From contig CP126121.1 of the NCBI GenBank assembly GCA_030123625.1, forward strand, positions 3,202,179-3,266,178: 64,000 nt of DNA, given 5' to 3'. A model generated the notes under the pieces. It was given only the letters and a program-made list of their open reading frames with translations. It was not told where the DNA came from and did not search any database. Source of the stretch: Nitrospira sp. GTDB lineage: Bacteria; Nitrospirota; Nitrospiria; Nitrospirales; Nitrospiraceae. The stretch's first letter is position 1. Each line of letters starts with the position of its first letter. This document shows, one piece after another, positions 1 through 64,000 of this stretch. The position numbers and the translations under genes are program-made.

Positions 1-2
1 AT

Positions 3-191
3 AACGGGGATGTGGTTCAACTGATCGACGTCGTTGTGGGAGCGCGGGTGTTGTCCGGACGAATCATATGCAGCCACGAGAGCGAAGAGGTACGGTTTTT
101 CTCCCCATCTCAATTGCCGGCGCACATTGTTCCCCCTGCACGGCAACCCCTTGTCGATGCATTCGAAGGCCGATGCGGAGTCCTACGATAG
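3..191 (+). CDS. C-terminal end of a probable NUDIX hydrolase (5' truncated by window edge)
   Basis: An open frame enters from the left edge and stops with TAG at 189-191, 12 bases before the next gene. The visible 62 residues resemble the last strands of a NUDIX fold: a hydrophobic strand (VVQLIDVVVGARVLSG), a charged turn, then SEEVRFFSPSQLPAH. That last part matches the 'E-x-R-F-F-x-x-x-x-L-P' pattern common in the final third of NUDIX hydrolases. The NUDIX box itself would lie outside the window, so the call rests only on the tail. In a polysaccharide locus such a protein could hydrolyse GDP-mannose or another nucleoside diphosphate, but this cannot be decided here. Confidence 0.45.
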   Translation, partial: NGDVVQLIDVVVGARVLSGRIICSHESEEVRFFSPSQLPAHIVPPARQPLVDAFEGRCGVLR

Positions 192-203
192 GATGGACTC
201 GTA

Positions 204-1715
204 ATGACGCCATTCCGCGATCTTCTCGTGCTCGGTCTTGGACGGGGGCTCCAAGTCCTGGCGGGACTTGTCACGATCAAGACCGCGACGACGGTGTTGT
301 CGCCCGGTGAAGTCGGAAGCATGAACCAGCTGATGAGCCTGGCCATCCTGGGGACGTCGGCCTTGTTGATGCCCATGACCGCCTATATCGGTCGGGGGTG
401 CTTGGAATGGATGGATGCCGGAATACTAAGTCGCAGGCTGGGCTCCTATCTGCTTATTATCTTGGCTGTTGCTCTGCTAAGTGGCTCGGCCGTGTGGGCC
501 ATTCAGGTACAGATAGCGCTCGTTTCAGGTATGACTCCAGTGTGGGTCACGGGATTGGTCGTACTCTATACGGTCGGTTTTGCGCTCCATACGATGGGGA
601 CCTCAGGACTGAATCTTATAGGCCATCGATTCCTTTATATCTTGTTCGTGAATCTGGCGGCATGGGGAGGACTTCTCTTAGCAATATGGTGGTCGACACA
701 GAAAGCCAGTCCGGAGATGTGGTTGCTTGGAATCTTTTGCGGATTTCTTCTTTCGTCCCTTTCCTATGTCATCTTAAACCGCTGTGCCGGAGAATCTGTT
801 CATGTGGGCTCATCTCATCCGTCACGTGTGCTGCCATTCGATTGGCGGACATTATTCATGTTTGTGGGGCCCCAGGCGATCGCGTTCCTGTTTTTCTGGA
901 TCCAGACACAAAGTTATCGGTTTGTTCTGAGCTGGGTTGCCGACATTACGACCGTCGGCTTGTTTGCGGCCGGGTATATGATCTGTTCAGTACCGATGCA
1001 GACTTTTGAAAATTTATTCAACGAGTTTTACAGTCCGACGTTGTTTCGAGCCCTTAAAGGGCAAGACAGAGAAGGGATTGCGCGTGCGTGGAATGACTAT
1101 GCGGCAGCCTATATTCCCGCCGTCATTCTGTTTGGCGCGTTCTTAATCGGAAACGCAGCCTTTATGGTAAAACTTCTCTTAGGGGAACAGTTCCAAGCCA
1201 TAACGTCGATTCTCGTATGGTCTGCATTGACGGAGATCTTCCGGGCCATCTCCTCGACGCTTCACCATCTCGGTTTGGCGAAGGTCGATATGACGGTCAA
1301 TGTCTTGCCTGTCGTGCTTGGCGCGCTCGTCGCGCCCGGCCTCGTATATCTTCTGGCATTCTATGAGCCCCTGTTGGGGACGGCGTTGGCGCTTCTGGCA
1401 GCTGCGATGGTTGCATTTGCTGCTGTTATTCCTATCAGTCGTCGCGCTTTGCCGGTCGTATGGCCCGTGAGGCGAATCATGTCTGCTGCGGCATTATCCA
1501 TTCCATTGTGCCTGCTGGGACGTGCGATAGGTGCAGGATTCGGTGAATTGTCTGGAAGTAAGGCAGTCGTCGCGCTGGTGATCTCCGGACTCGCCATGGT
1601 GTTTCTGCAGTATGTCATGGCGAAAGAATGGATTCGTCAGGTTCGCCCCGTAGTAGAGAAAGCCTCCGAGGAAACCGGGGCTTGTCCTCAATATGGGACG
1701 AGCTCTCAAGGGTAA
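204..1715 (+). CDS. Wzx-type oligosaccharide flippase (MOP superfamily)
   Basis: A 503-residue, strongly hydrophobic protein with about 12 predicted membrane segments and short charged loops, the usual size and profile of Wzx/RfbX flippases that move undecaprenyl-PP-linked repeat units to the periplasm. The N-terminus (RDLLVLGLGRGLQVLAGLV) has the arginine-bearing first helix common in the family. A central cytosolic loop follows the pattern 'LFNEFYSPTLFRALKGQD', similar to the region after TM8 in MOP flippases. The stop codon overlaps the start of the next glycosyltransferase gene (TAATG), so the two are translationally coupled. An ABC-type exporter also occurs nearby (11119-13275), so the substrate of this flippase is open. 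Family assignment is by topology and context; no catalytic motif exists to confirm it. Confidence 0.75.
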   Translation: MTPFRDLLVLGLGRGLQVLAGLVTIKTATTVLSPGEVGSMNQLMSLAILGTSALLMPMTAYIGRGCLEWMDAGILSRRLGSYLLIILAVALLSGSAVWAIQVQIALVSGMTPVWVTGLVVLYTVGFALHTMGTSGLNLIGHRFLYILFVNLAAWGGLLLAIWWSTQKASPEMWLLGIFCGFLLSSLSYVILNRCAGESVHVGSSHPSRVLPFDWRTLFMFVGPQAIAFLFFWIQTQSYRFVLSWVADITTVGLFAAGYMICSVPMQTFENLFNEFYSPTLFRALKGQDREGIARAWNDYAAAYIPAVILFGAFLIGNAAFMVKLLLGEQFQAITSILVWSALTEIFRAISSTLHHLGLAKVDMTVNVLPVVLGALVAPGLVYLLAFYEPLLGTALALLAAAMVAFAAVIPISRRALPVVWPVRRIMSAAALSIPLCLLGRAIGAGFGELSGSKAVVALVISGLAMVFLQYVMAKEWIRQVRPVVEKASEETGACPQYGTSSQG

Positions 1716-2650
1716 TGTTCTTGGATTTTCGAGATGTTTCGCAACCGGTGATTTCCGTCGTGACACCGTCGCTCAATCATGGGCGCTTTCTGAGGCAAAC
1801 GATCGAAAGCGTGGCGGCGCAGACCTTCCGACGCTTTGAGCACATTGTCGTCGATGGAGGATCGACGGATGACACGGTGAAGATCCTGAAAGAATTTCCC
1901 CATCTGCGGTGGGTGTCTGAGCGGGATGGACACGTCATAGAGGCCTATCAAAAGGCGTTATCCATGGCGAGAGGTCGATACATCATCCAGTGCTGCGTCT
2001 CGGACGGTTTTCTCGATCCGAACTGGTTCAAAAAATGTGTTGAAGTCCTTGAGAAGGATGATGAGGTGTCCTTGGTATGGGGATTTGCTCAAACCATGTC
2101 GGAGGAGGGGGATTTGCTGAATGTTTCGTTTCAGGAGTTCTTTAACGATCCGCCGCCGCAGAAGCAAGACTTTCTGGCTTTTTGGCTTGTAAGCGGATTT
2201 CCGTTACCCGAAGGGAACTATTGCGTGAGAAGCGAGGTGATTCGAGCGTGGTTTCCCGATAGCCGGGCGAGTGGCTGGTTTCGAACCTGTCCGCATCTCG
2301 GATTCATGTACAAGTTTTTTACGGAAGGGTATAGCCCATATTTTATCCCGGTGGTCGCAAATTTCGGCCGCACGCATCGGGATCAGCGCAGTCAGCGTTT
2401 GAGCGATGTGGAGAAGCCCGGACAAGCCGCCTATCTCAAAGCTGTGAAAGAGTACGGCAAGAGCATTCTGAAACGGAGTATCGTTCATCGGTTCCGTAAC
2501 GGCGCGTCGCAGGTAATCGGGGAGATCCAGCCGCAGGACCTCTCTTCGCTGAGAAGGAATATGTGGCGACATCGACTGCTCCGCTCTCGTCTGCTCCGAC
2601 GCGATCCGTATACGCTGGCGTTGAAGCTCAAAGGACGAATATTCTGCTGA
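1715..2650 (+). CDS. Family 2 glycosyltransferase
   Basis: 311 residues from an ATG that overlaps the preceding stop (TAATG at 1713-1717). The GT-A nucleotide-binding start is clear: ISVVTPSLNHGRFLRQTIES, then an 'HIVVDGGSTDDT' motif near residues 45-56. The acidic metal-binding motif expected near residue 95 reads CCVSDGFLDP, a weaker form of the usual DxD/SDD. The protein should transfer a sugar from a nucleotide donor to a lipid-linked intermediate at the cytosolic membrane face. The C-terminal 60 residues are basic and arginine-rich, possibly for membrane attachment. A longer reading from 1628 would overlap the flippase gene by 87 bases and is less likely. Donor and acceptor cannot be inferred. 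Confidence 0.85.
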   Translation: MFLDFRDVSQPVISVVTPSLNHGRFLRQTIESVAAQTFRRFEHIVVDGGSTDDTVKILKEFPHLRWVSERDGHVIEAYQKALSMARGRYIIQCCVSDGFLDPNWFKKCVEVLEKDDEVSLVWGFAQTMSEEGDLLNVSFQEFFNDPPPQKQDFLAFWLVSGFPLPEGNYCVRSEVIRAWFPDSRASGWFRTCPHLGFMYKFFTEGYSPYFIPVVANFGRTHRDQRSQRLSDVEKPGQAAYLKAVKEYGKSILKRSIVHRFRNGASQVIGEIQPQDLSSLRRNMWRHRLLRSRLLRRDPYTLALKLKGRIFC

Positions 2651-2768
2651 CTGGAACCGTAGGGCGGATGAGCTCTTTCGTGATTGCAGTTGCATGTCAT
2701 GCCTGGCATGATGTGAAGACCGGTCTCGCGAGAGATATTCCACTACAAGTCGAGGAGAGATACTGGTC

Positions 2769-4328
2769 GTGATGGCTACGCCGCGCATGCCTTCCCGGAG
2801 GCTTGATGTGCTCTTCGTCAATGCGGATTCGTCGCTGCAGGCCTATCAGGGGCTGGCGAAGACCTATTCGGCGATCGAACCTCCCACATGGGCCTTGTTG
2901 CTCGCGCAGTCATGTCGAGCGAAGGGCTTCGGCGTGGCGATTTTGGATTGTGATGCGGAGAAATTGCCGCTGTCCGAGGCGGTCAACCGTATTCAGAGCG
3001 CGAATCCACGGCTGGTGGTGTTCGTCGTGTACGGACAAAATCCCAATTCCGGAACGACCGGAATGATCGGGGCCGGCACGCTCGCGAAAGAACTCAAGCA
3101 ACAACATCCGAATCTTCCCATTTGTTTCGTGGGATCCCATACCAGCGCATTGCCCATGGAGGTCCTGCAGCTTCCGTTCGTCGATTTTGTACTGCTGAAC
3201 GAGGGCGTGTATGCATTGCACAATCTGCTGCGGACGGATCTCCGTTCCGATTTGGACGCTGTGAAGGGAATTGGATATAAGGCAGGCAATTCCGGAGAAA
3301 CGCGCCGAGCAGTGTTGAACGAACCGCAAGGGGTCGTGCCGCAAGATCGGATGGACATCGATATGCCGGGTTATGCATGGGATCTCCTGCCGTACCGGTC
3401 ACGTCCGCTGGATATGTACCGAGCGCATTTTTGGCATGCCGAGTTCGATCATGAGAAGCGCACACCGTTCGCGGCGATCTACACGTCTCTGGGATGCACC
3501 TTTGCCTGTGATTTCTGCATGATTAACATCGTGAATCGGGTGGATAACGGAAGCGGGATCGATGCCTCTCAGTCACGGGGAATGCGGTTCTGGAGCGCGA
3601 AGTTGATCGCGGGTGAGCTCGAAAAGCTTGCGAAGATGGGGGTGGAGACCGTCCGCATCAGCGACGAAATGTTCTTCTTGAATCGTAAATATTACGAGCC
3701 CCTCTTGGGAGACATCATCGAACGCGACCTGCGGCTGCGGATGTGGGCCTACGCCAGAGTCGATACGGTACGCCATGAGTATATTGATTTGTTCCGGCGA
3801 GCGGGCATCAATTGGCTGGCCCTGGGGATTGAAGCCGGCAACCAAACGGTGCGTCAAGAGGTCTCAAAGGGGTCGTTTCAGGAGGTCAACATTCGGGCTG
3901 TTTGCGACAAGGTGCGGGCCGCCGGGATGAACATCATCAGCAACTACATTTTTGGCTTCCCCGACGATACGCTGGAGACGATGGGGGAAACATTGGATTT
4001 AGCGCTTGAACTGAATACCGAAATGGCCAATATGTATCCCTGTCAAGCCTTGCCGGGAAGTCCGATGTATCGTATGGCCAAACAGCAGGGATGGAAGTTG
4101 CCGGACAGCTATAGCGGATACGCTTTCCTGTCGTATGATAGCCACCCTCTTCCGACGAAACATGTGACGGCGGCGGAGGTGCTGAAGTTTCGGGATGAAG
4201 CATGGCAACAGTACTTCTCGAATCCCGCCTACTTGAAATTAGTTGAAGCGAAGTTCGGAGAGAAAGAACGGGTGAACGTCGAAGCCATGGCCGCAGTGCG
4301 GTTACGGCGGAAACTGCTCGGCGATTGA
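2769..4328 (+). CDS. B12-binding-domain radical SAM protein
   Basis: 519 residues. The first ~180 residues look like a cobalamin-binding Rossmann domain (LDVLFVNADSSL, ILDCDAEKLP, VVFVVYGQNPNSGTTG), without a clear DxHxxG motif. The radical SAM core follows, with Cys243, Cys247 and Cys250 in C-x3-C-x2-C (GCTFACDFC), then RISDEMFFLN, LGIEAGNQTV and IISNYIFGFPDDT strands typical of the partial TIM barrel. This class (BchE/hopanoid-like) does methylations, ring formation and other radical chemistry on lipids or sugars. Two starts are possible: GTG at 2769 (9 bases after GAGGAGAG at 2752-2759) or ATG at 2772. It sits between a glycosyltransferase and a heptose kinase-like gene, so a sugar or glycolipid substrate is plausible but unproven. 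Confidence 0.85.
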   Translation: MMATPRMPSRRLDVLFVNADSSLQAYQGLAKTYSAIEPPTWALLLAQSCRAKGFGVAILDCDAEKLPLSEAVNRIQSANPRLVVFVVYGQNPNSGTTGMIGAGTLAKELKQQHPNLPICFVGSHTSALPMEVLQLPFVDFVLLNEGVYALHNLLRTDLRSDLDAVKGIGYKAGNSGETRRAVLNEPQGVVPQDRMDIDMPGYAWDLLPYRSRPLDMYRAHFWHAEFDHEKRTPFAAIYTSLGCTFACDFCMINIVNRVDNGSGIDASQSRGMRFWSAKLIAGELEKLAKMGVETVRISDEMFFLNRKYYEPLLGDIIERDLRLRMWAYARVDTVRHEYIDLFRRAGINWLALGIEAGNQTVRQEVSKGSFQEVNIRAVCDKVRAAGMNIISNYIFGFPDDTLETMGETLDLALELNTEMANMYPCQALPGSPMYRMAKQQGWKLPDSYSGYAFLSYDSHPLPTKHVTAAEVLKFRDEAWQQYFSNPAYLKLVEAKFGEKERVNVEAMAAVRLRRKLLGD

Positions 4329-4376
4329 CTCGATGCCAACGCCTATGAGTGTGGAGCAAACAAGGAATCTTCCGGC

Positions 4377-5378
4377 ATGATCATTACACGAACACCGTTC
4401 CGCATTTCATTTTTCGGCGGCGGCACCGATTATCCGGCCTGGTATCAGGAGCATGGCGGGGTCGTGCTGGCGACTTCGATCGATAAATACTGTCATATCA
4501 GCTGCCGGTATCTTCCGCCTTTCTTCGAGCACCGGCACCGCATCGTCTATTCGATCATCGAAAATGTGCGCCGCGTCGAGGAGATCAAGCACCCTGCCGT
4601 CCGTGCCGTGCTTGCCTGGGCCGGGTGCGATGATCAGGGGCTCGAGATTCATCATGACGGCGACTTGCCTGCGCGATCAGGTCTCGGATCCAGTTCGTCC
4701 TTTACGGTCGGATTGATCCATGCCATCGCCGCTTTGCGGGGGAAGTATATTTCAAAAGACGAATTGGCCGCTCAAGCCATCAATATGGAGCAGCAGATCA
4801 TCAAGGAAAATGTCGGTTCGCAAGATCAGATCTCGGCCGCATTCGGCGGGTTCAACCGAATCGATTTCAAGCGGAACGATACGTTTCAAGTGTCGCCCAT
4901 CATCCTGACCAAAGACCGATTGCATGAGTTTCAGTCGCATTTGATGTTGTGTTTTACGGGGTTTTCAAGAATCGCCTCCGAGGTCGCCAAGTCCAAGATC
5001 GCGAACTTTAAGAGCCGCGAAACCGAATTGAAGCGCATGAAGGAGATGGTCGACGAAGCCATTCAAATCCTGCAGAGCCCGAGGACGCCGATCGAAGAAG
5101 TGGGCCGATTGCTCCACCAAAGCTGGCTCTGTAAGCGCAGCCTTTCGGGCCAGGTTTCGACGCCGGAGATCGATCATCTGTACGAGGAAGCCATGAGGGT
5201 GGGCGCTCTGGGAGGGAAGATTCTAGGGGCCGGCGGCGGGGGGTTTATGCTGTTGTTCGTCAAGCCCGGACTGCAATCGAAAGTGCACGAACGGCTGAAA
5301 CATCTGATACACGTGCCGTTCAGGTTTGAAACCACAGGCAGCCGAGTCGTGCTGTATCAGCCGCACGGCCTTTCCTAA
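4377..5378 (+). CDS. hddA: GHMP-family sugar kinase, D-glycero-D-manno-heptose 7-phosphate kinase-like
   Basis: 333 residues, the usual length of HddA-type kinases. The N-terminus ITRTPFRISFFGGGTDYPAW is the family signature. The GHMP phosphate-binding loop PARSGLGSSSSFTVG lies near residues 100-114, and the C-terminal GHMP motif LGAGGGGFMLLF near residues 282-293. The enzyme would phosphorylate C-1 of a heptose 7-phosphate (ATP donor, cytosol) in the GDP-D-glycero-D-manno-heptose route. The matching guanylyltransferase-like gene is at 9347-10048, which supports this reading. GmhA and GmhB partners are not in the window. L-fucokinase-like GHMP enzymes are an alternative. Confidence 0.8.
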   Translation: MIITRTPFRISFFGGGTDYPAWYQEHGGVVLATSIDKYCHISCRYLPPFFEHRHRIVYSIIENVRRVEEIKHPAVRAVLAWAGCDDQGLEIHHDGDLPARSGLGSSSSFTVGLIHAIAALRGKYISKDELAAQAINMEQQIIKENVGSQDQISAAFGGFNRIDFKRNDTFQVSPIILTKDRLHEFQSHLMLCFTGFSRIASEVAKSKIANFKSRETELKRMKEMVDEAIQILQSPRTPIEEVGRLLHQSWLCKRSLSGQVSTPEIDHLYEEAMRVGALGGKILGAGGGGFMLLFVKPGLQSKVHERLKHLIHVPFRFETTGSRVVLYQPHGLS

Positions 5379-5399
5379 CCCGCACTATTCATGAAGGCT

Positions 5400-5560
5400 T
5401 CTACTGCAACCGCCGACACGCCGCTGCGACAAGCCTGGCCACTAGTTTTACGCGGCCAGGCGGACGGGCTCGCCACTTGGGCCCTCAACATACTGTTTCA
5501 AGTATGCTTCGGGCCCTCGCGTCTCCACGCGCCCGTCTCGCGTGGCGTCTCAGCGGTTTC
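5400..5560. repeat. Highly structured intergenic region with stacked inverted repeats
   Basis: The 215-base gap between the kinase gene and the epimerase gene is packed with palindromes. CCTGGCC (5434-5440) pairs with GGCCAGG (5454-5460). GGGCCC plus CATACT (5479-5484, 5489-5494) pairs with AGTATG plus GGGCCC (5501-5506, 5511-5516). A CACGCG / CGCGTG pair follows at about 5526-5550. A 66-codon open frame runs through it (5391-5591) but has no recognisable protein character. This looks like a mobile or extragenic palindromic element, or a processed RNA structure between two cistrons. Confidence 0.5.
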
Positions 5561-5593
5561 GTCACGAACCCTCATGAACAGTGCGGGCTAAAC

Positions 5594-6571
5594 ATGATGC
5601 TGAAGCAAGATGCCTCCATATATGTCGCAGGCCATGCCGGTCTTATCGGCTCGGCGGTCGTTCGTCGATTGGAGCGGGACGGATATCGACCTCCGATCAC
5701 CAGACGGCGCAGCGAATTAGATCTAGAGGATGCCGGACAGGTGTCCGAGTTCTTCGAGAAGGTCCGTCCGGAGCATGTGGTTCTGGCTGCCGGCCGAGTC
5801 GGCGGAATAATGGAGAATCAGACATTCCCCGCTGACTTTATGGATGAAAATATGGCCATTCAGCTCAATGTGCTGAAGGCGGCACGAAAGGCCGGCGTGC
5901 GGAGACTGATTGTATTCGGCTCTTCCTGCATGTACCCCAGAGAATGTATTCAGCCGATGGCCGAGGATATGCTCTTGTCTGGCAAACCTGAACCGACGAG
6001 CTTGCCGTATGCGATTTCCAAGCTCGCAGGGACGTATCTGTGTCTGGCCTATAACAAACAAGACCACGAGACCCGCTTCATTCCAGTGATTCCGAACAGT
6101 GCCTATGGGCCATACGACAATTTTGACCCCAAATCGGCCCATGTCTTGTCCGCGCTTATGGCACGTTTCCATCAGGCCAAGATGAACAGCGACGAATCGG
6201 TCGCCTTATGGGGAAGCGGCTTGCCGAGACGGGAGTTCATTCACGCAGACGATATTGCTGCCGCCTGTGTGCATCTTCTAAGGCAAGACGATCTTGCGGT
6301 CGAGCTTCCCATCAATATTGGAGTGAGTCAGGATGTGTCGATTAAAGAACTGGCTGAATTGATCGCCGAAGTGGTGGGGTACAAGGGGCGGGTGGAATGG
6401 GACCGGACAAAACCTGATGGCGCGCCACGAAAACTGCTGGATAGTGCGAGGATTCAGTCGCTCGGCTGGAAACCACAGGTTGGGCTTGCCGAAGGCTTGT
6501 CGGAAACCTACCGGTGGTATGTGGGGCATGTCGAGACACAGGCCGTATCGATGCAGGGAGTGCGTAGGTAA
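5594..6571 (+). CDS. fcl: GDP-L-fucose synthase-like NAD(P)-dependent epimerase/reductase
   Basis: 325 residues from ATG 5594 (5597 is also possible). The NAD(P) loop is GHAGLIGSAVVRRL, with the GHxGxxGS form of Fcl/WcaG rather than the usual GGxGxxG. The pattern matches E. coli GDP-fucose synthase along its length: VLAAGRVGGI, the active-site cysteine in GSSCMYP, YAISK as the Tyr/Lys pair, SAHVL with the catalytic His, and KPDGAPRKLLD near the C-terminus. Fcl epimerises C3/C5 and reduces C4 of GDP-4-keto-6-deoxymannose. No GDP-mannose 4,6-dehydratase (gmd) gene is visible in the window. With the heptose genes on both sides it might instead act on a GDP-6-deoxy-heptose, as Fcl paralogues do in Campylobacter capsule loci. 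Confidence 0.8.
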   Translation: MMLKQDASIYVAGHAGLIGSAVVRRLERDGYRPPITRRRSELDLEDAGQVSEFFEKVRPEHVVLAAGRVGGIMENQTFPADFMDENMAIQLNVLKAARKAGVRRLIVFGSSCMYPRECIQPMAEDMLLSGKPEPTSLPYAISKLAGTYLCLAYNKQDHETRFIPVIPNSAYGPYDNFDPKSAHVLSALMARFHQAKMNSDESVALWGSGLPRREFIHADDIAAACVHLLRQDDLAVELPINIGVSQDVSIKELAELIAEVVGYKGRVEWDRTKPDGAPRKLLDSARIQSLGWKPQVGLAEGLSETYRWYVGHVETQAVSMQGVRR

Positions 6572-6665
6572 TCGATTAGGTCTTGGCTTCCGGCTCTGTA
6601 CGGTGATGGTTGAATGTGCGGGAACAGTGGCTGCGCACCGTGCGCAATATGCAAAGGGTAGGAAG

Positions 6666-7265
6666 ATGACGAAAGAAGAGTTGATTGCTTTTGAGGAAGA
6701 CATTGCGGTGTTGTTCAACGCGGGAAAGATTCGCGCGCCCATTCATTTATATTATGGGAATGAAGAGGCAATCATCCGAGTGTTTCGTAACATTCGCGCT
6801 CAGGATTGGGTGTTCTGCTCGTGGCGGTCCCATTATCAATGCTTGCTGAAGGGTGTACCGAAAGATCGCGTGCGAGATGAGATCTTGGCCGGACGATCGA
6901 TCTCCCTCTGTTTTCCCGAGCAGCGTGTGTTCTCCTCGGCCATCGTCGGTGGTGTCTTGCCGATCGCCGTCGGCGCAGCGATGTCGATCCAGCGGCGTAG
7001 CGAGGATGCGAAAGTCTACTGTTTCATGGGCGACATGACGGCGGAAACCGGGATCGCGCACGAGGCGATCAAATACAGCCGAAACCACCGCTTGCCGATC
7101 CACTTCATCGTCGAAGACAATGCCAAGTCCGTCTGCACCGATACCCGGGAGGCCTGGAATCAGCCTCGTCTGAGTTTTGAAGACGCAGCCGATGAGTACG
7201 TCAGTTACTACCGCTATGAAACGAAGTATCCGCATGCGGGCGCCGGCGTGCGGGTCCAGTTCTAA
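6666..7265 (+). CDS. TPP-dependent enzyme, E1 alpha-like subunit (short)
   Basis: 199 residues from ATG 6666, preceded by AGGAAG. The TPP-binding half of a dehydrogenase E1 alpha or transketolase is recognisable: an RAPIHLYYGNEEAI start, SSAIVGGVLPIAVGAAMS, then the TPP motif GDMTAETGIAHEAI and the end of the motif at HFIVEDNAKS near residues 140-150. The usual E1 alpha is about 320-360 residues, so this one is nearly a bare TPP domain. The partner beta half is at 7449-7985, with a palindromic repeat in between. Small split TPP enzymes of this type in sugar loci (for example AviB1/AviB2 of avilamycin biosynthesis) attach a two-carbon branch to a keto-sugar. Its place beside dideoxysugar-type genes makes that the leading hypothesis. 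Confidence 0.75.
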   Translation: MTKEELIAFEEDIAVLFNAGKIRAPIHLYYGNEEAIIRVFRNIRAQDWVFCSWRSHYQCLLKGVPKDRVRDEILAGRSISLCFPEQRVFSSAIVGGVLPIAVGAAMSIQRRSEDAKVYCFMGDMTAETGIAHEAIKYSRNHRLPIHFIVEDNAKSVCTDTREAWNQPRLSFEDAADEYVSYYRYETKYPHAGAGVRVQF

Positions 7266-7314
7266 CAGATGCGGAAAAACTCAATAGTCAGTAGGTGCTA
7301 ATGCAGAATAACTT

Positions 7315-7436
7315 CAGGATGCTCAAAAAGGCTGTCCAGCAAGGCCGCAGCGAGCGAGGAGGCGAGGCGTACGCTTCGGTACGTTGAGCCTCTGAGCGAT
7401 GCGAGAACGAAGCTGGCGGACTTTTTCAGCGTCCTG
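7315..7436 (+). repeat. Palindromic intergenic repeat, copy 1 (122 bp)
   Basis: The ends form an imperfect inverted repeat: 17 bases at 7315-7331 (CAGGATGCTCAAAAAGG) against the complement of 7420-7436, with three mismatches. The interior is self-complementary around a central CGTACG-like region. The reverse complement of 29515-29637 aligns to this element over its full length. It sits in the gap between the two TPP-enzyme subunit genes and ends 12 bases before the beta ATG. No transposase is inside, so it behaves like a MITE or REP-type element. Confidence 0.8.
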
Positions 7437-7448
7437 TCAAGGAGAGAC

Positions 7449-7985
7449 ATGAAATATTTTGACGAGCTGAAGCGTTCCATGAACTTCCTGGCCCAAGACC
7501 CGCGGACTGTTTTTCTCGGACAAGCGGTGTCCGTTGCCGGCACGGCGATGAGCAACACGCTCAAGGAGGTGCCGCCGGATCGCTTGATCGAGCTTCCGGT
7601 CGCGGAGGAAATGCAGATGGGGATGACGAACGGCTTCGCCCTAAGCGGGCTCATTCCCGTGAGCATTTTCCCGCGATGGAATTTCCTGCTCTTAGGGATC
7701 AATCAACTGGTCAACCACTTGGATAAAATCCACGTCATGTCCAACGGGGGGTACAAGACCAAGGCGATTATCCGGACGGGAATCGGCTCCCAGCGTCCGC
7801 TTCATCCGCAGCATCAGCATGTGGGTGACTTTACCGAAGCGATCCGCATGATGTGCAGCACGATTGAAGTCATTCGGTTGGAAGAACCGAAAGACGTGTT
7901 CCCTGCCTATGAGTGGGCGCTGCTGCGTGACGATGGACGCAGTACCATCGTGGTCGAGTACGGAGACTATTACAACGAAAAGTAG
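7449..7985 (+). CDS. TPP-dependent enzyme, E1 beta / transketolase pyrimidine-domain subunit (short)
   Basis: 178 residues from ATG 7449, with AAGGAG just upstream. The sequence matches the pyrimidine-binding (PP) domain of E1 beta or transketolase. It has FLGQAVSVAGTAMSNTL, the glutamate-bearing ELPVAEEMQMGMTNGFA in which the conserved Glu activates the cofactor aminopyrimidine, then SIFPRWNFLLLGINQLVNH and RTGIGSQRPLHPQHQH. The C-terminal domain of full E1 beta (about 320 residues) is missing, as in its partner. The two halves should form an alpha2beta2 cytosolic enzyme. Whether it uses pyruvate as two-carbon donor cannot be read from the sequence. Repeat DNA separates it from its partner, but both frames are intact. 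Confidence 0.75.
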   Translation: MKYFDELKRSMNFLAQDPRTVFLGQAVSVAGTAMSNTLKEVPPDRLIELPVAEEMQMGMTNGFALSGLIPVSIFPRWNFLLLGINQLVNHLDKIHVMSNGGYKTKAIIRTGIGSQRPLHPQHQHVGDFTEAIRMMCSTIEVIRLEEPKDVFPAYEWALLRDDGRSTIVVEYGDYYNEK

Positions 7986-8029
7986 CTGCGTTGTCGTTAT
8001 ACACAGCGACGTTAGTCACAGCAGTGTCT

Positions 8030-8091
8030 GTCATTCCCGCGAAAGCGGGAATCCAGATCAGGAGTGGATTCCGGGTCAAGCCCGGAATGAC
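8030..8091. repeat. REP-like repeat with GTCATTCC...GGAATGAC ends
   Basis: Outer ends GTCATTCC and GGAATGAC are complementary. Inside are two hairpins, ATTCCCGC-GAAA-GCGGGAAT (8033-8052) and TTCCGGG-TCAAG-CCCGGAA (about 8070-8087). This resembles the dRS3-like/REP element with ATTCCC...GGGAAT ends seen in many proteobacterial and other genomes. It occupies the gap between the TPP beta gene and the aminotransferase-fold gene. No promoter was identified in the remainder of the gap (7986-8169). Confidence 0.75.
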
Positions 8092-8169
8092 GAACAGACC
8101 AGAATTATGTCGCCATGTTTAGAACGCTCACATCTATGTCGCTTGACCCATGAGAGCAAATAGGCACAT

Positions 8170-9339
8170 ATGAGATTTCCATTGATGCGCAACAATATCC
8201 TCCGTGAAGATCTGGATGCGGTGATTGAGCATCTCAAACAGGAAGATCCGATCCTGACGCATGGTGCGAATGTGCGGGCCTTTGAGGCCGAATGGTCTGC
8301 CTGGTTGGGAGTGAAGCACAGTGTCTTCGTCAATTCCGGAGCCTCGGCGAATCTTTTGACGATGGCCGTCCTGAAAATCCGCTACCCCGAGGGCGGTGAG
8401 GTAATCGTTCCTCCGTTGGCCTGGGTGTCCGATATCGCGTCGGTGCTCCAGAATGGATTCAAGCCGGTCTTCGTAGACATCGATCCTCGGACCCTAGGGA
8501 TGGATCCGTCAAAAATTTGTGCCGCCATCACGGACCGGACCCGCGCGGTATTTTTGACACATGTGCAAGGCTTCGATGGACTGGAGGACGGACTGTTGAC
8601 CGAATTGCAACAACGACGTGTTCCACTGATCGAGGATGTGTGTGAATCTCATGGGGCCACGCACAATGGCCGGAAATTGGGAAGTTTTGGGTGGATATCG
8701 AATTTCTCGTTCTACTATGCGCACCATATGAGCACGATTGAAGGAGGGATGATTTGCACGAATGATCAGGAAGTATACCAGCACGCGCGCATGTTGCGGT
8801 CTCACGGCATGGTTCGAGAGGCCAACGACCCCACGGTCCTCGAGGTTTACCGATCAACGCACCCGGAATTGAACCCTGATTTTATCTTTGCGTTCCCGGC
8901 CTATAACACCAGAAATACGGAAATCGGCGGCATCCTGGGTCGGAGCCAACTGAAGCGCCTGGATCGTAACGTGAAGCGACGAACGGAAAATTTGATGCGA
9001 TTTTTGAAGCAGATCGATTCTGCCAGATACCGCATCGACTTCAAGGTCGAGGGATCGAGTAATTATGCGTTCAATCTCATACTGAAGCATCCAGACAAGG
9101 TATTGGTCGAGCGGCTCATGAAAGTCATGCGCGAGGCAGGGATCGAGTTTCGACGAGGGAGTGCGGGCGGCGGCAATCAAATTCGCCAACCGTACCTGCA
9201 AGGCATTGTTCCGAACGATCACCACGTGCACTTTCCGGAAACCGAGCATGTCCACTTCTACGGTTTCTACATCGGCAACTATCCGAATCTTCGCGATGAG
9301 GAGATCGATGAGTTGTGCAGGGTTCTAAACTCCGCGTGA
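8170..9339 (+). CDS. DegT/StrS-fold sugar enzyme with Lys-to-His active site (ColD/E1-type 3-dehydratase-like)
   Basis: 389 residues with the fold-type I PLP architecture of the DegT/DnrJ/EryC1/StrS family: FVNSGASANLL for phosphate binding, EVIVPPLAWVSD, and DVCESHGATHNG with the cofactor-binding Asp. At the Schiff-base site the protein reads SFYYAHHMSTIEGG, so His185 stands where aminotransferases have Lys. The same replacement defines the PMP-dependent 3-dehydratases ColD (GDP-4-keto-6-deoxymannose 3-dehydratase) and E1/AscC (CDP-sugar). No E1-type iron-sulfur cysteine cluster is apparent, which favours ColD-like chemistry. The expected product is a 4-keto-3,6-dideoxysugar nucleotide, made in the cytosol. 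Its neighbours are the TPP enzyme pair and a guanylyltransferase-like gene starting 7 bases downstream, so a GDP-sugar is likely. Confidence 0.8.
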   Translation: MRFPLMRNNILREDLDAVIEHLKQEDPILTHGANVRAFEAEWSAWLGVKHSVFVNSGASANLLTMAVLKIRYPEGGEVIVPPLAWVSDIASVLQNGFKPVFVDIDPRTLGMDPSKICAAITDRTRAVFLTHVQGFDGLEDGLLTELQQRRVPLIEDVCESHGATHNGRKLGSFGWISNFSFYYAHHMSTIEGGMICTNDQEVYQHARMLRSHGMVREANDPTVLEVYRSTHPELNPDFIFAFPAYNTRNTEIGGILGRSQLKRLDRNVKRRTENLMRFLKQIDSARYRIDFKVEGSSNYAFNLILKHPDKVLVERLMKVMREAGIEFRRGSAGGGNQIRQPYLQGIVPNDHHVHFPETEHVHFYGFYIGNYPNLRDEEIDELCRVLNSA

Positions 9340-9346
9340 GCGTGCC

Positions 9347-10048
9347 ATGCCCTCGGCCGTAATCCTTGCCGGCGGACTCGGGACCAGGTTACGCAGCGTC
9401 GTGCCCAATCTTCCGAAGCCCATGGCTCCGATCAGCGGCCGCCCCTTTCTTGAATACCAGCTCAATTATTGGATCAGCCAAGGGGTCAGCCGATTCGTGT
9501 TGTCCGTGGGGTACCGACATGAAGCCATCGTGCAGCATTTTGGGCCTCGCTACAAAGGGGTGGAGATCGAGTATACCGTCGAGGAACGCCCATTGGGGAC
9601 CGGCGGCGGATTGCTGGCTGCTGCGGAGAAGGTCGGCCGCCGAGAGCCGTTTTTGCTTCTGAATGGAGATACCTACTTCGAGGTGGACTGGAACGTATTA
9701 CATGCCTATGCCTTGGAACACGACGCGGATTGGTGCTTGTCCTTATTCCGGACCAGTGAGAAGGGGCGGTACATGGGCATCGAGGTGTCGCTTGAGGGAC
9801 GGGTCACGTCGCTGAAGTCCGGCATGGAACAGGGCTCCCGCCTTGCCAACGGGGGCGTCTATTGGGTGCATCCGCGTGTATTGTCCAGGGCTCCGAGTTT
9901 GGGTGAAAAGCTGTCTTTGGAAGACGACCTGTTTCCTGACGCGTTCGCCGCCGGTCGGCGATTATTCGGCATCGAATTCAAGGGAACGTTTATCGATATC
10001 GGAGTGCCCGAGGATTATCATCGGGCTACAACTCTGCTGGCAGGCTAG
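9347..10048 (+). CDS. hddC: Sugar-1-phosphate nucleotidyltransferase, HddC-like
   Basis: 233 residues, matching the ~230-residue HddC/GmhD class (D-glycero-D-manno-heptose 1-phosphate guanylyltransferase). The pyrophosphorylase loop AVILAGGLGTRLRSVVPNLP opens the protein, followed by LPKPMAPISGRPFLEY. PLGTGGGLL and the metal-binding LLNGDTYFEVD lie near residues 80-110, and FIDIGVPEDYHRA at the end. HddC starts mostly with this pattern, but RmlA- or GlmU-like specificity cannot be excluded. Together with the GHMP kinase at 4377-5378 it suggests a GDP-heptose pathway. Confidence 0.75.
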   Translation: MPSAVILAGGLGTRLRSVVPNLPKPMAPISGRPFLEYQLNYWISQGVSRFVLSVGYRHEAIVQHFGPRYKGVEIEYTVEERPLGTGGGLLAAAEKVGRREPFLLLNGDTYFEVDWNVLHAYALEHDADWCLSLFRTSEKGRYMGIEVSLEGRVTSLKSGMEQGSRLANGGVYWVHPRVLSRAPSLGEKLSLEDDLFPDAFAAGRRLFGIEFKGTFIDIGVPEDYHRATTLLAG

Positions 10049-10086
10049 GCCGACAGGGGTACGTTCATTAACCAGCAAATGAGGAT

Positions 10087-11031
10087 ATGTCGATGAGTTA
10101 CAACATTCTCGTCACCGGTGGTGCCGGCTATCTTGGCTCTACCATGGTCCCGGATCTTCTTCAGTTGGGGCACAAGATTACGGTACTGGATAGCTTCATG
10201 TACAAGCAAGCCAGCCTCAACCATGTATGCCATCACCCCAATTTTTCGGTTCTGAAAGGCGATATCCGCATTGAAAGCGTCATGGCTCCATTGATCAAGA
10301 AGGCCGACATTGTGATTCCGTTGGCCGCGCTGGTGGGAGCGCCGATGTGCAGCCAAGACCCGGTGGGCGCGACAACCGTCAACCATGACGCCATCATTCT
10401 CATGTTGAAACTGCTGTCGAAGCAGCAGATGGTTTTGATGCCGACCACGAACAGCGCGTATGGGACCGGGGATAAGAATAACTTCTGCACCGAGGAGTCG
10501 CCGCTCAACCCGATTTCCATTTATGCGAAGGAAAAAGTGGCCATCGAGAAGGAGCTCATGCAGCGGGAAAACGCGATCAGCTTTCGCTTGGCCACGGTGT
10601 TCGGGATGTCGCCGCGCATGCGGATCGATTTGCTGGTCAATGATTTTACCTACCGAGCCGTCTACGATCGTTTCGTGGTCTTGTTTGAAAGTTCTTTCAA
10701 GCGGAATTACGTCCATGTGCGCGACGTCTCACGCGTGTTCCAGCATGCCATTGAAAATTTCGACACGATGAAAGGCCAGATCTACAACGTCGGTCTGTCC
10801 GAGGCCAACGTGTCGAAGAGAGAGCTGTGCGAGCATATTCAAAAACAGGTGCCCGACTTCGTGTTCCTGGATGCCCCGGTCGGCAAAGATCCGGACCAAC
10901 GAAACTATATCGTCTCCAATGCCAAAATAGAAGCCACCGGCTTCAAACCGATGTACTCGCTCGATGCGGGAATCAGCGACTTGATCAAGGGGTTCACAAT
11001 GATCAAGAACACGCGCTATGGGAATGTGTAA
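10087..11031 (+). CDS. NAD-dependent sugar epimerase/dehydratase (extended SDR)
   Basis: 314 residues. The Rossmann loop TGGAGYLGSTMVPDLL and VLDSFMYKQASLNH at residues 8-45 are typical of extended SDRs acting on nucleotide sugars. Catalytic residues appear as TTNSAYGTG and SIYAKEK (Tyr-x3-Lys). The C-terminal half has RNYVHVRDVSRVF and YNVGLSEANVSK, the usual sugar-binding half. Its substrate is unclear; epimerases of this subgroup often act on GDP- or dTDP-hexose/heptose. A likely role is to finish the sugar begun by the preceding TPP and dehydratase genes. Start ATG 10087, with an in-frame ATG at 10093 as alternative, preceded by GAGG. Confidence 0.8.
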   Translation: MSMSYNILVTGGAGYLGSTMVPDLLQLGHKITVLDSFMYKQASLNHVCHHPNFSVLKGDIRIESVMAPLIKKADIVIPLAALVGAPMCSQDPVGATTVNHDAIILMLKLLSKQQMVLMPTTNSAYGTGDKNNFCTEESPLNPISIYAKEKVAIEKELMQRENAISFRLATVFGMSPRMRIDLLVNDFTYRAVYDRFVVLFESSFKRNYVHVRDVSRVFQHAIENFDTMKGQIYNVGLSEANVSKRELCEHIQKQVPDFVFLDAPVGKDPDQRNYIVSNAKIEATGFKPMYSLDAGISDLIKGFTMIKNTRYGNV

Positions 11032-11118
11032 GAATCACATGCGTATGACGGATAACCGAAAAAGTCGGTCGAGCTTTCTGATAAATAGCATCCGAATTCA
11101 TTCCTGATCGGGCGGCAC

Positions 11119-11919
11119 ATGATACCGATTTTTCAGCTGTTTCGTAGTCTCCATCGACATCAAGCCATGATTTTCGCTCTGGCGGTTCGAGAGTTGCAGA
11201 GCCGGTACGTGGGGACATTAGGCGGGATTCTATGGACGTTTGCGCATCCGCTTGCGGTGATCACGGTCTTCTATTTCGTATTTGCAGTCGGGTTCAGATC
11301 TCAGGGGCCGGACCGTACTCCGTTCCTGCTCTGGTTTGTGTGCGGATTGGTGCCGTGGTTCTTTTTCAATGAAACGCTGTCGGCCGCGACCGAGTCGATT
11401 ACCCGTCATACCCATTTGATCAAGAAGACGGTCTTTCCGTCCGAAATCCTTCCCGTGGTCAATATTACGGCCGGGCTGGTTCCGCATTCGATTTTTCTGC
11501 TTATAGTGACGGGATTGCTGGTCTGGTATCATGTGCCGTTTGCTGCGGGCCGATTGCTGGTCGTCTATTTCCTCCTCTGCACCTGTGTCTTACTCGTCGG
11601 TCTCAGTTGGTTACTCTCTGCGATCCAGGTGTTCTATCGCGATGTTTCACATGCACTGTCCATCGTGCTCAATTTGTGGTTTTGGACCACCCCCATCGTC
11701 TGGTCACCAGACATGATACCCCAAGGGTATCGCGGGTTGTTGTTCTTCAACCCGATGTATTACATCATCGAAGGGTATCGAGGTCTGCTGATCTACAACG
11801 AAATCATATGGCCAAGCGCACAGCACACGGTCTACTTCGGAGGCGCCGTCACGGTGATGTTTGCGGCAGGTGCCTATGTGTTCAGCCGGCTCAAGTCGGA
11901 ATTTGCCGACGTCATGTAA
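11119..11919 (+). CDS. wzm: ABC-2 type polysaccharide exporter, membrane subunit (Wzm-like)
   Basis: 266 residues, the normal size of Wzm/KpsM-type permeases, with six hydrophobic segments. Family landmarks include the N-terminal amphipathic start with LAVRELQSRYVGTLGGILW, VPWFFFNETLSAATESI, and the late LFFNPMYYIIEGYRGLLI. It forms the membrane channel that exports a finished undecaprenyl-PP-linked glycan in one piece. The ATPase gene begins 9 bases after its stop, so the two are one transporter. Confidence 0.9.
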   Translation: MIPIFQLFRSLHRHQAMIFALAVRELQSRYVGTLGGILWTFAHPLAVITVFYFVFAVGFRSQGPDRTPFLLWFVCGLVPWFFFNETLSAATESITRHTHLIKKTVFPSEILPVVNITAGLVPHSIFLLIVTGLLVWYHVPFAAGRLLVVYFLLCTCVLLVGLSWLLSAIQVFYRDVSHALSIVLNLWFWTTPIVWSPDMIPQGYRGLLFFNPMYYIIEGYRGLLIYNEIIWPSAQHTVYFGGAVTVMFAAGAYVFSRLKSEFADVM

Positions 11920-11928
11920 CAGACTCTC

Positions 11929-13275
11929 ATGTCCGCCGAAACAGTCATCGCCGTTCGGAATGTATCGAAGAAGTTCAGATTGTTCTCTTCGGCCAAAGAT
12001 CGCCTCATCGAGGCCTTGCATCCGTTCCGACGGCGATATCACCACGAATTTTGGGCTTTGCGAGACGTGTCATTCGATATCTATCGAGGCGAAGCCGTCG
12101 GCATCATGGGGCGAAATGGTTCCGGAAAGTCAACGCTTTTACAAGTCATTTGTTCCGTCATGCAGCCCACTGCGGGAGAAGTTCAGGTCAACGGTCGTAT
12201 TTCTGCACTTCTGGAGCTGGGTGCCGGATTCAACCCTGAATTTACCGGCCGGGACAACGTGCTGCTGAATGGAGCGATCTTAGGGTTCTCCCGCAAGGAT
12301 ATGCTCGACAGGCTGCCTGAAATAGAAACCTTCGCGGACATCGGTGAATTTTTCGATCAACCGATGAAGGTCTATTCTTCCGGGATGTTTGCGCGTGTCG
12401 CCTTTGCCAGTGCGATTCATGTCGATCCCGATGTGCTGATTGTTGATGAAATACTTGGAGTCGGGGACGCGAAATTCCAGGAAAAATGCTACAACAGGAT
12501 CCGTGCCTTGCGCGACAGAGGAGTCTGCATTCTTTTTGTCAGCCACAGCACCGAAGCCATCCAACGCAATTGCAACACGGCGCTGCTGCTCGACAGCGGC
12601 AAGATTGTTGCTCGTGATTCCGTAGACGCGGTTATAGCTGCCTATCACGACCTCCTGTATGGCTCTCGAAAAACAGCCAACCAAGAGCAGCCGGCATCTC
12701 AAGTTGTGGGTGTAAAAATTGCTCGGGATAACCGCTACGTTGAAGCGGCCTCAGAACTCACAAAATTTATAGAAAACACGGGAGACCCTCTCTGTCGCCA
12801 CTTTCCTTACTACAACTCTTACGAGCGCCGTCTTGGCAATAGCGAAGCCGAGATCATAGATTTTCTTGTAGTTGCCGACGATAAATTTCACTTTAATGTC
12901 TTGGAAGGGCACGAACAACTGACAGTGTATGTCAAGGTGAAATTCTACCGTAATGTCGAAGCGCCAAGGCTTGGCTGGGCAATCACCAGCCCGGAGGGGG
13001 TAACCATTGCTGGGTCAAACACAACAATGAAGAAAATCTCTCTACCGCCAACAAAAACTGGTGAATGCTGGGTATATGCCATTAGAATACTGCCAAGACT
13101 ATGCGGTGGTCAGTACTTCCTTAACCTTGGCATAGGAGAAGGCCGTAATGAGGAGCATGTATTCTTGGATGTCAGACGATCGATTATTCACCTTTCCATA
13201 GCTGATTCTGGGCGTTCAACAGGTTTTGTTGACATATCGGCGGATGTGGCTGTTATTTGCACCTTAGAAAGCTGA
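11929..13275 (+). CDS. wzt: ABC polysaccharide exporter ATPase with C-terminal carbohydrate-binding domain (Wzt-like)
   Basis: 448 residues. The ABC domain (about 1-245) has Walker A GRNGSGKST, the YSSGMFARVAFA signature region typical of Wzt in place of LSGGQ, and Walker B VLIVDEILGVGD. After a linker, residues ~290-440 form a beta-rich Wzt C-terminal domain, which in known systems recognises the terminal modification of the O-antigen before export. Such a domain implies that the exported chain carries a specific end group. Three sulfotransferase-like genes follow directly. The C-terminal half is more AT-rich than the ATPase half, so the binding domain may have been exchanged. The next gene starts two bases after the stop. 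Confidence 0.9.
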   Translation: MSAETVIAVRNVSKKFRLFSSAKDRLIEALHPFRRRYHHEFWALRDVSFDIYRGEAVGIMGRNGSGKSTLLQVICSVMQPTAGEVQVNGRISALLELGAGFNPEFTGRDNVLLNGAILGFSRKDMLDRLPEIETFADIGEFFDQPMKVYSSGMFARVAFASAIHVDPDVLIVDEILGVGDAKFQEKCYNRIRALRDRGVCILFVSHSTEAIQRNCNTALLLDSGKIVARDSVDAVIAAYHDLLYGSRKTANQEQPASQVVGVKIARDNRYVEAASELTKFIENTGDPLCRHFPYYNSYERRLGNSEAEIIDFLVVADDKFHFNVLEGHEQLTVYVKVKFYRNVEAPRLGWAITSPEGVTIAGSNTTMKKISLPPTKTGECWVYAIRILPRLCGGQYFLNLGIGEGRNEEHVFLDVRRSIIHLSIADSGRSTGFVDISADVAVICTLES

Positions 13276-13277
13276 TT

Positions 13278-14048
13278 ATGAATGTAGGATCTCAGCCATT
13301 ATTGAAGCATTTCGTTGTAACCGGTATCCCGAAAAGCGGAACACTTTATTTGGCAAGAAGTGTGTCGATGAACCTGAATTTGAACCCAACGTTTGAGTTC
13401 CGTATTGGATCTCGCGGGTTTACTAAGTCACAGGTTCAAGCTGATCGACTTGAGGAACTCATCAACGGATCAGCTAGAGTGCTGCAAGAGCACATAGCAC
13501 CTACGGAATATAATCTTTCTTTGCTTAAATTTTTCGGTCTGAACAGGTTTGTTCTTACATTGCGAGACCCTCGTGATGTTATCTGCTCACTCCGCTTTCA
13601 TCTTCATCGAGAGGACGTCAGAAAACCCTGGCACATATCGATGTCCCTGGCAAGCGGCTTAATTGATGAGTCTTTCTATGACCAACCGGTCAATGTTCAG
13701 TTTGATATTCTCATCGCAAAGGCCTTCCCTCGGCTGCAGTCGTGGACTGCCGCTTGGATTCGGTGGCTCGATGATCCGGAATTGGACATACACCTTGTTT
13801 GTTATGAATATTTTTCGAAGAATAATGAAGCGGCTGTGCGTGCCATCCTTCAGTTCTTTGGTAATGATTGCGGTTCCACTATTGTTCTTCCTCGTATTGA
13901 GCCCAGTATCAATGGAATTGATTTATCCACACATTTTAGGAAAGGACAACCCGGAAGCTTTAGAGAAGAGCTATCACCACAACAATTGCGACGTCTTGAA
14001 AAAATGATTGATCATAAATTGTATAAGCGGATGAGCTGGGAGGCCTGA
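13278..14048 (+). CDS. Sulfotransferase-like protein
   Basis: 256 residues from ATG 13278, two bases after the wzt stop. The 5'-phosphosulfate loop reads VTGIPKSGTLYLAR, with Lys19 as the expected PAPS-contacting residue. The 3'-phosphate region is FVLTLRDPRDVICSLR near residues 90-105. Both motifs are standard for PAPS-dependent sulfotransferases; the acceptor is unknown, but glycan sulfation or sulfolipid formation fits the locus. The DNA is AT-rich: bases 13261-13320 have 21 and bases 13501-13560 have 19 G+C of 60, against 33 of 60 at 42481-42540. This suggests recent acquisition. Confidence 0.75.
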   Translation: MNVGSQPLLKHFVVTGIPKSGTLYLARSVSMNLNLNPTFEFRIGSRGFTKSQVQADRLEELINGSARVLQEHIAPTEYNLSLLKFFGLNRFVLTLRDPRDVICSLRFHLHREDVRKPWHISMSLASGLIDESFYDQPVNVQFDILIAKAFPRLQSWTAAWIRWLDDPELDIHLVCYEYFSKNNEAAVRAILQFFGNDCGSTIVLPRIEPSINGIDLSTHFRKGQPGSFREELSPQQLRRLEKMIDHKLYKRMSWEA

Positions 14049-14108
14049 TGTTGGTATCTACGGTTCATTTATGGGCTGAGGTTCCAATACATCGGGCAAA
14101 CGGACCTT

Positions 14109-15683
14109 ATGGCCGAGCAGCGTATGCGAGAAGTGAGTATGCGTGAGAACCAATTTTTAGTCGTAGGTCCTCCCCGAGGAGGATTTACCCTCCTGCTCTC
14201 GGTATTGTCCATCCTTTATCGAGACCGTGGCTACGCCAAACCGCACGCTCAGGAAATTGCAGACCCCTACATCGCCATCGCTGGAGAATATCTAGATGCC
14301 GCCATAAGAGACTGGTTTTGTGGGCAGGTCGGGGAGGAGAGGCTTTTCTTCAACAAGGAATTTTCGATCCTCGTGGGCGGTCCGAAATGGGTTTCTGCCG
14401 ATGATGAAAATACCGTCTGTGTACGTAAGTACCTCGGCATTAAGGGCGCGGGTGATTTTACATTCCTCCTGTATCTGCCGCGATGGGTTCTGGCTTTCGA
14501 CGACATTATTCATTCGCACAGCCATCCGGCGCGATGGCTGACAATGTCCGACTATTCGGAATTCAAGAAATTTGCGTCGATCCGCAATCCGATCGATATC
14601 ATCCATTCCTCTGTTTTCTCCATCAATGCCCTGGCTAGTGAATACATCCAGCGCGAGCTGAGGCTGGACGAACACCTGATTCGACGCGAGCTGGCGCTGA
14701 ACAAACTCACCAACCCGGAGTTTATTTCCGGCCTGATCGTCTTTCTCAAGAAATACCTGGACGAATTCGTTTCTATCTCCGACCGATTCGATTATGTGAT
14801 GCGTTGGGAAGATTTGATTCAACACCCAAGCGAGGAAATTCAACGTATTGCCCTGGCAACCGGTGAACCCGCCAACGCGGAATACGCCGCCCGCGTTTGG
14901 AGCGAGTTGGATCATCGCAACCTGACCCGCTATCACAGGCATAGTTTTCGTCGTGGTTTATTGTACGATTGGCAGTTCAACATAACCAATACTCACCTCA
15001 AACTATTTGAGGAAGCCGGCTTTGGGGAATATCTGCAACGATTTGGCTACGATCCGATCGTTTATTTTAAAGAAAGTGACTATACCCCCGACCAACTGCT
15101 CATTGAGGAGCATATTCGTCGGGGACAACCGTATGTAGAGAATCTGGACGACGACTTGATAACCTTCGCATTCAACAAGACGAACTTCACTCCATCATCT
15201 CGCTTCAAATTCAAGCACTATCCTCGTCAAGGCGCGATCGAGATCGAGAGGTCCACTGTGCGAGATGAGGCCCTAGAAGCGGGATTCATGGCACGTATGG
15301 CGCCCGCCTCGGAAACTGTTTTCAGCTACCTTCAGGAGCTGCGGCAGGTTGCTGAGGGGGCGGCGGCAGGTAATGAGGCTCCGCTCGGGGATTTGAGGGA
15401 GCGCTACAGCAAGGTCTTTTCCGAATGGCTGGGCGATCGTGCTGAATCCATGTTTTCCGCATTATCGAGTCGGTCTGATACAACATCGGCTCCGCCTCGG
15501 CTTGTCGGGAGCGCTGCCGGATACAACATCGTGTATTTGGGGGGACACCATTATTCTGTTCCTCAATCGCTGGGTCCCATGGATTTGGGGCAGCTCGACA
15601 AGTCTACATTGCCATCGAAAATCATGGTCACGCGCACATATGAAGAAGCGCTTCAAGCTATCGCACGGAGGACCGAGGCGTGA
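14109..15683 (+). CDS. Sulfotransferase-like protein with C-terminal YNIV module
   Basis: 524 residues. A P-loop-like LVVGPPRGGFTLLLS (residues 17-31) replaces the usual PKSGTT loop, and the later FASIRNPIDIIHSSVF near residue 157 resembles the 3'-phosphate-binding element, so a sulfotransferase fold is likely although the catalytic lysine is not obvious. The middle part (about 310-460) is unassigned. Residues 465-520 (DNA 15501-15668) carry the short module shared with four neighbours: GYNIVYLGGHHYSVPQSLG then MDLGQLD. Starts at ATG 14124 or 14139 are also possible. The next gene begins on the GTG that overlaps this stop codon. Confidence 0.6.
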   Translation: MAEQRMREVSMRENQFLVVGPPRGGFTLLLSVLSILYRDRGYAKPHAQEIADPYIAIAGEYLDAAIRDWFCGQVGEERLFFNKEFSILVGGPKWVSADDENTVCVRKYLGIKGAGDFTFLLYLPRWVLAFDDIIHSHSHPARWLTMSDYSEFKKFASIRNPIDIIHSSVFSINALASEYIQRELRLDEHLIRRELALNKLTNPEFISGLIVFLKKYLDEFVSISDRFDYVMRWEDLIQHPSEEIQRIALATGEPANAEYAARVWSELDHRNLTRYHRHSFRRGLLYDWQFNITNTHLKLFEEAGFGEYLQRFGYDPIVYFKESDYTPDQLLIEEHIRRGQPYVENLDDDLITFAFNKTNFTPSSRFKFKHYPRQGAIEIERSTVRDEALEAGFMARMAPASETVFSYLQELRQVAEGAAAGNEAPLGDLRERYSKVFSEWLGDRAESMFSALSSRSDTTSAPPRLVGSAAGYNIVYLGGHHYSVPQSLGPMDLGQLDKSTLPSKIMVTRTYEEALQAIARRTEA

Positions 15684-17305
15684 ACCGCTATTTGGAGTTT
15701 TTCGAGCCTGACGCCCGTGTGGCAATTGAGAAATCGCTCGAACGGGCTTTCGAATTGGGCGCCCGAAAAGCCATGGTGATCGGGCCGAATCCGTGCGGTG
15801 TGGAATTGGCCAATATCCTTCGGAAAATCGGAATGTCATGGATTGAAAGGCAGTTGGTGGCATTCCGGAAGCCGGACATCGCCGATGCAGATCTTGTCCT
15901 TGTCACCGGCGGCAACGGCGCAGATGTTTCACGGGCGCTCCATGACTGCATCGACAGGAATATTGCGGTCATCGCTCCGATTACCGAACATCACTGCAGT
16001 AAACGCACGGTATTTCTACTGTCTATCCCGAAGGCCGGAACCCACATGGTCATCCGGCTTTTCGATCTGATGGGGTTGAGTCGATCGCCTGAACGAGCAC
16101 CAAAGCCCGGCACGTGGTCTACTCCGGTCGGCTATCACTATCACGCTCCCTGCAGAGATTTGATGCGCGGCGATTGGTGCGATCCCATGGGGCGTCAATT
16201 ACTGTTTCGATCGCCGGCGATTTTTGTTTATCGTAATCCGCTCGATATTATTGTGTCCGAGTTGGATTGGTTTGTGAGATCTGAGCACACATTCTCAGGG
16301 TATCTGAATTGCTGTGCGAACAGATCTGAACAATTGGAACGCTTGATCGCGGATGACACCGTCATGGGCAACATCCGCGATCGTATCAACGGGTATGTCG
16401 GATGGATGAGCTTCAATAACGTGATTCCGGTCAGTTACGAGGAACTCGTGGGAGAACGTGGTGGAGGAAGTGAGGCCGAGCAACTGGACACGATATGGGC
16501 GATGCAGCTGAAACTCCACCTTGGTGGAAGCCCTCATGAATACGGTTCTCGGCTTTACGACCCAACCAGCGCCACGTTCTCAAAAGGTCGGATCGGTCGT
16601 CACAGAGAGTGTTTTGAAGAGCGCCATTTCACACTTCTTAAGTCTCTGCCGCAGGATTTCATGCAAGCTCTTGGATACGCTGCCGGAGCGACAATTTCTT
16701 CGAGAATAAAGGAATTACGACAGCGCCCTCTGGTGGTAAAGGAGCTGTCTCCGAATGTTCTCTACACCCCACGATTGGTGCGGGAAAGCCTGATGGGCTC
16801 GAACATCGTGGAGATTGCGGGAAAGTATTTTCCAGTCCAGCAGGACATCCATCTCATGTCGGCTGAGGACGCCGAACGCTTCTCGAACGGACAGAAAGGA
16901 TTCATGGCCTTGCGCGATGCCGTGGATGCCGTAATCCATGGCGATGCAGCGACTGCTCTTGCACCGGCACGATCGGAATTTGTCGGCACAGAATTGGTCC
17001 ACGAAGGCTATTGCGGATTTAATATTGTTCGTCACCACGACAATTGGTATGGTTTCGATCAAGCATTGGGCCCGACTGATATCGGAGCCCTCGGAGATGC
17101 GGCGATACAAGATATGAAGCGGAAGGGGACATGTGTGTCCGGATCCAGCGCGACCGACGTCAAGATGGAAATCCTGCACTTGGCAATGGATCAGCTGGAC
17201 CAGCGGGTCACAGATGAGACGAATATTCTTTACCGCGCATTGCGTGTGGTATTTGGAAAATTAGGTTCTGGTAACGTGTTCGGACGGAAAGAGTTCAAGT
17301 CATGA
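15680..17305 (+). CDS. Sulfotransferase-like protein with N-terminal Rossmann-like domain and two YNIV modules
   Basis: 541 residues from a GTG that overlaps the previous TGA (GTGA), preceded by GGAGG. Residues ~1-105 look like a small nucleotide-binding or regulatory domain (KAMVIGPNPCGVELANIL, LVLVTGGNGADVSRAL). A sulfotransferase domain follows with LLSIPKAGTHMVIRL (Lys118) and IFVYRNPLDIIVSELDW near residue 184. The C-terminus has two copies of the shared module: residues 366-419 (DNA 16775-16936; MGSNIVEIAGKYFPVQ) and residues 439-499 (16994-17176; CGFNIVRHHDNWYGFDQALG). After these comes a 40-residue tail. The gene ends in an ATGA overlap with the next one. Confidence 0.65.
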   Translation: MNRYLEFFEPDARVAIEKSLERAFELGARKAMVIGPNPCGVELANILRKIGMSWIERQLVAFRKPDIADADLVLVTGGNGADVSRALHDCIDRNIAVIAPITEHHCSKRTVFLLSIPKAGTHMVIRLFDLMGLSRSPERAPKPGTWSTPVGYHYHAPCRDLMRGDWCDPMGRQLLFRSPAIFVYRNPLDIIVSELDWFVRSEHTFSGYLNCCANRSEQLERLIADDTVMGNIRDRINGYVGWMSFNNVIPVSYEELVGERGGGSEAEQLDTIWAMQLKLHLGGSPHEYGSRLYDPTSATFSKGRIGRHRECFEERHFTLLKSLPQDFMQALGYAAGATISSRIKELRQRPLVVKELSPNVLYTPRLVRESLMGSNIVEIAGKYFPVQQDIHLMSAEDAERFSNGQKGFMALRDAVDAVIHGDAATALAPARSEFVGTELVHEGYCGFNIVRHHDNWYGFDQALGPTDIGALGDAAIQDMKRKGTCVSGSSATDVKMEILHLAMDQLDQRVTDETNILYRALRVVFGKLGSGNVFGRKEFKS

Positions 17306-18579
17306 CCGTCTCTATTCACAAGAACGTCTCACCGCCTTCACCACGCCTTTCTTTCATCTTGTTGGATTGGGGCTGTCGCGAGCGGTTCACGACCCTGGAT
17401 TGGCTGCTGCAGCAAGATGTGTCGAAGGATCAGTATGAGCTGATCTGGGTGGAAGTTTATGACCGCGTCGTCGACGAAGTGATGAAGAAAGCAGATGTCG
17501 TCATTACCTGCAATCAACAGGGCATCTATCACAAACATGTTGGTTATAACGCCGGCTTGTTGCATGCGCGAGGGGACTTGATCTGTGTCTGCGACAGTGA
17601 CGCGATATTTCCACCTGACTTTGTGCGGTCGGTCTTTCGCTCATTTCAAATGGACGATGGTGGATCCGCCGTTCCGTTGGTGCTCATGCATTATGAATGG
17701 CGCACGTCGCTACTCTATCCAGACGGCTTGACCGACACCGAGACACTCAAGGATCGGGAGCGCTGGCAATGGTGGCCGCTCCTTGTCAACGAGGGCGCTT
17801 GCATGACCGTGCGCCGGGCTGACGCGATCCGATTTGGAGGATTTGACGAACATCCGAGTTATAAAGGATACCTCTGTGGGCCTTATGATTTGGGATGGCG
17901 TCTGATCAATGCCGGTTGGCCTGAAGTTTGGCACGATGAGTCTGTGGCGTTATGGCACTTCGCTCATCCCGATCCGATCGGCACGAATGGTCAGCGGGCT
18001 TCGCTGAAACAGCTGCTGGAAAAGGCCTATCCACATATCAACGGCCATGCGCTGACGGCCGTGGAAGCGTTTTCGACAGGACGATTTCAACCCCTGCAGG
18101 AAAATCCTGACATCTGGACCTTGCGAATGCGCGATCGGCGCATCGGATCCGAGCTTGAAACACGGTACGCCGATTTGACGGGCCAAGGCGGCTATTCATC
18201 TTGGATGGTATGGTCGTTATGGGGCTCACTGCTGAGAGAAATTATCTGGCGCTATTTTGAGGATCGCCTGTGGAAACCTATTCGCGAGGGTATTGCCGCC
18301 CTTATGGGACGACGAGTCGCGAGAGCGCTTCGATCTCTATACCAAGATCACATCGCCTCCCGTCGAATCAATCATCAAGTACCGGCGGATGCTCCTACCC
18401 TCCTGTGTTCTGTAAAGAGGTATAACCTCGTCAAATTCAAAGATGAGTACTACGCAGTCCCCGTGAGGATTGGTGAGCTTGATCTGTCGACGGATGAGGG
18501 AAGGGTTCACCCGGATCTGCTGGTTTCGGAAAACTACGAGAGACTTCTGGAGAAAGTCCACGCGGCATCTAGGGGTTAG
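17302..18579 (+). CDS. Family 2 glycosyltransferase with C-terminal YNIV module
   Basis: 425 residues, ATGA overlap with the preceding gene. GT-A features: SFILLDWGCRERFTTLDWLL, NAGLLHARGDLICVCDSDAI with a DSD metal motif near residue 98, and a WWPLLVNEGACMTVRRADA region with a Phe-Gly-Gly-Phe-Asp element (FGGFDE) typical of galactosyltransferase-like GT2 proteins. A helical linker is followed at residues 367-419 (DNA 18400-18558) by the shared module (KRYNLVKFKDEYYAVPVR then ELDLS). The module is after, not within, the catalytic domain, as in the neighbours. Confidence 0.75.
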   Translation: MTVSIHKNVSPPSPRLSFILLDWGCRERFTTLDWLLQQDVSKDQYELIWVEVYDRVVDEVMKKADVVITCNQQGIYHKHVGYNAGLLHARGDLICVCDSDAIFPPDFVRSVFRSFQMDDGGSAVPLVLMHYEWRTSLLYPDGLTDTETLKDRERWQWWPLLVNEGACMTVRRADAIRFGGFDEHPSYKGYLCGPYDLGWRLINAGWPEVWHDESVALWHFAHPDPIGTNGQRASLKQLLEKAYPHINGHALTAVEAFSTGRFQPLQENPDIWTLRMRDRRIGSELETRYADLTGQGGYSSWMVWSLWGSLLREIIWRYFEDRLWKPIREGIAALMGRRVARALRSLYQDHIASRRINHQVPADAPTLLCSVKRYNLVKFKDEYYAVPVRIGELDLSTDEGRVHPDLLVSENYERLLEKVHAASRG

Positions 18580-18612
18580 ACCAGGTTAGCTATCGATTCC
18601 GGAAAGCGCATA

Positions 18613-19071
18613 ATGGGAAATTCGAGGAATTATGATCTCTTTGTGACTCATGCCTGGCGTTTTCACGAGGATTGGACAAAATTTACAGACTTTATGGACA
18701 AGATACCGGGGATCCTATGGCGTAACTTCAGCCTCCCCTGGCACGATCCTGCCATAAGTCCGAATACGGAAGTCGGAGGCCGATTCATCCGCAGCTCTCT
18801 TGAAAGTCAGATCATCCCGGTTCATGTCGTTGTTCTGCTTGCAGGGGTATATGAGATTAGAAGCGCGCGACTGTGGGTGGACATGGAAGTCGAAATGGCG
18901 AAGAAGCACAATAAACCTATCATCGCGATGCCCGCCATCAACAAAGACTCGATACCGGACGAACTCGTTACGTTGTGCGACGCGAGCAGCGGATGGGACG
19001 CGGCACGATTGATCGCCACCATTGATGAAGTTCGGTCCCTCCCAAAATACATACCGCACTCGTCAGGATGA
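18613..19071 (+). CDS. TIR-like protein of the ThsB (Thoeris) type
   Basis: 152 residues, one compact domain. It starts with YDLFVTHAWRFHEDW, then ILWRNFSLPWHDPAI, IIPVHVVVLLAGVYEI, an acidic helix VDMEVEMAKKHNKPIIAM, and ends with SGWDAARLIATI. These pieces match, in order, the TIR-like fold of Thoeris ThsB (WRN-x-S-x-P, HVV-x-LAG-x-Y, E-x-x-x-A-x-x-x-x-KPII), with the presumed catalytic Glu in VDMEVEMA. Known ThsB proteins make a cyclic ADP-ribose-type signal for ThsA. No ThsA (SIR2 plus SLOG) is nearby, and the gene sits in a glycan operon, so its role here is unknown. Spacing from the preceding gene is 33 bases. Confidence 0.75.
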   Translation: MGNSRNYDLFVTHAWRFHEDWTKFTDFMDKIPGILWRNFSLPWHDPAISPNTEVGGRFIRSSLESQIIPVHVVVLLAGVYEIRSARLWVDMEVEMAKKHNKPIIAMPAINKDSIPDELVTLCDASSGWDAARLIATIDEVRSLPKYIPHSSG

Positions 19072-19283
19072 TGATTTTGGGAGACGGACACTATTCGCTG
19101 AAAGATGCAGGGATCGTGAAAGGCCGGAAAATTAATTGATACCGTACGTGGGCTCGTGTATTTTTATTAGTAGTTATTCGGTCGCCATCATTCCCACCGG
19201 ATGGAAGAAATCTCTCGAAGGCCGCATAACCGTGCAATGTCGATTTTCTCAAGCAGCGGGATGGGGAGAGCAAGGCCTGCAAA

Positions 19284-19342
19284 ACAGGAAGACCCGCTGG
19301 TAATCAATGGAAGACCCTTCCTGTAAAGCGGGGGTCTCTTTT
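19284..19342 (+). promoter_or_regulatory. Leader with two mutually exclusive hairpins (attenuator-like)
   Basis: ACAGGAAG (19284-19291) is perfectly complementary to CTTCCTGT (19317-19324). AGACCCGCT (19290-19298) can instead pair with AGCGGGGGTCT (19327-19337), which is followed by CTTTT (19338-19342). The two stems share bases, so only one can form; the second resembles an intrinsic terminator. The element ends 15 bases before the start of the 1157-residue radical SAM gene. No known riboswitch consensus (cobalamin, GEMM, SAM) was recognised in the 285-base leader (19072-19356). Confidence 0.4.
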
Positions 19343-19356
19343 GTCGTACGAGGTGA

Positions 19357-22300
19357 GTGATGACCGATACATCCGTTGTTTTGACTCTAGCGAAAGGCCG
19401 TACAACCGCCAAGGTGGAGGGGACACGCGTCACATTCAGTCCTCACCAATGCTTTGCTTTCGATAATGGGCCGGACGATGTGGCGTGTCTGCGGGCGCTC
19501 GGGGCGCATCTCATGATATTGCCCGGCCTTACGCTGGTTGGCTCGAAGAGGTTTGTCGACTATCTCTTGCAGCATGTGCCGGGTCTCAAGGCTCGGATCG
19601 TCGGCATTGCGCTTTATGAGAATATTCAGGATTCGAACCAGCTGCATGGCCTAGCCGGCATCCAGCTCGGAGCGTTACCCGGAGAAACGCAAACCGCTTT
19701 CCTCTGCGAAACGTTGACGTTTCCGCGCATGCAGATGATGAAGCAATTGCCTCGATCGATCGCTATCGTCGATCTCACGGTTTTGGCGGACATTGAGCCC
19801 GACGTCATCCCTGCCCGGGGCTGGACGCCGTTACCGCGCAATATTTATCCGATCGAAATCCCGGAGATCCAGGTCAGGAAGGATCTGGATGTCGCCATTG
19901 TCGATTGTCCTTCCCGTAACTTGTCCTTGATGCCGAATGGATTGGGATACTTGAACAATGCCCTAAAAAAGACGGCGGTGTCCTTTCAGATCGTCGATCT
20001 CGATATTATTTCTTATCATCGGTTTCATGTTCATCGGCTCTTCGATATGGGCGGTCGTATCACGCTTCCCGGTGATTTGGTGTTGCCGGAGGATCCTTGG
20101 CAAGCGGAGCACTACGATCTGTGGACAGCAACGGGTGGAGGGGTATCCGGTCCAACCGGGCGCAACGAAGTATTGGAGTTCTTCAGACCCGTCATTGACG
20201 AGACAATCGCGGCTGTGGTCGCAGCACGGCCAAAAGTGCTCGGGCTTTCGATCCAAGGATGTAATGAGGCGGCGGCGCGGGAGGTTGTGCTCGGCGTCAA
20301 GGCTCAGTTGCCTGACATTACAATCGTGGTGGGCGGATTCAGTTGCTACAATGCGGATGTCGGCCGCCGTGCATTCCCGGAATGCGACTACATGTGCATC
20401 GGCGAAGCAGACCTCACGGCTGGTCCGCTGTTAGAGGCATTGGTCCGGGGCGAACGGCCGTTCAACCAGCCTGGTGTACTGTCCCGCTTCGATACGCCCG
20501 GTTACTCTTACATTCCGGCGCCCATGATTCATAACCTCGATCAGATCGAATTCCCCAAGTACGAGTGGTGCGATCTAAGCGTGTACAGAAATTTCAATGA
20601 TTATCAACTGACGCCTATCATCGCAAGCCGGGGGTGCCGGTGGTCGCGCTGTACTTTCTGTGCCGAACGGTTCTACTGGCGCATTCGCACAAAGGAAAAT
20701 TTCGTGGATGAACTGGAGTGGTTGGTTGGGCGGGGCTGTCATCTGTACATGTTCAACGAGAGCGATCTTGGCGGCATGCCCGAGCGAGTCATGGAGATTT
20801 GCGATGAGATCATACGCCGTGGTCTTCATCGCAAGGTGAAGCTCACCGGCCAGCTGCGCGTCAACAAGAAACAAAACCGAGCCTTCTTCGAAAAGCTGAG
20901 AGAGGCCAATTTCGTTGCGCTGCGTTTTGGAATCGACGCTTTTTCCGAGCGCACGTTGCGACTGCAGATGAAGGGGTACACGGTTGACATGATTACGCAG
21001 AACCTAAGGGACTGCTGGGAGGTCGGAATCTTTACCGAAGTCAATTGGGTCATCGGTGTTCCAGGAGAAACCGACCAGGATGTTGAGGAGGGAATCGAGC
21101 TCATTCTCAAGAACCGCAAATATATCGGTCGGCTGGCCAACATCAACCCCCTGATATTGGTGAACGGCAGTGTCTATTGGATCGACCCGGCCTCTCACAA
21201 CATTGTATTAAAGGAACCTCAGGAAATAATGTACGAGAAGTATCCGAGAGCTCTTCCCGCAGACCAGTGGTACAGCACTGATCCGTATATCGACGCGCAG
21301 GTACGTAAAGAGCGATTTGAGCGTATCGTCCTTGCTCTCTACGATGCGGGTTTTAACGTAGGAGCCTGGGCCAACCGTGTTATTGAGGATGTCAAATTCA
21401 ATCGCGATAAGGCTCGTACCGGTTCCGCAAATGGTGCCGTCAGTGCAGGAGAATTCGAAGTCGCCGGCGGGAAAGACTCGGGGAAAATGCCGAGCCTTAC
21501 GGAAGAGGAACGGGCGCTTGAAATCGCGAGTCAGCGTTCGCCGCTTGCTGAGGAAAGCCCGGTGCGTACAATAAAGGCACTTCCCATGTATCCTGATGCC
21601 GAATCCTCGAATGCCGGCCGGCCGCTGGCGGAACCTCCGTTATTCGGAATTGCGGGCGAATCGCCGCGTATGGTCCGCAAAATGGATACGCATACGATCC
21701 TTTTCTACAACGGTTGGTACTACGGTATTCCCGCCGCATTCAGCAGTATCGATGTGACAAGTCCTGAATCAGCCGCGATCGCGGGAGTTCTCCGGTATCC
21801 AACCGAAGAGGAAGTCATGGCGGCTATAGAAGAGAGTGCCCGATGGGCGAACTCGCGCGGCCATTACGATGATCAAAAGAAGCAGCGAGCGTCTGGATCT
21901 TACATGCGGGCGGATAGCGTCGGCGAAATGTCCGAATCAGCCGAGCTTCCCAACAAGCCTCGCATTCTGCAATTCGGCAAGACGCATATCGCCGTGGATC
22001 GGGAAGTTTTAAAGAATCCGTTCGGACGGAGATCAGTTCTTGAAAGAAAATCCGAGAGTCAAGTAGAGAACAAGCGCAATGTCAGTGTCTGGCGCCGGCT
22101 GGCCGAGCTGTTGCCTGCATCATGTGAAGAGGAGCTTCGGCGTCTTATCCGCCAGGAACGTTTTAACAGAGGAAATGGAGGCTACTTGAGCGATCTGCAA
22201 CTCGTCCGTATGCTGCCGCATGCGATAGTCGTTGCGTATGTCAAAGAGCCGCTGAAGCGTATCATGCGCGTTGCGACAGGGCGTGGCGGCGGTCACGACA

Positions 22301-22830
22301 CGCCGGCCGGAGTGCCGGTGAAAGGAGAAGAATTCTCTATCCTGTCCGTCGTGACCAAGGACGCTCAACCGGAATTATTATGGACCATCGGTAATTACAA
22401 CCTCGTGAAATTCGACGGCATGTTCTACGGGGTTCCTCATGGGGCCTATGTGGAATGGGGATCCGGTTTAGTCGCATCGGTTCCCGGCATGCTGGTTGGA
22501 GAGACCATCGCTGAAGTCGACGGCATGATCAAGAAACTGCGAGGAGAAGCCGGGGAAATCCCCGTCGCTCGAACGGACGATCGCTCCCACGCATCTGGAT
22601 TTACGAAATCGCCTGTTGTACTTCGTACCATGCCGGAGGAAGGCTATGATGTCATCTCTTATGAAGGGTGGATCTATGGTATGCCGCATGCTTTAGGTGC
22701 TATTGATCTGACCGAGATCGACGTCATTGAGATGCCGGGTGTCATTCGCGATGTATCACGTGATGCGGTCGAAAATGAAATCCTTGCGTTAGGCCGCAAC
22801 AACAAGTCCTGCAGCGTTGTCGAAGTATGA
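19357..22830 (+). CDS. Giant B12-binding radical SAM protein with three C-terminal YNIV modules
   Basis: 1157 residues if read from GTG 19357; ATG 19360 is the more likely start. Residues ~180-380 hold a cobalamin-binding-like domain (VAIVDCPSRNLSLMPNGLGY, VLGLSIQGCNEAAAREVVLG, IVVGGFSCYNADVGR). The radical SAM cluster motif is SRGCRWSRCTFC with Cys427, Cys432 and Cys435, so C-x4-C-x2-C instead of the canonical C-x3-C-x2-C. Then LRFGIDAFSERTL and NWVIGVPGETDQD complete the barrel to about residue 680. A charged low-similarity stretch follows, then three shared modules: 772-824 (DNA 21670-21828), 1007-1058 (22375-22530) and 1088-1142 (22618-22782). The first ~170 residues are unassigned. The stop overlaps the next start (ATGA). 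Confidence 0.8.
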   Translation: MMTDTSVVLTLAKGRTTAKVEGTRVTFSPHQCFAFDNGPDDVACLRALGAHLMILPGLTLVGSKRFVDYLLQHVPGLKARIVGIALYENIQDSNQLHGLAGIQLGALPGETQTAFLCETLTFPRMQMMKQLPRSIAIVDLTVLADIEPDVIPARGWTPLPRNIYPIEIPEIQVRKDLDVAIVDCPSRNLSLMPNGLGYLNNALKKTAVSFQIVDLDIISYHRFHVHRLFDMGGRITLPGDLVLPEDPWQAEHYDLWTATGGGVSGPTGRNEVLEFFRPVIDETIAAVVAARPKVLGLSIQGCNEAAAREVVLGVKAQLPDITIVVGGFSCYNADVGRRAFPECDYMCIGEADLTAGPLLEALVRGERPFNQPGVLSRFDTPGYSYIPAPMIHNLDQIEFPKYEWCDLSVYRNFNDYQLTPIIASRGCRWSRCTFCAERFYWRIRTKENFVDELEWLVGRGCHLYMFNESDLGGMPERVMEICDEIIRRGLHRKVKLTGQLRVNKKQNRAFFEKLREANFVALRFGIDAFSERTLRLQMKGYTVDMITQNLRDCWEVGIFTEVNWVIGVPGETDQDVEEGIELILKNRKYIGRLANINPLILVNGSVYWIDPASHNIVLKEPQEIMYEKYPRALPADQWYSTDPYIDAQVRKERFERIVLALYDAGFNVGAWANRVIEDVKFNRDKARTGSANGAVSAGEFEVAGGKDSGKMPSLTEEERALEIASQRSPLAEESPVRTIKALPMYPDAESSNAGRPLAEPPLFGIAGESPRMVRKMDTHTILFYNGWYYGIPAAFSSIDVTSPESAAIAGVLRYPTEEEVMAAIEESARWANSRGHYDDQKKQRASGSYMRADSVGEMSESAELPNKPRILQFGKTHIAVDREVLKNPFGRRSVLERKSESQVENKRNVSVWRRLAELLPASCEEELRRLIRQERFNRGNGGYLSDLQLVRMLPHAIVVAYVKEPLKRIMRVATGRGGGHDTPAGVPVKGEEFSILSVVTKDAQPELLWTIGNYNLVKFDGMFYGVPHGAYVEWGSGLVASVPGMLVGETIAEVDGMIKKLRGEAGEIPVARTDDRSHASGFTKSPVVLRTMPEEGYDVISYEGWIYGMPHALGAIDLTEIDVIEMPGVIRDVSRDAVENEILALGRNNKSCSVVEV

Positions 22831-23699
22831 GGTTCTTTCAGAAATGTGTTTCCACTCCCGGTATCATACAGAATGTTCACCCCGCTTCCTGGCGGGATCA
22901 TCGTTTCGGTTTACCGCAAGCCAGGTGGGAACGGCTGAAGGGAAGGAATTTTTGGATAACTGGCGCAGGCACCGGCTATGGACGATGCATTGCGTTGGCC
23001 CTTGCCGCCGCAGGCGCTCGAGTCTTTATTTCCGGAAGACGAATTGAGAAATTACGCGAGACTGTGGATGAGGGCGCGGCTCTTGGCATCGATGTCAGCC
23101 GTTGTATCTCCGTCCCGGTGGATATTAGATCGGACGAGGATCTTGCCCGTGCGGTTGGAAGCATCCAACATGTGACCACCAGCCTGTATGGATTGGTGAA
23201 CAGCGCCGCCCTCCCTCAACCTGCAGGAACAGCGTTTCCGCTCACCGGTCAAAGTGCGGCTGCTTGGACGGATCTTCTGACGACAAACGTGACAGGTCAA
23301 TGGTTGACCTGCAAGGCGGCCATGCCGCTCTTAAGCCATGGCGATGGGTTTCGGATTCTCTTCCTTTCCTCCTTCGCGGGTTGGGCATCGACACCGGGAT
23401 TCGGTCCGTACAACATCAGCAAATCGGCCCTGAATACGCTTGGTGCATCTTTCGCCGCCGAATGTGCCATGAAATATTCGGATAAGGATGTTCAGATCAA
23501 CGTGTTGGTGCCCGGTGAAGCCCGTACCGAAATGAATCAGGGATCGACGGAAAGTCCGTATTCGGTGGTCAGTATGGTACTGGTTCTGCTGTCACACCCA
23601 CCGGGTGGCCCTAACGGGTATTTTTTCAATCGCGATGGGCGTCACCTCGCATTTGCCTATACTGAGGAATATCCTCGATCACTTTTGGCCGTACACTAA
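22827..23699 (+). CDS. Short-chain dehydrogenase/reductase
   Basis: 290 residues, ATGA overlap with the radical SAM gene. Classical SDR signals are present: NAD(P) loop ITGAGTGYGRCIALAL (about 44-59), VNSAALP in place of NNAG, the catalytic Ser in LFLSSFAGW, and Tyr-x3-Lys in YNISK, followed by VLVPGEARTEMN. The first ~35 residues are extra compared with the usual ~250-residue family. Such a reductase could act on a keto-sugar or lipid-linked precursor, but the substrate is unknown. Its stop shares a base with the next start (TAATG). Confidence 0.8.
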   Translation: MRFFQKCVSTPGIIQNVHPASWRDHRFGLPQARWERLKGRNFWITGAGTGYGRCIALALAAAGARVFISGRRIEKLRETVDEGAALGIDVSRCISVPVDIRSDEDLARAVGSIQHVTTSLYGLVNSAALPQPAGTAFPLTGQSAAAWTDLLTTNVTGQWLTCKAAMPLLSHGDGFRILFLSSFAGWASTPGFGPYNISKSALNTLGASFAAECAMKYSDKDVQINVLVPGEARTEMNQGSTESPYSVVSMVLVLLSHPPGGPNGYFFNRDGRHLAFAYTEEYPRSLLAVH

Positions 23700-25726
23700 T
23701 GCGTCACCCCCCTTTACGTGTCGCGATTCCTTGGAGCCTTAGCCACTACATTCCGTTAGACGGGTTTCATCCGCTCTATCGGGCATTGTTCGATCATGCT
23801 CCGGAAGATGTCCAGCTTTCCGCTTGGGATAACGTCAAGTTGTATCGCAAGTTCAGGAATGAGGTTTCTGTGCGGAGGGAAGTGGTAGAGCAATCAGAAC
23901 GGGAAGGACAACGCCTCGACCGAATGGATGGGAGCTCTGTTGCCAAAAAGTATCAGAAGTATTTTTGGCCTCCTGATCGTATTCTGACGACCGCGCTCGG
24001 CGGAGATCTTGAATTTCATCATACCGCCCCATTTCCTTCGCTCAGGCGCCCGTTTGTCTTTCACTGCGAGTCGTTCGCGCCGATCTTGTTCCCGTTCGCT
24101 CAGCAAGGCAGCGGCAATGTTGAAAACTATGAGGCACTCAAGGATCATTATAGAAGTATTTTTGCACATCCTCTGTGCCTCGGAATCTTTTCCCATGTGC
24201 CGGACACGCTTCATGCCCTTAGCGCGTTCTTGTCAGACCCGACCGTCGACGGGAAGTTGTTTCCCTCAAGAACGGGATTAAGTGCCGAAACATTCTCCGC
24301 TCACGAACCGCAGCTAAAGTCGTCGCTTTCCAGACCATGGTTTTTGTTCATCAACTCTGCCAACCAAAATCCTATGAGTTTCTTTCACAGAGGCGGGCAC
24401 CTCGTCCTACGTTTCTGGAAGGAGATGGTTGCTTGTGGTCGAGACGGCCTTCTGATGCTTCGTTGCGCAATGCCGTGTGATATCGAGTTGCGTGAACATG
24501 GTGTTGATGTATCCTGGGTCAAAAGTGAGCTCGGTCGAAGTATCGTCTGGGATCAAAGCTATCTGGCCGGTCATGAAATACAATCCTTAATGGCCGGCTC
24601 ACATTTTTTTCTGCTTCCCAGCATGGCTCTGCACTCAGTCTCGATCATGGAGGCCATGAGGGCGGGAGCGATTCCCGTTGTGTCCGACACGGTGGGTGTT
24701 TCGGTATACGTTTCCGATAGGGAAAATGGGATTGTCTTGCGCGGTGTGCGGAAGAAGGTCTGGCCTGAAGGCGGTGGAACGGATGGTTTGTTGGGGCGAT
24801 ATGGCCGATGGCCGGAGCTCGATGATTATCTTGTCGAGCAAATGACAAATCGTGTGTGTGCGTTGCTGGACGAGCCTCGCGCCTATTGGGACATGCATAG
24901 GCATACGCTTTCCCATGCAAAGGAACGATTTTCAGGGCAGAGCTTTGCCTTCGACTTCTGGAGCACTGTGTCGGATCTTTATGCGCGATGCAGACCAGTA
25001 TCCGTTACGGGAGAGGGCGGTTCCGATCGGCTGGACCGTTCCTTGAACGAGTGTACGATCCAGCGTGGAGACTGGGCGAGGATATTTGAGAGTCCCCCAC
25101 AGCCGATGTTACGAATTAAGACAGAGTACGGCAGGGTATGGGAATTGGGTGGCGCCATGATCCAGACATACGGAAATCCTCGCATCGAGCTGAACGACTG
25201 GTCCGTATTGGCTCCATACTATAAAGCCGGTGCGCCGGCTGGGATTTATGCCAATACCTTGGAAGAACTTGAAGGAACATACCTTCATCCGCCCGGAGAG
25301 CGTCGCGAAGGAGTGCGGCGCAAGTTAGTTCGGTGGGTTTCAAAAACTCTGAGGCCATTTCCCGCCTTGTATCACTATGCCGCTCAGGTTCTAGCGGTTT
25401 ATCGTCGGCATGGAGGGTTCAGGTTCACCAGGCCCAGGGTAGAACCTGAGATCGAACTCATACGTCAGGGAGTAACCGGGTATAACATTATCCGTCATCG
25501 TGATCGATACTATGCCATTCTTCAACGAGAAGGGGAATTTTCTCCGGAGAAGGCTGAGGCCGGTGGTTATTCATCCTGTTTTCTGGGGCACTCTGTTGAC
25601 GAGGTGCTCCAAGGCATCGCCGCTAGTATTCCGGCATCGAAATCGTTCGCCTGCGAAGAAGACGCTGAGCCTGCCCAAAATTCTGAGCGCACTCGCTGCC
25701 AAGTCGGCTTGGCTCCAAGACTGTGA
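23699..25726 (+). CDS. GT-B glycosyltransferase with C-terminal YNIV module
   Basis: 675 residues. The first ~440 look like a GT-B transferase: LRVAIPWSLSHYIPLDGFHP at the start, a FHCESF element, then FFLLPSMALHSVSIMEAMRAG with the donor-binding Glu and AIPVVSDTVG. The exostosin/GT4-like C-terminal half is recognisable; a precise family is not. Residues ~475-540 form a separate small domain (GRVWELGGAMIQTYGNPRI, then IYANTLEELEGTYL). After a basic helical linker the shared module lies at 587-640 (DNA 25457-25618; GYNIIRHRDRYYAIL). The following gene is in the same reading frame, separated only by this TGA. Confidence 0.7.
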   Translation: MRHPPLRVAIPWSLSHYIPLDGFHPLYRALFDHAPEDVQLSAWDNVKLYRKFRNEVSVRREVVEQSEREGQRLDRMDGSSVAKKYQKYFWPPDRILTTALGGDLEFHHTAPFPSLRRPFVFHCESFAPILFPFAQQGSGNVENYEALKDHYRSIFAHPLCLGIFSHVPDTLHALSAFLSDPTVDGKLFPSRTGLSAETFSAHEPQLKSSLSRPWFLFINSANQNPMSFFHRGGHLVLRFWKEMVACGRDGLLMLRCAMPCDIELREHGVDVSWVKSELGRSIVWDQSYLAGHEIQSLMAGSHFFLLPSMALHSVSIMEAMRAGAIPVVSDTVGVSVYVSDRENGIVLRGVRKKVWPEGGGTDGLLGRYGRWPELDDYLVEQMTNRVCALLDEPRAYWDMHRHTLSHAKERFSGQSFAFDFWSTVSDLYARCRPVSVTGEGGSDRLDRSLNECTIQRGDWARIFESPPQPMLRIKTEYGRVWELGGAMIQTYGNPRIELNDWSVLAPYYKAGAPAGIYANTLEELEGTYLHPPGERREGVRRKLVRWVSKTLRPFPALYHYAAQVLAVYRRHGGFRFTRPRVEPEIELIRQGVTGYNIIRHRDRYYAILQREGEFSPEKAEAGGYSSCFLGHSVDEVLQGIAASIPASKSFACEEDAEPAQNSERTRCQVGLAPRL

Positions 25727-25768
25727 GAATCCCGTCGATTCTATCGATGCGTTGAGACGAGGCATCCG

Positions 25769-26734
25769 CTGAAGAAGCCTTCAATCCATTGCTGGGTCTA
25801 CAATCATCAATTGTATGGCATTGGTGACCAAGTGAGTTTTGCGGTCACTGCTTTCCGACAGCACGGCTATCCGGTTTCCGTTGGGAGACAGCCACGCCGT
25901 TCCTCGCTGAATGTCGTCATTGAAGGGTTTTCCTCCGAAAAGAGCAGAGATGTGTTGCTGGAATTTTGTCGATCATCACGAAAACGAGTTGCGGTGATCA
26001 TGACAGAGCATGTGGATTTCCAGCATGGCCAAATCTATTTCCACGGTGCCCCGCTTGGTAGTCAGAACGATTACATGCACTCGGTCACGATTTTGACGCG
26101 GATGAAGCATCTGTTGGAGTGCTTGCCCTATCTCCGTTGTTTCTTCGTCTTAGGTGACTTGCCCGAGTTACGGAATATCTCAACGCTTGTACCGGGTGTT
26201 GAGGTGCGTGCCATTCCATTTCCTTCCCTGCGCGGCGACCAATGGGAAGATCCCGTTACGGCTTCTGATACCGTTCACGACCTTGTGTTTACCGGGGCTA
26301 TGACCGATTACCGTGCCAAGCTACTCGGGTTGCTGGAGGGAAAAGGGTTGTCGATAGTCTGCCCGCGAAGATTTCTATCGAGGAATCGCCGCAATGCCAT
26401 CAACCGATCGGGAAAAGTGATCGTGAACATTCCTCAGCGGGGAGGTTGGCAATGGCTGTCATTGATGCGAATTATCGCCGGCCTTCAAACCGGCCGGGCT
26501 ACGATCTCACTGGGAACACATGATGCTTCTCACATCGCATCCTGTTGTACCCAGTTGGATATTCAGGACCATGATTGGGTGAACAGGGTGGAACAGTGTG
26601 TCGATGGCTGGAAGTCGCTCTATCTGAGAGATCTTATGAACTATGCCGCCATGGCACAGAAGTTTGAGCGAGAAAAACCTTTCCCTCATGATGTCTTCGA
26701 ATACTGGAGTACCACCGATCGAGTATGCCATTAG
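25769..26734 (+). CDS. Glycosyltransferase-like protein (family not assigned)
   Basis: At most 321 residues. It begins with SIHCWVYNHQLYGIGDQVSF, a pattern seen at the start of some small glycosyltransferase-like proteins of surface-polysaccharide loci. It has VVIEGFSSEKSRDVLLEF, VRAIPFPSLRG, and a late DLVFTGAMTDYRAKLL then VIVNIPQRGGWQWLSLMRI, which look like a GT-B C-terminal half. No ATG or GTG start fits; candidates are CTG 25769 with GAGACGAGG just upstream, or TTG 25811. The frame is open back to the TGA (25724-25726) of the preceding gene. Translation may depend on coupling with that gene. Confidence 0.6.
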   Translation: MKKPSIHCWVYNHQLYGIGDQVSFAVTAFRQHGYPVSVGRQPRRSSLNVVIEGFSSEKSRDVLLEFCRSSRKRVAVIMTEHVDFQHGQIYFHGAPLGSQNDYMHSVTILTRMKHLLECLPYLRCFFVLGDLPELRNISTLVPGVEVRAIPFPSLRGDQWEDPVTASDTVHDLVFTGAMTDYRAKLLGLLEGKGLSIVCPRRFLSRNRRNAINRSGKVIVNIPQRGGWQWLSLMRIIAGLQTGRATISLGTHDASHIASCCTQLDIQDHDWVNRVEQCVDGWKSLYLRDLMNYAAMAQKFEREKPFPHDVFEYWSTTDRVCH

Positions 26735-26803
26735 TGTACTTCTATCTCTCACCGCCGTTATCGGGCTGCATCTATTAGCGATCATCGCTTCCCCACCGCT
26801 GTC

Positions 26804-27568
26804 GTGAGACAACTCTTCCGCAACAGTGCGATTGCCCGGTGGGGTGTGGCATTCCTTGGCCCCCATTTTTTTACCAGCCTTGGAGCATTGCCTCGCTATT
26901 TCATTGACTGGAATACCTATAATAAGACGGCCGCTACACCACGGGTCTCTCTCCGAGATTCGTACCCATGCCTTGCCGATCGTGTCGCGGCCACGCCGTT
27001 CGATCCGCACTATTTCTTTCAGGCTGCATGGCTCGCGCGGCGGTTGCATGAGAAAAGGCCTTCTCTCCATGTCGATGTGGGGTCCAGCACGATGATGATC
27101 AACGTGTTGAGTGCCTGCGTGAAAACCGTGTTTGTCGACTATCGTCCTCTTCACGTGCGTCTCTCAAATCTCAGTTCCCTTGCCGGCGATATCGTGCGGC
27201 TGCCTTTTCAAGACGGCAGCATCGCGTCATTGTCGTGCCTTCATGTCCTCGAGCATATAGGACTCGGTCGATATGGGGACCCCATCAATCCGGATGGGAG
27301 TCTTCTGGCAGCTATGGAGCTTCAGCGCATATTGAAACCGGGGGGGAGGCTTTTTCTATCCGTGCCGGTCGGACGCGAACGGGTGTGTTTCAATGCGCAT
27401 CGAGTGTTTTGGCCGAGCACGGTAAGGAATTTCTTGCGCGAGCTCCAGCTCAAATCCTTTTCTCTCGTAGACGATGCCGGACGGTTCACCGAAGAGGTTC
27501 CGCCGGACGCTGCCGCCGATCTCGAGTATGGATGCGGTCTTTTCGAATTTGCGAAGGTCCGTGAGTAA
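26804..27568 (+). CDS. SAM-dependent methyltransferase-like protein (DUF268 type)
   Basis: 254 residues from GTG 26804. LHVDVGSSTMMINVLSA is the SAM-binding loop, VFVDYRPL the acidic second-strand element, and LSCLHVLEHIGLGRYGDPI matches the HVLEHIGLGRYGDP block typical of the DUF268 family in polysaccharide clusters. LQRILKPGGRLFLSVPVG completes the fold. A sugar methyl-, formyl- or related one-carbon transfer is likely. Its last bases overlap the next methyltransferase. The gap before it (26735-26803) holds nothing evident. Confidence 0.75.
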   Translation: MRQLFRNSAIARWGVAFLGPHFFTSLGALPRYFIDWNTYNKTAATPRVSLRDSYPCLADRVAATPFDPHYFFQAAWLARRLHEKRPSLHVDVGSSTMMINVLSACVKTVFVDYRPLHVRLSNLSSLAGDIVRLPFQDGSIASLSCLHVLEHIGLGRYGDPINPDGSLLAAMELQRILKPGGRLFLSVPVGRERVCFNAHRVFWPSTVRNFLRELQLKSFSLVDDAGRFTEEVPPDAAADLEYGCGLFEFAKVRE

Positions 27569-28307
27569 CCGGCTGCGGACCTGGCTGGCTCAGAGTGAAT
27601 TGTTCGCGTATAACGTCGTGCGGCGCGATCGTTGGATTGCGCGACAGGCGTCGCTGGTGCCGGATGGGACGAAAGTGCTGGATGTCGGTGCCGGCTCCTG
27701 TCCGTATCGGGCGCTGTTCGCGCACTGCGACTACCGTACGCAGGATCTCGCGCCGTTGCGGGGTGAGCAGCTTCGACACGGCGGCTATGGAGCGCTCGAC
27801 TTCGTGTCGGATGTGACGGCCATCCCGGTTCCTGACGGCAGTTTTGGAGTGGTGCTTTGTACAGAAGTGCTGGAGCATCATCCGGAGCCCATCCGAGTGG
27901 TCTACGAATTGGCGAGGATTCTCCAGCCGGGAGGAATGCTCATTCTCACCGCGCCGCTTGGATCAGGGATTCATCAAGAGCCCTATCACTATTATGGCGG
28001 CTATACACCCTGGTGGTACGAGCGCTTTCTGAAGGCGGCCGGATTTGAGGACATCGACATTGAACCGAATGAAGGGTCGTTTCGATTTTTCGGACAGGAA
28101 TCCTTACGGTTTATTCAGGCGACCGGTCCGTTGAGCGAGAGTCTCCCAATGGGAATTCGGCTGCTCTGGCTTCCGATGTGGGTCATGCTCTTTCCGGTCC
28201 TTGGTCTGGCCGTGCCGGTGTTATGTAAATGGTTGGACAGATTCGACCGTGAACGGCGCTTTACAGTGGGCTACCATGTCACGGCGCGACGAGCTGGATC
28301 GTCGTGA
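27561..28307 (+). CDS. Class I SAM-dependent methyltransferase with C-terminal membrane segment
   Basis: 248 residues from GTG 27561 (8-base overlap with the previous gene); ATG 27528 is an alternative with 41-base overlap. KVLDVGAGSCPYRALF is motif I, RTQDLAPL the acidic strand, VVLCTEVLEHHPEP motif IV and ARILQPGGMLILTAPL motif V of class I methyltransferases. Near the C-terminus LLWLPMWVMLFPVLGLAVP is a hydrophobic stretch that could anchor it in the membrane near lipid-linked glycans. It is likely part of the same transcript as the preceding methyltransferase and the next CgeB-like gene (4 bases apart). Confidence 0.8.
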   Translation: MSNRLRTWLAQSELFAYNVVRRDRWIARQASLVPDGTKVLDVGAGSCPYRALFAHCDYRTQDLAPLRGEQLRHGGYGALDFVSDVTAIPVPDGSFGVVLCTEVLEHHPEPIRVVYELARILQPGGMLILTAPLGSGIHQEPYHYYGGYTPWWYERFLKAAGFEDIDIEPNEGSFRFFGQESLRFIQATGPLSESLPMGIRLLWLPMWVMLFPVLGLAVPVLCKWLDRFDRERRFTVGYHVTARRAGSS

Positions 28308-28311
28308 TGTC

Positions 28312-29514
28312 ATGAAAATCTTATGCGTATGGGGAGAGCATGCCTACGGCGACCCGGCGCGCGGAGAAGGTCCCGAGTACGCGAATTTTCTTCCTGCCCT
28401 ACGCCGCTTGGGACATGAGGTTCACTTCTTCGAGTCCTTGTCCCGAAAACCCTACGATGATTTTTCTCGCCTCAACGAAGCCTTGTTAAAACGGGTGGAG
28501 GAGACGAGTCCGGACGTCGTGTTCTGCGTTCTGATGCAATATGAAGTATGGACCGAGACCGTTCGAATCATCAGGAACAGCGGAGCCTGGATCATCAACT
28601 GGTCGACGGATGATTCCTGGAAGTATCCGATGTTTTCCAAGCTGATCGGTTCGGAATACGATCTCTTCGTGACGACCTATCCGCAGATAGTCGAACGCTA
28701 CCATCAGGATGGGATCAATTCCGTCTGCCTCTCTCAGTGGGCGGCCAATGCCGATACCTTGCTGTCCCCTCTCCCTGCTTCGGCCTGCCGCTATCCCGTG
28801 AGCTTTGTCGGCGCAGCGTACGGGAACCGCCGAGCCATGATCGCCAGGCTTCGCCACGAAGGCATCGAAGTCGCCTGTTTCGGCCATGGGTGGCCGGAAG
28901 GTCCGGTCGAGACCACACGTATGGGGGAAATCTTTCGCGAGTCGCTGATCAGCCTCAATTTCAGCGATGGAGCGCACGGTCGTTCTGATTCCGCAAGACG
29001 ACAGATCAAAGCGCGTATCTTCGAAGTGCCGGGATATGGAGGCTGTCTCCTGACTGAGAAGGCCCCGAACCTCGATCGGTATTTCCATATCGGGGAAGAA
29101 GTTTTGACATTCGAAGGAACCGACGAGATGGTCGAACAGGTCAAATCGCTGCTCGCTTGTCCTGAGCGGCGGGATGCGATCGCGCAGAGCGGTTTTGAAC
29201 GAGCGCGACGAGAACATACGTACGAGCGACGCTTCGAGGAGTTGCTGCAAGAGCTTACCCGACGTATTCCTCGTCGGCGCGCACTGCCTATGGACTGGGC
29301 CTCGTTCCGAGCCGCTGCACAGAGTCACCATACCGGACCGGCCCTTCGGATGATCCGATCCCTCTTGGTGTTCGTCGCGTCCTTGATGTGGGGAAAAGTC
29401 CGTGGCCCGCGCGCCGCGCGTCGGTTGACCTTCGAGCTGTCCTGGCGCATGCGGGGAGCCTGGACCTACAGCGCGGCAGGTTGGCCCGGTCGGATGTTCT
29501 ACAGGGAAAGTTAA
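28312..29514 (+). CDS. CgeB-like glycosyltransferase
   Basis: 400 residues from ATG 28312, 4 bases after the previous stop. The start (KILCVWGEHAYGDPARGEGP) and middle (WIINWSTDDSWKYPMFS, YDLFVTTYPQIVERY) match the N-terminal half of CgeB/DUF3880-type GT-B proteins. IKARIFEVPGYGGCLLTE is the conserved C-terminal element with the donor-binding Glu. The family usually acts as transferases on spore coats or surface glycans. The gene ends exactly at the start of a palindromic repeat (29515). Confidence 0.8.
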   Translation: MKILCVWGEHAYGDPARGEGPEYANFLPALRRLGHEVHFFESLSRKPYDDFSRLNEALLKRVEETSPDVVFCVLMQYEVWTETVRIIRNSGAWIINWSTDDSWKYPMFSKLIGSEYDLFVTTYPQIVERYHQDGINSVCLSQWAANADTLLSPLPASACRYPVSFVGAAYGNRRAMIARLRHEGIEVACFGHGWPEGPVETTRMGEIFRESLISLNFSDGAHGRSDSARRQIKARIFEVPGYGGCLLTEKAPNLDRYFHIGEEVLTFEGTDEMVEQVKSLLACPERRDAIAQSGFERARREHTYERRFEELLQELTRRIPRRRALPMDWASFRAAAQSHHTGPALRMIRSLLVFVASLMWGKVRGPRAARRLTFELSWRMRGAWTYSAAGWPGRMFYRES

Positions 29515-29637
29515 CAGGATGTTGAAAAAGGTCTCCAGCTTTGTTCTCGTATCGCTCAAGGCCTCAACGTACCAACCACGTACGCCTCGGCCTTTCGCTC
29601 ACTGCGGCCTTGCTGGAAGACCTTTTTGAACATCCTG
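29515..29637 (-). repeat. Palindromic intergenic repeat, copy 2 (123 bp)
   Basis: Near-perfect terminal inverted repeats: CAGGATGTTGAAAAAGG at 29515-29531 against the complement of CCTTTTTGAACATCCTG (29621-29637), continuing inward with TCTCCAG / CTGGAAGA. It starts one base after the TAA of the CgeB-like gene. The reverse complement aligns to 7315-7436 over the whole length, with the shared inner blocks CCAGCAAGGCCGCAG and GAGGCGTACG. The copy may act as a bidirectional transcription stop between two operons. Confidence 0.85.
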
Positions 29638-29667
29638 CATCAATGCAGTTTGTCAATGGTCAGTTAA

Positions 29668-30558
29668 ATGAACGCGCAACCTCTGGTCACTGTTGCGATG
29701 TCGGCGTACAACGCGTCCGGGACGATCGGCCTTGCGTTGCGGTCGATTCTTTCCCAAACGTATCAAAACTGGGAACTCATCGTCGTCGATGACGGCTCGA
29801 CCGATCGCACCGCGGAAAACGTGTCCTGCATTCAAGATTCCAGAGTTCGGTTCATTCAAGAGCCGTCAGGGAATAGAGGCTTAGCTGCACGGTTGAATCA
29901 ATGTGTGCGTCTCGCGAGGGGACGGTATATCGCCAGAATGGATGCTGACGATGTGGCGTATCCTCAGCGTCTTGAACGTCAGGTTCAGTTCCTTGAAGAG
30001 CATCGCGACATTGATCTGCTGGGAACCGGTGCCGTGATTTTCAAGGGGGAAGGCGAGGTCATCGGCTGCTACCCGACAGCAAGCTCGCACGAGGCGATTT
30101 GCCGGCGACCCTGGTGGGGCTTTCCGCTTGCTCACCCAACGTGGATGGGTAAGCGAACCTGGTTCCTCTCTCATCCCTATTCCGACGAAGATACTCGGTG
30201 CGAGGATCAAGCACTCCTTCTTCAAAGCTTTTCTCACAGTCGCTTTGCGGTGTTGGAGGAAGTTCTTCTGGGCTATCATGTGGCTGAAATCGAAGCTGAG
30301 AAATTGGGCCGCGGTCGGCTGAACTATTGTCGTCGGCTCCTTGCCAGGGTGCATGACCTCCCCTCATTACGGTGGGCGATGATGGGTGTTGGCGTGCATA
30401 GCGTTGCTTTTGCAAGAGACGTGGTTCTCCAGTATGGTCGCGCGGTCGGGAGCGGATCTCGCAAGTCATGGGGCTCCGCCGGCCGAGCGGAGAGAGAGCA
30501 GTGGCAATCTGTGTGGACTGGGTTGGTCCGTGGCCAGACGGTCCCCACCCATGACTGA
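29668..30558 (+). CDS. Family 2 glycosyltransferase
   Basis: 296 residues. LVTVAMSAYNASGTIGLALR, LIVVDDGSTDRT and YIARMDADDVAYPQRLERQ (DxD near residue 92) are textbook GT2 elements. LAHPTWMGKR is the conserved acceptor-side block of WcaA-like enzymes. The gene opens a new transcript after the palindromic repeat and is followed by the amidotransferase gene 24 bases later. Donor unknown. Confidence 0.88.
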   Translation: MNAQPLVTVAMSAYNASGTIGLALRSILSQTYQNWELIVVDDGSTDRTAENVSCIQDSRVRFIQEPSGNRGLAARLNQCVRLARGRYIARMDADDVAYPQRLERQVQFLEEHRDIDLLGTGAVIFKGEGEVIGCYPTASSHEAICRRPWWGFPLAHPTWMGKRTWFLSHPYSDEDTRCEDQALLLQSFSHSRFAVLEEVLLGYHVAEIEAEKLGRGRLNYCRRLLARVHDLPSLRWAMMGVGVHSVAFARDVVLQYGRAVGSGSRKSWGSAGRAEREQWQSVWTGLVRGQTVPTHD

Positions 30559-30582
30559 CCATTCAACTCATTCGGTGCAGTG

Positions 30583-32550
30583 ATGTGCGGCATTGCCGGA
30601 ATGATGTCTTATCGAGGGTCTGACCTCAGCCGTATTGTCTCGGGAATGACCGAGGCGATTCGTTATCGGGGTCCCGATAATTCAGGACTGTGGTGCGATG
30701 CCGACTACGGCCTTGCCCTTGGCCATGCTCGGCTGTCGATCCTGGATTTGTCTCCCGCCGGCCATCAACCCATGGAATCGGCTTCCGGTCGATATGTCAT
30801 CGTCTTCAACGGTGAAATCTACAATCACCTGGAACTCCGAGAGCAGCTCACGAACCTATCGTGGCGCGGACATTCGGATACCGAGACGTTGTTGGCGGCC
30901 TTTGAAACCTGGGGCATAGAAAAAGCACTTCAAGCCACCGTTGGGATGTTTGCGTTGGCTCTATGGGATCGCGTTGAGCGGCGCCTCGTCCTGGCTCGTG
31001 ACCGGATCGGAGAGAAGCCGCTCTACTATGGGTGGTCCAACGGGACGTTCCTCTTTGCCTCGGAGCTGAAAGCGTTGGCAGTCTACCCTGGCTGGCGCGG
31101 TGAAATCGATCGGGAGGCCCTGGCTTTGTTCATGCGCTTTGCCTATGTGCCGTTACCGTACTCGATCTACACCGGGATTCGAAAGCTCTTACCTGGAACC
31201 TATGCGACGTTTTCTCCCTCCTATACAGCCGGGTACTGGCCGGAACCTCTCCCCTATTGGTCTGCGGCGACGGTTGCGAGACAGTCCCGTCGATGCGATT
31301 GGACCGACAGCACGGCGGCGGACGAGCTGGATCGGTTATTGAGCGGCGCCGTCACGGGACAAATGATCGCTGATGTGCCTCTCGGGGCGCTTCTATCGGG
31401 CGGGATCGATTCTTCGACCGTGGTGGCGCTTATGCAGGCACACTCATCCCGTCCGGTCAAGACCTTCTCGATAGGTTTCCATGAAGGAGAGTACAATGAA
31501 GCGCCTGGAGCGAAAGCCGTGGCCACGCATCTTGGGACCGAGCACACAGAGCTCTATGTGAGCTCGGCCGACGCGTTGGCGGTGATTCCGCATCTGCCGT
31601 CGATGTATGACGAACCATTCGGCGATTCATCCGCCATTCCCTCATGTCTTGTCGCAAGATTGGCCAAGCAACAGGTCACGGTCGCGCTGTCCGGGGATGG
31701 GGGTGACGAGTTATTCGGCGGCTACAATCGGTATTCCTGGGGAAGCTTGATCTGGCGTCGAATCGCGCGAGTGCCCGCTTCTATGAGAACGATCGCGTCA
31801 TCTGCCCTGACCCTGTTGTCGCCCGAGCAGTGGGATAGGATCGGCAAGATGCTGAGGAAGGGGGTCCCTGCGTCCCTCCAAATGACGACCCTCGGGGAAA
31901 AGGTTCATAAACTTGCATCGGTCTTAGATTCAGAGAGTCAGACGGAATTGTATCGGCGACTCGTGTCGCTACAACGAGAGACTGCTTCCTTGGTCATCGG
32001 TGCTCAGGACAAACCGATCTGGGCCGACGCTCAAGCGCAACAGCTGGGAGAACGGGATTTCAGCGAAGAGATGATGCTCCACGATTTGGTCGGATATTTG
32101 ACCGACGATATCTTGGCCAAGGTCGATCGTGCCGCGATGGCGATCAGCCTGGAAACACGGATGCCCATCTTGGACCATCGCGTCGTGGAGTTTGCCTGGA
32201 GTCTTCCTCTTTCGATGAAAATCAGGGCGGAAAGCCGGGGGAAATGGTTGCTTCGGCAAGTTCTGTATCGTTATGTCCCGAAACATCTGGTCGAACGACC
32301 CAAGATGGGTTTCGGCATTCCGTTGGACTCTTGGCTCAGAAATGACTTGAGGGGTTGGGCCGAGGATCTGCTGGATGAGTCGAGACTACGGCAGGAAGGA
32401 TATCTGGACCCGGCTCCGATCCGCACAAAATGGCGTGAACATCTGTCGGGTCGGTGCAATCGGCAGTATTGGCTCTGGAATGTGCTGATGTTTCAGGCCT
32501 GGATGAGCGCTTATGAACGATCGCCCGCGCCTGCTGTATCTTATCACTGA
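30583..32550 (+). CDS. asnB: Asparagine synthase-type glutamine amidotransferase
   Basis: 655 residues. The start is ATG 30583, not GTG 30580, because the N-terminal nucleophile Cys2 must follow the removed Met (MCGIAGMMSYRG). RYRGPDNSG, VFNGEIYNHLELR and the ammonia-tunnel side follow. The synthetase domain has the PP-loop LLSGGIDSSTVVALM and SGDGGDELFGGYNRY. In surface-polysaccharide loci such enzymes often amidate uronic acids rather than make asparagine. The downstream GT4 gene overlaps its 3' end by 38 bases, suggesting a joint role. Confidence 0.85.
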   Translation: MCGIAGMMSYRGSDLSRIVSGMTEAIRYRGPDNSGLWCDADYGLALGHARLSILDLSPAGHQPMESASGRYVIVFNGEIYNHLELREQLTNLSWRGHSDTETLLAAFETWGIEKALQATVGMFALALWDRVERRLVLARDRIGEKPLYYGWSNGTFLFASELKALAVYPGWRGEIDREALALFMRFAYVPLPYSIYTGIRKLLPGTYATFSPSYTAGYWPEPLPYWSAATVARQSRRCDWTDSTAADELDRLLSGAVTGQMIADVPLGALLSGGIDSSTVVALMQAHSSRPVKTFSIGFHEGEYNEAPGAKAVATHLGTEHTELYVSSADALAVIPHLPSMYDEPFGDSSAIPSCLVARLAKQQVTVALSGDGGDELFGGYNRYSWGSLIWRRIARVPASMRTIASSALTLLSPEQWDRIGKMLRKGVPASLQMTTLGEKVHKLASVLDSESQTELYRRLVSLQRETASLVIGAQDKPIWADAQAQQLGERDFSEEMMLHDLVGYLTDDILAKVDRAAMAISLETRMPILDHRVVEFAWSLPLSMKIRAESRGKWLLRQVLYRYVPKHLVERPKMGFGIPLDSWLRNDLRGWAEDLLDESRLRQEGYLDPAPIRTKWREHLSGRCNRQYWLWNVLMFQAWMSAYERSPAPAVSYH

Positions 32551-33670
32551 AGATTGGTATTTCTGGTCCCACCGCGTCGATCTGGCACGTGCCGCACGGG
32601 AAACCGGCTATGATGTGATCGTGGCGACTCGTGTCAACGATCATGGAGAGCGAATCCGAAGAGAAGGGTTTCAGCTGGAGCCGTTGGAAATGGTCCGCCG
32701 GAGCCGCAATCCATTCCGCGAGGTGATCGCCATCGCCGAGCTCGTGCGATTGTATCGGCGCGTCAGACCCGATGTCGTCCACCATGTGGCCATGAAGCCG
32801 ATTCTGTACGGCTCTCTGGCCGCGTGGATTGCCGGAGTCCCGGTGGTCATCAACGCATTCGCCGGTCTTGGGTATGCCTTCATGGATGAACGGAAGCGGT
32901 TGTTGCGCTGGTGGGTGAAGACGGCGTTAAAAACGACGGTAGGTTTGAGCAACTCCACCGTGCTTGTCCAAAACCATGATGATCGGGATCGGCTGGTTCA
33001 GGAAGGGGTTGTTAAGGTCTTGCGGACGAAAATTATCGCGGGATCGGGTATCGACGAGAAAAAATTCTTTCCGAAGCCGCCGCCGTGCGGCATCCCGATC
33101 GTGCTGCTCCCGGCCCGCATGCTTTGGGACAAGGGAATCGGGGAATTTGTTGAAGCGGCTCGCCGGTTAAAGCGCAAAGGAGCCCAAGTTCGATTCGTCC
33201 TTGTCGGCCGGCGAGATGAGCATAATCCTGCCGCCATTCCCGAGTCGAGCCTGACCGAGTGGGTGAGGGAAGGGGCGGTGGAATGGTGGGGACATCGAGA
33301 AGATATGCCGGCGGTTTATGAGACGGCGACGCTGATCGCGCTGCCCTCGTACCGGGAGGGATTTCCAAAGGTACTGCTGGAGGCGGCCGCTTGCGGCAAA
33401 GCGATGGTGGCGACGAACGTTCCCGGCTGCCGGGAAATCGTACGCGATCGATTCAACGGGCTGGCGGTTTCTGCTAAAGACCCCGCCGCGCTGGCCGAGG
33501 CCATCGACAAATTGCTGTCTGATTCTCCCCTGCGTGAGATGATGGGAGATCGGAGCCGCAAGCTTGCCGTCGAGGAATGGTCGAGCTCGAGAATTATCGG
33601 GCAGATTCTCGCCCTCTACCATGAGCTGCTGATGACTACGGCGACGGCTCGCTCGCATGGGCCCGCATGA
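32513..33670 (+). CDS. Family 4 glycosyltransferase
   Basis: 385 residues. Start ATG 32513 lies inside the end of the amidotransferase gene. RLLYLITEDWYFWSHRVDL and VVHHVAMKPILYGSLAAW match the PglA/WbpH-like GT4 subgroup, which builds the second or third sugar of an undecaprenyl-linked repeat. The C-terminal GT-B half has LLPARMLWDKGIGEFVEAA, and ALPSYREGFPKVLLEAAACG with the E-x7-E motif. It overlaps the next gene by ATGA and fits with the adjacent WbpV- and WbpL-like genes. Confidence 0.88.
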   Translation: MNDRPRLLYLITEDWYFWSHRVDLARAARETGYDVIVATRVNDHGERIRREGFQLEPLEMVRRSRNPFREVIAIAELVRLYRRVRPDVVHHVAMKPILYGSLAAWIAGVPVVINAFAGLGYAFMDERKRLLRWWVKTALKTTVGLSNSTVLVQNHDDRDRLVQEGVVKVLRTKIIAGSGIDEKKFFPKPPPCGIPIVLLPARMLWDKGIGEFVEAARRLKRKGAQVRFVLVGRRDEHNPAAIPESSLTEWVREGAVEWWGHREDMPAVYETATLIALPSYREGFPKVLLEAAACGKAMVATNVPGCREIVRDRFNGLAVSAKDPAALAEAIDKLLSDSPLREMMGDRSRKLAVEEWSSSRIIGQILALYHELLMTTATARSHGPA

Positions 33671-34662
33671 CGAAGGTACTCGTGACAGGTGCGGCGGGAT
33701 TTTTGGGTTCGCACCTCGTCAGGGAACTTTGTCGATCCGGCTATGGAGTTCGGGCTCTCCTGCATGATGCGGGCGGAGACACCCGATTCTTACCGGAGGT
33801 GGAGACCGTCGCCGCGGACATATGTGACCCGAAGAAGATTCACAAAATTGCGCATGGCTGTGGAGCCGTCGTCCATCTGGCGGCCAAGGTTCATGCCATT
33901 GATGACCCGAGTGAAGAGGAAGATTACCAATCGGTCAATGTCGAAGGCACGAAACGTATCCTCGATGCGGCTGTATCCGCCGGCGCCAAACACCTGGTAT
34001 TCGCCAGTTCGGTCAAGGTATTCGGCGAAGAGACGATCGGGTGTGTCGATGAATCGCAGGTTCCCAATCCAAAGACTCCCTACGGTCGGTCAAAATGGCG
34101 AGCGGAGCAACTTGTTTCGGAGTATGCAGAGCGACATGGTCTCACTGCTGTCTCGCTCCGTCTTCCGATGGCCTATGGGCCGACAAAGAAAGGCAATCTC
34201 TATCGGATGATCGAAGCGATCGACCATGGGAGATTTCCGATCTTGCCGCATCTCTCGGCGGTCCGAAGCCTCCTGCACGTTGAGAATTTCGTACAGGCGG
34301 TGTTGCTGTGTCTTCGGGCGCCAGGTTTTAAGCGAACGGCATACATCGTAGCGGATAGCGAACCGTATTGCGTGACCGACCTCTACGACTGGTTGCGGGT
34401 CGGATTGGGGAAAGCGCCTCCCCGATGGCGAGTACCGCTCTGGATACTCAAAAGCGGTGCTCGATGCGGCGATGTATTCCAGGTTATCAGTGGAAGTCCC
34501 GTTCCTTTTACGACACAGCAACTGACAAAGCTCGTCGGCTGTGCCTGGTATAGTTCGACGGCCATCACAGATGAATTGGGGTACCATGCCTCATATTCCT
34601 TCGAGAAAGCGGTTCCCCAGCTGATCGCGTTTTATCGTGATAAAGCACGTGCGAGCAGTTGA
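33667..34662 (+). CDS. NAD-dependent epimerase/reductase, WbpV-like
   Basis: 331 residues, ATGA overlap with the GT4 gene. TGAAGFLGSHLVRELC is the NAD loop; VFASSVKVFGEE and TPYGRSKWRAEQL carry the Ser/Tyr-x3-Lys catalytic set. In Pseudomonas-type O-antigen loci the WbpV/WbpK group reduces the UDP-4-keto-6-deoxy-HexNAc made by a WbpM-type dehydratase to UDP-QuiNAc or UDP-FucNAc, which WbpL then transfers. A WbpM-like gene (41315) and a WbpL-like gene (34818) are both present, so this role fits well. Confidence 0.8.
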   Translation: MTKVLVTGAAGFLGSHLVRELCRSGYGVRALLHDAGGDTRFLPEVETVAADICDPKKIHKIAHGCGAVVHLAAKVHAIDDPSEEEDYQSVNVEGTKRILDAAVSAGAKHLVFASSVKVFGEETIGCVDESQVPNPKTPYGRSKWRAEQLVSEYAERHGLTAVSLRLPMAYGPTKKGNLYRMIEAIDHGRFPILPHLSAVRSLLHVENFVQAVLLCLRAPGFKRTAYIVADSEPYCVTDLYDWLRVGLGKAPPRWRVPLWILKSGARCGDVFQVISGSPVPFTTQQLTKLVGCAWYSSTAITDELGYHASYSFEKAVPQLIAFYRDKARASS

Positions 34663-34817
34663 GGCATCTCATCAGCCGAGCCATATCCGACTTCGGGGAC
34701 TTGCACGTCTTGATTTCAATGTAAAAATGAGTCATAGAGCTTGCCTAACGAACAGCACACTCTCCTGAGTTCAGGACGGGACCATTAGAGTGACAGCCTA
34801 ATAGGGTAGCAGTCAGT

Positions 34818-35978
34818 ATGTCGATCACGATGGTCGTTTTCCCAGGTATCTTTGCTTTTATATCGGCCTGGTGGCTCACAAACCGTCTCTGCTCGCCAAA
34901 ATCGTTCCTCTCGATACTCGCACATCCGAACGAGCGAACATTGCATGCCATGCCGACCCCCCAGACCGGAGGATTGGCCGTCATCGGCAGTGTGGTGATC
35001 AGTCTCATTCTGGCTGCCAGTGTGTTGGCGATTGTCCAACCCTCGAAGCCGGTGTTGCCGAAAGGTGTGGCGTCCGGGAGTGTGTGGATCGTGGTTTCGA
35101 TGCTCCTCATCTTTGTCGTCTCCTTCATCGATGACTGTGTCGGTCTCCCCGCCGCCCTCAGGTTGGGTGTCCAAGCAGTCTCCGCCTGTATCATTATCGG
35201 CGGGGTCGGCTTGACCTTGTCTTCCATTCCGATACCCGGTGGGCCGAATATCCTGCTTGGGATCGCCGCGATTCCGGTGAGCGTTCTCGTCCTCCTCTGG
35301 ATGGCCAATCTCTACAATTTTATGGACGGTATGGACGGCTTTGCAGGCGGCATGACGTTTTTTGGGTTCGGATTTCTCGCCTATTTTGGGTGGCAGGCTC
35401 ATTTCCCGGTCATGCTCATCATCGCCACGTTCGTCGCGATGGGCGCTCTGGGATTTCTCACCCATAATTTCCCGCCCGCTCGTATCTTCATGGGCGATGC
35501 GGGGAGCATTACGATTGGATTTTTGGCGGGGACATTGATGATTCTCGGCGTTCGAGACGGAATATTCGAGTTGTGGGTTCCAATCATGATCTTCTCCCCG
35601 TTCATCGTGGATGCGACGGTGACTTTGATCCGAAGGATCATCCGCCGCAAAAAAATTTGGGAAGCTCACCGGGAGCATTATTATCAACGGTTGGTCCTGA
35701 GCGGATGGAGCCATCGTCGGACGGTGCTTGCAGAGTATGGAGTCATGATGCTATGCGGAGGACTGGCCGTTCTGTATCATCACTCGACGGACAAAATCAG
35801 ACTCGTTATTCTCGGCATATGGTCGGTGATATTTCTTGTTTTGGGAATACTCGTGCATAGGTTGGAGCAGAAGCCGAAAAACTCTCACCCCGTTCGAGAT
35901 GTACGCGTGGTCAGTGAGGACGGTCCCGTACGAACTGTTTCTGAACCGGCCCCTGCACGTGTGACCGTCAAAGCGTAA
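34818..35978 (+). CDS. Undecaprenyl-phosphate sugar-1-phosphate transferase (WecA/WbpL/MraY family)
   Basis: 386 residues, about 10 membrane segments. Family motifs: HPNERTLHAMPTPQTGG near the N-terminus, VVSFIDDCVGLPAALRL with the catalytic-site Asp pair, WMANLYNFMDGMDGFAGG, and ARIFMGDAGSITIGFLAG. The enzyme transfers a HexNAc-1-P from UDP to undecaprenyl phosphate and starts the glycan chain. The late EAHREHYYQRLVLSGWSH is the basic loop typical of the WbpL branch. The 155-base gap before it (34663-34817) shows only a small CCTGAGTTCAGG palindrome at about 34762-34773. Confidence 0.88.
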   Translation: MSITMVVFPGIFAFISAWWLTNRLCSPKSFLSILAHPNERTLHAMPTPQTGGLAVIGSVVISLILAASVLAIVQPSKPVLPKGVASGSVWIVVSMLLIFVVSFIDDCVGLPAALRLGVQAVSACIIIGGVGLTLSSIPIPGGPNILLGIAAIPVSVLVLLWMANLYNFMDGMDGFAGGMTFFGFGFLAYFGWQAHFPVMLIIATFVAMGALGFLTHNFPPARIFMGDAGSITIGFLAGTLMILGVRDGIFELWVPIMIFSPFIVDATVTLIRRIIRRKKIWEAHREHYYQRLVLSGWSHRRTVLAEYGVMMLCGGLAVLYHHSTDKIRLVILGIWSVIFLVLGILVHRLEQKPKNSHPVRDVRVVSEDGPVRTVSEPAPARVTVKA

Positions 35979-36165
35979 CGCGATCTTGTTTGGCGTCGCG
36001 TCGTGCCAAATAATCGAATCCATCTCAGCCGCTTGATCAGACGTCAGTTCCTGAAAACCAAGTCGTGATCGCAATCATTCCCAATGATCGTTATTTCCTC
36101 ATGGCGGCAGTGAAGCTAGCAAGGTGGCTCAGTCTCCTCACGTCGATGCGAGAGAGGTTCTAGAG

Positions 36166-37527
36166 ATGTCCATTGCAAAGAAGGTTTCAGATAACGGACA
36201 AGTTCTAGAATCGTCTCCATGGGGAATGAACCGCCTGCAGGCGGAAGCGAGGCGTGCCGCAGGCTGGACCACGACTGCGCTCGGATTCACCGTTCCGCTC
36301 TGGGTTGTCGCGGACAGCATTCTACTCGGCCTGCTCGTGCTATGTTGGACAATCAGTGGCGGGTGGCGTGAAAGACTTCGTCGGGTCAGCGCGAATCCAG
36401 TGGCAGTTGCGGCTATCGTATTGTTCGCGTGGCTATTGCTCGGTACGGTCTGGGGAGGGGGAACTGTTGAAGAGAGAGCGTTCTGGGTGAAGAAATACGC
36501 TAATCTGTTGCTCATCCCCCTGCTGATTTCGATGGTGATCGATGCCCGAGAAAAAAATCGCGCGCTCCTGGCCTTGGCGGCATCGTTGGCCGTGACGTTG
36601 GCACTGTCTTTTGCCTTGAGCGTGGGAGTCCTTCCAACCGGCGGACTCATTCATTGTAATCCTTTCAATCCGTGTTTATTGAAAAAGCAGATTCCATGTG
36701 ATCCATCCATTCCCTGTGTCCCCGCCAATTACCCTCCCGTCTGTGATCCATCTAATCCGTGTATATTGAAAAAACACACTACTCACAACTCGCTCATGGC
36801 ATTCGGTGTGCTATTGTTCGGGATTTTGGCCTGGAAGTCCTCACGCCGATGGGCACGGTGGGGATGGGCGGGAGCTGCATGCCTGGCCGTGGGCAATGTC
36901 TTATTGATGGTTCAAGGTCGAACCGGCTACGTGGTGCTGGCCGGGCTTGCCATGGTGGCCTTCCATATGTATTTCGGGTGGCGAGGTATGGTGGCGGCTG
37001 TCATCGCTCTCGCTGTGACGTTTTCGATAGCCTATCAAATCTCAACGTCGTTCCATGATCGGGTCAATCTTGTCGCCACTGGTGTTGCACAATGGAGCTC
37101 CCAAGTGGCAGCCGAAGATCCGATAGGCCAACGATTGGAATTTTACTATCATACGGTTCAGGTCATTCAGGACCATCCGCTGATGGGAGCCGGGACGGGA
37201 GGATTTGCTCAAGCGTACGAGATGTATGCAAAACAAGCCGGTGTGCCTGTTCCCTCGCATCCGCATAATCAATATCTTTTGATTATGGCACAGGTGGGAA
37301 TAATCGGGCTTAGCCTATTGCTTTGGCTCTTTGTGCAACAATGGCGATGGACATCTCTCACTGGCGATGCGACATATGGGTTGCTTGCGAAGGGATTAGT
37401 AGTCACCATCGCGATCAGCTGTCTTTTCCAACCAGCGCTCAACGACCATACTGAAAAACTGTTTTACTGTTTGTTTTCCGGCCTCCTGTACTCCGGGACC
37501 GGTTCACAATGTGATACGAGGATATGA
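36166..37527 (+). CDS. waaL: O-antigen ligase-like membrane protein (WaaL/RfaL family) with cysteine-rich loop
   Basis: 453 residues from ATG 36166 (GAGAGG upstream); GTG 36124 would add 14 residues. About ten hydrophobic segments and a large late periplasmic loop with LVATGVAQWSSQ, a G-x-G-x-G-rich 'HPLMGAGTGGFAQAYE' and SHPHNQYLLIMAQVG (HPHNQYL), the Wzy_C signature with the conserved His. It joins the finished glycan to lipid A-core in the periplasm, though Wzy polymerases share this signature. Between two helices lies an unusual loop (DNA 36655-36777) with three C-x-P-x-x-P-C motifs. The 3' end overlaps the next gene by ATGA. The 187-base gap 35979-36165 shows no clear element. Confidence 0.8.
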   Translation: MSIAKKVSDNGQVLESSPWGMNRLQAEARRAAGWTTTALGFTVPLWVVADSILLGLLVLCWTISGGWRERLRRVSANPVAVAAIVLFAWLLLGTVWGGGTVEERAFWVKKYANLLLIPLLISMVIDAREKNRALLALAASLAVTLALSFALSVGVLPTGGLIHCNPFNPCLLKKQIPCDPSIPCVPANYPPVCDPSNPCILKKHTTHNSLMAFGVLLFGILAWKSSRRWARWGWAGAACLAVGNVLLMVQGRTGYVVLAGLAMVAFHMYFGWRGMVAAVIALAVTFSIAYQISTSFHDRVNLVATGVAQWSSQVAAEDPIGQRLEFYYHTVQVIQDHPLMGAGTGGFAQAYEMYAKQAGVPVPSHPHNQYLLIMAQVGIIGLSLLLWLFVQQWRWTSLTGDATYGLLAKGLVVTIAISCLFQPALNDHTEKLFYCLFSGLLYSGTGSQCDTRI

Positions 37528-38324
37528 ATCTTTCCGCTTACATCATCGCCTACAACGAGGCGAAGAAGATCGCCGATACCATCAACAGTGTGTTATGGGC
37601 CGATGAAATCATTGTGGCCGATTCCGCCAGTACCGACGAGACGGCTCGGATCGCACAGGACTTGGGAGCCCGCGTCGTCCAGGTTCCGTTCCAGGGATTC
37701 GGCCATCTGCGAAACCAAGCCGTCAAAGCCTGTACGCACGAATGGATTTTCAGCCTCGACACGGACGAACAATGTACACCGGAAGTTCGTGATGAGGTTC
37801 TCATGATCCTTTCCGGCATTCCCGCGCACGACGCGTATCTTGTGCCGAGGCGGAATTACTTCATGGGACGCTGGATCGAACACTCCGGCTGGTATCCGAA
37901 TTTCCGCCAACCTCAATTGTTTCGCAAAGGCTCCATGAAATACGTGGAATCTCCCGTCCACGAAGGGTTCGAATTGCTGACAGCCAAACCGGTCGGCCGA
38001 TTGGAACATGCGATTTGGCAAATCCCGTTCAGAGACTTTGAAGAGGTCGTCAAAAAGGCCAATCGGTACTCGTCGCTCGGGGCGCTGAAGCTCGCCGATC
38101 AACGAGTGTCGATGGGGACCGCGTTGTTTCATGGCATCTGGTCGTTCCTCAAGCATTATGTGGCAAAGCGAGGGTTCCTGGACGGATGGGCCGGGTTCGT
38201 CATTGCCTTCGGAAATTTCGAAGGAACATTTTATCGATATGCCAAGCGGTTCGAACAGCAAGAGATGTGGTCGCTTCCCAAACAGTCACCTCTTCGGCGT
38301 CGCGGCGACTCACTATCGAGATGA
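37524..38324 (+). CDS. Family 2 glycosyltransferase, WaaE/KdtX-like
   Basis: 266 residues. LSAYIIAYNEAKKIADTINS, IIVADSASTDET and WIFSLDTDEQCTPEVRDEV give the GT-A core. NYFMGRWIEHSGWYPNFRQP, LFRKG and the VHEGFEL element are characteristic of the WaaE/LgtF group, which adds a beta-glucose or similar to the LPS inner core heptose. The ATGA overlaps on both sides couple it to the ligase and to the next GT2. Confidence 0.88.
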   Translation: MNLSAYIIAYNEAKKIADTINSVLWADEIIVADSASTDETARIAQDLGARVVQVPFQGFGHLRNQAVKACTHEWIFSLDTDEQCTPEVRDEVLMILSGIPAHDAYLVPRRNYFMGRWIEHSGWYPNFRQPQLFRKGSMKYVESPVHEGFELLTAKPVGRLEHAIWQIPFRDFEEVVKKANRYSSLGALKLADQRVSMGTALFHGIWSFLKHYVAKRGFLDGWAGFVIAFGNFEGTFYRYAKRFEQQEMWSLPKQSPLRRRGDSLSR

Positions 38325-39136
38325 AAGCAGCGGTGATCGTCACGACATACAATCGCCCTGATGCACTGACAGTCGTCTTGGACGGTTACTGTGGTCAAAG
38401 CGATCACGATTTCAGGCTCGTGGTTGCAGATGACGGATCGAAGGAGGAGACGGCTGAAATCGTGCGGCAATTCGCCAGGCGCACGCCGTTTCCGCTGACG
38501 CATGTCTGGCAAGAAGACCGGGGGTTTCGAGCCGCCGCGATCCGCAACCGCGCTGTTGCGTCGACGGACGCCGACTATGTGATTTTCACGGACGGTGACT
38601 GTGTTCCCTCGCGCCATTTCGTGCGCAGCCATAAGCAACTGGCCGAACCAGGTTACTTCCTCGGATCGAATCGTGTATTGCTTTCGGCCGGGTTGACGAG
38701 CCGCGTTTTGCGCCAACAGCTGCCGATTCATGCGTGGAGCGGAATTGATTGGATACAGTCTTGGCTTCGTCGCGAAGTCAATCGGGTGCTTCCGTTGATC
38801 AATCTGCCTGATGCTCCGTTTCGAAAATGGATGCCGAATCGGTGGAAAGGCATCAAGACCTGTAATCTCTCCGTGTGGCGGACCGACTTGATTCGTGTAA
38901 ACGGACTTGACGAGTCCTACGAGGGATGGGGGCTTGAGGATTCAGACTTCGTCATTCGGCTTCTCCATGCCGGAGTCAAGCATAAGAATGCCCGCATGGC
39001 TGCGACGGTGTTTCATTTATGGCATCCCGAGCAGGATCGCGCGAGTCTGCCCGACAACCAAAAACGCCTGGATGATCTGCTGTGTTCGTCGGCCGTTCGT
39101 GCCGCAGTCGGGCTCGATCAATATGGTTCTGTGTAA
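38321..39136 (+). CDS. Family 2 glycosyltransferase (galactosyltransferase-like)
   Basis: 271 residues from ATG 38321, overlapping the previous stop. AAVIVTTYNRPDALTVVLDG, LVVADDGSKEET, YVIFTDGDCVPSRHF (DGD) and GWGLEDSDFVIRLLHAG. The last block (GWGxEDxDxxxRL) is the acceptor signature of the chondroitin-polymerase/galactosyltransferase-like GT2 subgroup. Donor not known. A longer reading from 38186 lies over the preceding gene and is rejected. Confidence 0.88.
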   Translation: MKAAVIVTTYNRPDALTVVLDGYCGQSDHDFRLVVADDGSKEETAEIVRQFARRTPFPLTHVWQEDRGFRAAAIRNRAVASTDADYVIFTDGDCVPSRHFVRSHKQLAEPGYFLGSNRVLLSAGLTSRVLRQQLPIHAWSGIDWIQSWLRREVNRVLPLINLPDAPFRKWMPNRWKGIKTCNLSVWRTDLIRVNGLDESYEGWGLEDSDFVIRLLHAGVKHKNARMAATVFHLWHPEQDRASLPDNQKRLDDLLCSSAVRAAVGLDQYGSV

Positions 39137-39234
39137 TACGGACGGGGGCGATTCCGACACGGCAGTCGTGCAAGTAGGCGAAGCGGTTGATCACCGATCG
39201 CCTGGTAGAAACATCGGAGGCGGAACGCTAACTC

Positions 39235-40137
39235 ATGTCCGGAAACAACGAGAATGACGAGCCAACTCCCGTGTCGACACTTTCACGGGATCGCTTGTTT
39301 TGCCGTTGCCCCCTCAACTGCGGCGGTGAGTTGCAGGCGAGCAGGATTACCTTGGCCGAAGGACCGCTGCTTCGATGTACGATGTGCGGCCAACTCCTCA
39401 GCAGTTGCACTCGTGACCGCTATGAGACAGCGCTGAAGAAATGGGACACCTCGAACGGGACAACACCGGAGACTCAATCAGCCGCCCGCTTCCGGCAGGT
39501 AACTGAGCGGCGGTTGCGTTACGCTCTCCATCTGCTGGGCCGATCGTCTCCTTCGCCGCTTCGTTTGCTTGATGTAGGATGCTCCAGCGGAGCATTGCTT
39601 GCCGTTGCAAGAAAGTTGGGATATTCCCCGTGCGGCGTGGAAATAGCGAGGAAAGCCGCTGAGACGGCTCAGCGCGCAGGCTTTGAGGTATTTTGCGGGC
39701 TGCTCCACGATGCCCGCTTTCCTGACGCGGCGTTTGATGTCATCACGGCATTCGAGCTCATTGAACACCTGAACGACCCGCTTCTGCTGTTGAACGAATG
39801 CTCTAGGATCTTGAGGCCGGAGGGTATCCTCATTGTTAATACACCGAATGCTTCAAGTTGGACGGCCGGCGTCATGAGAGAATGCTGGGATGGGTTTAAT
39901 CTATCTTCAATGGGCGGTCATGTGAGTTTCTTTTCGCCTCGCTCGCTCGCCTATCTGGCCGGGCAATGTGGATTTCGAGTAGAACGCCTTGAGACCAGGC
40001 GAGTCAGGTTCGCTGAATCTCATCATGTATCACCCGTTGTCTACCGTGTACTGAAAGTAATGGGAGAAGTGCTCAGCATTCCAGCAAGCATGCTGAATAA
40101 GGGCCACGACATGCTCGCATTTTTGAGAAAGGTGTAG
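39235..40137 (+). CDS. Class I SAM-dependent methyltransferase
   Basis: 300 residues. An N-terminal cysteine-bearing segment (FCRCPLNCGGEL ... RCTMCG, about residues 22-51) resembles the small zinc-ribbon that precedes the methyltransferase core in many glycan methyltransferases. RLLDVGCSSGALLAVARKLG is motif I; VITAFELIEHLNDPLLLLNE and LRPEGILIVNTPN follow. The protein could methylate a core or O-antigen sugar. A 98-base gap separates it from the previous GT2. Confidence 0.82.
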   Translation: MSGNNENDEPTPVSTLSRDRLFCRCPLNCGGELQASRITLAEGPLLRCTMCGQLLSSCTRDRYETALKKWDTSNGTTPETQSAARFRQVTERRLRYALHLLGRSSPSPLRLLDVGCSSGALLAVARKLGYSPCGVEIARKAAETAQRAGFEVFCGLLHDARFPDAAFDVITAFELIEHLNDPLLLLNECSRILRPEGILIVNTPNASSWTAGVMRECWDGFNLSSMGGHVSFFSPRSLAYLAGQCGFRVERLETRRVRFAESHHVSPVVYRVLKVMGEVLSIPASMLNKGHDMLAFLRKV

Positions 40138-40205
40138 CACGCCATCTGTTGTGTGCTATGGGATGATTGTCGTAGGGCAATCGGCGAGAAGATACTGGCG
40201 GTGAG

Positions 40206-41318
40206 ATGAAGCGGGACATGAACAACGCATTGGTCGTGTGTACGCGCCGAATCGGGGATGTGCTGCTATCCACACCGGTCGTGCGCTCGCTCAAGGCGGC
40301 GCTGCCTCATCTGATGGTCGATATGCTCGTGTTTGAAGGAACTCAGGATATTGTATCGGCTAATCGCGATATCCGACGAATCTGGACGATTCCCGAGCGT
40401 CCTCCCATCGGGGCACATTTGAGATTACTTCGTTCGATTTGGCGTCGCTATGATGTCGCCCTTTCGGTCTTGGCCGGCGATCGCCCCACCTTTCACGCAT
40501 GGACGGCCGGTCGATATCGCGTGGGAACGTTGTTGTCGGACCGCAAATCACGGTGGAAGCGGGCCCTACTCCAAGAATGGATTCCGTTCGATAACGTATC
40601 GACCCATACGGTCGTTATGAATCTGCGGTTGCTTGCTCCATTAGGGATCAAGCCTCTGGGGACACCCGTCGTCAGTTGGAGAGATGAAGATGAGGCATCC
40701 GTTCATCGCCGGTTTCCGGAAGTCGTGAGTCATCGACGATACGCCGTGCTGCATGTCTCGCCGAAGTTTGCCTACAAGATCTGGTCGGTGGCCGGTTGGG
40801 TCGCGCTCGGACGCTGGCTGGTCGAACAAGGGTTTGTGGTCGTGGTGGCAGGAGGGGCGTCGGATCAACGAGCCTACAGTGAGCAAGTGATTGAAAGACT
40901 CCCCGAGGCGGTGAATCTCGTCGGTCATCTGACATTGCCGGCGCTCGGGTATTTGCTCAGCCGCGCAGCCGTCTATATCGGAACGGATACCGCTGTGAGT
41001 CACATGGCGGCGGCGGTCGGTGCGCCGACCGTCGTTCTGTTCGGGCCGTCGAATCCGGTGAAGTGGGGGCCCTGGCCGAAGGATTTCCCTTCAACAAAGG
41101 ACAGCCCGTGGCGTAAGGAAGGATCGCAACGACAGGGAAACGTGTTCTTACTCCAAGGGGAAGGGGATTGTGTGCCTTGCCTTGCTGAAGGCTGCGATCG
41201 CCATATCGATAGTTTAAGCCGGTGTCTGCAAGAGTTGTCCGCGGATCGTGTAATCCAAGGCGTCAAAATGATGTTGGCGGAGCATGAGCACCGAGTTCCG
41301 GTTCCAGGGTGCGCATGA
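40206..41318 (+). CDS. Family 9 glycosyltransferase (heptosyltransferase-like)
   Basis: 370 residues from ATG 40206. LVVCTRRIGDVLLSTPVVRSL is the WaaC/WaaF-type start. The C-terminal half has LHVSPKFAYKIWSVAGWVAL, LPALGYLLSRAAVYIGTDTA and SHMAAAVGAPTVVLFGPSNP with the conserved donor-binding D/H pattern. These enzymes transfer heptose from ADP-heptose to the inner core of LPS. Identity as WaaC, F or Q cannot be set. The stop overlaps the next start (ATGA). Confidence 0.88.
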   Translation: MKRDMNNALVVCTRRIGDVLLSTPVVRSLKAALPHLMVDMLVFEGTQDIVSANRDIRRIWTIPERPPIGAHLRLLRSIWRRYDVALSVLAGDRPTFHAWTAGRYRVGTLLSDRKSRWKRALLQEWIPFDNVSTHTVVMNLRLLAPLGIKPLGTPVVSWRDEDEASVHRRFPEVVSHRRYAVLHVSPKFAYKIWSVAGWVALGRWLVEQGFVVVVAGGASDQRAYSEQVIERLPEAVNLVGHLTLPALGYLLSRAAVYIGTDTAVSHMAAAVGAPTVVLFGPSNPVKWGPWPKDFPSTKDSPWRKEGSQRQGNVFLLQGEGDCVPCLAEGCDRHIDSLSRCLQELSADRVIQGVKMMLAEHEHRVPVPGCA

Positions 41319-43210
41319 AGCAAACCGTAGCCAAACTGTTTCGCTCCATCGCCGGGCGGTATGGCAGCACGGTGCTCGATTATCGCTCGACTCTCGTGAT
41401 CGGTGCGCAGCTGACTCTGATTCTGGCGGCCAATGTGACTGCCTTTGCGCTGCGCTTTGAGGGCGATATTCCTTCCGAATATCGGCAGATCATGTGGGAC
41501 CACGTGCCCGCCGTGCTGCTGATATTCGGCGCAGGCTTATGGGTATTTGGGATTCAGCATGGGCTGTGGAGATATGTTGGTCTTCACGATCTGGGCAAAA
41601 TCCTTTTGGCTTCTCTCACCAGCGCAGCGGCATTTTATGGAGTGATCCATCATATCGGCGGCATTACGCAGTATCCTCGATCCGTAATTATTTTGACGGG
41701 TCTCTTGAACGGACTCTATTTGGCGGGCATCCGATTGGCCGTGCGGGGGTTCCGTGAGTGGCTCCAGATTGTCGGTCCGAGTGCCAAACGCGTGTTGATC
41801 GTCGGTGCCGGACATGCGGGGGAGCTGCTGGTAAGGGACATGCTGTCCGATGCAAATTATAACTGTCGTCCGGTGGGATTCGTGGACGATGATCCCATCA
41901 AACGAAAGAAAAAGATCCATGGCATCCCGGTTGTCGGGACGATTGCCGATACCAAGGAGGCGGCCGATAAGCTGGATGCCCAAGAAATCATCGTCGCCAT
42001 CCCATCGTCCTCGACGACGGTGAAGCAGAAAATTCTGGCGGCTTCTGAAGGCTGCACGGTTCCGATTAAGACGTTGCCCAGTGTCAGAAGCCTACTCGGT
42101 GATTCGGTCTTGCTCCAGCAAGTGAGGCCGATGAATTTGGATGATTTGTTGCAGCGCGAGCCCATTCAGACGGATCGTCAAGAGCTGCATCCGCTCATCA
42201 CCGGGAAGACGCTGCTCGTCACCGGGGCGGGAGGGTCGATCGGATCTGAATTATGCCGACAAATTGCGCAGTACAAGCCCGAATCCTTGGTCCTGTTCGA
42301 ACGGTATGAGAACGCCCTCCATTCGCTGTTGCTGGAGTTGAGAGGGGCCTTTCCGGAAGCAAACATTCTCCCTCTGATCGGAGACGTGACGGTGCCCGAC
42401 CGCGTATCGGAGATATTTCACCAAACCGGCCCCGATATCGTGTTTCACGCGGCCGCGCACAAGCATGTTCCTCTTATGGAACTGAACCCAAAGGAAGCGA
42501 TCCGCAACAATATCCTAGGGACTCGCGTGGTCGCCGAAGTCGCCTTGAAAACAGGCGTCGATCGATTCGTGCTGATCTCCACGGATAAGGCCGTCAATCC
42601 GTCGAGCGTCATGGGTGTCACCAAGAGAATAGCGGAGCATTTGGTGCAGGAGTTCAACCATACCGGTCTCACGAAATTTACGGTCGTGCGGTTCGGCAAT
42701 GTGTTGGGCAGCAATGGGAGCGTGGTGCCCCTGTTTTCCGGACAGATCAGCAAAGGTGGCCCGGTGACCGTGACCCATCCTGAAATCAAACGGTTTTTTA
42801 TGACGATTCCGGAGGCCGTGCAGCTGGTTCTCCAAGCGAGTGTGATGGGGCGGGGAGGCGAAGTGTTCGTCCTCGATATGGGGGAACAGATCAAAGTCGC
42901 CGATTTGGCTAGAAACATGATCGTGTTGGCCGGCCTCGTTCCAGGGAAGGACGTCGACATCGTCTTTACTGGGCTTCGGCCGGGAGAAAAGTTGTACGAG
43001 GAGCTGTTTGAGGACGGCGAGCGGGTCGAGCCTACCACTCATCCCAAGATCCATCGAGCTGTGGGAACCCCTGTCCCGGTGGGCGAACTAGGCGAATGGT
43101 TGGAAGCATTGCCGACGGCGCTTCCCCAAACCGATGAAGAAGAATTGCTCCGAGATCTCAAGCGGCTCGTGCCCGGTTTTCAGCCGGATCTCTCTCAGGG
43201 CGTTTCGTAG
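41315..43210 (+). CDS. Membrane-bound nucleotide-sugar 4,6-dehydratase (WbpM/CapD/PglF family)
   Basis: 631 residues from ATG 41315 (GTG 41309 is an alternative). Four membrane segments occupy roughly residues 25-140. A CoA-binding-like Rossmann domain (RVLIVGAGHAGELLVRDML) precedes the catalytic SDR domain with VTGAGGSIGSELCRQI, HAAAHKHVPLMELNPKEAI, STDKAVNPSSVMGVTKR (the WbpM form, with Met in place of the usual Tyr of the catalytic pair) and VRFGNVLGSNGSV. It converts UDP-GlcNAc to UDP-4-keto-6-deoxy-GlcNAc for QuiNAc, FucNAc or bacillosamine. Confidence 0.9.
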   Translation: MKQTVAKLFRSIAGRYGSTVLDYRSTLVIGAQLTLILAANVTAFALRFEGDIPSEYRQIMWDHVPAVLLIFGAGLWVFGIQHGLWRYVGLHDLGKILLASLTSAAAFYGVIHHIGGITQYPRSVIILTGLLNGLYLAGIRLAVRGFREWLQIVGPSAKRVLIVGAGHAGELLVRDMLSDANYNCRPVGFVDDDPIKRKKKIHGIPVVGTIADTKEAADKLDAQEIIVAIPSSSTTVKQKILAASEGCTVPIKTLPSVRSLLGDSVLLQQVRPMNLDDLLQREPIQTDRQELHPLITGKTLLVTGAGGSIGSELCRQIAQYKPESLVLFERYENALHSLLLELRGAFPEANILPLIGDVTVPDRVSEIFHQTGPDIVFHAAAHKHVPLMELNPKEAIRNNILGTRVVAEVALKTGVDRFVLISTDKAVNPSSVMGVTKRIAEHLVQEFNHTGLTKFTVVRFGNVLGSNGSVVPLFSGQISKGGPVTVTHPEIKRFFMTIPEAVQLVLQASVMGRGGEVFVLDMGEQIKVADLARNMIVLAGLVPGKDVDIVFTGLRPGEKLYEELFEDGERVEPTTHPKIHRAVGTPVPVGELGEWLEALPTALPQTDEEELLRDLKRLVPGFQPDLSQGVS

Positions 43211-43327
43211 TTTTTTACATATCAAGTGCCGGTTTTCCCCCTTCGTGTTATCGTCAAGCCCGACAGTTCCAACAGACCGCAACCGATAAGAGCAACCGGG
43301 AACGATTCCCAATAGGAAGGTGTAGCC

Positions 43328-44068
43328 GTGAAAGGTGTTGTGCTGGCGGGCGGTCTTGGGAGCAGGTTATTGCCTCTCACCAAGGTCACCAACAAACACC
43401 TGCTTCCGGTTTATGACCGGCCGATGATTTATTATCCGATTCAGACACTGGTCAATGCGGGCGTGACGGAAATCATGCTGGTGACGGGAGGGAACAATGC
43501 GGGTGATTTTTTAAGATTGCTCGGGAACGGGAAGGAGTTCGGGCTCAAACATCTCAACTATACCTACCAGGAAGGTGAAGGAGGTATTGCCGACGCGCTG
43601 CGGTTGGCTGAACATTTCGCCGACGGCGAACCGATCTGCGTCGTGTTGGGCGATAACATCATCCAAGGGAGCATCGCCAAGGCGGCGGATCACTTTCGCC
43701 GCCAGCAAGAAGGGGCGAAAATTCTCCTCAAAGGCGTCAAGGATCCGCAACGGTTCGGCGTGCCGGTTTTGGAAGGTGAACGTATTGTAAAGATCGAAGA
43801 GAAACCGATCCATCCTCGATCGCCGTATGCCGTTACGGGCATGTATTTCTATGACCCACAAGTATTCGGATTCATCCGATCACTCAAACCGTCGGCGAGG
43901 GGAGAGCTGGAAATTACGGACGTCAACAACGCCTATATCAAGGCCGGAATGCTGACATGGGATCTGCTTGAGGGTTGGTGGACGGACGCCGGCACCATCG
44001 AGTCTCTCTATCTGGCCAATCAGTTGGTCGGCCGAACCGGCGCCAATAACCCTAGTGTCGCGGCATAG
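43328..44068 (+). CDS. rfbA: Glucose-1-phosphate thymidylyltransferase (short form)
   Basis: 246 residues from GTG 43328, with AGGAAGGTG just upstream. VVLAGGLGSRLLPLTKVTNK, HLLPVYDRPMIYYPIQTL, CVVLGDNII and ELEITDVNNAYI are the RmlA/RfbA signature blocks. The protein is ~45 residues shorter than E. coli RmlA (about 290) because the C-terminal helical extension is absent, as in the short RmlA class. It makes dTDP-glucose, the first step to dTDP-L-rhamnose. The next gene follows directly. The 117-base gap before it (43211-43327) begins with a T-run (TTTTTT at 43211-43216), possibly part of a terminator. Confidence 0.88.
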   Translation: MKGVVLAGGLGSRLLPLTKVTNKHLLPVYDRPMIYYPIQTLVNAGVTEIMLVTGGNNAGDFLRLLGNGKEFGLKHLNYTYQEGEGGIADALRLAEHFADGEPICVVLGDNIIQGSIAKAADHFRRQQEGAKILLKGVKDPQRFGVPVLEGERIVKIEEKPIHPRSPYAVTGMYFYDPQVFGFIRSLKPSARGELEITDVNNAYIKAGMLTWDLLEGWWTDAGTIESLYLANQLVGRTGANNPSVAA

Positions 44069-45085
44069 ATGCGTATCCTTGTCACCGGGGGCGCCGGGTT
44101 CATCGGTTCTCACCTTGTCCGACGTCTGCTGGCCTCCGCACAGCACGAAGTCGTCAACCTTGATGCCCTCTGCTATTCGGGGAATCCGGCCAACCTGGAC
44201 ACGGTCAGTCGACAGCCGGGGTATGTGTTCATCCACGGCGACATTTGCGATGGCTCGTTGGTGTCGTCCGTGCTTCGCACATATCGGATTGAAGGCATCA
44301 TTAACTGCGCGGCGGAGACGCATGTCGATCGTTCGATTCTTGACCCGGGAAGCTTCGCCCGCACCGATGTGGTGGGCACGGGCGTGTTGCTGGAAGAAGG
44401 GCGGCATGCCGGCGTGAAACGCTTTCTTCAAGTGAGCACGGACGAGGTGTACGGCACGGTCGAATCCGGTCTGTCGACGGAAGAAGATCGGGTGGCGCCG
44501 CGCAGTCCCTACTCGGCCAGTAAAGCAGGAGCAGATCTCCTCGCGTTGAGCTACTGGACGACCTATCAATTCCCGGTGGTGGTGACAAGGGGCAGCAATA
44601 CCTATGGCCCCAATCAGTATCCGGAGAAATTCATTCCTCTCTTCGTGACGAATGCCATTGATGATCAGTTGTTGCCGTTATACGGTGACGGCAGACACCG
44701 TCGCGATTGGCTTGCCGCCGAAGATCATTGTGCCGGGATCGAACAGGTTTTTTTTCATGGAGAGCCCGGGACCGTGTACAACATCGGCGGAGGAAACGAG
44801 CGTGAAAATATTGTGATCGCCGAGAAGATCCTCTCGTACTTAGGTAAGCCGAAGAGCTTGCTTCGCTTCGTGGTAGACCGGCCTGGGCATGACCGCCGGT
44901 ATGCGGTCGATAGTGGGAAGCTCCGTCGGCTCGGATGGCGCCCTATCGTGCCGTTCGAAGAAGGGCTGCATGCGACGATTCAATGGTATCGGGAACATGA
45001 GTCCTGGTGGCGTCCCATCAAGTCCGGAGAGTTCCGGAAGTACTATGAGCAGATGTACGGCAAACGGTTACAACAAGCAGGTTAA
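44069..45085 (+). CDS. rfbB: dTDP-glucose 4,6-dehydratase
   Basis: 338 residues, starting directly after rfbA stop. NAD loop TGGAGFIGSHLVRRL, CAAETHVDRSI, the catalytic STDEVYGTVES and PYSASKAGADLL (Tyr-x3-Lys), plus RGSNTYGPNQYPEKFIPLF are diagnostic of RfbB/RmlB. It converts dTDP-glucose to dTDP-4-keto-6-deoxyglucose. Confidence 0.93.
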   Translation: MRILVTGGAGFIGSHLVRRLLASAQHEVVNLDALCYSGNPANLDTVSRQPGYVFIHGDICDGSLVSSVLRTYRIEGIINCAAETHVDRSILDPGSFARTDVVGTGVLLEEGRHAGVKRFLQVSTDEVYGTVESGLSTEEDRVAPRSPYSASKAGADLLALSYWTTYQFPVVVTRGSNTYGPNQYPEKFIPLFVTNAIDDQLLPLYGDGRHRRDWLAAEDHCAGIEQVFFHGEPGTVYNIGGGNERENIVIAEKILSYLGKPKSLLRFVVDRPGHDRRYAVDSGKLRRLGWRPIVPFEEGLHATIQWYREHESWWRPIKSGEFRKYYEQMYGKRLQQAG

Positions 45086-45094
45086 GCTCCAAAC

Positions 45095-45140
45095 AGGTTA
45101 AGGCTAAGGTTAAGGTCAACCTAGACCTCAGCCTTAACCT
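45095..45140. repeat. Simple-sequence inverted repeat between rfbB and rfbD
   Basis: AGGTTAAGGCTAAGGT (45095-45110) is complementary to ACCTCAGCCTTAACCT (45125-45140) in 15 of 16 positions. It is built of TTAAGG-type repeats and its complement, occupying most of the 67-base gap. There is no run of T after it, so terminator function is doubtful. Confidence 0.6.
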
Positions 45141-45152
45141 CAACCTCTCATC

Positions 45153-46004
45153 ATGCGTATCCTTATCACTGGAGCCGGTGGACAACTGGGCAGCGCGCTT
45201 TGCGAGGTGTTTGGGTATGAAGCTGTTATACCCAAGGATTTACCGGACTTTGACCTCACGAATCCGAATGTTGAAGAAGAGATCATCGGCTCCGCTCCCG
45301 ATCTGATCATCCATGCGGGGGCCTACACCGATGTAGACGGGGCGGAACGAGAACCGGACCTCGCGTTGGCGGTGAATGCCGAAGGAACGGAGCGGATCGC
45401 ACGTGCCGCCGTTCGACTCGGGGCCCGCCTCATGTATATTTCTACCGACTATGTCTTTGATGGAACGCAGCGTGTGCCGTATAGGGAAGACGATAGCCCA
45501 CGCCCGATTAACCGATATGGGTTTTCAAAATGGAAGGGTGAGCAGGCTATTCTGGCGTCAGGCGCCAAGGCACTCATCATCCGGACCGCATGGCTCTATG
45601 GATCGGTCGGTAAGAATTTTGTGAAGTCGATCATGCGGGCTGCACAGAGCGAGCCGATTCTGAAGGTCGTGAATGATCAATCCGGTTGCCCTACGTATGC
45701 CGAGGACTTGGCCGCTTCCATTGCTTCGCTGGTCGGAAAGGATGTGGAAGGGGTGATTCATATCACCAATCGCGGGCAGTGCACATGGTATGAGTTTGCG
45801 CAGGCCATCGTTCGTGAAATGGGCTTCAGTTGTTCCGTCGTGCCCATCATGACGGAGCAGGCAGGACGTCTTGCCAAGCGACCGCCCTATTCGGTGTTGA
45901 ATCAGGACCGCTTGGTGTCGTTGGGCCTCGAGTTACCTGAATGGAACGAGGCGCTCGCCCGATTTGCTAAGGTCGCCCGCTTGTCTCTTACGCTTGTCTC
46001 TTAG
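45153..46004 (+). CDS. rfbD: dTDP-4-dehydrorhamnose reductase
   Basis: 283 residues, the usual RmlD length. ILITGAGGQLGSALCE is the NADPH loop; HAGAYTDVDGAEREP, YISTDYVFDGTQRVPY, NRYGFSKWKGEQAI with the Tyr-x3-Lys pair, and VVNDQSGCPTYAEDLA are RfbD-specific blocks. It completes dTDP-L-rhamnose. The 3,5-epimerase (rfbC) that should act before it is not visible in the window. Confidence 0.93.
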   Translation: MRILITGAGGQLGSALCEVFGYEAVIPKDLPDFDLTNPNVEEEIIGSAPDLIIHAGAYTDVDGAEREPDLALAVNAEGTERIARAAVRLGARLMYISTDYVFDGTQRVPYREDDSPRPINRYGFSKWKGEQAILASGAKALIIRTAWLYGSVGKNFVKSIMRAAQSEPILKVVNDQSGCPTYAEDLAASIASLVGKDVEGVIHITNRGQCTWYEFAQAIVREMGFSCSVVPIMTEQAGRLAKRPPYSVLNQDRLVSLGLELPEWNEALARFAKVARLSLTLVS

Positions 46005-46118
46005 TTGTTCACAGAATTGAGCGCTTCTCTCGGTAAAACCCTTTGCAATTGTTTCCAGGCTCGTTAAGATAGCAGTCGATTCTTATCGGGATGTCTCGCT
46101 TTTTCTTGTCATAAGCGC

Positions 46119-46640
46119 GTGAAATCGAAAACTCAGCAAAAACCTGCGAAAAGCCTCTTGCGGGAAATCCGATTGTTCGCTACGGATGTGGACGGAGTTC
46201 TCACTGATGGCGGCATGTATTATGCCGAGTCGGGTGATGAGTGGAAGAAGTTCAACACCCGAGACGGCATGGGAATCAAATTGCTGCAGAAGGCCGGCCT
46301 TATCACGGCAATTGTGACGCAGGAACGAACCAGATTGGTAGCCCGCCGGGCGGAAAAGCTCGCCATCCCTGAACTTCATCAAGGAGTGATGGACAAGTTG
46401 TCGGTGATCCGAGACATGGCCATACGGCATGGCATCTCGCTCAGACAGATCGCGTATATCGGCGATGATGTCAATGATATCGAAGCCTTGAAAGCGGTCG
46501 GACTGTCGGCGGCTCCCGCAGACGGGCTTCCGCAAGTGGTAGGGATCGTCGATTATGTCTGTCGACAGCAGGGTGGAGAGGGGGCGGTGCGTGAAATTGC
46601 CGAGATGATTTTGGACGCTCAGGAAAACCGCTCACGTTAA
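46119..46640 (+). CDS. kdsC: 3-deoxy-D-manno-octulosonate 8-phosphate phosphatase (HAD family)
   Basis: 173 residues from GTG 46119, close to the E. coli KdsC length. LFATDVDGVLTDGGMYY is the HAD nucleophile motif (DVDGVLTDG form of the C0 class). FNTRDGMGIKLLQKAGL and AYIGDDVNDIEAL with the distal Asp pair are KdsC signatures. It dephosphorylates Kdo-8-P to Kdo for the LPS inner core. No cap domain is present, as expected for the tetrameric class. Confidence 0.9.
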   Translation: MKSKTQQKPAKSLLREIRLFATDVDGVLTDGGMYYAESGDEWKKFNTRDGMGIKLLQKAGLITAIVTQERTRLVARRAEKLAIPELHQGVMDKLSVIRDMAIRHGISLRQIAYIGDDVNDIEALKAVGLSAAPADGLPQVVGIVDYVCRQQGGEGAVREIAEMILDAQENRSR

Positions 46641-46716
46641 TCGTTATTCGTTCAACGTTATCCGAGGAAATGGAGTCCATTTATGGCGATTCACGGTTCA
46701 CGATTCACGAAGAACG
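46635..46716. repeat. CGTTAATCG/GATTCACG simple repeats at the kdsC-manC junction
   Basis: CGTTAATCGTTATTCGTTCAA begins at 46635 and a run of CGATTCACG-type units extends from 46687 to 46716. The second block lies inside the manC frame and supplies its first dozen residues. The units are the same type as at 48143-48290. Confidence 0.5.
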
Positions 46717-48182
46717 ATCATCTCTATCCCGTGATTATGGCGGGAGGGAGCGGGACTAGATTTTGGCCCCTGAGCCGCCATCTGTTCCCAAAGCAGCTCT
46801 TGCGGATCAGCGGTGAGTATACACTCATTCAGCAAACCATGCGACGCGTCATAGGTTGTGCGCCGGCCGCCAACGTATTGATCTCGACAAACGCGGCGCA
46901 AGCCGATCTCATCCGTTCGCAATTGGTGGACTGGAAAGAGGACCTCGCGAACGGATTCCTTCTTGAACCGGAAGGGCGTAACACGGCGCCCGCCATTGCA
47001 TTGGCGGCTCTCGAGGTGCTGACACGTGATCCTGACGGACTCATGTTGGTGGTGCCTGCCGACCATGTGGTGACGGGACAACGCGACTTTGAGGCTGCGG
47101 TCCGATTAGCTTCACAATTGGCTGCGGAAGGTTACTTGGTCACGTTTGGAATCAAGCCGATCAGACCGGAAACCGGTTACGGCTACATCAAACCGAAAGG
47201 TCACGCGCTGCTTGGTAAGCAGGGCAAGTTGCGAGGGTATCTCGTTCAACAATTCGTGGAGAAGCCCAATGCCGCCAAGGCGGCCCGGTACGTGAAAGCA
47301 GGCGGCTATTTTTGGAACAGCGGCATGTTTATCTGGCGTGCCGCGACGATCTTGGAGGAAATCGGCCTTCACCAGCCGGCGATCATGGCCGCAATGGAAC
47401 GGATCAGAAAGCTGAGAACGGATGGTGCTCCAAAGCAGTCGATCGACGATGTCTATCGCCGAATCGTGTCGGTTTCTATCGATACCGGTGTGATGGAACG
47501 GTCGTCGAAGGCGGCCGTGGTGCCGGTGACGTTTCAATGGTCTGATGTCGGAAGTTGGGGCAGCTTGGACGAAGTGGCTGAGAAGGATCAGGCCGGCAAT
47601 GTGGTCGCCGGACGGGTGATCGATCTTGAGAGCACACAGTCGATTGTCTATGCGGATCGGCGTGTCGTCGCGACGATCGGGCTGCAAAATATGGTCGTAG
47701 TGGACACTCCGGATGCCACGCTGGTCTGTCCGAAATCTCGGGCGCAGGATGTGAAAAAGGTCGTCGACATTCTGAAACAACAGCGGGCGCCGGAACATTT
47801 GGAACATTTGACGGTACAACGGCCTTGGGGGTCGTACACCGTGTTGGAAGAGGGACCGGGATTCAAAGTGAAACGTGTTACGGTGAACCCCGGAGGTCGC
47901 CTTTCCCTCCAGATGCATCATCAGCGCAGCGAACATTGGGTGGTGATCAGCGGTACCGCACGTGTCACAAGAGATCAAGACGTCTTCGATTTGCACGTCG
48001 GCGAAAGTACGGCCATCCCGGTGAACACCCAGCATCGATTGGAAAATCCTGGGCAGGAAACGGTGCATATCATCGAAGTACAGAACGGACCCTATCTTGG
48101 TGAGGATGATATTGTGCGGTTCAAGGACGACTATGGAAGGGACGTTAATCGTGAAGCGTTAAACGTGAAACGGGAGACGTGA
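46683..48182 (+). CDS. manC: Mannose-1-phosphate guanylyltransferase / mannose-6-phosphate isomerase (bifunctional)
   Basis: 499 residues. After a short repeat-derived start the pyrophosphorylase loop appears: VIMAGGSGTRFWPLSRHLFP, FLLEPEGRNTAPAIALAA, VVPADHVV and the VQQFVEKPN signature. The C-terminal isomerase-type cupin domain has RPWGSYTVLEEG, LSLQMHHQRSEHWVVISG with metal-binding His residues, and STAIPVNTQHRLENPG. It makes GDP-mannose. The last ~14 codons (from about 48140) are again repeat DNA. Confidence 0.93.
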   Translation: MAIHGSRFTKNDHLYPVIMAGGSGTRFWPLSRHLFPKQLLRISGEYTLIQQTMRRVIGCAPAANVLISTNAAQADLIRSQLVDWKEDLANGFLLEPEGRNTAPAIALAALEVLTRDPDGLMLVVPADHVVTGQRDFEAAVRLASQLAAEGYLVTFGIKPIRPETGYGYIKPKGHALLGKQGKLRGYLVQQFVEKPNAAKAARYVKAGGYFWNSGMFIWRAATILEEIGLHQPAIMAAMERIRKLRTDGAPKQSIDDVYRRIVSVSIDTGVMERSSKAAVVPVTFQWSDVGSWGSLDEVAEKDQAGNVVAGRVIDLESTQSIVYADRRVVATIGLQNMVVVDTPDATLVCPKSRAQDVKKVVDILKQQRAPEHLEHLTVQRPWGSYTVLEEGPGFKVKRVTVNPGGRLSLQMHHQRSEHWVVISGTARVTRDQDVFDLHVGESTAIPVNTQHRLENPGQETVHIIEVQNGPYLGEDDIVRFKDDYGRDVNREALNVKRET

Positions 48183-48290
48183 CCGCACGAGAGAGGGCGA
48201 TTTCAGTTATGAATGGATTCATTCGATACTTATCAAAGGCCAACGTCATCCAGTAGACGACGGTTAACGTTTAACGATTCACGAATAACG
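48143..48290. repeat. Inverted pair of CGTTAATCG-type repeats around the manC-manB gap
   Basis: The 23 bases at 48143-48165 and the complement of 48268-48290 agree in 21 positions. The left arm (extending to 48172) forms the end of the manC coding region; the right arm ends 8 bases before the next ATG. The gap 48183-48297 shows no other element. Confidence 0.6.
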
Positions 48291-48297
48291 AGGGCCC

Positions 48298-49698
48298 ATG
48301 GCACTATTTCGCGAATATGATCTCCGGGGAATCGTCGGGAATGAGTTGACCGAGGATCTGGCAGAACGGTTAGGCCGAGCCTATGCCACGCATGTGAATG
48401 GGCATGGAGTGAAAGCGATCAGCGTGGGGCGAGATGGTCGATTGAGTTCTCCGGCTCTCCACAAAGCGCTTCTGAAAGGATTGCTTGCCGGCGGGCTGGA
48501 TGTCATCGATATCGGAATTTGTCCTTCCCCTTTGGTGTACTTTTCATTGTTTTCTCTGCCCGTCGGCGGCGGCATCATGATTACAGGGAGTCACAACGCG
48601 GCAGAATATAACGGATTCAAGATCTGTGTCGGCAAGACGGCCATCCATGGTGAAGAAATTCAGGAACTTCGAAGAGTGATGGAAAAAGGTGCATTCGTAT
48701 CGGGGAGGGGGCGTCTCTCGGAGCACCCGATTATTCCTGACTATCTGGCGTACATTCAGCAACACTTCTCTCATGTTCAAGCGAACCGGCTGCATGTGGT
48801 GATCGATAGCGGGAACGGCGCGGCGTCCCTTGTCGCCAAACAAACGCTTGAGTTGTTGGGATGTAAGGTAACGGGACTCTATTGTGATCTGGACGGACGC
48901 TTTCCCAATCACCATCCGGACCCGACGGTCCTTGAAAACCTATCCGACCTCATGCACGCGGTGAAAGAACATGGTGCCGATGTGGGAATCGGGTATGACG
49001 GAGATGCGGACAGAATCGGGGCTGTTGATGAGCAGGGCCATGTGTTGTGGGGGGACCGCCTGTTGGTTCTCTACTCACGGGACATCTTGGCGGTGAAACC
49101 CGGCAGCACCATCATCTCGGAAGTGAAAGCGTCGCAGAGTCTCTACGACGACATTGCGAAGCGTGGCGGGCGCGCCATCATGTGGAAGACCGGTCATTCG
49201 CTGATGAAGGCGAAAATGAAGGAAGAGGCGGCGGTATTGGCCGGTGAAATGTCCGGGCACATGTTTTTTGCGGATCGGTATTTCGGGTATGATGATGCAA
49301 TCTATGCCTCGTGTCGGCTCGTAGAAATTTTATCGAAAACCAGACAGCCCCTTTCGGCGTTAGTGTCGGACCTTCCTCGCTCAGTCGTCACACCGGAGAT
49401 ACGAGTGGATCTTCCTGATACCGTCAAGTTCGATGTCGTTGAGCGGATTCGCAAAAGATTCACTGAGTCCTTGATGACTAAACAGGGTCTCGGGCCGAGG
49501 AAGCTGGCGCTCCAAAACCTGATCACGATCGACGGCGTCCGTGCGATATTCGATGAAGGGTGGGGGCTTATCAGGGCTTCCAACACCCAACCGGCCTTAG
49601 TATTGAGGTTTGAGGCGACATCTTCCGCACAACTCAAGGTCATTCAAGCGCTCATCGAGGATGAACTCGCAATGGCGAAACAGGCGCTCGGGTGCTGA
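48298..49698 (+). CDS. manB: Phosphomannomutase/phosphoglucomutase (AlgC/ManB family)
   Basis: 466 residues. FREYDLRGIVGNELT start, VGRDGRLSS, the phosphoserine loop MITGSHNAAEYNG with the catalytic Ser, and the metal loop GIGYDGDADRIGAVDE match the alpha-D-phosphohexomutase family. The sugar-binding GEMSGHMFFADRYFGYDD and the C-terminal RASNTQPALVLRFEA are the AlgC/ManB form. It interconverts mannose-6-P and mannose-1-P for manC, and perhaps glucose phosphates for rfbA. Confidence 0.92.
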   Translation: MALFREYDLRGIVGNELTEDLAERLGRAYATHVNGHGVKAISVGRDGRLSSPALHKALLKGLLAGGLDVIDIGICPSPLVYFSLFSLPVGGGIMITGSHNAAEYNGFKICVGKTAIHGEEIQELRRVMEKGAFVSGRGRLSEHPIIPDYLAYIQQHFSHVQANRLHVVIDSGNGAASLVAKQTLELLGCKVTGLYCDLDGRFPNHHPDPTVLENLSDLMHAVKEHGADVGIGYDGDADRIGAVDEQGHVLWGDRLLVLYSRDILAVKPGSTIISEVKASQSLYDDIAKRGGRAIMWKTGHSLMKAKMKEEAAVLAGEMSGHMFFADRYFGYDDAIYASCRLVEILSKTRQPLSALVSDLPRSVVTPEIRVDLPDTVKFDVVERIRKRFTESLMTKQGLGPRKLALQNLITIDGVRAIFDEGWGLIRASNTQPALVLRFEATSSAQLKVIQALIEDELAMAKQALGC

Positions 49699-49741
49699 TA
49701 TCTGCCCTCTCCGGCCTCTTCTGACCTACCCTGTTGCCCAC

Positions 49742-50533
49742 ATGTGCCGGTACGCCGCTATGATCACTGTGGTTGCTCTGGCACCATACTCAGCCGGCTC
49801 CATAGATGCTGAATTTCTCGGCGAAGCGAAGCGTCCGTTTCAGGTTGGAGAACGGTTGACGTACGAGGTCTCCTGGCTCAACCTGCCGGCAGTCATCGCG
49901 GTGATGGAGGTGGCCCGAGTGGATGGGCCAAAGAACCAGGCCGCCGCGAAGCTGGTGGGGACCGCGCAATCGACTCCCATTATCACCAGGTTTTTTCCTG
50001 TCGACAATCGTGTGGAATCGGAACTGGATTTGGATACCCTGACTCCGGAACATATGACGTTCCGTCGGCGCGAAGGCAAAAAGAAAGAAGATATCGAGTA
50101 TGTTTTTCACCAAAAAGAGGGCCTGGTCACGGCCGTCAGAGGCGGAACGACGGAGTCGCTTTCTATCCCGGCCGGGACACAGGATATCATTTCATGTTTG
50201 TACTATACGCGTGCGGTGTTGCCCCCGAATCCGGGTGCCTCGCTGAAGATGAATGTGTATCATGACAAGAAAAATCGTCCAGTCGAGGTTCGTGTCGAGG
50301 CTATCGAAACCATTGAAGGGGCATGGGGAAAGGCGGAGACTGTCCGAGTGCTGGTGATTATGCCGTTCCATGGGTTGTTTATGAATCAAGGCAACATCCG
50401 TGTGTGGGTCACGAATGATGAACGGAAGACCCCTGTTCGGATGAAAGCGCAGGTCGTGCTCGGATCGATCGTCGCAGATCTGGTCGACGGCTTGTGGGAA
50501 TCGGTCCCGCCGAGCAAAAGTCATGAACATTGA
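49742..50533 (+). CDS. DUF3108-type exported protein
   Basis: 263 residues from ATG 49742. The N-terminus (MCRYAAMITVVALAPYSAG) reads as a short signal peptide. FQVGERLTYEVSWLNLPA is the standard opening of the DUF3108 family, followed by a beta-rich body with GTQDIISCLYYTRA. Family members are periplasmic or outer-membrane associated and lack an assigned function. A longer reading from 49610 overlaps manB and is rejected. Confidence 0.75.
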   Translation: MCRYAAMITVVALAPYSAGSIDAEFLGEAKRPFQVGERLTYEVSWLNLPAVIAVMEVARVDGPKNQAAAKLVGTAQSTPIITRFFPVDNRVESELDLDTLTPEHMTFRRREGKKKEDIEYVFHQKEGLVTAVRGGTTESLSIPAGTQDIISCLYYTRAVLPPNPGASLKMNVYHDKKNRPVEVRVEAIETIEGAWGKAETVRVLVIMPFHGLFMNQGNIRVWVTNDERKTPVRMKAQVVLGSIVADLVDGLWESVPPSKSHEH

Positions 50534-50575
50534 TTATTGTTCGCACGGATCAAACCCGTTATACTGGGCGTCAGT

Positions 50576-51580
50576 ATGCGAGAATTTCCGCTTACCTTAA
50601 GCCGATTTATCATTCAGAATCAGACCTCGCATCAAAATGCGACGGAAGAATTCTCCAGTTTATTGACCCAGATCGGCCTGGTCGGCAAGCTCATTTCGCA
50701 AGATCTTCGGCGTGCCGGACTGATCAACATTCTCGGTACCACCGGCGACACGAATGTGCAGGGAGAAACGGTCAAGAAACTGGACACCATTGCGAACGAT
50801 GATTTCGTCAAAGTCTTTCAACACAGCGGGTATGTCTGCGCCTTGGCCTCGGAAGAAATGGAAAAACCGATCTCGATCCCGGGCAATTGGCCGCACGGCA
50901 AATACATGTTGCTGTTCGACCCGCTCGATGGCTCCTCTAACACCGACAACAATATGCCGCTCGGGGCTATTTTTTCTGTTCTCAAGTATGGCCGGGCCGA
51001 CCGTTTACCCAATGAAGAAGAATTGTTGCGTCGAGGGACCGAACAGGTCGCGGCCGGGTATCTTCTGTATGGATCGAGTACCATGCTGGTGTACACCGTT
51101 GGACAAGGGGTGTATGGATTTACGCTCGAACCAGGCATCGGAGAATACCTCCTGTCGCATGAGAGGATCAGGATTCCGGAAAAGGGAAAGGTCTACGCTG
51201 TCAACGAAGGGAACTATCACAAGTGGTCCGGGGGAACGAAGAAGTATTTGGATTCACTCAAAGTCGGCGACAAGGCGACAGGTCGTCCGTACAGCAGCAG
51301 GTATTCGGGTTGTCTCGTAGCCGATGTGCATCGCCTGTTGCTCGGCGGCGGCATCTATCTCTATCCGGGGGAAGTCGATAAACCCGAAGGAAAACTGCGG
51401 CTGCTCTATGAGGCCAATCCACTGGCGTTTGTCGTTGAACAGGCCGGTGGGAGAGCTTCCACGGGAACATCGAGGGTGTTGGAGGTGGAGCCCAAGAAAT
51501 TGCACCAGCGTGTGCCGCTGATCATCGGAAGCCGACAAGATGTCGAGCAAGCTGAAGCATATATTCATGGGAAAGCCTAG
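50576..51580 (+). CDS. fbp: Fructose-1,6-bisphosphatase, class I
   Basis: 334 residues from ATG 50576, the usual FBPase length. LLFDPLDGSSNTDNNMPLG is the metal-binding signature, and YAVNEGNYHKWSG, RYSGCLVADVHRLLLGGGI and KLRLLYEANPLAFVVEQAGG are class I blocks. It runs the last regulated step of gluconeogenesis or a step of carbon-fixation-linked sugar synthesis. The aldolase follows 61 bases downstream. Confidence 0.95.
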   Translation: MREFPLTLSRFIIQNQTSHQNATEEFSSLLTQIGLVGKLISQDLRRAGLINILGTTGDTNVQGETVKKLDTIANDDFVKVFQHSGYVCALASEEMEKPISIPGNWPHGKYMLLFDPLDGSSNTDNNMPLGAIFSVLKYGRADRLPNEEELLRRGTEQVAAGYLLYGSSTMLVYTVGQGVYGFTLEPGIGEYLLSHERIRIPEKGKVYAVNEGNYHKWSGGTKKYLDSLKVGDKATGRPYSSRYSGCLVADVHRLLLGGGIYLYPGEVDKPEGKLRLLYEANPLAFVVEQAGGRASTGTSRVLEVEPKKLHQRVPLIIGSRQDVEQAEAYIHGKA

Positions 51581-51588
51581 GTGCGCAT

Positions 51589-51622
51589 TTATGTATTACT
51601 GTCACAGTTATGTGTTACTGTG
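51589..51622. promoter_or_regulatory. Direct and inverted repeat upstream of the aldolase gene (possible operator)
   Basis: TTATGTATTACTGT (51589-51602) recurs as TTATGTGTTACTGT (51608-51621), 13 of 14 identical, 19 bases apart start to start. The second half also forms an inverted repeat, CACAGT (51603-51608) with ACTGTG (51617-51622). The element lies in the 61-base gap before the aldolase ATG and might bind a dimeric regulator. Confidence 0.35.
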
Positions 51623-51641
51623 ATCATGCGGGAGGGAATGT

Positions 51642-52565
51642 ATGGGAGACCGGGTTCAAGAAATTCTGAGTTGGTATGGCAGCGACAATGCCGGGACTAA
51701 AACCAACATCGCTCGTTTATTACGGTCCGGCAAGTTGGCCGGGACCGGCAAATTGGTCATTTTACCGGTGGACCAAGGATTCGAGCATGGTCCGGCACGG
51801 AGTTTTGCGGCGAATCCCCCCGGGTACAATCCTCACTATCACTTTCAACTCGCGATCGAGGCGGGGTGTAATGCCTATGCCGCCCCATTGGGGTTTCTGG
51901 AAGCCGGAGCAAGTGAGTTTGCGGGTCAGATTCCCCTCATTCTCAAGCTCAACAATCACGACGTGCTGCATGACGACAAAGATCCCCTCCCGTCTGTCAC
52001 GGGCAGCGTGAAGGATGCGCATCGTTTGGGTTGTTCAGCCGTCGGGTTCACGATTTATCCCGGGTCCGCTCATTGTCATGTCATGTATGAGCAGCTGCGG
52101 GCCATTGCCGAGGAAGCCAAGGCCGGTGGTCTTGCCGTTGTCGTCTGGTCCTATCCACGTGGAGCGGGCTTGAGTAAGGAAGGGGAGACGGCGATGGATG
52201 TCGTCGCCTATGCGGCGCAGATTGCGGCTCAATTGGGTGCACACGTCATCAAGGTAAAATTGCCGAGCGCGCATTTGGAACAGGCTGCCGCCAAGAAGGT
52301 GTACGAATCGACACAAATTCCGATCAAGACTCTCGCGGATCGAGTGAAGCACGTCGTCCAAAGTTCGTTCGGTGGTCGTCGGATCGTCATCTTTTCGGGC
52401 GGGGCCAAGAGCGAGGATAAGAGCGTATTCGAAGAAGCTCGGGCCATTCGGGACGGTGGCGGCTTTGGCTCCATCATCGGCCGGAACTCATTTCAGCGCC
52501 CGAAGGCTGAGGCGATCAAATTTCTTCAAACCATCATGGGGATTTACGCCGGGGAGATCCAGTAG
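51642..52565 (+). CDS. fba: Fructose-bisphosphate aldolase, class I (FbaB/DhnA type)
   Basis: 307 residues, preceded by GGGAGGGAATGT. The archaeal-type class I signature is present: LPVDQGFEHGPARSF, LILKLNNHDVLHDDKDPLPS, ADRVKHVVQSSF-like region and the Schiff-base lysine region HVIKVKLPS with Lys204 and Lys206. It cleaves or forms fructose-1,6-bisphosphate. Placement next to fbp suggests joint use in gluconeogenesis. Confidence 0.9.
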   Translation: MGDRVQEILSWYGSDNAGTKTNIARLLRSGKLAGTGKLVILPVDQGFEHGPARSFAANPPGYNPHYHFQLAIEAGCNAYAAPLGFLEAGASEFAGQIPLILKLNNHDVLHDDKDPLPSVTGSVKDAHRLGCSAVGFTIYPGSAHCHVMYEQLRAIAEEAKAGGLAVVVWSYPRGAGLSKEGETAMDVVAYAAQIAAQLGAHVIKVKLPSAHLEQAAAKKVYESTQIPIKTLADRVKHVVQSSFGGRRIVIFSGGAKSEDKSVFEEARAIRDGGGFGSIIGRNSFQRPKAEAIKFLQTIMGIYAGEIQ

Positions 52566-52600
52566 TTTTCGGTTGCGACCTGGAAGAATTGGATGGCATT

Positions 52601-54151
52601 ATGAATCAACCGGATCTTGGACAGAAGCCGACTTGGGCAACCAGAAATTGGATCGTTGCCGCAACCTTGTTGACGGCCGGCATGATCATCGGTTTCGTCG
52701 TGGCCTCGGATCTCGGTTGGTTGCCGAACGGGCATGCCGTGCCCGACTCGACTTCTGTCGCTCCGCCACCTCCGGTCGTCAGGCCAGTCTCCACCGCTCC
52801 ACAGCCTGCGTTGGCCGGCAGTAATCAAACATTCGTGGAAATTGCAAAGTTAGTCAAGCCGGCGGTGGTGAATATCTATGCGACTAAAAGCGGACGTTCT
52901 GAAGGATCAGGTGCCACGCCGTTCGATGACCCCTTATTTAGAAAGTTTTTCGGTGACGAGTTTTTCCGAAGGTTTGAACACCCGAAAGAACGGAAAGAAC
53001 GAGGGCTCGGATCCGGCGTCATCGTGGAATCCAACGGGTTGATCATCACCAACAATCATGTCGTCGGCAAGGCGGACGAAATTCGCGTCACCCTGTCGGA
53101 CAAGCGTGAATTCAAAGCGAAGCTGATCGGCACCGATCCGAAGACCGATGTGGCCGTTGTAAAGATCGACGCAACCGGACTTCCGACCGTAGCCTGGGCG
53201 GATTCAGACCAATTGGAAGTCGGAGAGTTCGTCCTGGCCGTCGGCAATCCATTCGGACTCACACAGACCGTCACCTTGGGGATCGTCAGTGCTCTTGGGC
53301 GAGCCGCAGGTATTGCCGAATACGAAGATTTCATCCAGACGGATGCGGCCATCAACCCGGGCAATTCCGGTGGACCCTTGGTCAATGTGAGGGGTGAGTT
53401 GGTGGGAATCAATACGGCCATATTCAGTCAGAGCGGCGGGAACATGGGAATCGGTTTCGCCGTGCCGAGTAATATGGCTCAGACTATTATGAGCCAACTC
53501 GTACAAACGGGAAAAGTTGTTCGTGGCTGGCTTGGGGTGTCTATTCAGGAATTGACGCCGGAATTGGCATCTCAATTCGGCATCACGGAGACAAAGGGCG
53601 TGCTCGTCAGTGATGTCATGGACGACAGCCCGGCGAAAAAGGCGGGATTCGAACGGGCCGACGTCATCGTCGAGTATGACGGCAAACCCATGGATTCACC
53701 GACGCACTTGCGCAATGCGGTGGCTCAAACGCCGGTTGGGAAAAAAGTCACAATCAAATTCATTCGCGATAAAAAACCGAAAACGGTGGACCTCACCATC
53801 GTCGAGCAGCCCAAGTCGATGTCGCAAAACGGTGAGGATGATGGAGGTGAATCGGCCACGCCCACCGGTGTGCTTTCCAGCCTCGATGTCCGAGATTTGA
53901 CCCAGGAGTTGGCGAGTCGGTACGGACTCAAGTCGAGTGAGCGGGGTGTCGTGATCGTTCGGGTCAAACCTGGGAGTACGGCCGAGGAATTGGGAGTCCG
54001 GGAGGGTGATATCGTCCTTGAAGTCAATCGCCAACCCGTGTCGTCGGTGAAGGTTTTTGAGCGAATCGCCGGAAAGCTGCCTAAGGATCAATCGGTCTTG
54101 CTTTTGTTGAAACGGCAGGGGCGGACGATCTACCTGACGCTTCGTCCATGA
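52601..54151 (+). CDS. degP: Do/DegP-type periplasmic serine protease with two PDZ domains
   Basis: 516 residues from ATG 52601. An N-terminal hydrophobic segment (IVAATLLTAGMIIGFVVA) is followed by a Pro-rich linker. The trypsin-like triad reads His153 in ITNNHVVG, Asp183 in KTDVAVVKI and Ser256 in PGNSGGPLV. PDZ1 (about 290-375) follows, then PDZ2 (about 415-510). It degrades or refolds misfolded envelope proteins. The signal or anchor helix has no obvious cleavage motif, so it may stay tethered. Confidence 0.93.
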   Translation: MNQPDLGQKPTWATRNWIVAATLLTAGMIIGFVVASDLGWLPNGHAVPDSTSVAPPPPVVRPVSTAPQPALAGSNQTFVEIAKLVKPAVVNIYATKSGRSEGSGATPFDDPLFRKFFGDEFFRRFEHPKERKERGLGSGVIVESNGLIITNNHVVGKADEIRVTLSDKREFKAKLIGTDPKTDVAVVKIDATGLPTVAWADSDQLEVGEFVLAVGNPFGLTQTVTLGIVSALGRAAGIAEYEDFIQTDAAINPGNSGGPLVNVRGELVGINTAIFSQSGGNMGIGFAVPSNMAQTIMSQLVQTGKVVRGWLGVSIQELTPELASQFGITETKGVLVSDVMDDSPAKKAGFERADVIVEYDGKPMDSPTHLRNAVAQTPVGKKVTIKFIRDKKPKTVDLTIVEQPKSMSQNGEDDGGESATPTGVLSSLDVRDLTQELASRYGLKSSERGVVIVRVKPGSTAEELGVREGDIVLEVNRQPVSSVKVFERIAGKLPKDQSVLLLLKRQGRTIYLTLRP

Positions 54152-54254
54152 GGATTGCCGAAGCGGTTAGGTCGAGATGGAGGTGCCAAGGTTTCGCCAG
54201 CAACTTGCGCTCGTGCGCTTCCCGCAATGAGTAAGGATAGCGTAGACTCCAGCC

Positions 54255-55019
54255 GTGAGTAACCACACAGTGGCTCTAGTCCCTGCCGCCGGACGGGGCC
54301 TCCGCATGGGCGGCTCGGTGCCCAAACAATTTCTTGCACTCGGCGGTCAGCCTCTCATCCTCCATTCGCTTCGCGTGCTTCAAGCTTCTGCCGTCATTGA
54401 GGAAATCATTCTGGCGGTTCCACAGAATGAGAGGGACTATTGCCTCAAAGAAATCGTAGCAAAGCATCACTTTACCAAGGTGACCAAAGTGGTGCCGGGA
54501 GGACAGGAACGGCAAGATTCCGTCAGGCATGCGCTTGAGGCGGTCCATGACGATGTCGATGTGGTGTTGGTGCATGACGCGGTTCGTCCGTTTCTCACAG
54601 AACATATGGTGGAAGGAGTTGTGAAGACGGCACGAGCCAAGGGAGCGGCAATTATCGCACTCCCCATGAAGGATACCGTGAAGCAAGTAGGAACAGACCT
54701 TGTCATCGAACGAACGGTAGATCGGCGATCATTGTGGTTGGCGCAGACCCCGCAAGCCTTCCGTCGCGATTGGCTGTTGGCAGCACACAGGAAGGCCCAC
54801 GCAGAAGGGATTCGCGCAACCGATGATGCCTATCTCATCGAGTGGACGGGGCATCCGGTGTGTGTCGTCGAAGGAAGCGGCGAAAACATCAAGGTGACGA
54901 GGCCGGAAGACTTGGTGATCGGCGAAGCGATCTTGGCGTCGCGATCAAAGAAAGGTCAGGAGTCATTGGTCATCAGTCAAAAGAAATACAAGACCGAACC
55001 GTTGACTAGTGACTATTGA
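54255..55019 (+). CDS. ispD: 2-C-methyl-D-erythritol 4-phosphate cytidylyltransferase
   Basis: 254 residues from GTG 54255. VALVPAAGRGLRMGGSVPKQ is the CTP-binding loop, VVPGGQERQDSVRHAL, VVLVHDAVRPFL and AQTPQAFRRDWL are IspD blocks. It is step 3 of the MEP isoprenoid pathway. Its last ~20 codons (SKKGQESLVISQKKYK...) are encoded by TCATTGGTCA/TGACTA-type repeat DNA and lie beyond the normal end (about 230 residues). Confidence 0.93.
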   Translation: MSNHTVALVPAAGRGLRMGGSVPKQFLALGGQPLILHSLRVLQASAVIEEIILAVPQNERDYCLKEIVAKHHFTKVTKVVPGGQERQDSVRHALEAVHDDVDVVLVHDAVRPFLTEHMVEGVVKTARAKGAAIIALPMKDTVKQVGTDLVIERTVDRRSLWLAQTPQAFRRDWLLAAHRKAHAEGIRATDDAYLIEWTGHPVCVVEGSGENIKVTRPEDLVIGEAILASRSKKGQESLVISQKKYKTEPLTSDY

Positions 55020-55039
55020 CCAATGGCGAAAGGAACGTT

Positions 55040-55513
55040 ATGCGAATCGGTTATGGCTACGATGTCCATCCGCTCGGACCAGACCGCAAACTGATATTGG
55101 GAGGAGTGGAAATTCTCCACACAAAAGGATTATTGGGCCATTCTGATTCCGACGTCCTTGTTCATGCGATTTGCGATGCCTTGTTGGGAGCAATGGGGGA
55201 GGGGGACCTTGGCCGGCATTATCCAAGTTCCGACATCAGGTATAAAGGGATCTCAAGTTTGAGACTGTTGGAAGACGTCGTGGCGAAGTTGAACGCGAAG
55301 GGATATCGAGTGGGAAACATCGATACCGTGATAGTGGCCCAGGCTCCTCGGCTCGGTCCACATCTTCCAGCGATGCAGAAGAAAATAGCGGAGGCCGCCG
55401 GCATCGATCCGGATCTGGTCAATGTCAAGGTGAAAAGCGGAGAAGGATTGGATGCGGTGGGACACGAAGAGGGGATGATCGCTCACGCGGTGTGTTTGAT
55501 CGAACCGGTTTGA
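55040..55513 (+). CDS. ispF: 2-C-methyl-D-erythritol 2,4-cyclodiphosphate synthase
   Basis: 157 residues from ATG 55040, with AAAGGAACG upstream. GYGYDVHPLGPDRKLILGG holds the metal-binding Asp and His; LLGHSDSDVLVHAICDALLG is the second metal site; VKVKSGEGLDAVGHEEG closes the fold. It follows IspD in the same operon, 20 bases apart, making steps 3 and 5 of the MEP pathway adjacent. Confidence 0.95.
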   Translation: MRIGYGYDVHPLGPDRKLILGGVEILHTKGLLGHSDSDVLVHAICDALLGAMGEGDLGRHYPSSDIRYKGISSLRLLEDVVAKLNAKGYRVGNIDTVIVAQAPRLGPHLPAMQKKIAEAAGIDPDLVNVKVKSGEGLDAVGHEEGMIAHAVCLIEPV

Positions 55514-55538
55514 CGCCGTAAGATACTACGTGATATTC

Positions 55539-55769
55539 ATGAAAATTGGACAAGATCTCCAGGCCGCAGTCGGCTGGGTGACCGGTGTGGAGAACCACCC
55601 TTCCGCAAAAATCGGGACCGGCTTTTTCATCGAGTCATCACAACGCAGGGAACGCGTTTGCCGGATGGATCAGGCCGATCTGCCAGACCAGATCAGTGAT
55701 CGATTGATCGCCCTCCATCCTGCCCGACATGATGCCGTGTCGGGGAGGGTTGGTCACCGGCTAGTTTGA
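55539..55769 (+). pseudogene. Possible decayed serine acetyltransferase (cysE) fragment
   Basis: An open frame of 76 residues from ATG 55539 contains VTGVENHPSAKIGTGFFIES. This resembles the serine acetyltransferase block 'TG-x-E-I-H-P-x-A-x-I-G-x-x-F-F-I-D', which normally continues into left-handed beta-helix hexapeptide repeats. No such repeats follow here and the frame soon turns non-descript (RVCRMDQADLPDQISDRL). In many bacteria cysE lies just after ispD-ispF. The fragment may be a remnant; chance similarity is possible. Confidence 0.35.
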
Positions 55770-56081
55770 GAGACAGTCGCTCATGAATTGCTTCCGCTCA
55801 TCGCCCTTCAAGCTTTTCTCACCCGCCTCTTTATTACACGCCTTCATTTTATTCTGCTGAGTGTCCTTGCCGCTTCCGCTTTTCTCCGGCGTGGCGGACA
55901 GACATTCCTTCATAAATGCCTTCCGTTCCTCGCCTTTCCCTTCGCCAAACTTCTTGGCATTCGCCTGTTCGTTGCACGCCTTCATCTTATTTTGCTGTGC
56001 AGGTGCAGCCATGGCGAATGGGGTCACTCCAAGGCCGAGCACAAGCACTCCGAAAGTGAGAGTACGCAAGGATGTCATCAT
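55761..56081 (-). CDS. PsiF repeat-containing exported protein
   Basis: 106 residues on the minus strand from ATG at 56081, with AAGGAG 8-13 bases upstream. A signal peptide (LRTLTFGVLVLGLGVTPFAMA) is followed by two PsiF-type repeats, each with QQNKMKACN and a distal Cys (MKECLS, MSDCLS). Each repeat has a Cys pair about 23-28 residues apart, probably a disulfide in the periplasm. Known PsiF proteins are linked with phosphate starvation, function unknown. Confidence 0.85.
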   Translation of the reverse strand: MMTSLRTLTFGVLVLGLGVTPFAMAAPAQQNKMKACNEQANAKKFGEGKGEERKAFMKECLSATPEKSGSGKDTQQNKMKACNKEAGEKSLKGDERKQFMSDCLSN

Positions 56082-56170
56082 GCTGAATCTCCTTCTATAG
56101 TGAGATGCAAGTCTGGCCAGCATCATAGCAAAGCAATACGCAATTGTCTGTCATATGAATGTGACAAGCA

Positions 56171-56908
56171 TCAATCGTAGTCGACCCGCACTAAAAAAAG
56201 TCCTTGCGGGGGGGCGGTTTTTCCGGCAGCCGAGCGGTCCCGCGCTTTGAGGATGGTGTTGAGACTCTCCGGTGTGCGCTTGTTCAAGCCGACCTCCACG
56301 AGCGTCCCGACGATCGAGCGGATCATCTGTTTAAGGAATCGGTCGGCATAGGCTTCGGTCCGCAGCCGATCGCCTTCACGGAAGACCGTGAATCGCTGCA
56401 GATGACAAATAGGATCGTCATTGTCGGTGGGTTGGGTCTGGAACGAAGAAAAATCGAGTGAGCCGATCAGGGCAAGGCCCGCTTGATTCATCGCGGCATC
56501 GTCGAGAGGCTGATGGATATGCCAGCAATAGTCGCGCTCAACCGCCGGACGCTCCGGTCGATTCAGAATACGGTATTCATACAGTTTGCCTTTTGCCGAG
56601 TATCTCGCGTGGAATGTGTCCGGCATGCGGGCGGCTGATCGCACCACGATGCTTGTCGGAAGATGAGCGTTCAGTGCTCTGGTCCATTCCCGAGGCGTCA
56701 TGTCACGGTCGATATGGAAGCTCGCGACCTGCCCCAGCGCGTGAACTCCCGCATCGGTGCGCCCGGCACCGATGACCGGTACGTTGATTTGAGTGACGCC
56801 TAGGATAGCCGTTTCGACGGCTTCTTGTATCGTCGGTCGGTCGGGCTGACGTTGCCAGCCTGAGTAAGCCGTGCCGTCATATTCGAGAATCAGTTTGATG
56901 ATTGGCAT
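56171..56908 (-). CDS. truA: tRNA pseudouridine(38-40) synthase
   Basis: 245 residues. IKLILEYDGTAYSGWQRQ is the standard start. GAGRTDAGVHALGQVASF holds the catalytic Asp. FHARYSAKGKLYEYRILN and FLKQMIRSIVGTLVEVG are TruA-specific. It modifies the anticodon stem-loop of tRNAs. It lies 30 bases downstream of the amidase gene on the same strand. Confidence 0.95.
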   Translation of the reverse strand: MPIIKLILEYDGTAYSGWQRQPDRPTIQEAVETAILGVTQINVPVIGAGRTDAGVHALGQVASFHIDRDMTPREWTRALNAHLPTSIVVRSAARMPDTFHARYSAKGKLYEYRILNRPERPAVERDYCWHIHQPLDDAAMNQAGLALIGSLDFSSFQTQPTDNDDPICHLQRFTVFREGDRLRTEAYADRFLKQMIRSIVGTLVEVGLNKRTPESLNTILKARDRSAAGKTAPPQGLFLVRVDYD

Positions 56909-56938
56909 GAAATGCGTGGACGGCGATGAAAGAAACGA

Positions 56939-58222
56939 TCAACGGATGACCGGTCGACTATTAGCAAGGAACGAAACGATGCCTTGGTAGAGGGATCGAG
57001 CGATATCTCCGACGAACGCCGGTTTCCTGAGGAGATCTTCTTCATCGGGATTGGAAATATAGGCGATTTCTGCCAGGATGCTGGGCATACTCGTAAACCT
57101 CAATACATAAAAGGGTGCCGTCTTGACGCCATGGTCGTTCATGACGTATTGCACGTTCATCTGGGAGATCATGGCTTCTTTCGCATTCCAAGCGAGCTCC
57201 AGGGACTCGTCGATCTTCTTCGTTGTTAAGAGATCCGCCACAAGGTATTCCCATCCGACTCCGGTGTTGTTGATCGGCGTGCCGTTTTCCCGTGCCGCAA
57301 TCTCCAGAGCCCGCTGATCCTTGGCCTCTCCGAAGTGATAAATTTCGATCCCTTTAACCGAACGTGACGGATGAGAATTGACATGGATGGAGACAAAGAG
57401 ATCGGCTTCATTGCTGTTCGCGAACCTGGCTCGGTCTTCCAGCTCAATGAACACATCACGGTCCCGAGTCATCAACACACGCATGCCGGGCTGCCGGCTC
57501 AGAAGCTCACGAAGCTGGAGTCCCACCTTGAGAGCAATATCCTTCTCCTCGGTCTTTCGGATTCCCCGTGCGCCCGGATCTTTCCCGCCATGGCCCGGAT
57601 CGATCACAATGGTCGTGTACTCCTTGGCGCGCAGTGTCATAGGTCGTGATGCAGGGGAGACTGACCGTTGAGGGACTTCGTACAAGTCAAGTGGAGAAGA
57701 AGGGGGTTCCGCAATGGGCGGAGTCACGTCAATGACCAAGCGAGGCGGATGGGAAAGCGTGAAGTGCTTATAGGTCCGGAATGATGCGGTCGGAAGAGAC
57801 ACGGCAACGGCATGGGGAGCTAGTTGAGTGATTATAAAGGGCGATGGGATGGTCCCATTCTTGGCCTTGGTTTGGGCCGGCCTGCTGAGCCAGGCGTTGG
57901 GAAGAGCGATCACCACGCGACTTGGATTGGCGGCTCGCTGCTCAATGACCGTGGCGTGACGATCGAGATCCAACACCAGTCTGGTTCTCTCCGGACTCGC
58001 CATCACACGGAAATTGCGAACAGTAACGGGGGCTATGGAAGCAGTCGTTCCTCTGACGGGGCTGTGTTTCGATGCCATCACCGGCAGAGGACGGTGATCC
58101 TCAGGGGTCCAAGCCCAAGCCGCTTGGATCAGGACTCCAGAGGTGGACAGGAGGAAGATGGCAGTGGACGAGAGGAGGGCGAGGGGCTTGATTGAAAACG
58201 GCCGAGGGCTTCGTACGTGCAT
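56939..58222 (-). CDS. amiC: N-acetylmuramoyl-L-alanine amidase with AMIN domain (AmiC-like)
   Basis: 427 residues. An N-terminal hydrophobic segment (residues ~13-35) looks like a signal peptide. An AMIN-type domain (VRNFRVMASPERTRLVLDLD) precedes the amidase_3 domain: TTIVIDPGHGGKDPGARG with the zinc His, ALKVGLQLRELLSR, LFVSIHVNSHPSRSVKG with another zinc His, and late PSILAEIAYISNPDEE with the catalytic Glu. It cleaves septal peptidoglycan in cell separation. Divergent promoters likely lie in 58223-58341. Confidence 0.92.
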   Translation of the reverse strand: MHVRSPRPFSIKPLALLSSTAIFLLSTSGVLIQAAWAWTPEDHRPLPVMASKHSPVRGTTASIAPVTVRNFRVMASPERTRLVLDLDRHATVIEQRAANPSRVVIALPNAWLSRPAQTKAKNGTIPSPFIITQLAPHAVAVSLPTASFRTYKHFTLSHPPRLVIDVTPPIAEPPSSPLDLYEVPQRSVSPASRPMTLRAKEYTTIVIDPGHGGKDPGARGIRKTEEKDIALKVGLQLRELLSRQPGMRVLMTRDRDVFIELEDRARFANSNEADLFVSIHVNSHPSRSVKGIEIYHFGEAKDQRALEIAARENGTPINNTGVGWEYLVADLLTTKKIDESLELAWNAKEAMISQMNVQYVMNDHGVKTAPFYVLRFTSMPSILAEIAYISNPDEEDLLRKPAFVGDIARSLYQGIVSFLANSRPVIR

Positions 58223-58341
58223 GGGCCCTTTTCAGTAATAGACAATGGGAAACTATTCTCAGATGTCCGCCGCCTTGTCAAGAATTACACCGGTTGGCTA
58301 TTCGGATTGACTGTCGGCTCATGACCACGATAGCGTGAGGC

Positions 58342-58863
58342 ATGCCGACGCATCTGATCGTCGATGGGTATAATGTGCTGGCCGGTGCCGGAAACCTTTC
58401 CGGCTCCCTTGAATCGGCTCGCGAAATGCTGGTGCGGGACCTGGCGTCCTATCGGCATCGAAAGAATCACGTCATCACCGTCGTATTCGACGGCTGGCAG
58501 CGTGGGCAGCCGTCGGAACAGCGGGAATATCGTGCCGGAATCCAGATAATCTATTCAAAACGGGGTGAACGAGCGGATCAGGTCATCCAACGGCTGGCAC
58601 GGGAGTATGGGGTGGACTGTGCGGTCGTCAGCTCCGATCATGAGATCGTGAATTCGGCCAGAGCCCATGGGGCCTTTATCATGGGTGCTCGTGAGTTTGC
58701 GGGTAAGCTCCATCTGTCATCCGATACTGCCGGCACCATACCGTTTAAAGAGCTGGATTTTGGAGACGATGCTCGCCCAAGGCGCGGACCGGAGAAGAAA
58801 GGAAATCCTCGCAAGCTTCCAAAGGCGCGGAGGCAGCGAGACCGGCGGCTCAGGCGATTTTGA
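58342..58863 (+). CDS. NYN-domain RNA-binding/nuclease-like protein (YacP/Rae1 type)
   Basis: 173 residues. HLIVDGYNVLAGAGNLSGSL is the YacP opening. ITVVFDGWQRGQPSEQ, IQIIYSKRGERADQVIQRL and CAVVSSDHEIVNSARAHGAFI complete the PIN-like NYN fold with acidic residues. A basic tail (KARRQRDRRLRRF) ends it. Its 3' end overlaps the convergent tatD gene by 14 bases. Confidence 0.88.
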   Translation: MPTHLIVDGYNVLAGAGNLSGSLESAREMLVRDLASYRHRKNHVITVVFDGWQRGQPSEQREYRAGIQIIYSKRGERADQVIQRLAREYGVDCAVVSSDHEIVNSARAHGAFIMGAREFAGKLHLSSDTAGTIPFKELDFGDDARPRRGPEKKGNPRKLPKARRQRDRRLRRF

Positions 58864-59620
58864 ACAGTCGTTTGGAATTGACGGTGGTTGTTCGTTGGAC
58901 CTCGTCCAGGGAAAGTTCGGGATGGAGCGCCGCAAGCTGCTTGGCCACCTGCGATACATAGACCGGTTCATTACGCTTTCCCCGGTAAGGAACAGGAGTG
59001 AGATACGGGCAGTCGGTTTCGATCAGGACGCGATCGAGGGGGGTATTTTTAGCGATCTCTCTTAACGGTGTCGCATTCTGAAATGTCAGGATTCCTGAAA
59101 ACGATAGGTAAAATCCAAGATCCAGGGCTTCCTTAGCCAGCCAACTATCTCCGGAAAAACAGTGAAATACCCCACCGATCTCTGACGCTCTCTCTTCTTT
59201 CAGAATTGTAACCGTATCCTCTTGTGCCTCCCTCGTGTGGATGATTACGGGCAGTGTCAGTTCCCGCGCAACCTGAATCTGTTCACGGAATCGATCGCGT
59301 TGTTCTTTCGGGGAAGAGTGATTGTAATGATAGTCCAGTCCGATTTCCCCATAAGCCACCACCTTCCTGTTTCTTGCCAGATGACGGAAGGTATCGTACC
59401 AGGTGTTTTGCACATGCTTCACTTCGTGAGGGTGGATGCCGATGGAGGCGTAGATAAACGGGTATCGTTCTGAGAGCGCGACTGCCGCTTGACTGGTTGC
59501 CAAATCGCAACCGATGGTGAGAAAAGCCTCGACTCCGGCATCCCGCGCGCGGGCGATGACAGCCTCTCTGTCTTCGTTGTAGCGGGCATCATCCAGGTGA
59601 GTATGAGTATCGATCAGCAT
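58850..59620 (-). CDS. tatD: TatD-family metal-dependent hydrolase (DNase)
   Basis: 256 residues from ATG 59620. MLIDTHTHLDDARYNEDRE, IGIHPHEVKH, YGEIGLDYHYNHS, PVIIHTREAQED, GVFHCFSGD and LIETDCPYLTP are the metal-binding TatD blocks. It is a 3'-exonuclease-like cytosolic hydrolase. A longer reading from 59659 adds only 13 residues with no support. The 154-base gap to the DAHP synthase gene (59621-59774) shows no feature. Confidence 0.93.
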   Translation of the reverse strand: MLIDTHTHLDDARYNEDREAVIARARDAGVEAFLTIGCDLATSQAAVALSERYPFIYASIGIHPHEVKHVQNTWYDTFRHLARNRKVVAYGEIGLDYHYNHSSPKEQRDRFREQIQVARELTLPVIIHTREAQEDTVTILKEERASEIGGVFHCFSGDSWLAKEALDLGFYLSFSGILTFQNATPLREIAKNTPLDRVLIETDCPYLTPVPYRGKRNEPVYVSQVAKQLAALHPELSLDEVQRTTTVNSKRLFKIA

Positions 59621-59774
59621 GACAGGAATCCTACCACGATGTGATATCGAGGTGGCCACATCTTCTTGATGAGGCCTGCTTTAGCGGTCAACCGACAGAT
59701 CTGTGGCGATTCACCGCCATCGGGGAAATGCCACACTCGAAGAGCTGAGACGATGAATGATCAGAGGTGAAAAG

Positions 59775-60836
59775 TCAGGAGACCGGCTTGGGGGTGACTG
59801 CCGCCGCGAGCTCGAGCAGCAAATGCTCGGTCTCGCTCCAGCCCAGGCAGGCATCGGTAATTGAGACGCCATGAAGGAGAGCGACGCCTTCTTTCCACGC
59901 CTGTCTGCCGGGATTCAGATTGCTTTCGAGCATGAGACCCATGATGGTTTGGCGGCCTTCACGGAACTGCCGCAGAACCTCATGGGCGACCAAGCCCTGG
60001 CGCGTGTGATCTTTCTTAGAATTGTCGTGCGAACAATCGATCATGATCGGACGGGCGATGCCTTCTCCGGCGACGGCGGCTTCAGCCCTCGCGACATGTT
60101 CCTCCTCATAGTTCGTCCTCCCTCCTCCACCACGGAGAACGATATGGCGGTCGGGATTGCCCATGGTTCTGATGATCGCAGTTTGGCCGTCGGCGTTGAT
60201 GCCGACAAAATGATGTAATGTGCGGGCGGAAATCATGGCATTGACGGCCACCTGCAAGCTACCCTCAGTGCCGTTCTTAAAGCCGACCGGCATGGAAACA
60301 CCGCTCGCCATTTCTCGATGGGTTTGGCTCTCCGTGGTACGAGCCCCGATCGCCGCCCAACTGATGAGGTCGGCTATGTACTGTGGACTGATCGGATCCA
60401 GCAGTTCGGTTCCGCAAGGAAGGCCGAGTTGATTGATTTTGAGGAGAATCGCCCTCGCCAATTCCATTCCCGTCGCGATATCGCAGGTCCCGTCGAGATG
60501 CGGATCATTAATCAGGCCTTTCCATCCGACGGTGGTTCGGGGTTTTTCAAAGTAAGTCCGCATCACGATCAGGAGACGGTCACACAAGGTATCGGCGAGG
60601 GGTTTCAACTTGAGGGCATATTCAAAGGCAGCGTCGGGGTCATGGATGGAGCACGGTCCTACGATGACCAGGAGCCTATCACGATCCTTTCCATGGAGAA
60701 TTCGGCGAATCGCTTCACGGGTTTCGACGACGAGTGCCGCAGCCCGATCGGTAATAGGCAGTTTTGTCTTAATGGCGCGCGGGGACGGCAACGCCTTGAT
60801 TTCCATGACGTGCTGATTGTCGATCGGTCTATTCAT
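59775..60836 (-). CDS. aroG: 3-deoxy-7-phosphoheptulonate synthase (DAHP synthase, AroF/G/H class)
   Basis: 353 residues, the E. coli AroG length. LLVIVGPCSIHDPDAAFEYA, VMRTYFEKPRTTVGWKGLIN, GARTTESQTHREMASG, FKNGTEGSLQVAVNAM, MIDCSHDNSKK and GLMLESNL are standard blocks with the metal Cys and His. It condenses PEP and erythrose-4-P in the first step of aromatic synthesis. The paralogue (F, G or H) and feedback control cannot be told. The 184-base gap upstream (60837-61020) is shared with a divergent gene and must hold both promoters. Confidence 0.93.
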   Translation of the reverse strand: MNRPIDNQHVMEIKALPSPRAIKTKLPITDRAAALVVETREAIRRILHGKDRDRLLVIVGPCSIHDPDAAFEYALKLKPLADTLCDRLLIVMRTYFEKPRTTVGWKGLINDPHLDGTCDIATGMELARAILLKINQLGLPCGTELLDPISPQYIADLISWAAIGARTTESQTHREMASGVSMPVGFKNGTEGSLQVAVNAMISARTLHHFVGINADGQTAIIRTMGNPDRHIVLRGGGGRTNYEEEHVARAEAAVAGEGIARPIMIDCSHDNSKKDHTRQGLVAHEVLRQFREGRQTIMGLMLESNLNPGRQAWKEGVALLHGVSITDACLGWSETEHLLLELAAAVTPKPVS

Positions 60837-61020
60837 GAGGGGGTATGTCCTTTTAGGATCTCATTCTTGTTGAGATCTTGAGGGGGAAGTAATGTAACGG
60901 AACACGCCGGAAAAGTCCATACGGGTCGGACTCGATCGGTAAATCGAGTCTGCGAATTTGGATGGTGCTCATGTGCCGGGAATTCTTGCAATTCTGATCA
61001 TAGATGCCTATTCTACCGCC

Positions 61021-61350
61021 ATGTTTTCGATGATGTTCAGATCCTTCTCATCGTTACTCCATGCTGGGGTCGCATTGGGAATGATCTGCATCATCCTGGG
61101 ACTGGCTCCGTTCACAGTGGCTCAGGATGTCCACCATGAACTAGCCGCGGCTGATTCGGATGGCCACGAACATTCAGACACCGACATCTGCCAGTGGGTC
61201 CAGCACCATATCGCCGGTTCGCTTGATCTTGATCTTCCACGATTAGCCGTTTGCGATGTCGTCCGGCACCAGGAATTTCCTTCTGAATCCGTTCTGCTTT
61301 CGGCCGCTCCCTCGCTTGTCGGCCCTTCCCGTGCCCCTCCTCAAGTATAA
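61021..61350 (+). CDS. Small exported His-rich protein preceding a TonB receptor (DUF2946-like)
   Basis: 109 residues from ATG 61021; a start at 60958 would add 21 residues. A hydrophobic N-terminus (LHAGVALGMICIILGLAPFT) looks like a signal peptide. The mature part has HHELAAADSDGHEHSDTDIC then WVQHH, a histidine/acidic pattern with one Cys, like small metal-linked proteins (DUF2946-like) found before copper-type TonB receptors. Metal binding is likely from composition only. Confidence 0.55.
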   Translation: MFSMMFRSFSSLLHAGVALGMICIILGLAPFTVAQDVHHELAAADSDGHEHSDTDICQWVQHHIAGSLDLDLPRLAVCDVVRHQEFPSESVLLSAAPSLVGPSRAPPQV

Positions 61351-61460
61351 CCGAGCCTCACACGAAGCAGTCAGAATAGATTGATAGGTCGTGAAGTCCA
61401 CGCACGCCTATTCATCTATTTTCATTTATTAATCGATGGTTTGGGAGCGAGGAAGGGCTC

Positions 61461-63881
61461 ATGTACCCACTTGCGAGACGTGCGCTGGGCGCATGGTTGA
61501 TGATGATCACACTAACTGCCGTATGGGGAACGTTATCGTTCGTTCAGGCAGAGGACAACGAACGAGCCTTAACGATCAAGGGAGTCGTCCAAAACCAGGA
61601 CCTTCGGCGCGTGCCGCAGGCGACCGTCGAAGTGAAGAATCAAGATGGCGATATCGTATCAGCCGGTGTCTCGAACGATGCCGGCGAATTCAAGATTTCC
61701 GTTCCGGATAGAGGTACGTACTCCGTCAGCGCTGTGCAAGAGACCTATCGGAGCGAATATGCGGTGGTGACTATTGGAAAGGAGAGGCCTGCATCAGTGA
61801 CTCTGACATTGGCCCTGACGAAGGAGATTGCGCTGGAAATCGTCTCTCCACTGCCTCCGATTCAGTACAAAGCCTCCAGCGAGACCTATCAATTAAACCG
61901 GAAGGACATAGAAACCCTTCCGCGCGGCAACAATAACACGATAGCGGATGTCTTGCTGACCATTCCTAGCGTTACGTATGGCGCGCTGGGGCAAATGCAC
62001 ATCCGCCAGGATCATGCGAATCAACAATTTCGTATAGACGGCGTGCCGATCCCGGAGGGGGTCAGCTCGACCTTCACCGATGTGATTTCGCCCCGAATGT
62101 GGGAACGTGCGGATATCATCCTCGGCGGAATGGAGGCGCAGTATGGCAATAAGTCCGCGGTTATAGTGGATATCACCAGCAAGAGCGGCACACATCCCTC
62201 CTTCGGCTCTGCACAAATCTTCGGCGGTTCGAACCGGACCGTCAACCCGTCGTTCGAGTACGGCGGCACGATCGGCGAGAAGTTTCGCTATTATGCGCTC
62301 AACAGCTATACGGCGACAAATCGCGGGATCGAGCCGCCGACGCTCGGCCATTCGGTCTTTCATGATCAGAGTGAACGCAATCAGACGTATCTGCGGGGGG
62401 ATTACCAACATGATAATCACAACAGCCTGAGTTGGGTGTTCATCAACGCGGTGGCCAAATACCAAATCCCCACCGTTCCCGGTTTGGGCCTCGACGAGGA
62501 CGTGCTGCCGCTTCTTCGAGCACAGAACCCGACATTCTCACCGGTCGCCTCTCAATCCGTGGACCAGAACCAGAAAGAGAATTCACAATACACTCATCTC
62601 GTGTGGCGTCATGACATCAACCCGAGCAATTTTTTTCAACTGGCCGGGTTTTTGAGAAATAGCTATGCGAACTTCAGTACAGATCCGTTGAACGCATTGG
62701 CATATACGCTAGACCAGCAGACGGCGAATCAGAAACGGAAGGCATACTCGCTGGGGACGCGACTCGATTATTCCTGGATTCCCAGCACAAGCCACCTGAT
62801 CAAAACAGGATTTCAGTTGGAATACACCAATGCGCAGAATCAGTTTCAATTATTTGACTTTGCCGTTGATCCGGTGTCGGGCCTGCCTACAGGACCGGTT
62901 ATCAGTCAAACTGCCGCGAATACCAACATCCAAAAACGGGTAGGGATGTGGATTCAAGACCAATGGACCCTGACTGATTCCTTGATCTTGAATGTGGGTG
63001 TGCGCGGCGATGTGATTCAAAGTTTCTACAATGAAGGACAGTTGAGCCCACGCGTCGGGGTGACATACAAGTTGAACCGGTCCAACGTCTTCCATGCCTA
63101 CTATGGACGGCTGTTCACGCCTCCGAATGTCGAGCAGATCGCGTTTACCAAAGTGAATCTCGAAGGGACCACTGCACAACCGGACGATCCGACGGGATTC
63201 AGGCCTAGGGCGGAGCGCTCGCACTATTTTGAAGTGGGCAGTTATCATGCACTCAACAGCTGGGCCACCCTCGAACTGACGGCCTATTACAAGCGAAATC
63301 ACTTTCAGTCGGATGCCGGTCAGTTTGGGACCACTCCGATGCTCAACTTCTTCGCCTTTCGGTGGGGCTATCAAATGGGCATCGATGGTGCGCTCAAAAT
63401 GCAACTCACCGAGGACCTCAGCATGCGTGGCAATGTGGCGTGGGGTCGATGCAAGGCCAATGGCCTGCAATCGGGGCAGTACCTTCTGGATGCGAAGGAG
63501 ATTGCGGACATTCATACAGCGGGCGGCGTCTTCTGCGATCATTCGCAGTCGATCACGAGTTCGGCGGTCGTGGCCTATCGATTTCCGTTCAAGACGATGT
63601 TGTCGGGACAAATGCTCTATGGGTCCGGCTTGCGGACCGCAGCAAATGATCAGGCCTTCACGAACTCCTCACACTTTCAGTCCTGGACCATCTACAATGT
63701 TTCAATCAGTCACACATTCACGCTGCCGTGGGATCAGCAAAAAATGCTGGTGGGATTCGACGTCGTCAATTTGCTCGACCAGAAGTACTTCTACAACACC
63801 GGCGGAGGCGGTATCGGCCTCGGTATCGCCCATGCAGGGATGCCTCGATCCTTTTTCTTCCGTGCGCAGTGGTTTTTCTGA
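61461..63881 (+). CDS. TonB-dependent outer-membrane receptor
   Basis: 806 residues. A signal peptide (LGAWLMMITLTAVWGTL ... VQA) is followed by a carboxypeptidase-regulatory-like domain (about 38-125: ALTIKGVVQNQDLRRVPQAT). The plug domain covers roughly 140-260 (NNNTIADVLLTIPSVT, FRIDGVPIPEGVSS, ILGGMEAQYGNKSAVIVDI), and the rest is a beta-barrel ending in a C-terminal Phe (FFRAQWFF), the BAM-recognition type. The substrate is not clear; the preceding His-rich protein suggests a metal chelate. No TonB box is obvious at the mature N-terminus. Confidence 0.9.
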   Translation: MYPLARRALGAWLMMITLTAVWGTLSFVQAEDNERALTIKGVVQNQDLRRVPQATVEVKNQDGDIVSAGVSNDAGEFKISVPDRGTYSVSAVQETYRSEYAVVTIGKERPASVTLTLALTKEIALEIVSPLPPIQYKASSETYQLNRKDIETLPRGNNNTIADVLLTIPSVTYGALGQMHIRQDHANQQFRIDGVPIPEGVSSTFTDVISPRMWERADIILGGMEAQYGNKSAVIVDITSKSGTHPSFGSAQIFGGSNRTVNPSFEYGGTIGEKFRYYALNSYTATNRGIEPPTLGHSVFHDQSERNQTYLRGDYQHDNHNSLSWVFINAVAKYQIPTVPGLGLDEDVLPLLRAQNPTFSPVASQSVDQNQKENSQYTHLVWRHDINPSNFFQLAGFLRNSYANFSTDPLNALAYTLDQQTANQKRKAYSLGTRLDYSWIPSTSHLIKTGFQLEYTNAQNQFQLFDFAVDPVSGLPTGPVISQTAANTNIQKRVGMWIQDQWTLTDSLILNVGVRGDVIQSFYNEGQLSPRVGVTYKLNRSNVFHAYYGRLFTPPNVEQIAFTKVNLEGTTAQPDDPTGFRPRAERSHYFEVGSYHALNSWATLELTAYYKRNHFQSDAGQFGTTPMLNFFAFRWGYQMGIDGALKMQLTEDLSMRGNVAWGRCKANGLQSGQYLLDAKEIADIHTAGGVFCDHSQSITSSAVVAYRFPFKTMLSGQMLYGSGLRTAANDQAFTNSSHFQSWTIYNVSISHTFTLPWDQQKMLVGFDVVNLLDQKYFYNTGGGGIGLGIAHAGMPRSFFFRAQWFF

Positions 63882-63893
63882 TACAAGCATCGC

Positions 63894-64000
63894 ATGAGAG
63901 TGGTATTGAACAGCATGATGAGAGCAAGCGAGAGGGTTGTCCTCCATTGTGCGCTGTGTGTCTGTCTCTGGCCGGCCGTGGTCCACGCCGCGACCGGCGA
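63894..64000 (+). CDS. Start of an exported protein, truncated by the window edge
   Basis: An open frame from ATG 63894 (alternatives 63915 or 63918) runs to the right edge. The visible 35 residues contain VVLHCALCVCLWPAVVHA, a likely signal peptide with an AxA-like end. It follows the TonB receptor by 12 bases, so it is probably in the same operon. Nothing more can be said. Confidence 0.5.
   Translation, partial: MRVVLNSMMRASERVVLHCALCVCLWPAVVHAATG

Follow-up and report, generated by a model that had tools for sequence, protein, structure and literature searches.

A recurrent module of about 55 residues on unrelated glycan enzymes of Nitrospira and several other phyla, with a possible role in recruitment to a common glycan

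Background

Only for a few O-antigens is it known how the cytoplasmic enzymes that extend and decorate an exported chain stay on it and how the finished chain reaches its exporter, and each of these O-antigens has solved the problem differently. The exporter ATPase Wzt reads the polymer through a carbohydrate-binding domain, Wzt_C (PF14524), which recognises the ends of the polymer and can act in trans (PMC9445017). Furthermore, ABC-dependent O-antigen pathways make use of enzyme complexes and scaffold proteins, and in them WbdD combines a coiled-coil ruler with a private recruitment site (PMC11231755). Two other systems come close in their architecture, namely the carbohydrate-binding modules (CBMs) and the cohesin-dockerin pair of the cellulosome.

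The module described here, found in a window of 64,000 nucleotides from a Nitrospira genome, resembles each of these in part. Like CBMs, it is a small independent unit that occurs in tandem copies, with poorly conserved linkers, at either end of or between the domains of many enzymes acting on one polymer. The definition of a CBM as a discrete module within a carbohydrate-active enzyme also applies, as GT2, GT4 and further glycan enzymes carry the copies as individually folded units. Unlike those of CBMs, however, the carriers are biosynthetic and, judged by their families, cytoplasmic, and the glycan binding itself is only inferred; a comparison of 45 members with the CBM families of Pfam, which lacks some of the CAZy CBM families, gave no match at E up to 10. 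With Wzt_C it shares the pathway, and two Wzt proteins carry the module adjoining that domain. Yet Wzt_C, at about 140 residues, forms a jelly-roll dimer, whereas the module is a separate beta-meander with a helix that is also found on enzymes, and in the two Wzt proteins concerned (L118 and L161) the PF14524 match covers a different part than the module, which is thus not a member of Wzt_C. The WbdD/WbdA-type polymerase-terminator complexes are comparable in that extension, modification and export of ABC-exported O-antigens are kept together; here, in contrast, one module is repeated on the carrier enzymes in place of a private site. Finally, the cohesin-dockerin system likewise puts one small tag on many unrelated enzymes of one polymer, but it is extracellular, calcium-binding and dependent on a dedicated scaffold. 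Pfam dockerin did not match the module, whose predicted fold of a beta-meander with a helix differs from the duplicated calcium-binding loop-helix motif of dockerins, and no scaffold gene for such tagging is common to all clusters in the stretches examined.

Results

Five adjacent genes, all on the forward strand, carry eight in-frame copies of the module, and each of the eight segments proposed in a sequence-only reading of the window translates as described there. In the following, scores are given first for profiles from which the copy was held out and second for a profile of 47 modules from outside Nitrospirota. A sulfotransferase-like protein (14109-15683; PF00685, E 9e-4, 19.1 bits, below the 22-bit cut-off), with 76-80% identity to its Methylomonadaceae orthologue, ends in copy 1 (15501-15668; 27.0 and 38.4 bits). 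A second sulfotransferase (15680-17305; PF00685, 22.7 bits at a cut-off of 22) carries copy 2 (16775-16936) and copy 3 (16994-17176; 15.7 and 32.5 bits), and a GT2 glycosyltransferase (17302-18579; PF00535, 30.6 bits at a cut-off of 23.3) ends in copy 4 (18400-18558; 21.2 and 31.1 bits). Three copies belong to a B12-binding radical SAM protein of 1157 aa (19357-22830; PF04055, 52.6 bits; PF02310, 31.5 bits, just below the cut-off of 32.1), for which the closest models in NCBIfam, those of B12-radical SAM C-methyltransferases, all score far under their cut-offs: copy 5 (21670-21828; 17.1 and 16.8 bits), copy 6 (22375-22530; 10.4 and 28.9 bits) and, at its end, copy 7 (22618-22782; 19.2 and 39.4 bits). 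Copy 8 (25457-25618; 16.8 and 47.2 bits) closes a GT4/GT-B glycosyltransferase-like protein (23699-25726; PF13692, E 6e-5, 23.7 bits, below the 27-bit cut-off). The carriers had been called five unrelated enzymes; they are five, but two of them are sulfotransferases, which leaves four fold classes in the window.

Three neighbours on the same strand lack the module. Upstream lie the glycan exporter genes, encoding the ABC-2 permease Wzm (11119-11919; PF01061, 66.5 bits) and the ATPase Wzt with its Wzt_C domain (11929-13275; PF00005 and PF14524), and among the carriers lies a small TIR-like protein of the ThsB/DUF1863 type (18613-19071; PF08937, 22.2 bits at a cut-off of 21.2), which recurs in 9 of 24 other clusters of at least 12 kb, always together with radical SAM.

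Being short and divergent, with 18-30% identity to copy 1, the copies could have resembled one another by accident or through composition. This explanation is refuted by several tests. Leave-one-out profiles recovered seven of the eight copies at 10.4-27.0 bits, copy 6 being the weakest of the seven, whereas the best score across 20 shuffled sets of the window's ORFs was 7.6-9.7 bits; the profile from outside the phylum found the same seven at 16.8-47.2 bits (best shuffle 7.9), and the fold is confidently predicted. Seven window copies are thus members of a new, unnamed family by recruitment with a profile that contains neither the copy nor its genus. Copy 2 was recruited only marginally, with -0.5 bits in the leave-one-out test and 8.6 bits with a larger profile that omitted its own orthologues, a score exceeded by 2 of 3,000 shuffles of such segments. 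It lies 73 residues upstream of copy 3, and its AlphaFold2 (AF2) model shows the three-stranded meander of the other copies at moderate confidence (pLDDT about 77); copy 2 is a decayed module. Between copies 5 and 6 a probable ninth copy, also decayed and absent from the earlier reading, lies at about 21904-22008 on the forward strand, judging from an hhalign comparison of the orthologue alignment with the module alignment (probability 93%, E 3e-7, only 25 columns). The linkers of the first sulfotransferase-like, the GT2 and the GT-B protein were also searched for hidden copies, without support. The earlier reading took the window copies to be too divergent for simple recent duplication; in other genomes, some copies clearly are recent tandem duplicates.

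The module comprises about 53 conserved positions, commonly at a spacing of 55-105 residues, with the consensus LVESYKGYNIVRYEGKYYGIPQSLGPVDLTKAESRAYPGVLVGESIEEVKAAI. AlphaFold predicts a three-stranded meander, a short fourth strand and a C-terminal helix with confidence (pLDDT 93), for instance in copy 1 (pLDDT 92.8, pTM 0.79) and copy 3 (pLDDT above 90 over most of the model). The modelled copies have one core fold, although their alignments used shared rows; going by profiles and models, all segments represent a single module that folds autonomously. The dN was well below dS in every copy, and the module is under purifying selection. Copy 8 is conserved above its own catalytic part in 7 of 7 orthologues compared, copy 7 retains 91-95% identity between Nitrospira orthologues, and conservation in most of the remaining copies exceeds that of the poorly conserved linkers that join them to their carriers. 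Each window copy is closest to the same-position copy of the orthologous enzyme, which suggests position-specific roles or simply vertical descent.

These patterns bear on two further explanations. A structural spacer or solubility domain without specific ligand would suit the placement between catalytic domains of fused enzymes (L048, L142 and L158) and the free variation in length and number, but hardly the strong conservation at specific positions (N7, 88%; Y/F6; an aromatic residue at 16; P19, 70%; G23, 87%; D26, 63%), the conservation of copy 8 relative to its enzyme or the restriction to glycan clusters, and we consider it improbable. Alternatively, the module might associate with the membrane or the undecaprenyl-phosphate lipid carrier and thereby bring soluble enzymes to the inner leaflet. 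Interface binding could rest on the conserved aromatic positions and the frequent R/K at positions 10 and 14, and so general a ligand fits the lack of cluster-specific adaptation reported below. Against this, the module has no conserved amphipathic or hydrophobic helix and also occurs on an acyltransferase (L139, 5854-7296) that needs no anchoring, since we take it to be a membrane protein itself; membrane association is therefore unlikely.

The sequence-only reading knew of no named family for the module, and searches of Pfam, NCBIfam, PHROGs and PDB sequences returned nothing convincing. Single weak matches to DUF6618, DUF6996 and phrog_15540 were judged chance. Foldseek found no match at E <= 0.001 in its structure libraries, and comparison with CBM folds by Foldseek and VIA gave weak matches only. 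The best VIA Z was 3.9 (MmoD 6d7k_D, not a CBM) and that of a tandem model 3.4, within the range of common arrangements; some small phage proteins have a similar arrangement (TM 0.62), with which the modelled module may have in common no more than a simple fold. A structural relative of known function was not found in these comparisons, nor a description of the module in the open-access literature searched.

Further loci were sought with a degenerate DNA pattern for G[YF]N-x-[VI]...[YF][YF][AG]-x-P, which hit 15 loci in genome contigs but had no match in viral contigs; one of the 15 (L068) lacks the module and is a chance match. Plasmids and phages gave no module match. The family is rare and patchy, yet present in several phyla, its hosts being Nitrospirota, Methylomonadaceae and other Pseudomonadota, a "deltaproteobacterial" MAG, Planctomycetota, a cyanobacterium and Omnitrophota. 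The copies lie clustered: all eight of the 4.69-Mb Nitrospira genome lie within one 10-kb cluster with none elsewhere, all seven of G905 within 9.8 kb of a 5.06-Mb contig, and all six of G981 within 5.3 kb of a 4.8-Mb contig, while G016, G629 and G204 have one detected copy each. The earlier statement that all copies are C-terminal to the catalytic part is correct for the window but not for the family, in which C-terminal, internal and N-terminal placements occur and one to eight copies are found per protein, up to the eight of a 1254-aa sulfotransferase-like protein of Methylobacter. In Pseudanabaena (L103), an in-frame TAA splits the module half of a radical SAM protein from the enzyme; the sequence comes from a MAG and an error or nonsense mutation is possible, so we did not count it as proof of a free-standing module protein.

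Also in other phyla, matches gather in polysaccharide clusters and on unrelated enzymes, which by Pfam comprise GT2, GT4, sulfotransferase, methyltransferases, radical SAM with B12 or SPASM, and Acyl_transf_3; for several carriers, the part outside the module matches nothing in Pfam. In the Wzt of one Nitrospirota (L118) and one Omnitrophota (L161) cluster, the module sits between the ATPase and Wzt_C domains. A Wzt homologue is encoded in 15 of the 24 other clusters of at least 12 kb, the remaining nine lacking it in the stretch examined, and in all five further clusters (L158-L162). No gene was found in every module cluster within these stretches; hence a universal protein partner is not evident, and the element that the carriers have in common is the pathway. 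Similarity among modules of one cluster does not exceed that between clusters (permutation p 0.42), and no cluster-specific adaptation was found.

Discussion

The sequence-only reading, which proposed a targeting or scaffolding tag for glycan enzymes or a glycan-binding module, is supported: none of the outcomes that it named as refuting (a profile blind to the other copies, dissimilar folds, a Pfam match) was observed, and the copies concentrate in polysaccharide clusters, although the choice among these functions cannot be made from sequence. At a rough probability of 0.45, we favour a module that, most likely through binding the glycan, keeps cytoplasmic enzymes and the exporter together on one nascent chain. 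The family and its distribution are established by the data above; both the recruitment in the cytoplasm and the glycan as ligand are inferred. In this model, the module would serve recruitment in glycan biosynthesis, mostly in pathways exporting via Wzm/Wzt, and each enzyme extending or decorating the lipid-linked chain in the cytoplasm (glycosyltransferases, sulfotransferases, methyltransferases, B12-radical SAM enzymes, an acyltransferase) would carry one or more copies, as would the exporter ATPase in two phyla. A single module might bind the nascent glycan or its primer only weakly, with copy number and avidity holding enzymes and exporter on one chain. By analogy, the variable placement and number of copies match the usage of carbohydrate-binding modules.

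Several points speak against this model. Binding data are lacking, as is a structural relative whose function is known; nine of 24 clusters showed no Wzt in the stretch examined; and the likeness of each window copy to its positional counterpart may point to position-specific roles or reflect no more than vertical descent. Moreover, a module tuned to the glycan of each cluster might show likeness within clusters, which is absent; any glycan ligand would therefore be a shared element, such as the primer or a common sugar. The main rival is a docking function, in which the modules would attach to one another or to a shared scaffold and so assemble several enzymes into a complex around the exporter, leaving the glycan untouched. 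A distribution over unrelated enzymes of a single pathway is reminiscent of docking tags, the eight-copy Methylobacter protein might be a hub, a general protein interface would be expected to lack cluster-specific adaptation, as is observed, and the scaffolded complexes of ABC-dependent O-antigen pathways provide a precedent (PMC11231755). However, no non-module protein is common to all clusters in the stretches examined, and therefore a separate scaffold would need to be encoded elsewhere, while homotypic docking alone leaves the one-copy genomes unexplained. Docking is thus possible but, in our judgement, doubtful.

Whichever contact is made, whether homotypic or through a shared ligand, we tentatively consider, without being convinced of it, that one module acts as a general assembly code for cytoplasmic glycan factories, joining glycosyltransferases, sulfotransferases, methyltransferases, B12-radical SAM enzymes and Wzm/Wzt into one machine, whose composition would evolve by gain, loss and duplication of modules and whose clusters would move between phyla as a unit. 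The module could serve as a signature for annotating unusual glycan enzymes, and possibly as a part for glycan assembly lines. Shared by almost all enzyme types and at times by the exporter, one module would offer a general and testable answer to how such enzymes stay on one exported chain, and a marker for finding such pathways.

The module and its predicted fold

The eight segments proposed in the sequence-only reading are in frame and distributed over five carrier genes of one cluster, namely two encoding the sulfotransferase-like proteins ST1 (14109-15683; copy 15501-15668) and ST2 (15680-17305; copies 16775-16936 and 16994-17176), a GT2 (17302-18579; 18400-18558), a B12-radical SAM protein (19357-22830; 21670-21828, 22375-22530 and 22618-22782) and a GT-B/GT4 protein (23699-25726; 25457-25618), some of these genes being separated by genes for a TIR-like protein and an SDR. 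Alignment with MAFFT gave the common pattern GYNIV-x3-G-x-YYG-V-PQ-x2-G-x2-D followed by a closing EV-x3-I, the other window copies sharing only 18-30% identity with the first. When each copy was sought with a profile of the other seven, seven of the eight were regained at 10.4-27.0 bits (best non-module window match ≤4.2; best of twenty shuffled sets 7.6-9.7), and a profile made up of 47 modules, none of them from the phylum Nitrospirota, found the same seven at 16.8-47.2 bits (shuffled maximum 7.9). Judged by these scores, the similarity among copies is not chance.

The weak copy, 16775-16936, fails this leave-one-out search (-0.5 bits). With a larger profile, from which its own sequence and orthologues were excluded, it reached 8.6 bits, a score exceeded by 2 of 3,000 shuffled segments; the next copy starts 73 residues downstream. 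When the two copies were modelled together with AlphaFold, the weak one was predicted to have the same three strands, its pLDDT being ~77 (neighbouring copy mostly >90); we call it a decayed module copy. The radical SAM protein probably holds another decayed copy at ~21904-22008, to which hhalign gave a probability of 93%, over 25 columns only.

For copy 1, modelled from an alignment with 44 relatives, the prediction (pLDDT 92.8, pTM 0.79) has strands at residues 2-7, 10-15 and 18-23, a short strand at 44-46 and a helix at 49-59. Among 129 modules (effective number ~75), conservation is highest in the second strand, with an aromatic residue (90%), N (88%), I/L/V and V/I, and in the third, with aromatic-aromatic-[AG]-[IVL]-P; LG-x2-D follows the third strand, then S/T-x-E-E-V close to the helix. 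Tandem copies are usually spaced by 55-105 residues. The tandem-pair model has a pTM of 0.54, also depressed by the weak first copy, and low confidence between copies, which would fit beads on a string.

Comparison of orthologues puts dN well below dS for every module copy. The module of the GT-B protein is 62-87% identical versus 56-76% for the catalytic part, and within Nitrospira the last radical SAM copy is about as conserved as its catalytic part (91-95% versus 90-92%); linkers are usually less conserved. As far as sequence comparison and structure prediction can show, the module is conserved, folded and under purifying selection.

No convincing match to any of 45 module members was found in Pfam, NCBIfam or PHROGs, the module profile found none among PDB sequences, and in Foldseek neither PDB nor viral structures matched at E ≤ 0.001. 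The best structural score of a second look, Z = 3.9 to the methane monooxygenase regulator MmoD (45 residues, 2.2 Å), is for a predicted model no more than common arrangements give. The initial impression that no named family covers the module is thus upheld in Pfam, NCBIfam, PHROGs and PDB sequences, and the family is without a name in all libraries searched, the literature side being open-access only.

Carriers, placement and copy number

As far as tested, the module is confined to glycan clusters, which agrees with its suspected role among glycan-modifying enzymes, and there it occurs on many enzyme families. By Pfam these include GT2, GT4, sulfotransferases, several SAM methyltransferase families, B12-binding radical SAM, SPASM radical SAM and Acyl_transf_3. 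In two phyla (loci L118 and L161; L-numbers denote module-bearing loci from other genomes) it sits inside the ATPase Wzt of the ABC glycan exporter, between the ABC domain and Wzt_C. The earlier claim that all copies are C-terminal needs qualification: most lie in the final fifth of their protein, others are N-terminal (L107, L111, L115), between catalytic domains or, as in Wzt, internal.

Proteins carry one to eight modules, the number differing between orthologues. That the copies are not recent duplicates holds for the window, where they are old because every intact copy has as its closest match the same-position copy in that enzyme's orthologue from another phylum, but not elsewhere, where near-identical recent tandem copies occur (L065/L113, L102, L141). 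For instance, a Methylobacter sulfotransferase-like protein of 1254 aa (L102 6151-9912, +) has eight modules, at least 6 of them near-identical, and by its sequence is a recent in-frame amplification. Fused giants of 1222-1711 aa (L158 3464-8596, +; L142 4124-8095, -; L048 7130-10795, +) combine GT2 and methyltransferase domains with modules in between, L158 also having B12-radical SAM. In Pseudanabaena (L103 7280-7640, -) an in-frame TAA in a linker parts the radical SAM enzyme from a four-module half; this is either a genuine gene split, a nonsense mutation or an artefact of assembly. Five carriers have no Pfam match (L112 5140-8277, +; L140 12726-15932, -; L117 5302-7893, -; L163 2302-4326, -; L148 7900-8958, -), nor do the first three match PDB sequences; all five could be undescribed glycan enzymes.

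Distribution and neighbouring genes

All eight profile matches in the 4.69-Mb window genome fall in one cluster. Module-positive genomes number 19/79 in the genus Nitrospira, 6/201 in the family and 3/398 in the phylum of Methylobacter tundripaludum, 2/199 in Planctomycetota and 5/193 in the phylum of the Omnitrophica genome; cyanobacterial and 'deltaproteobacterial' samples yielded no positive genome beyond the starting one in each, and no match was found in plasmids or phages. The module is rare and patchy, and where present usually multiple and tightly clustered: one 5.06-Mb contig has seven copies within 9.8 kb, and one of 4.8 Mb has six within 5.3 kb. The former, from a Methylomonadaceae genome (L139), keeps nearly the same order as window 11929-23699 (Wzt, ST1, ST2, GT2, TIR-like, radical SAM, SDR). 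Because this near-identical order accompanies identities of 40% (Wzt) and 58-78% (the others), whole clusters have probably moved between phyla.

Among 24 other module clusters of at least 12 kb, the commonest window genes were Wzt (15/24; window 11929-13275) and its permease Wzm (14/24), both also present in 5/5 further clusters; no gene common to all 24 was found. A module-less plain sulfotransferase (13257-14048) recurred in 0/24. The TIR-like protein (ThsB/DUF1863-type, MTH538-like; window 18613-19071, +; L103 5524-5976, -; L110 9989-10774, -; L139 11722-12201, -; L140 10350-10829, -) occurred in 9/24, never without the B12-radical SAM carrier, which it adjoins in Nitrospira, Methylomonadaceae, a cyanobacterium and a planctomycete; its pairing with a glycan-pathway radical SAM protein remains unexplained. 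PADLOC candidate-defence models matched weakly, PDC-M51A on the window radical SAM protein (19357-22830; E 7e-6) and PDC-M50B on the TIR-like homologue L103 5524-5976 (E 0.003), and some such models may actually describe glycan-pathway proteins.

A putative recruitment module

Most of the pathway's enzyme types bear the module, and so, now and then, does the exporter; we infer that the module would recruit pathway enzymes to one place. As its ligand we favour the nascent glycan or its primer, an inference without binding data, because the carriers have a pathway rather than a protein partner in common; because tandem use, placement at any position and poorly conserved linkers are like those of carbohydrate-binding modules; and because Wzt, which already reads the polymer through its carbohydrate-binding domain (PMC9445017), sometimes carries the module. 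Homotypic or scaffolded docking, the main rival, is consistent with the enzyme complexes known from ABC-dependent O-antigen assembly (PMC11231755). Cluster-specific adaptation was not detected, modules within a cluster being no more alike than those between clusters (p 0.42), which speaks mildly, at the level of sequence, against a cluster-specific glycan ligand; should the ligand be a glycan, as we prefer, it would probably be a common element. The principle of an accessory recruitment module is already known; what is unusual is the spread of this family over a whole cytoplasmic pathway.
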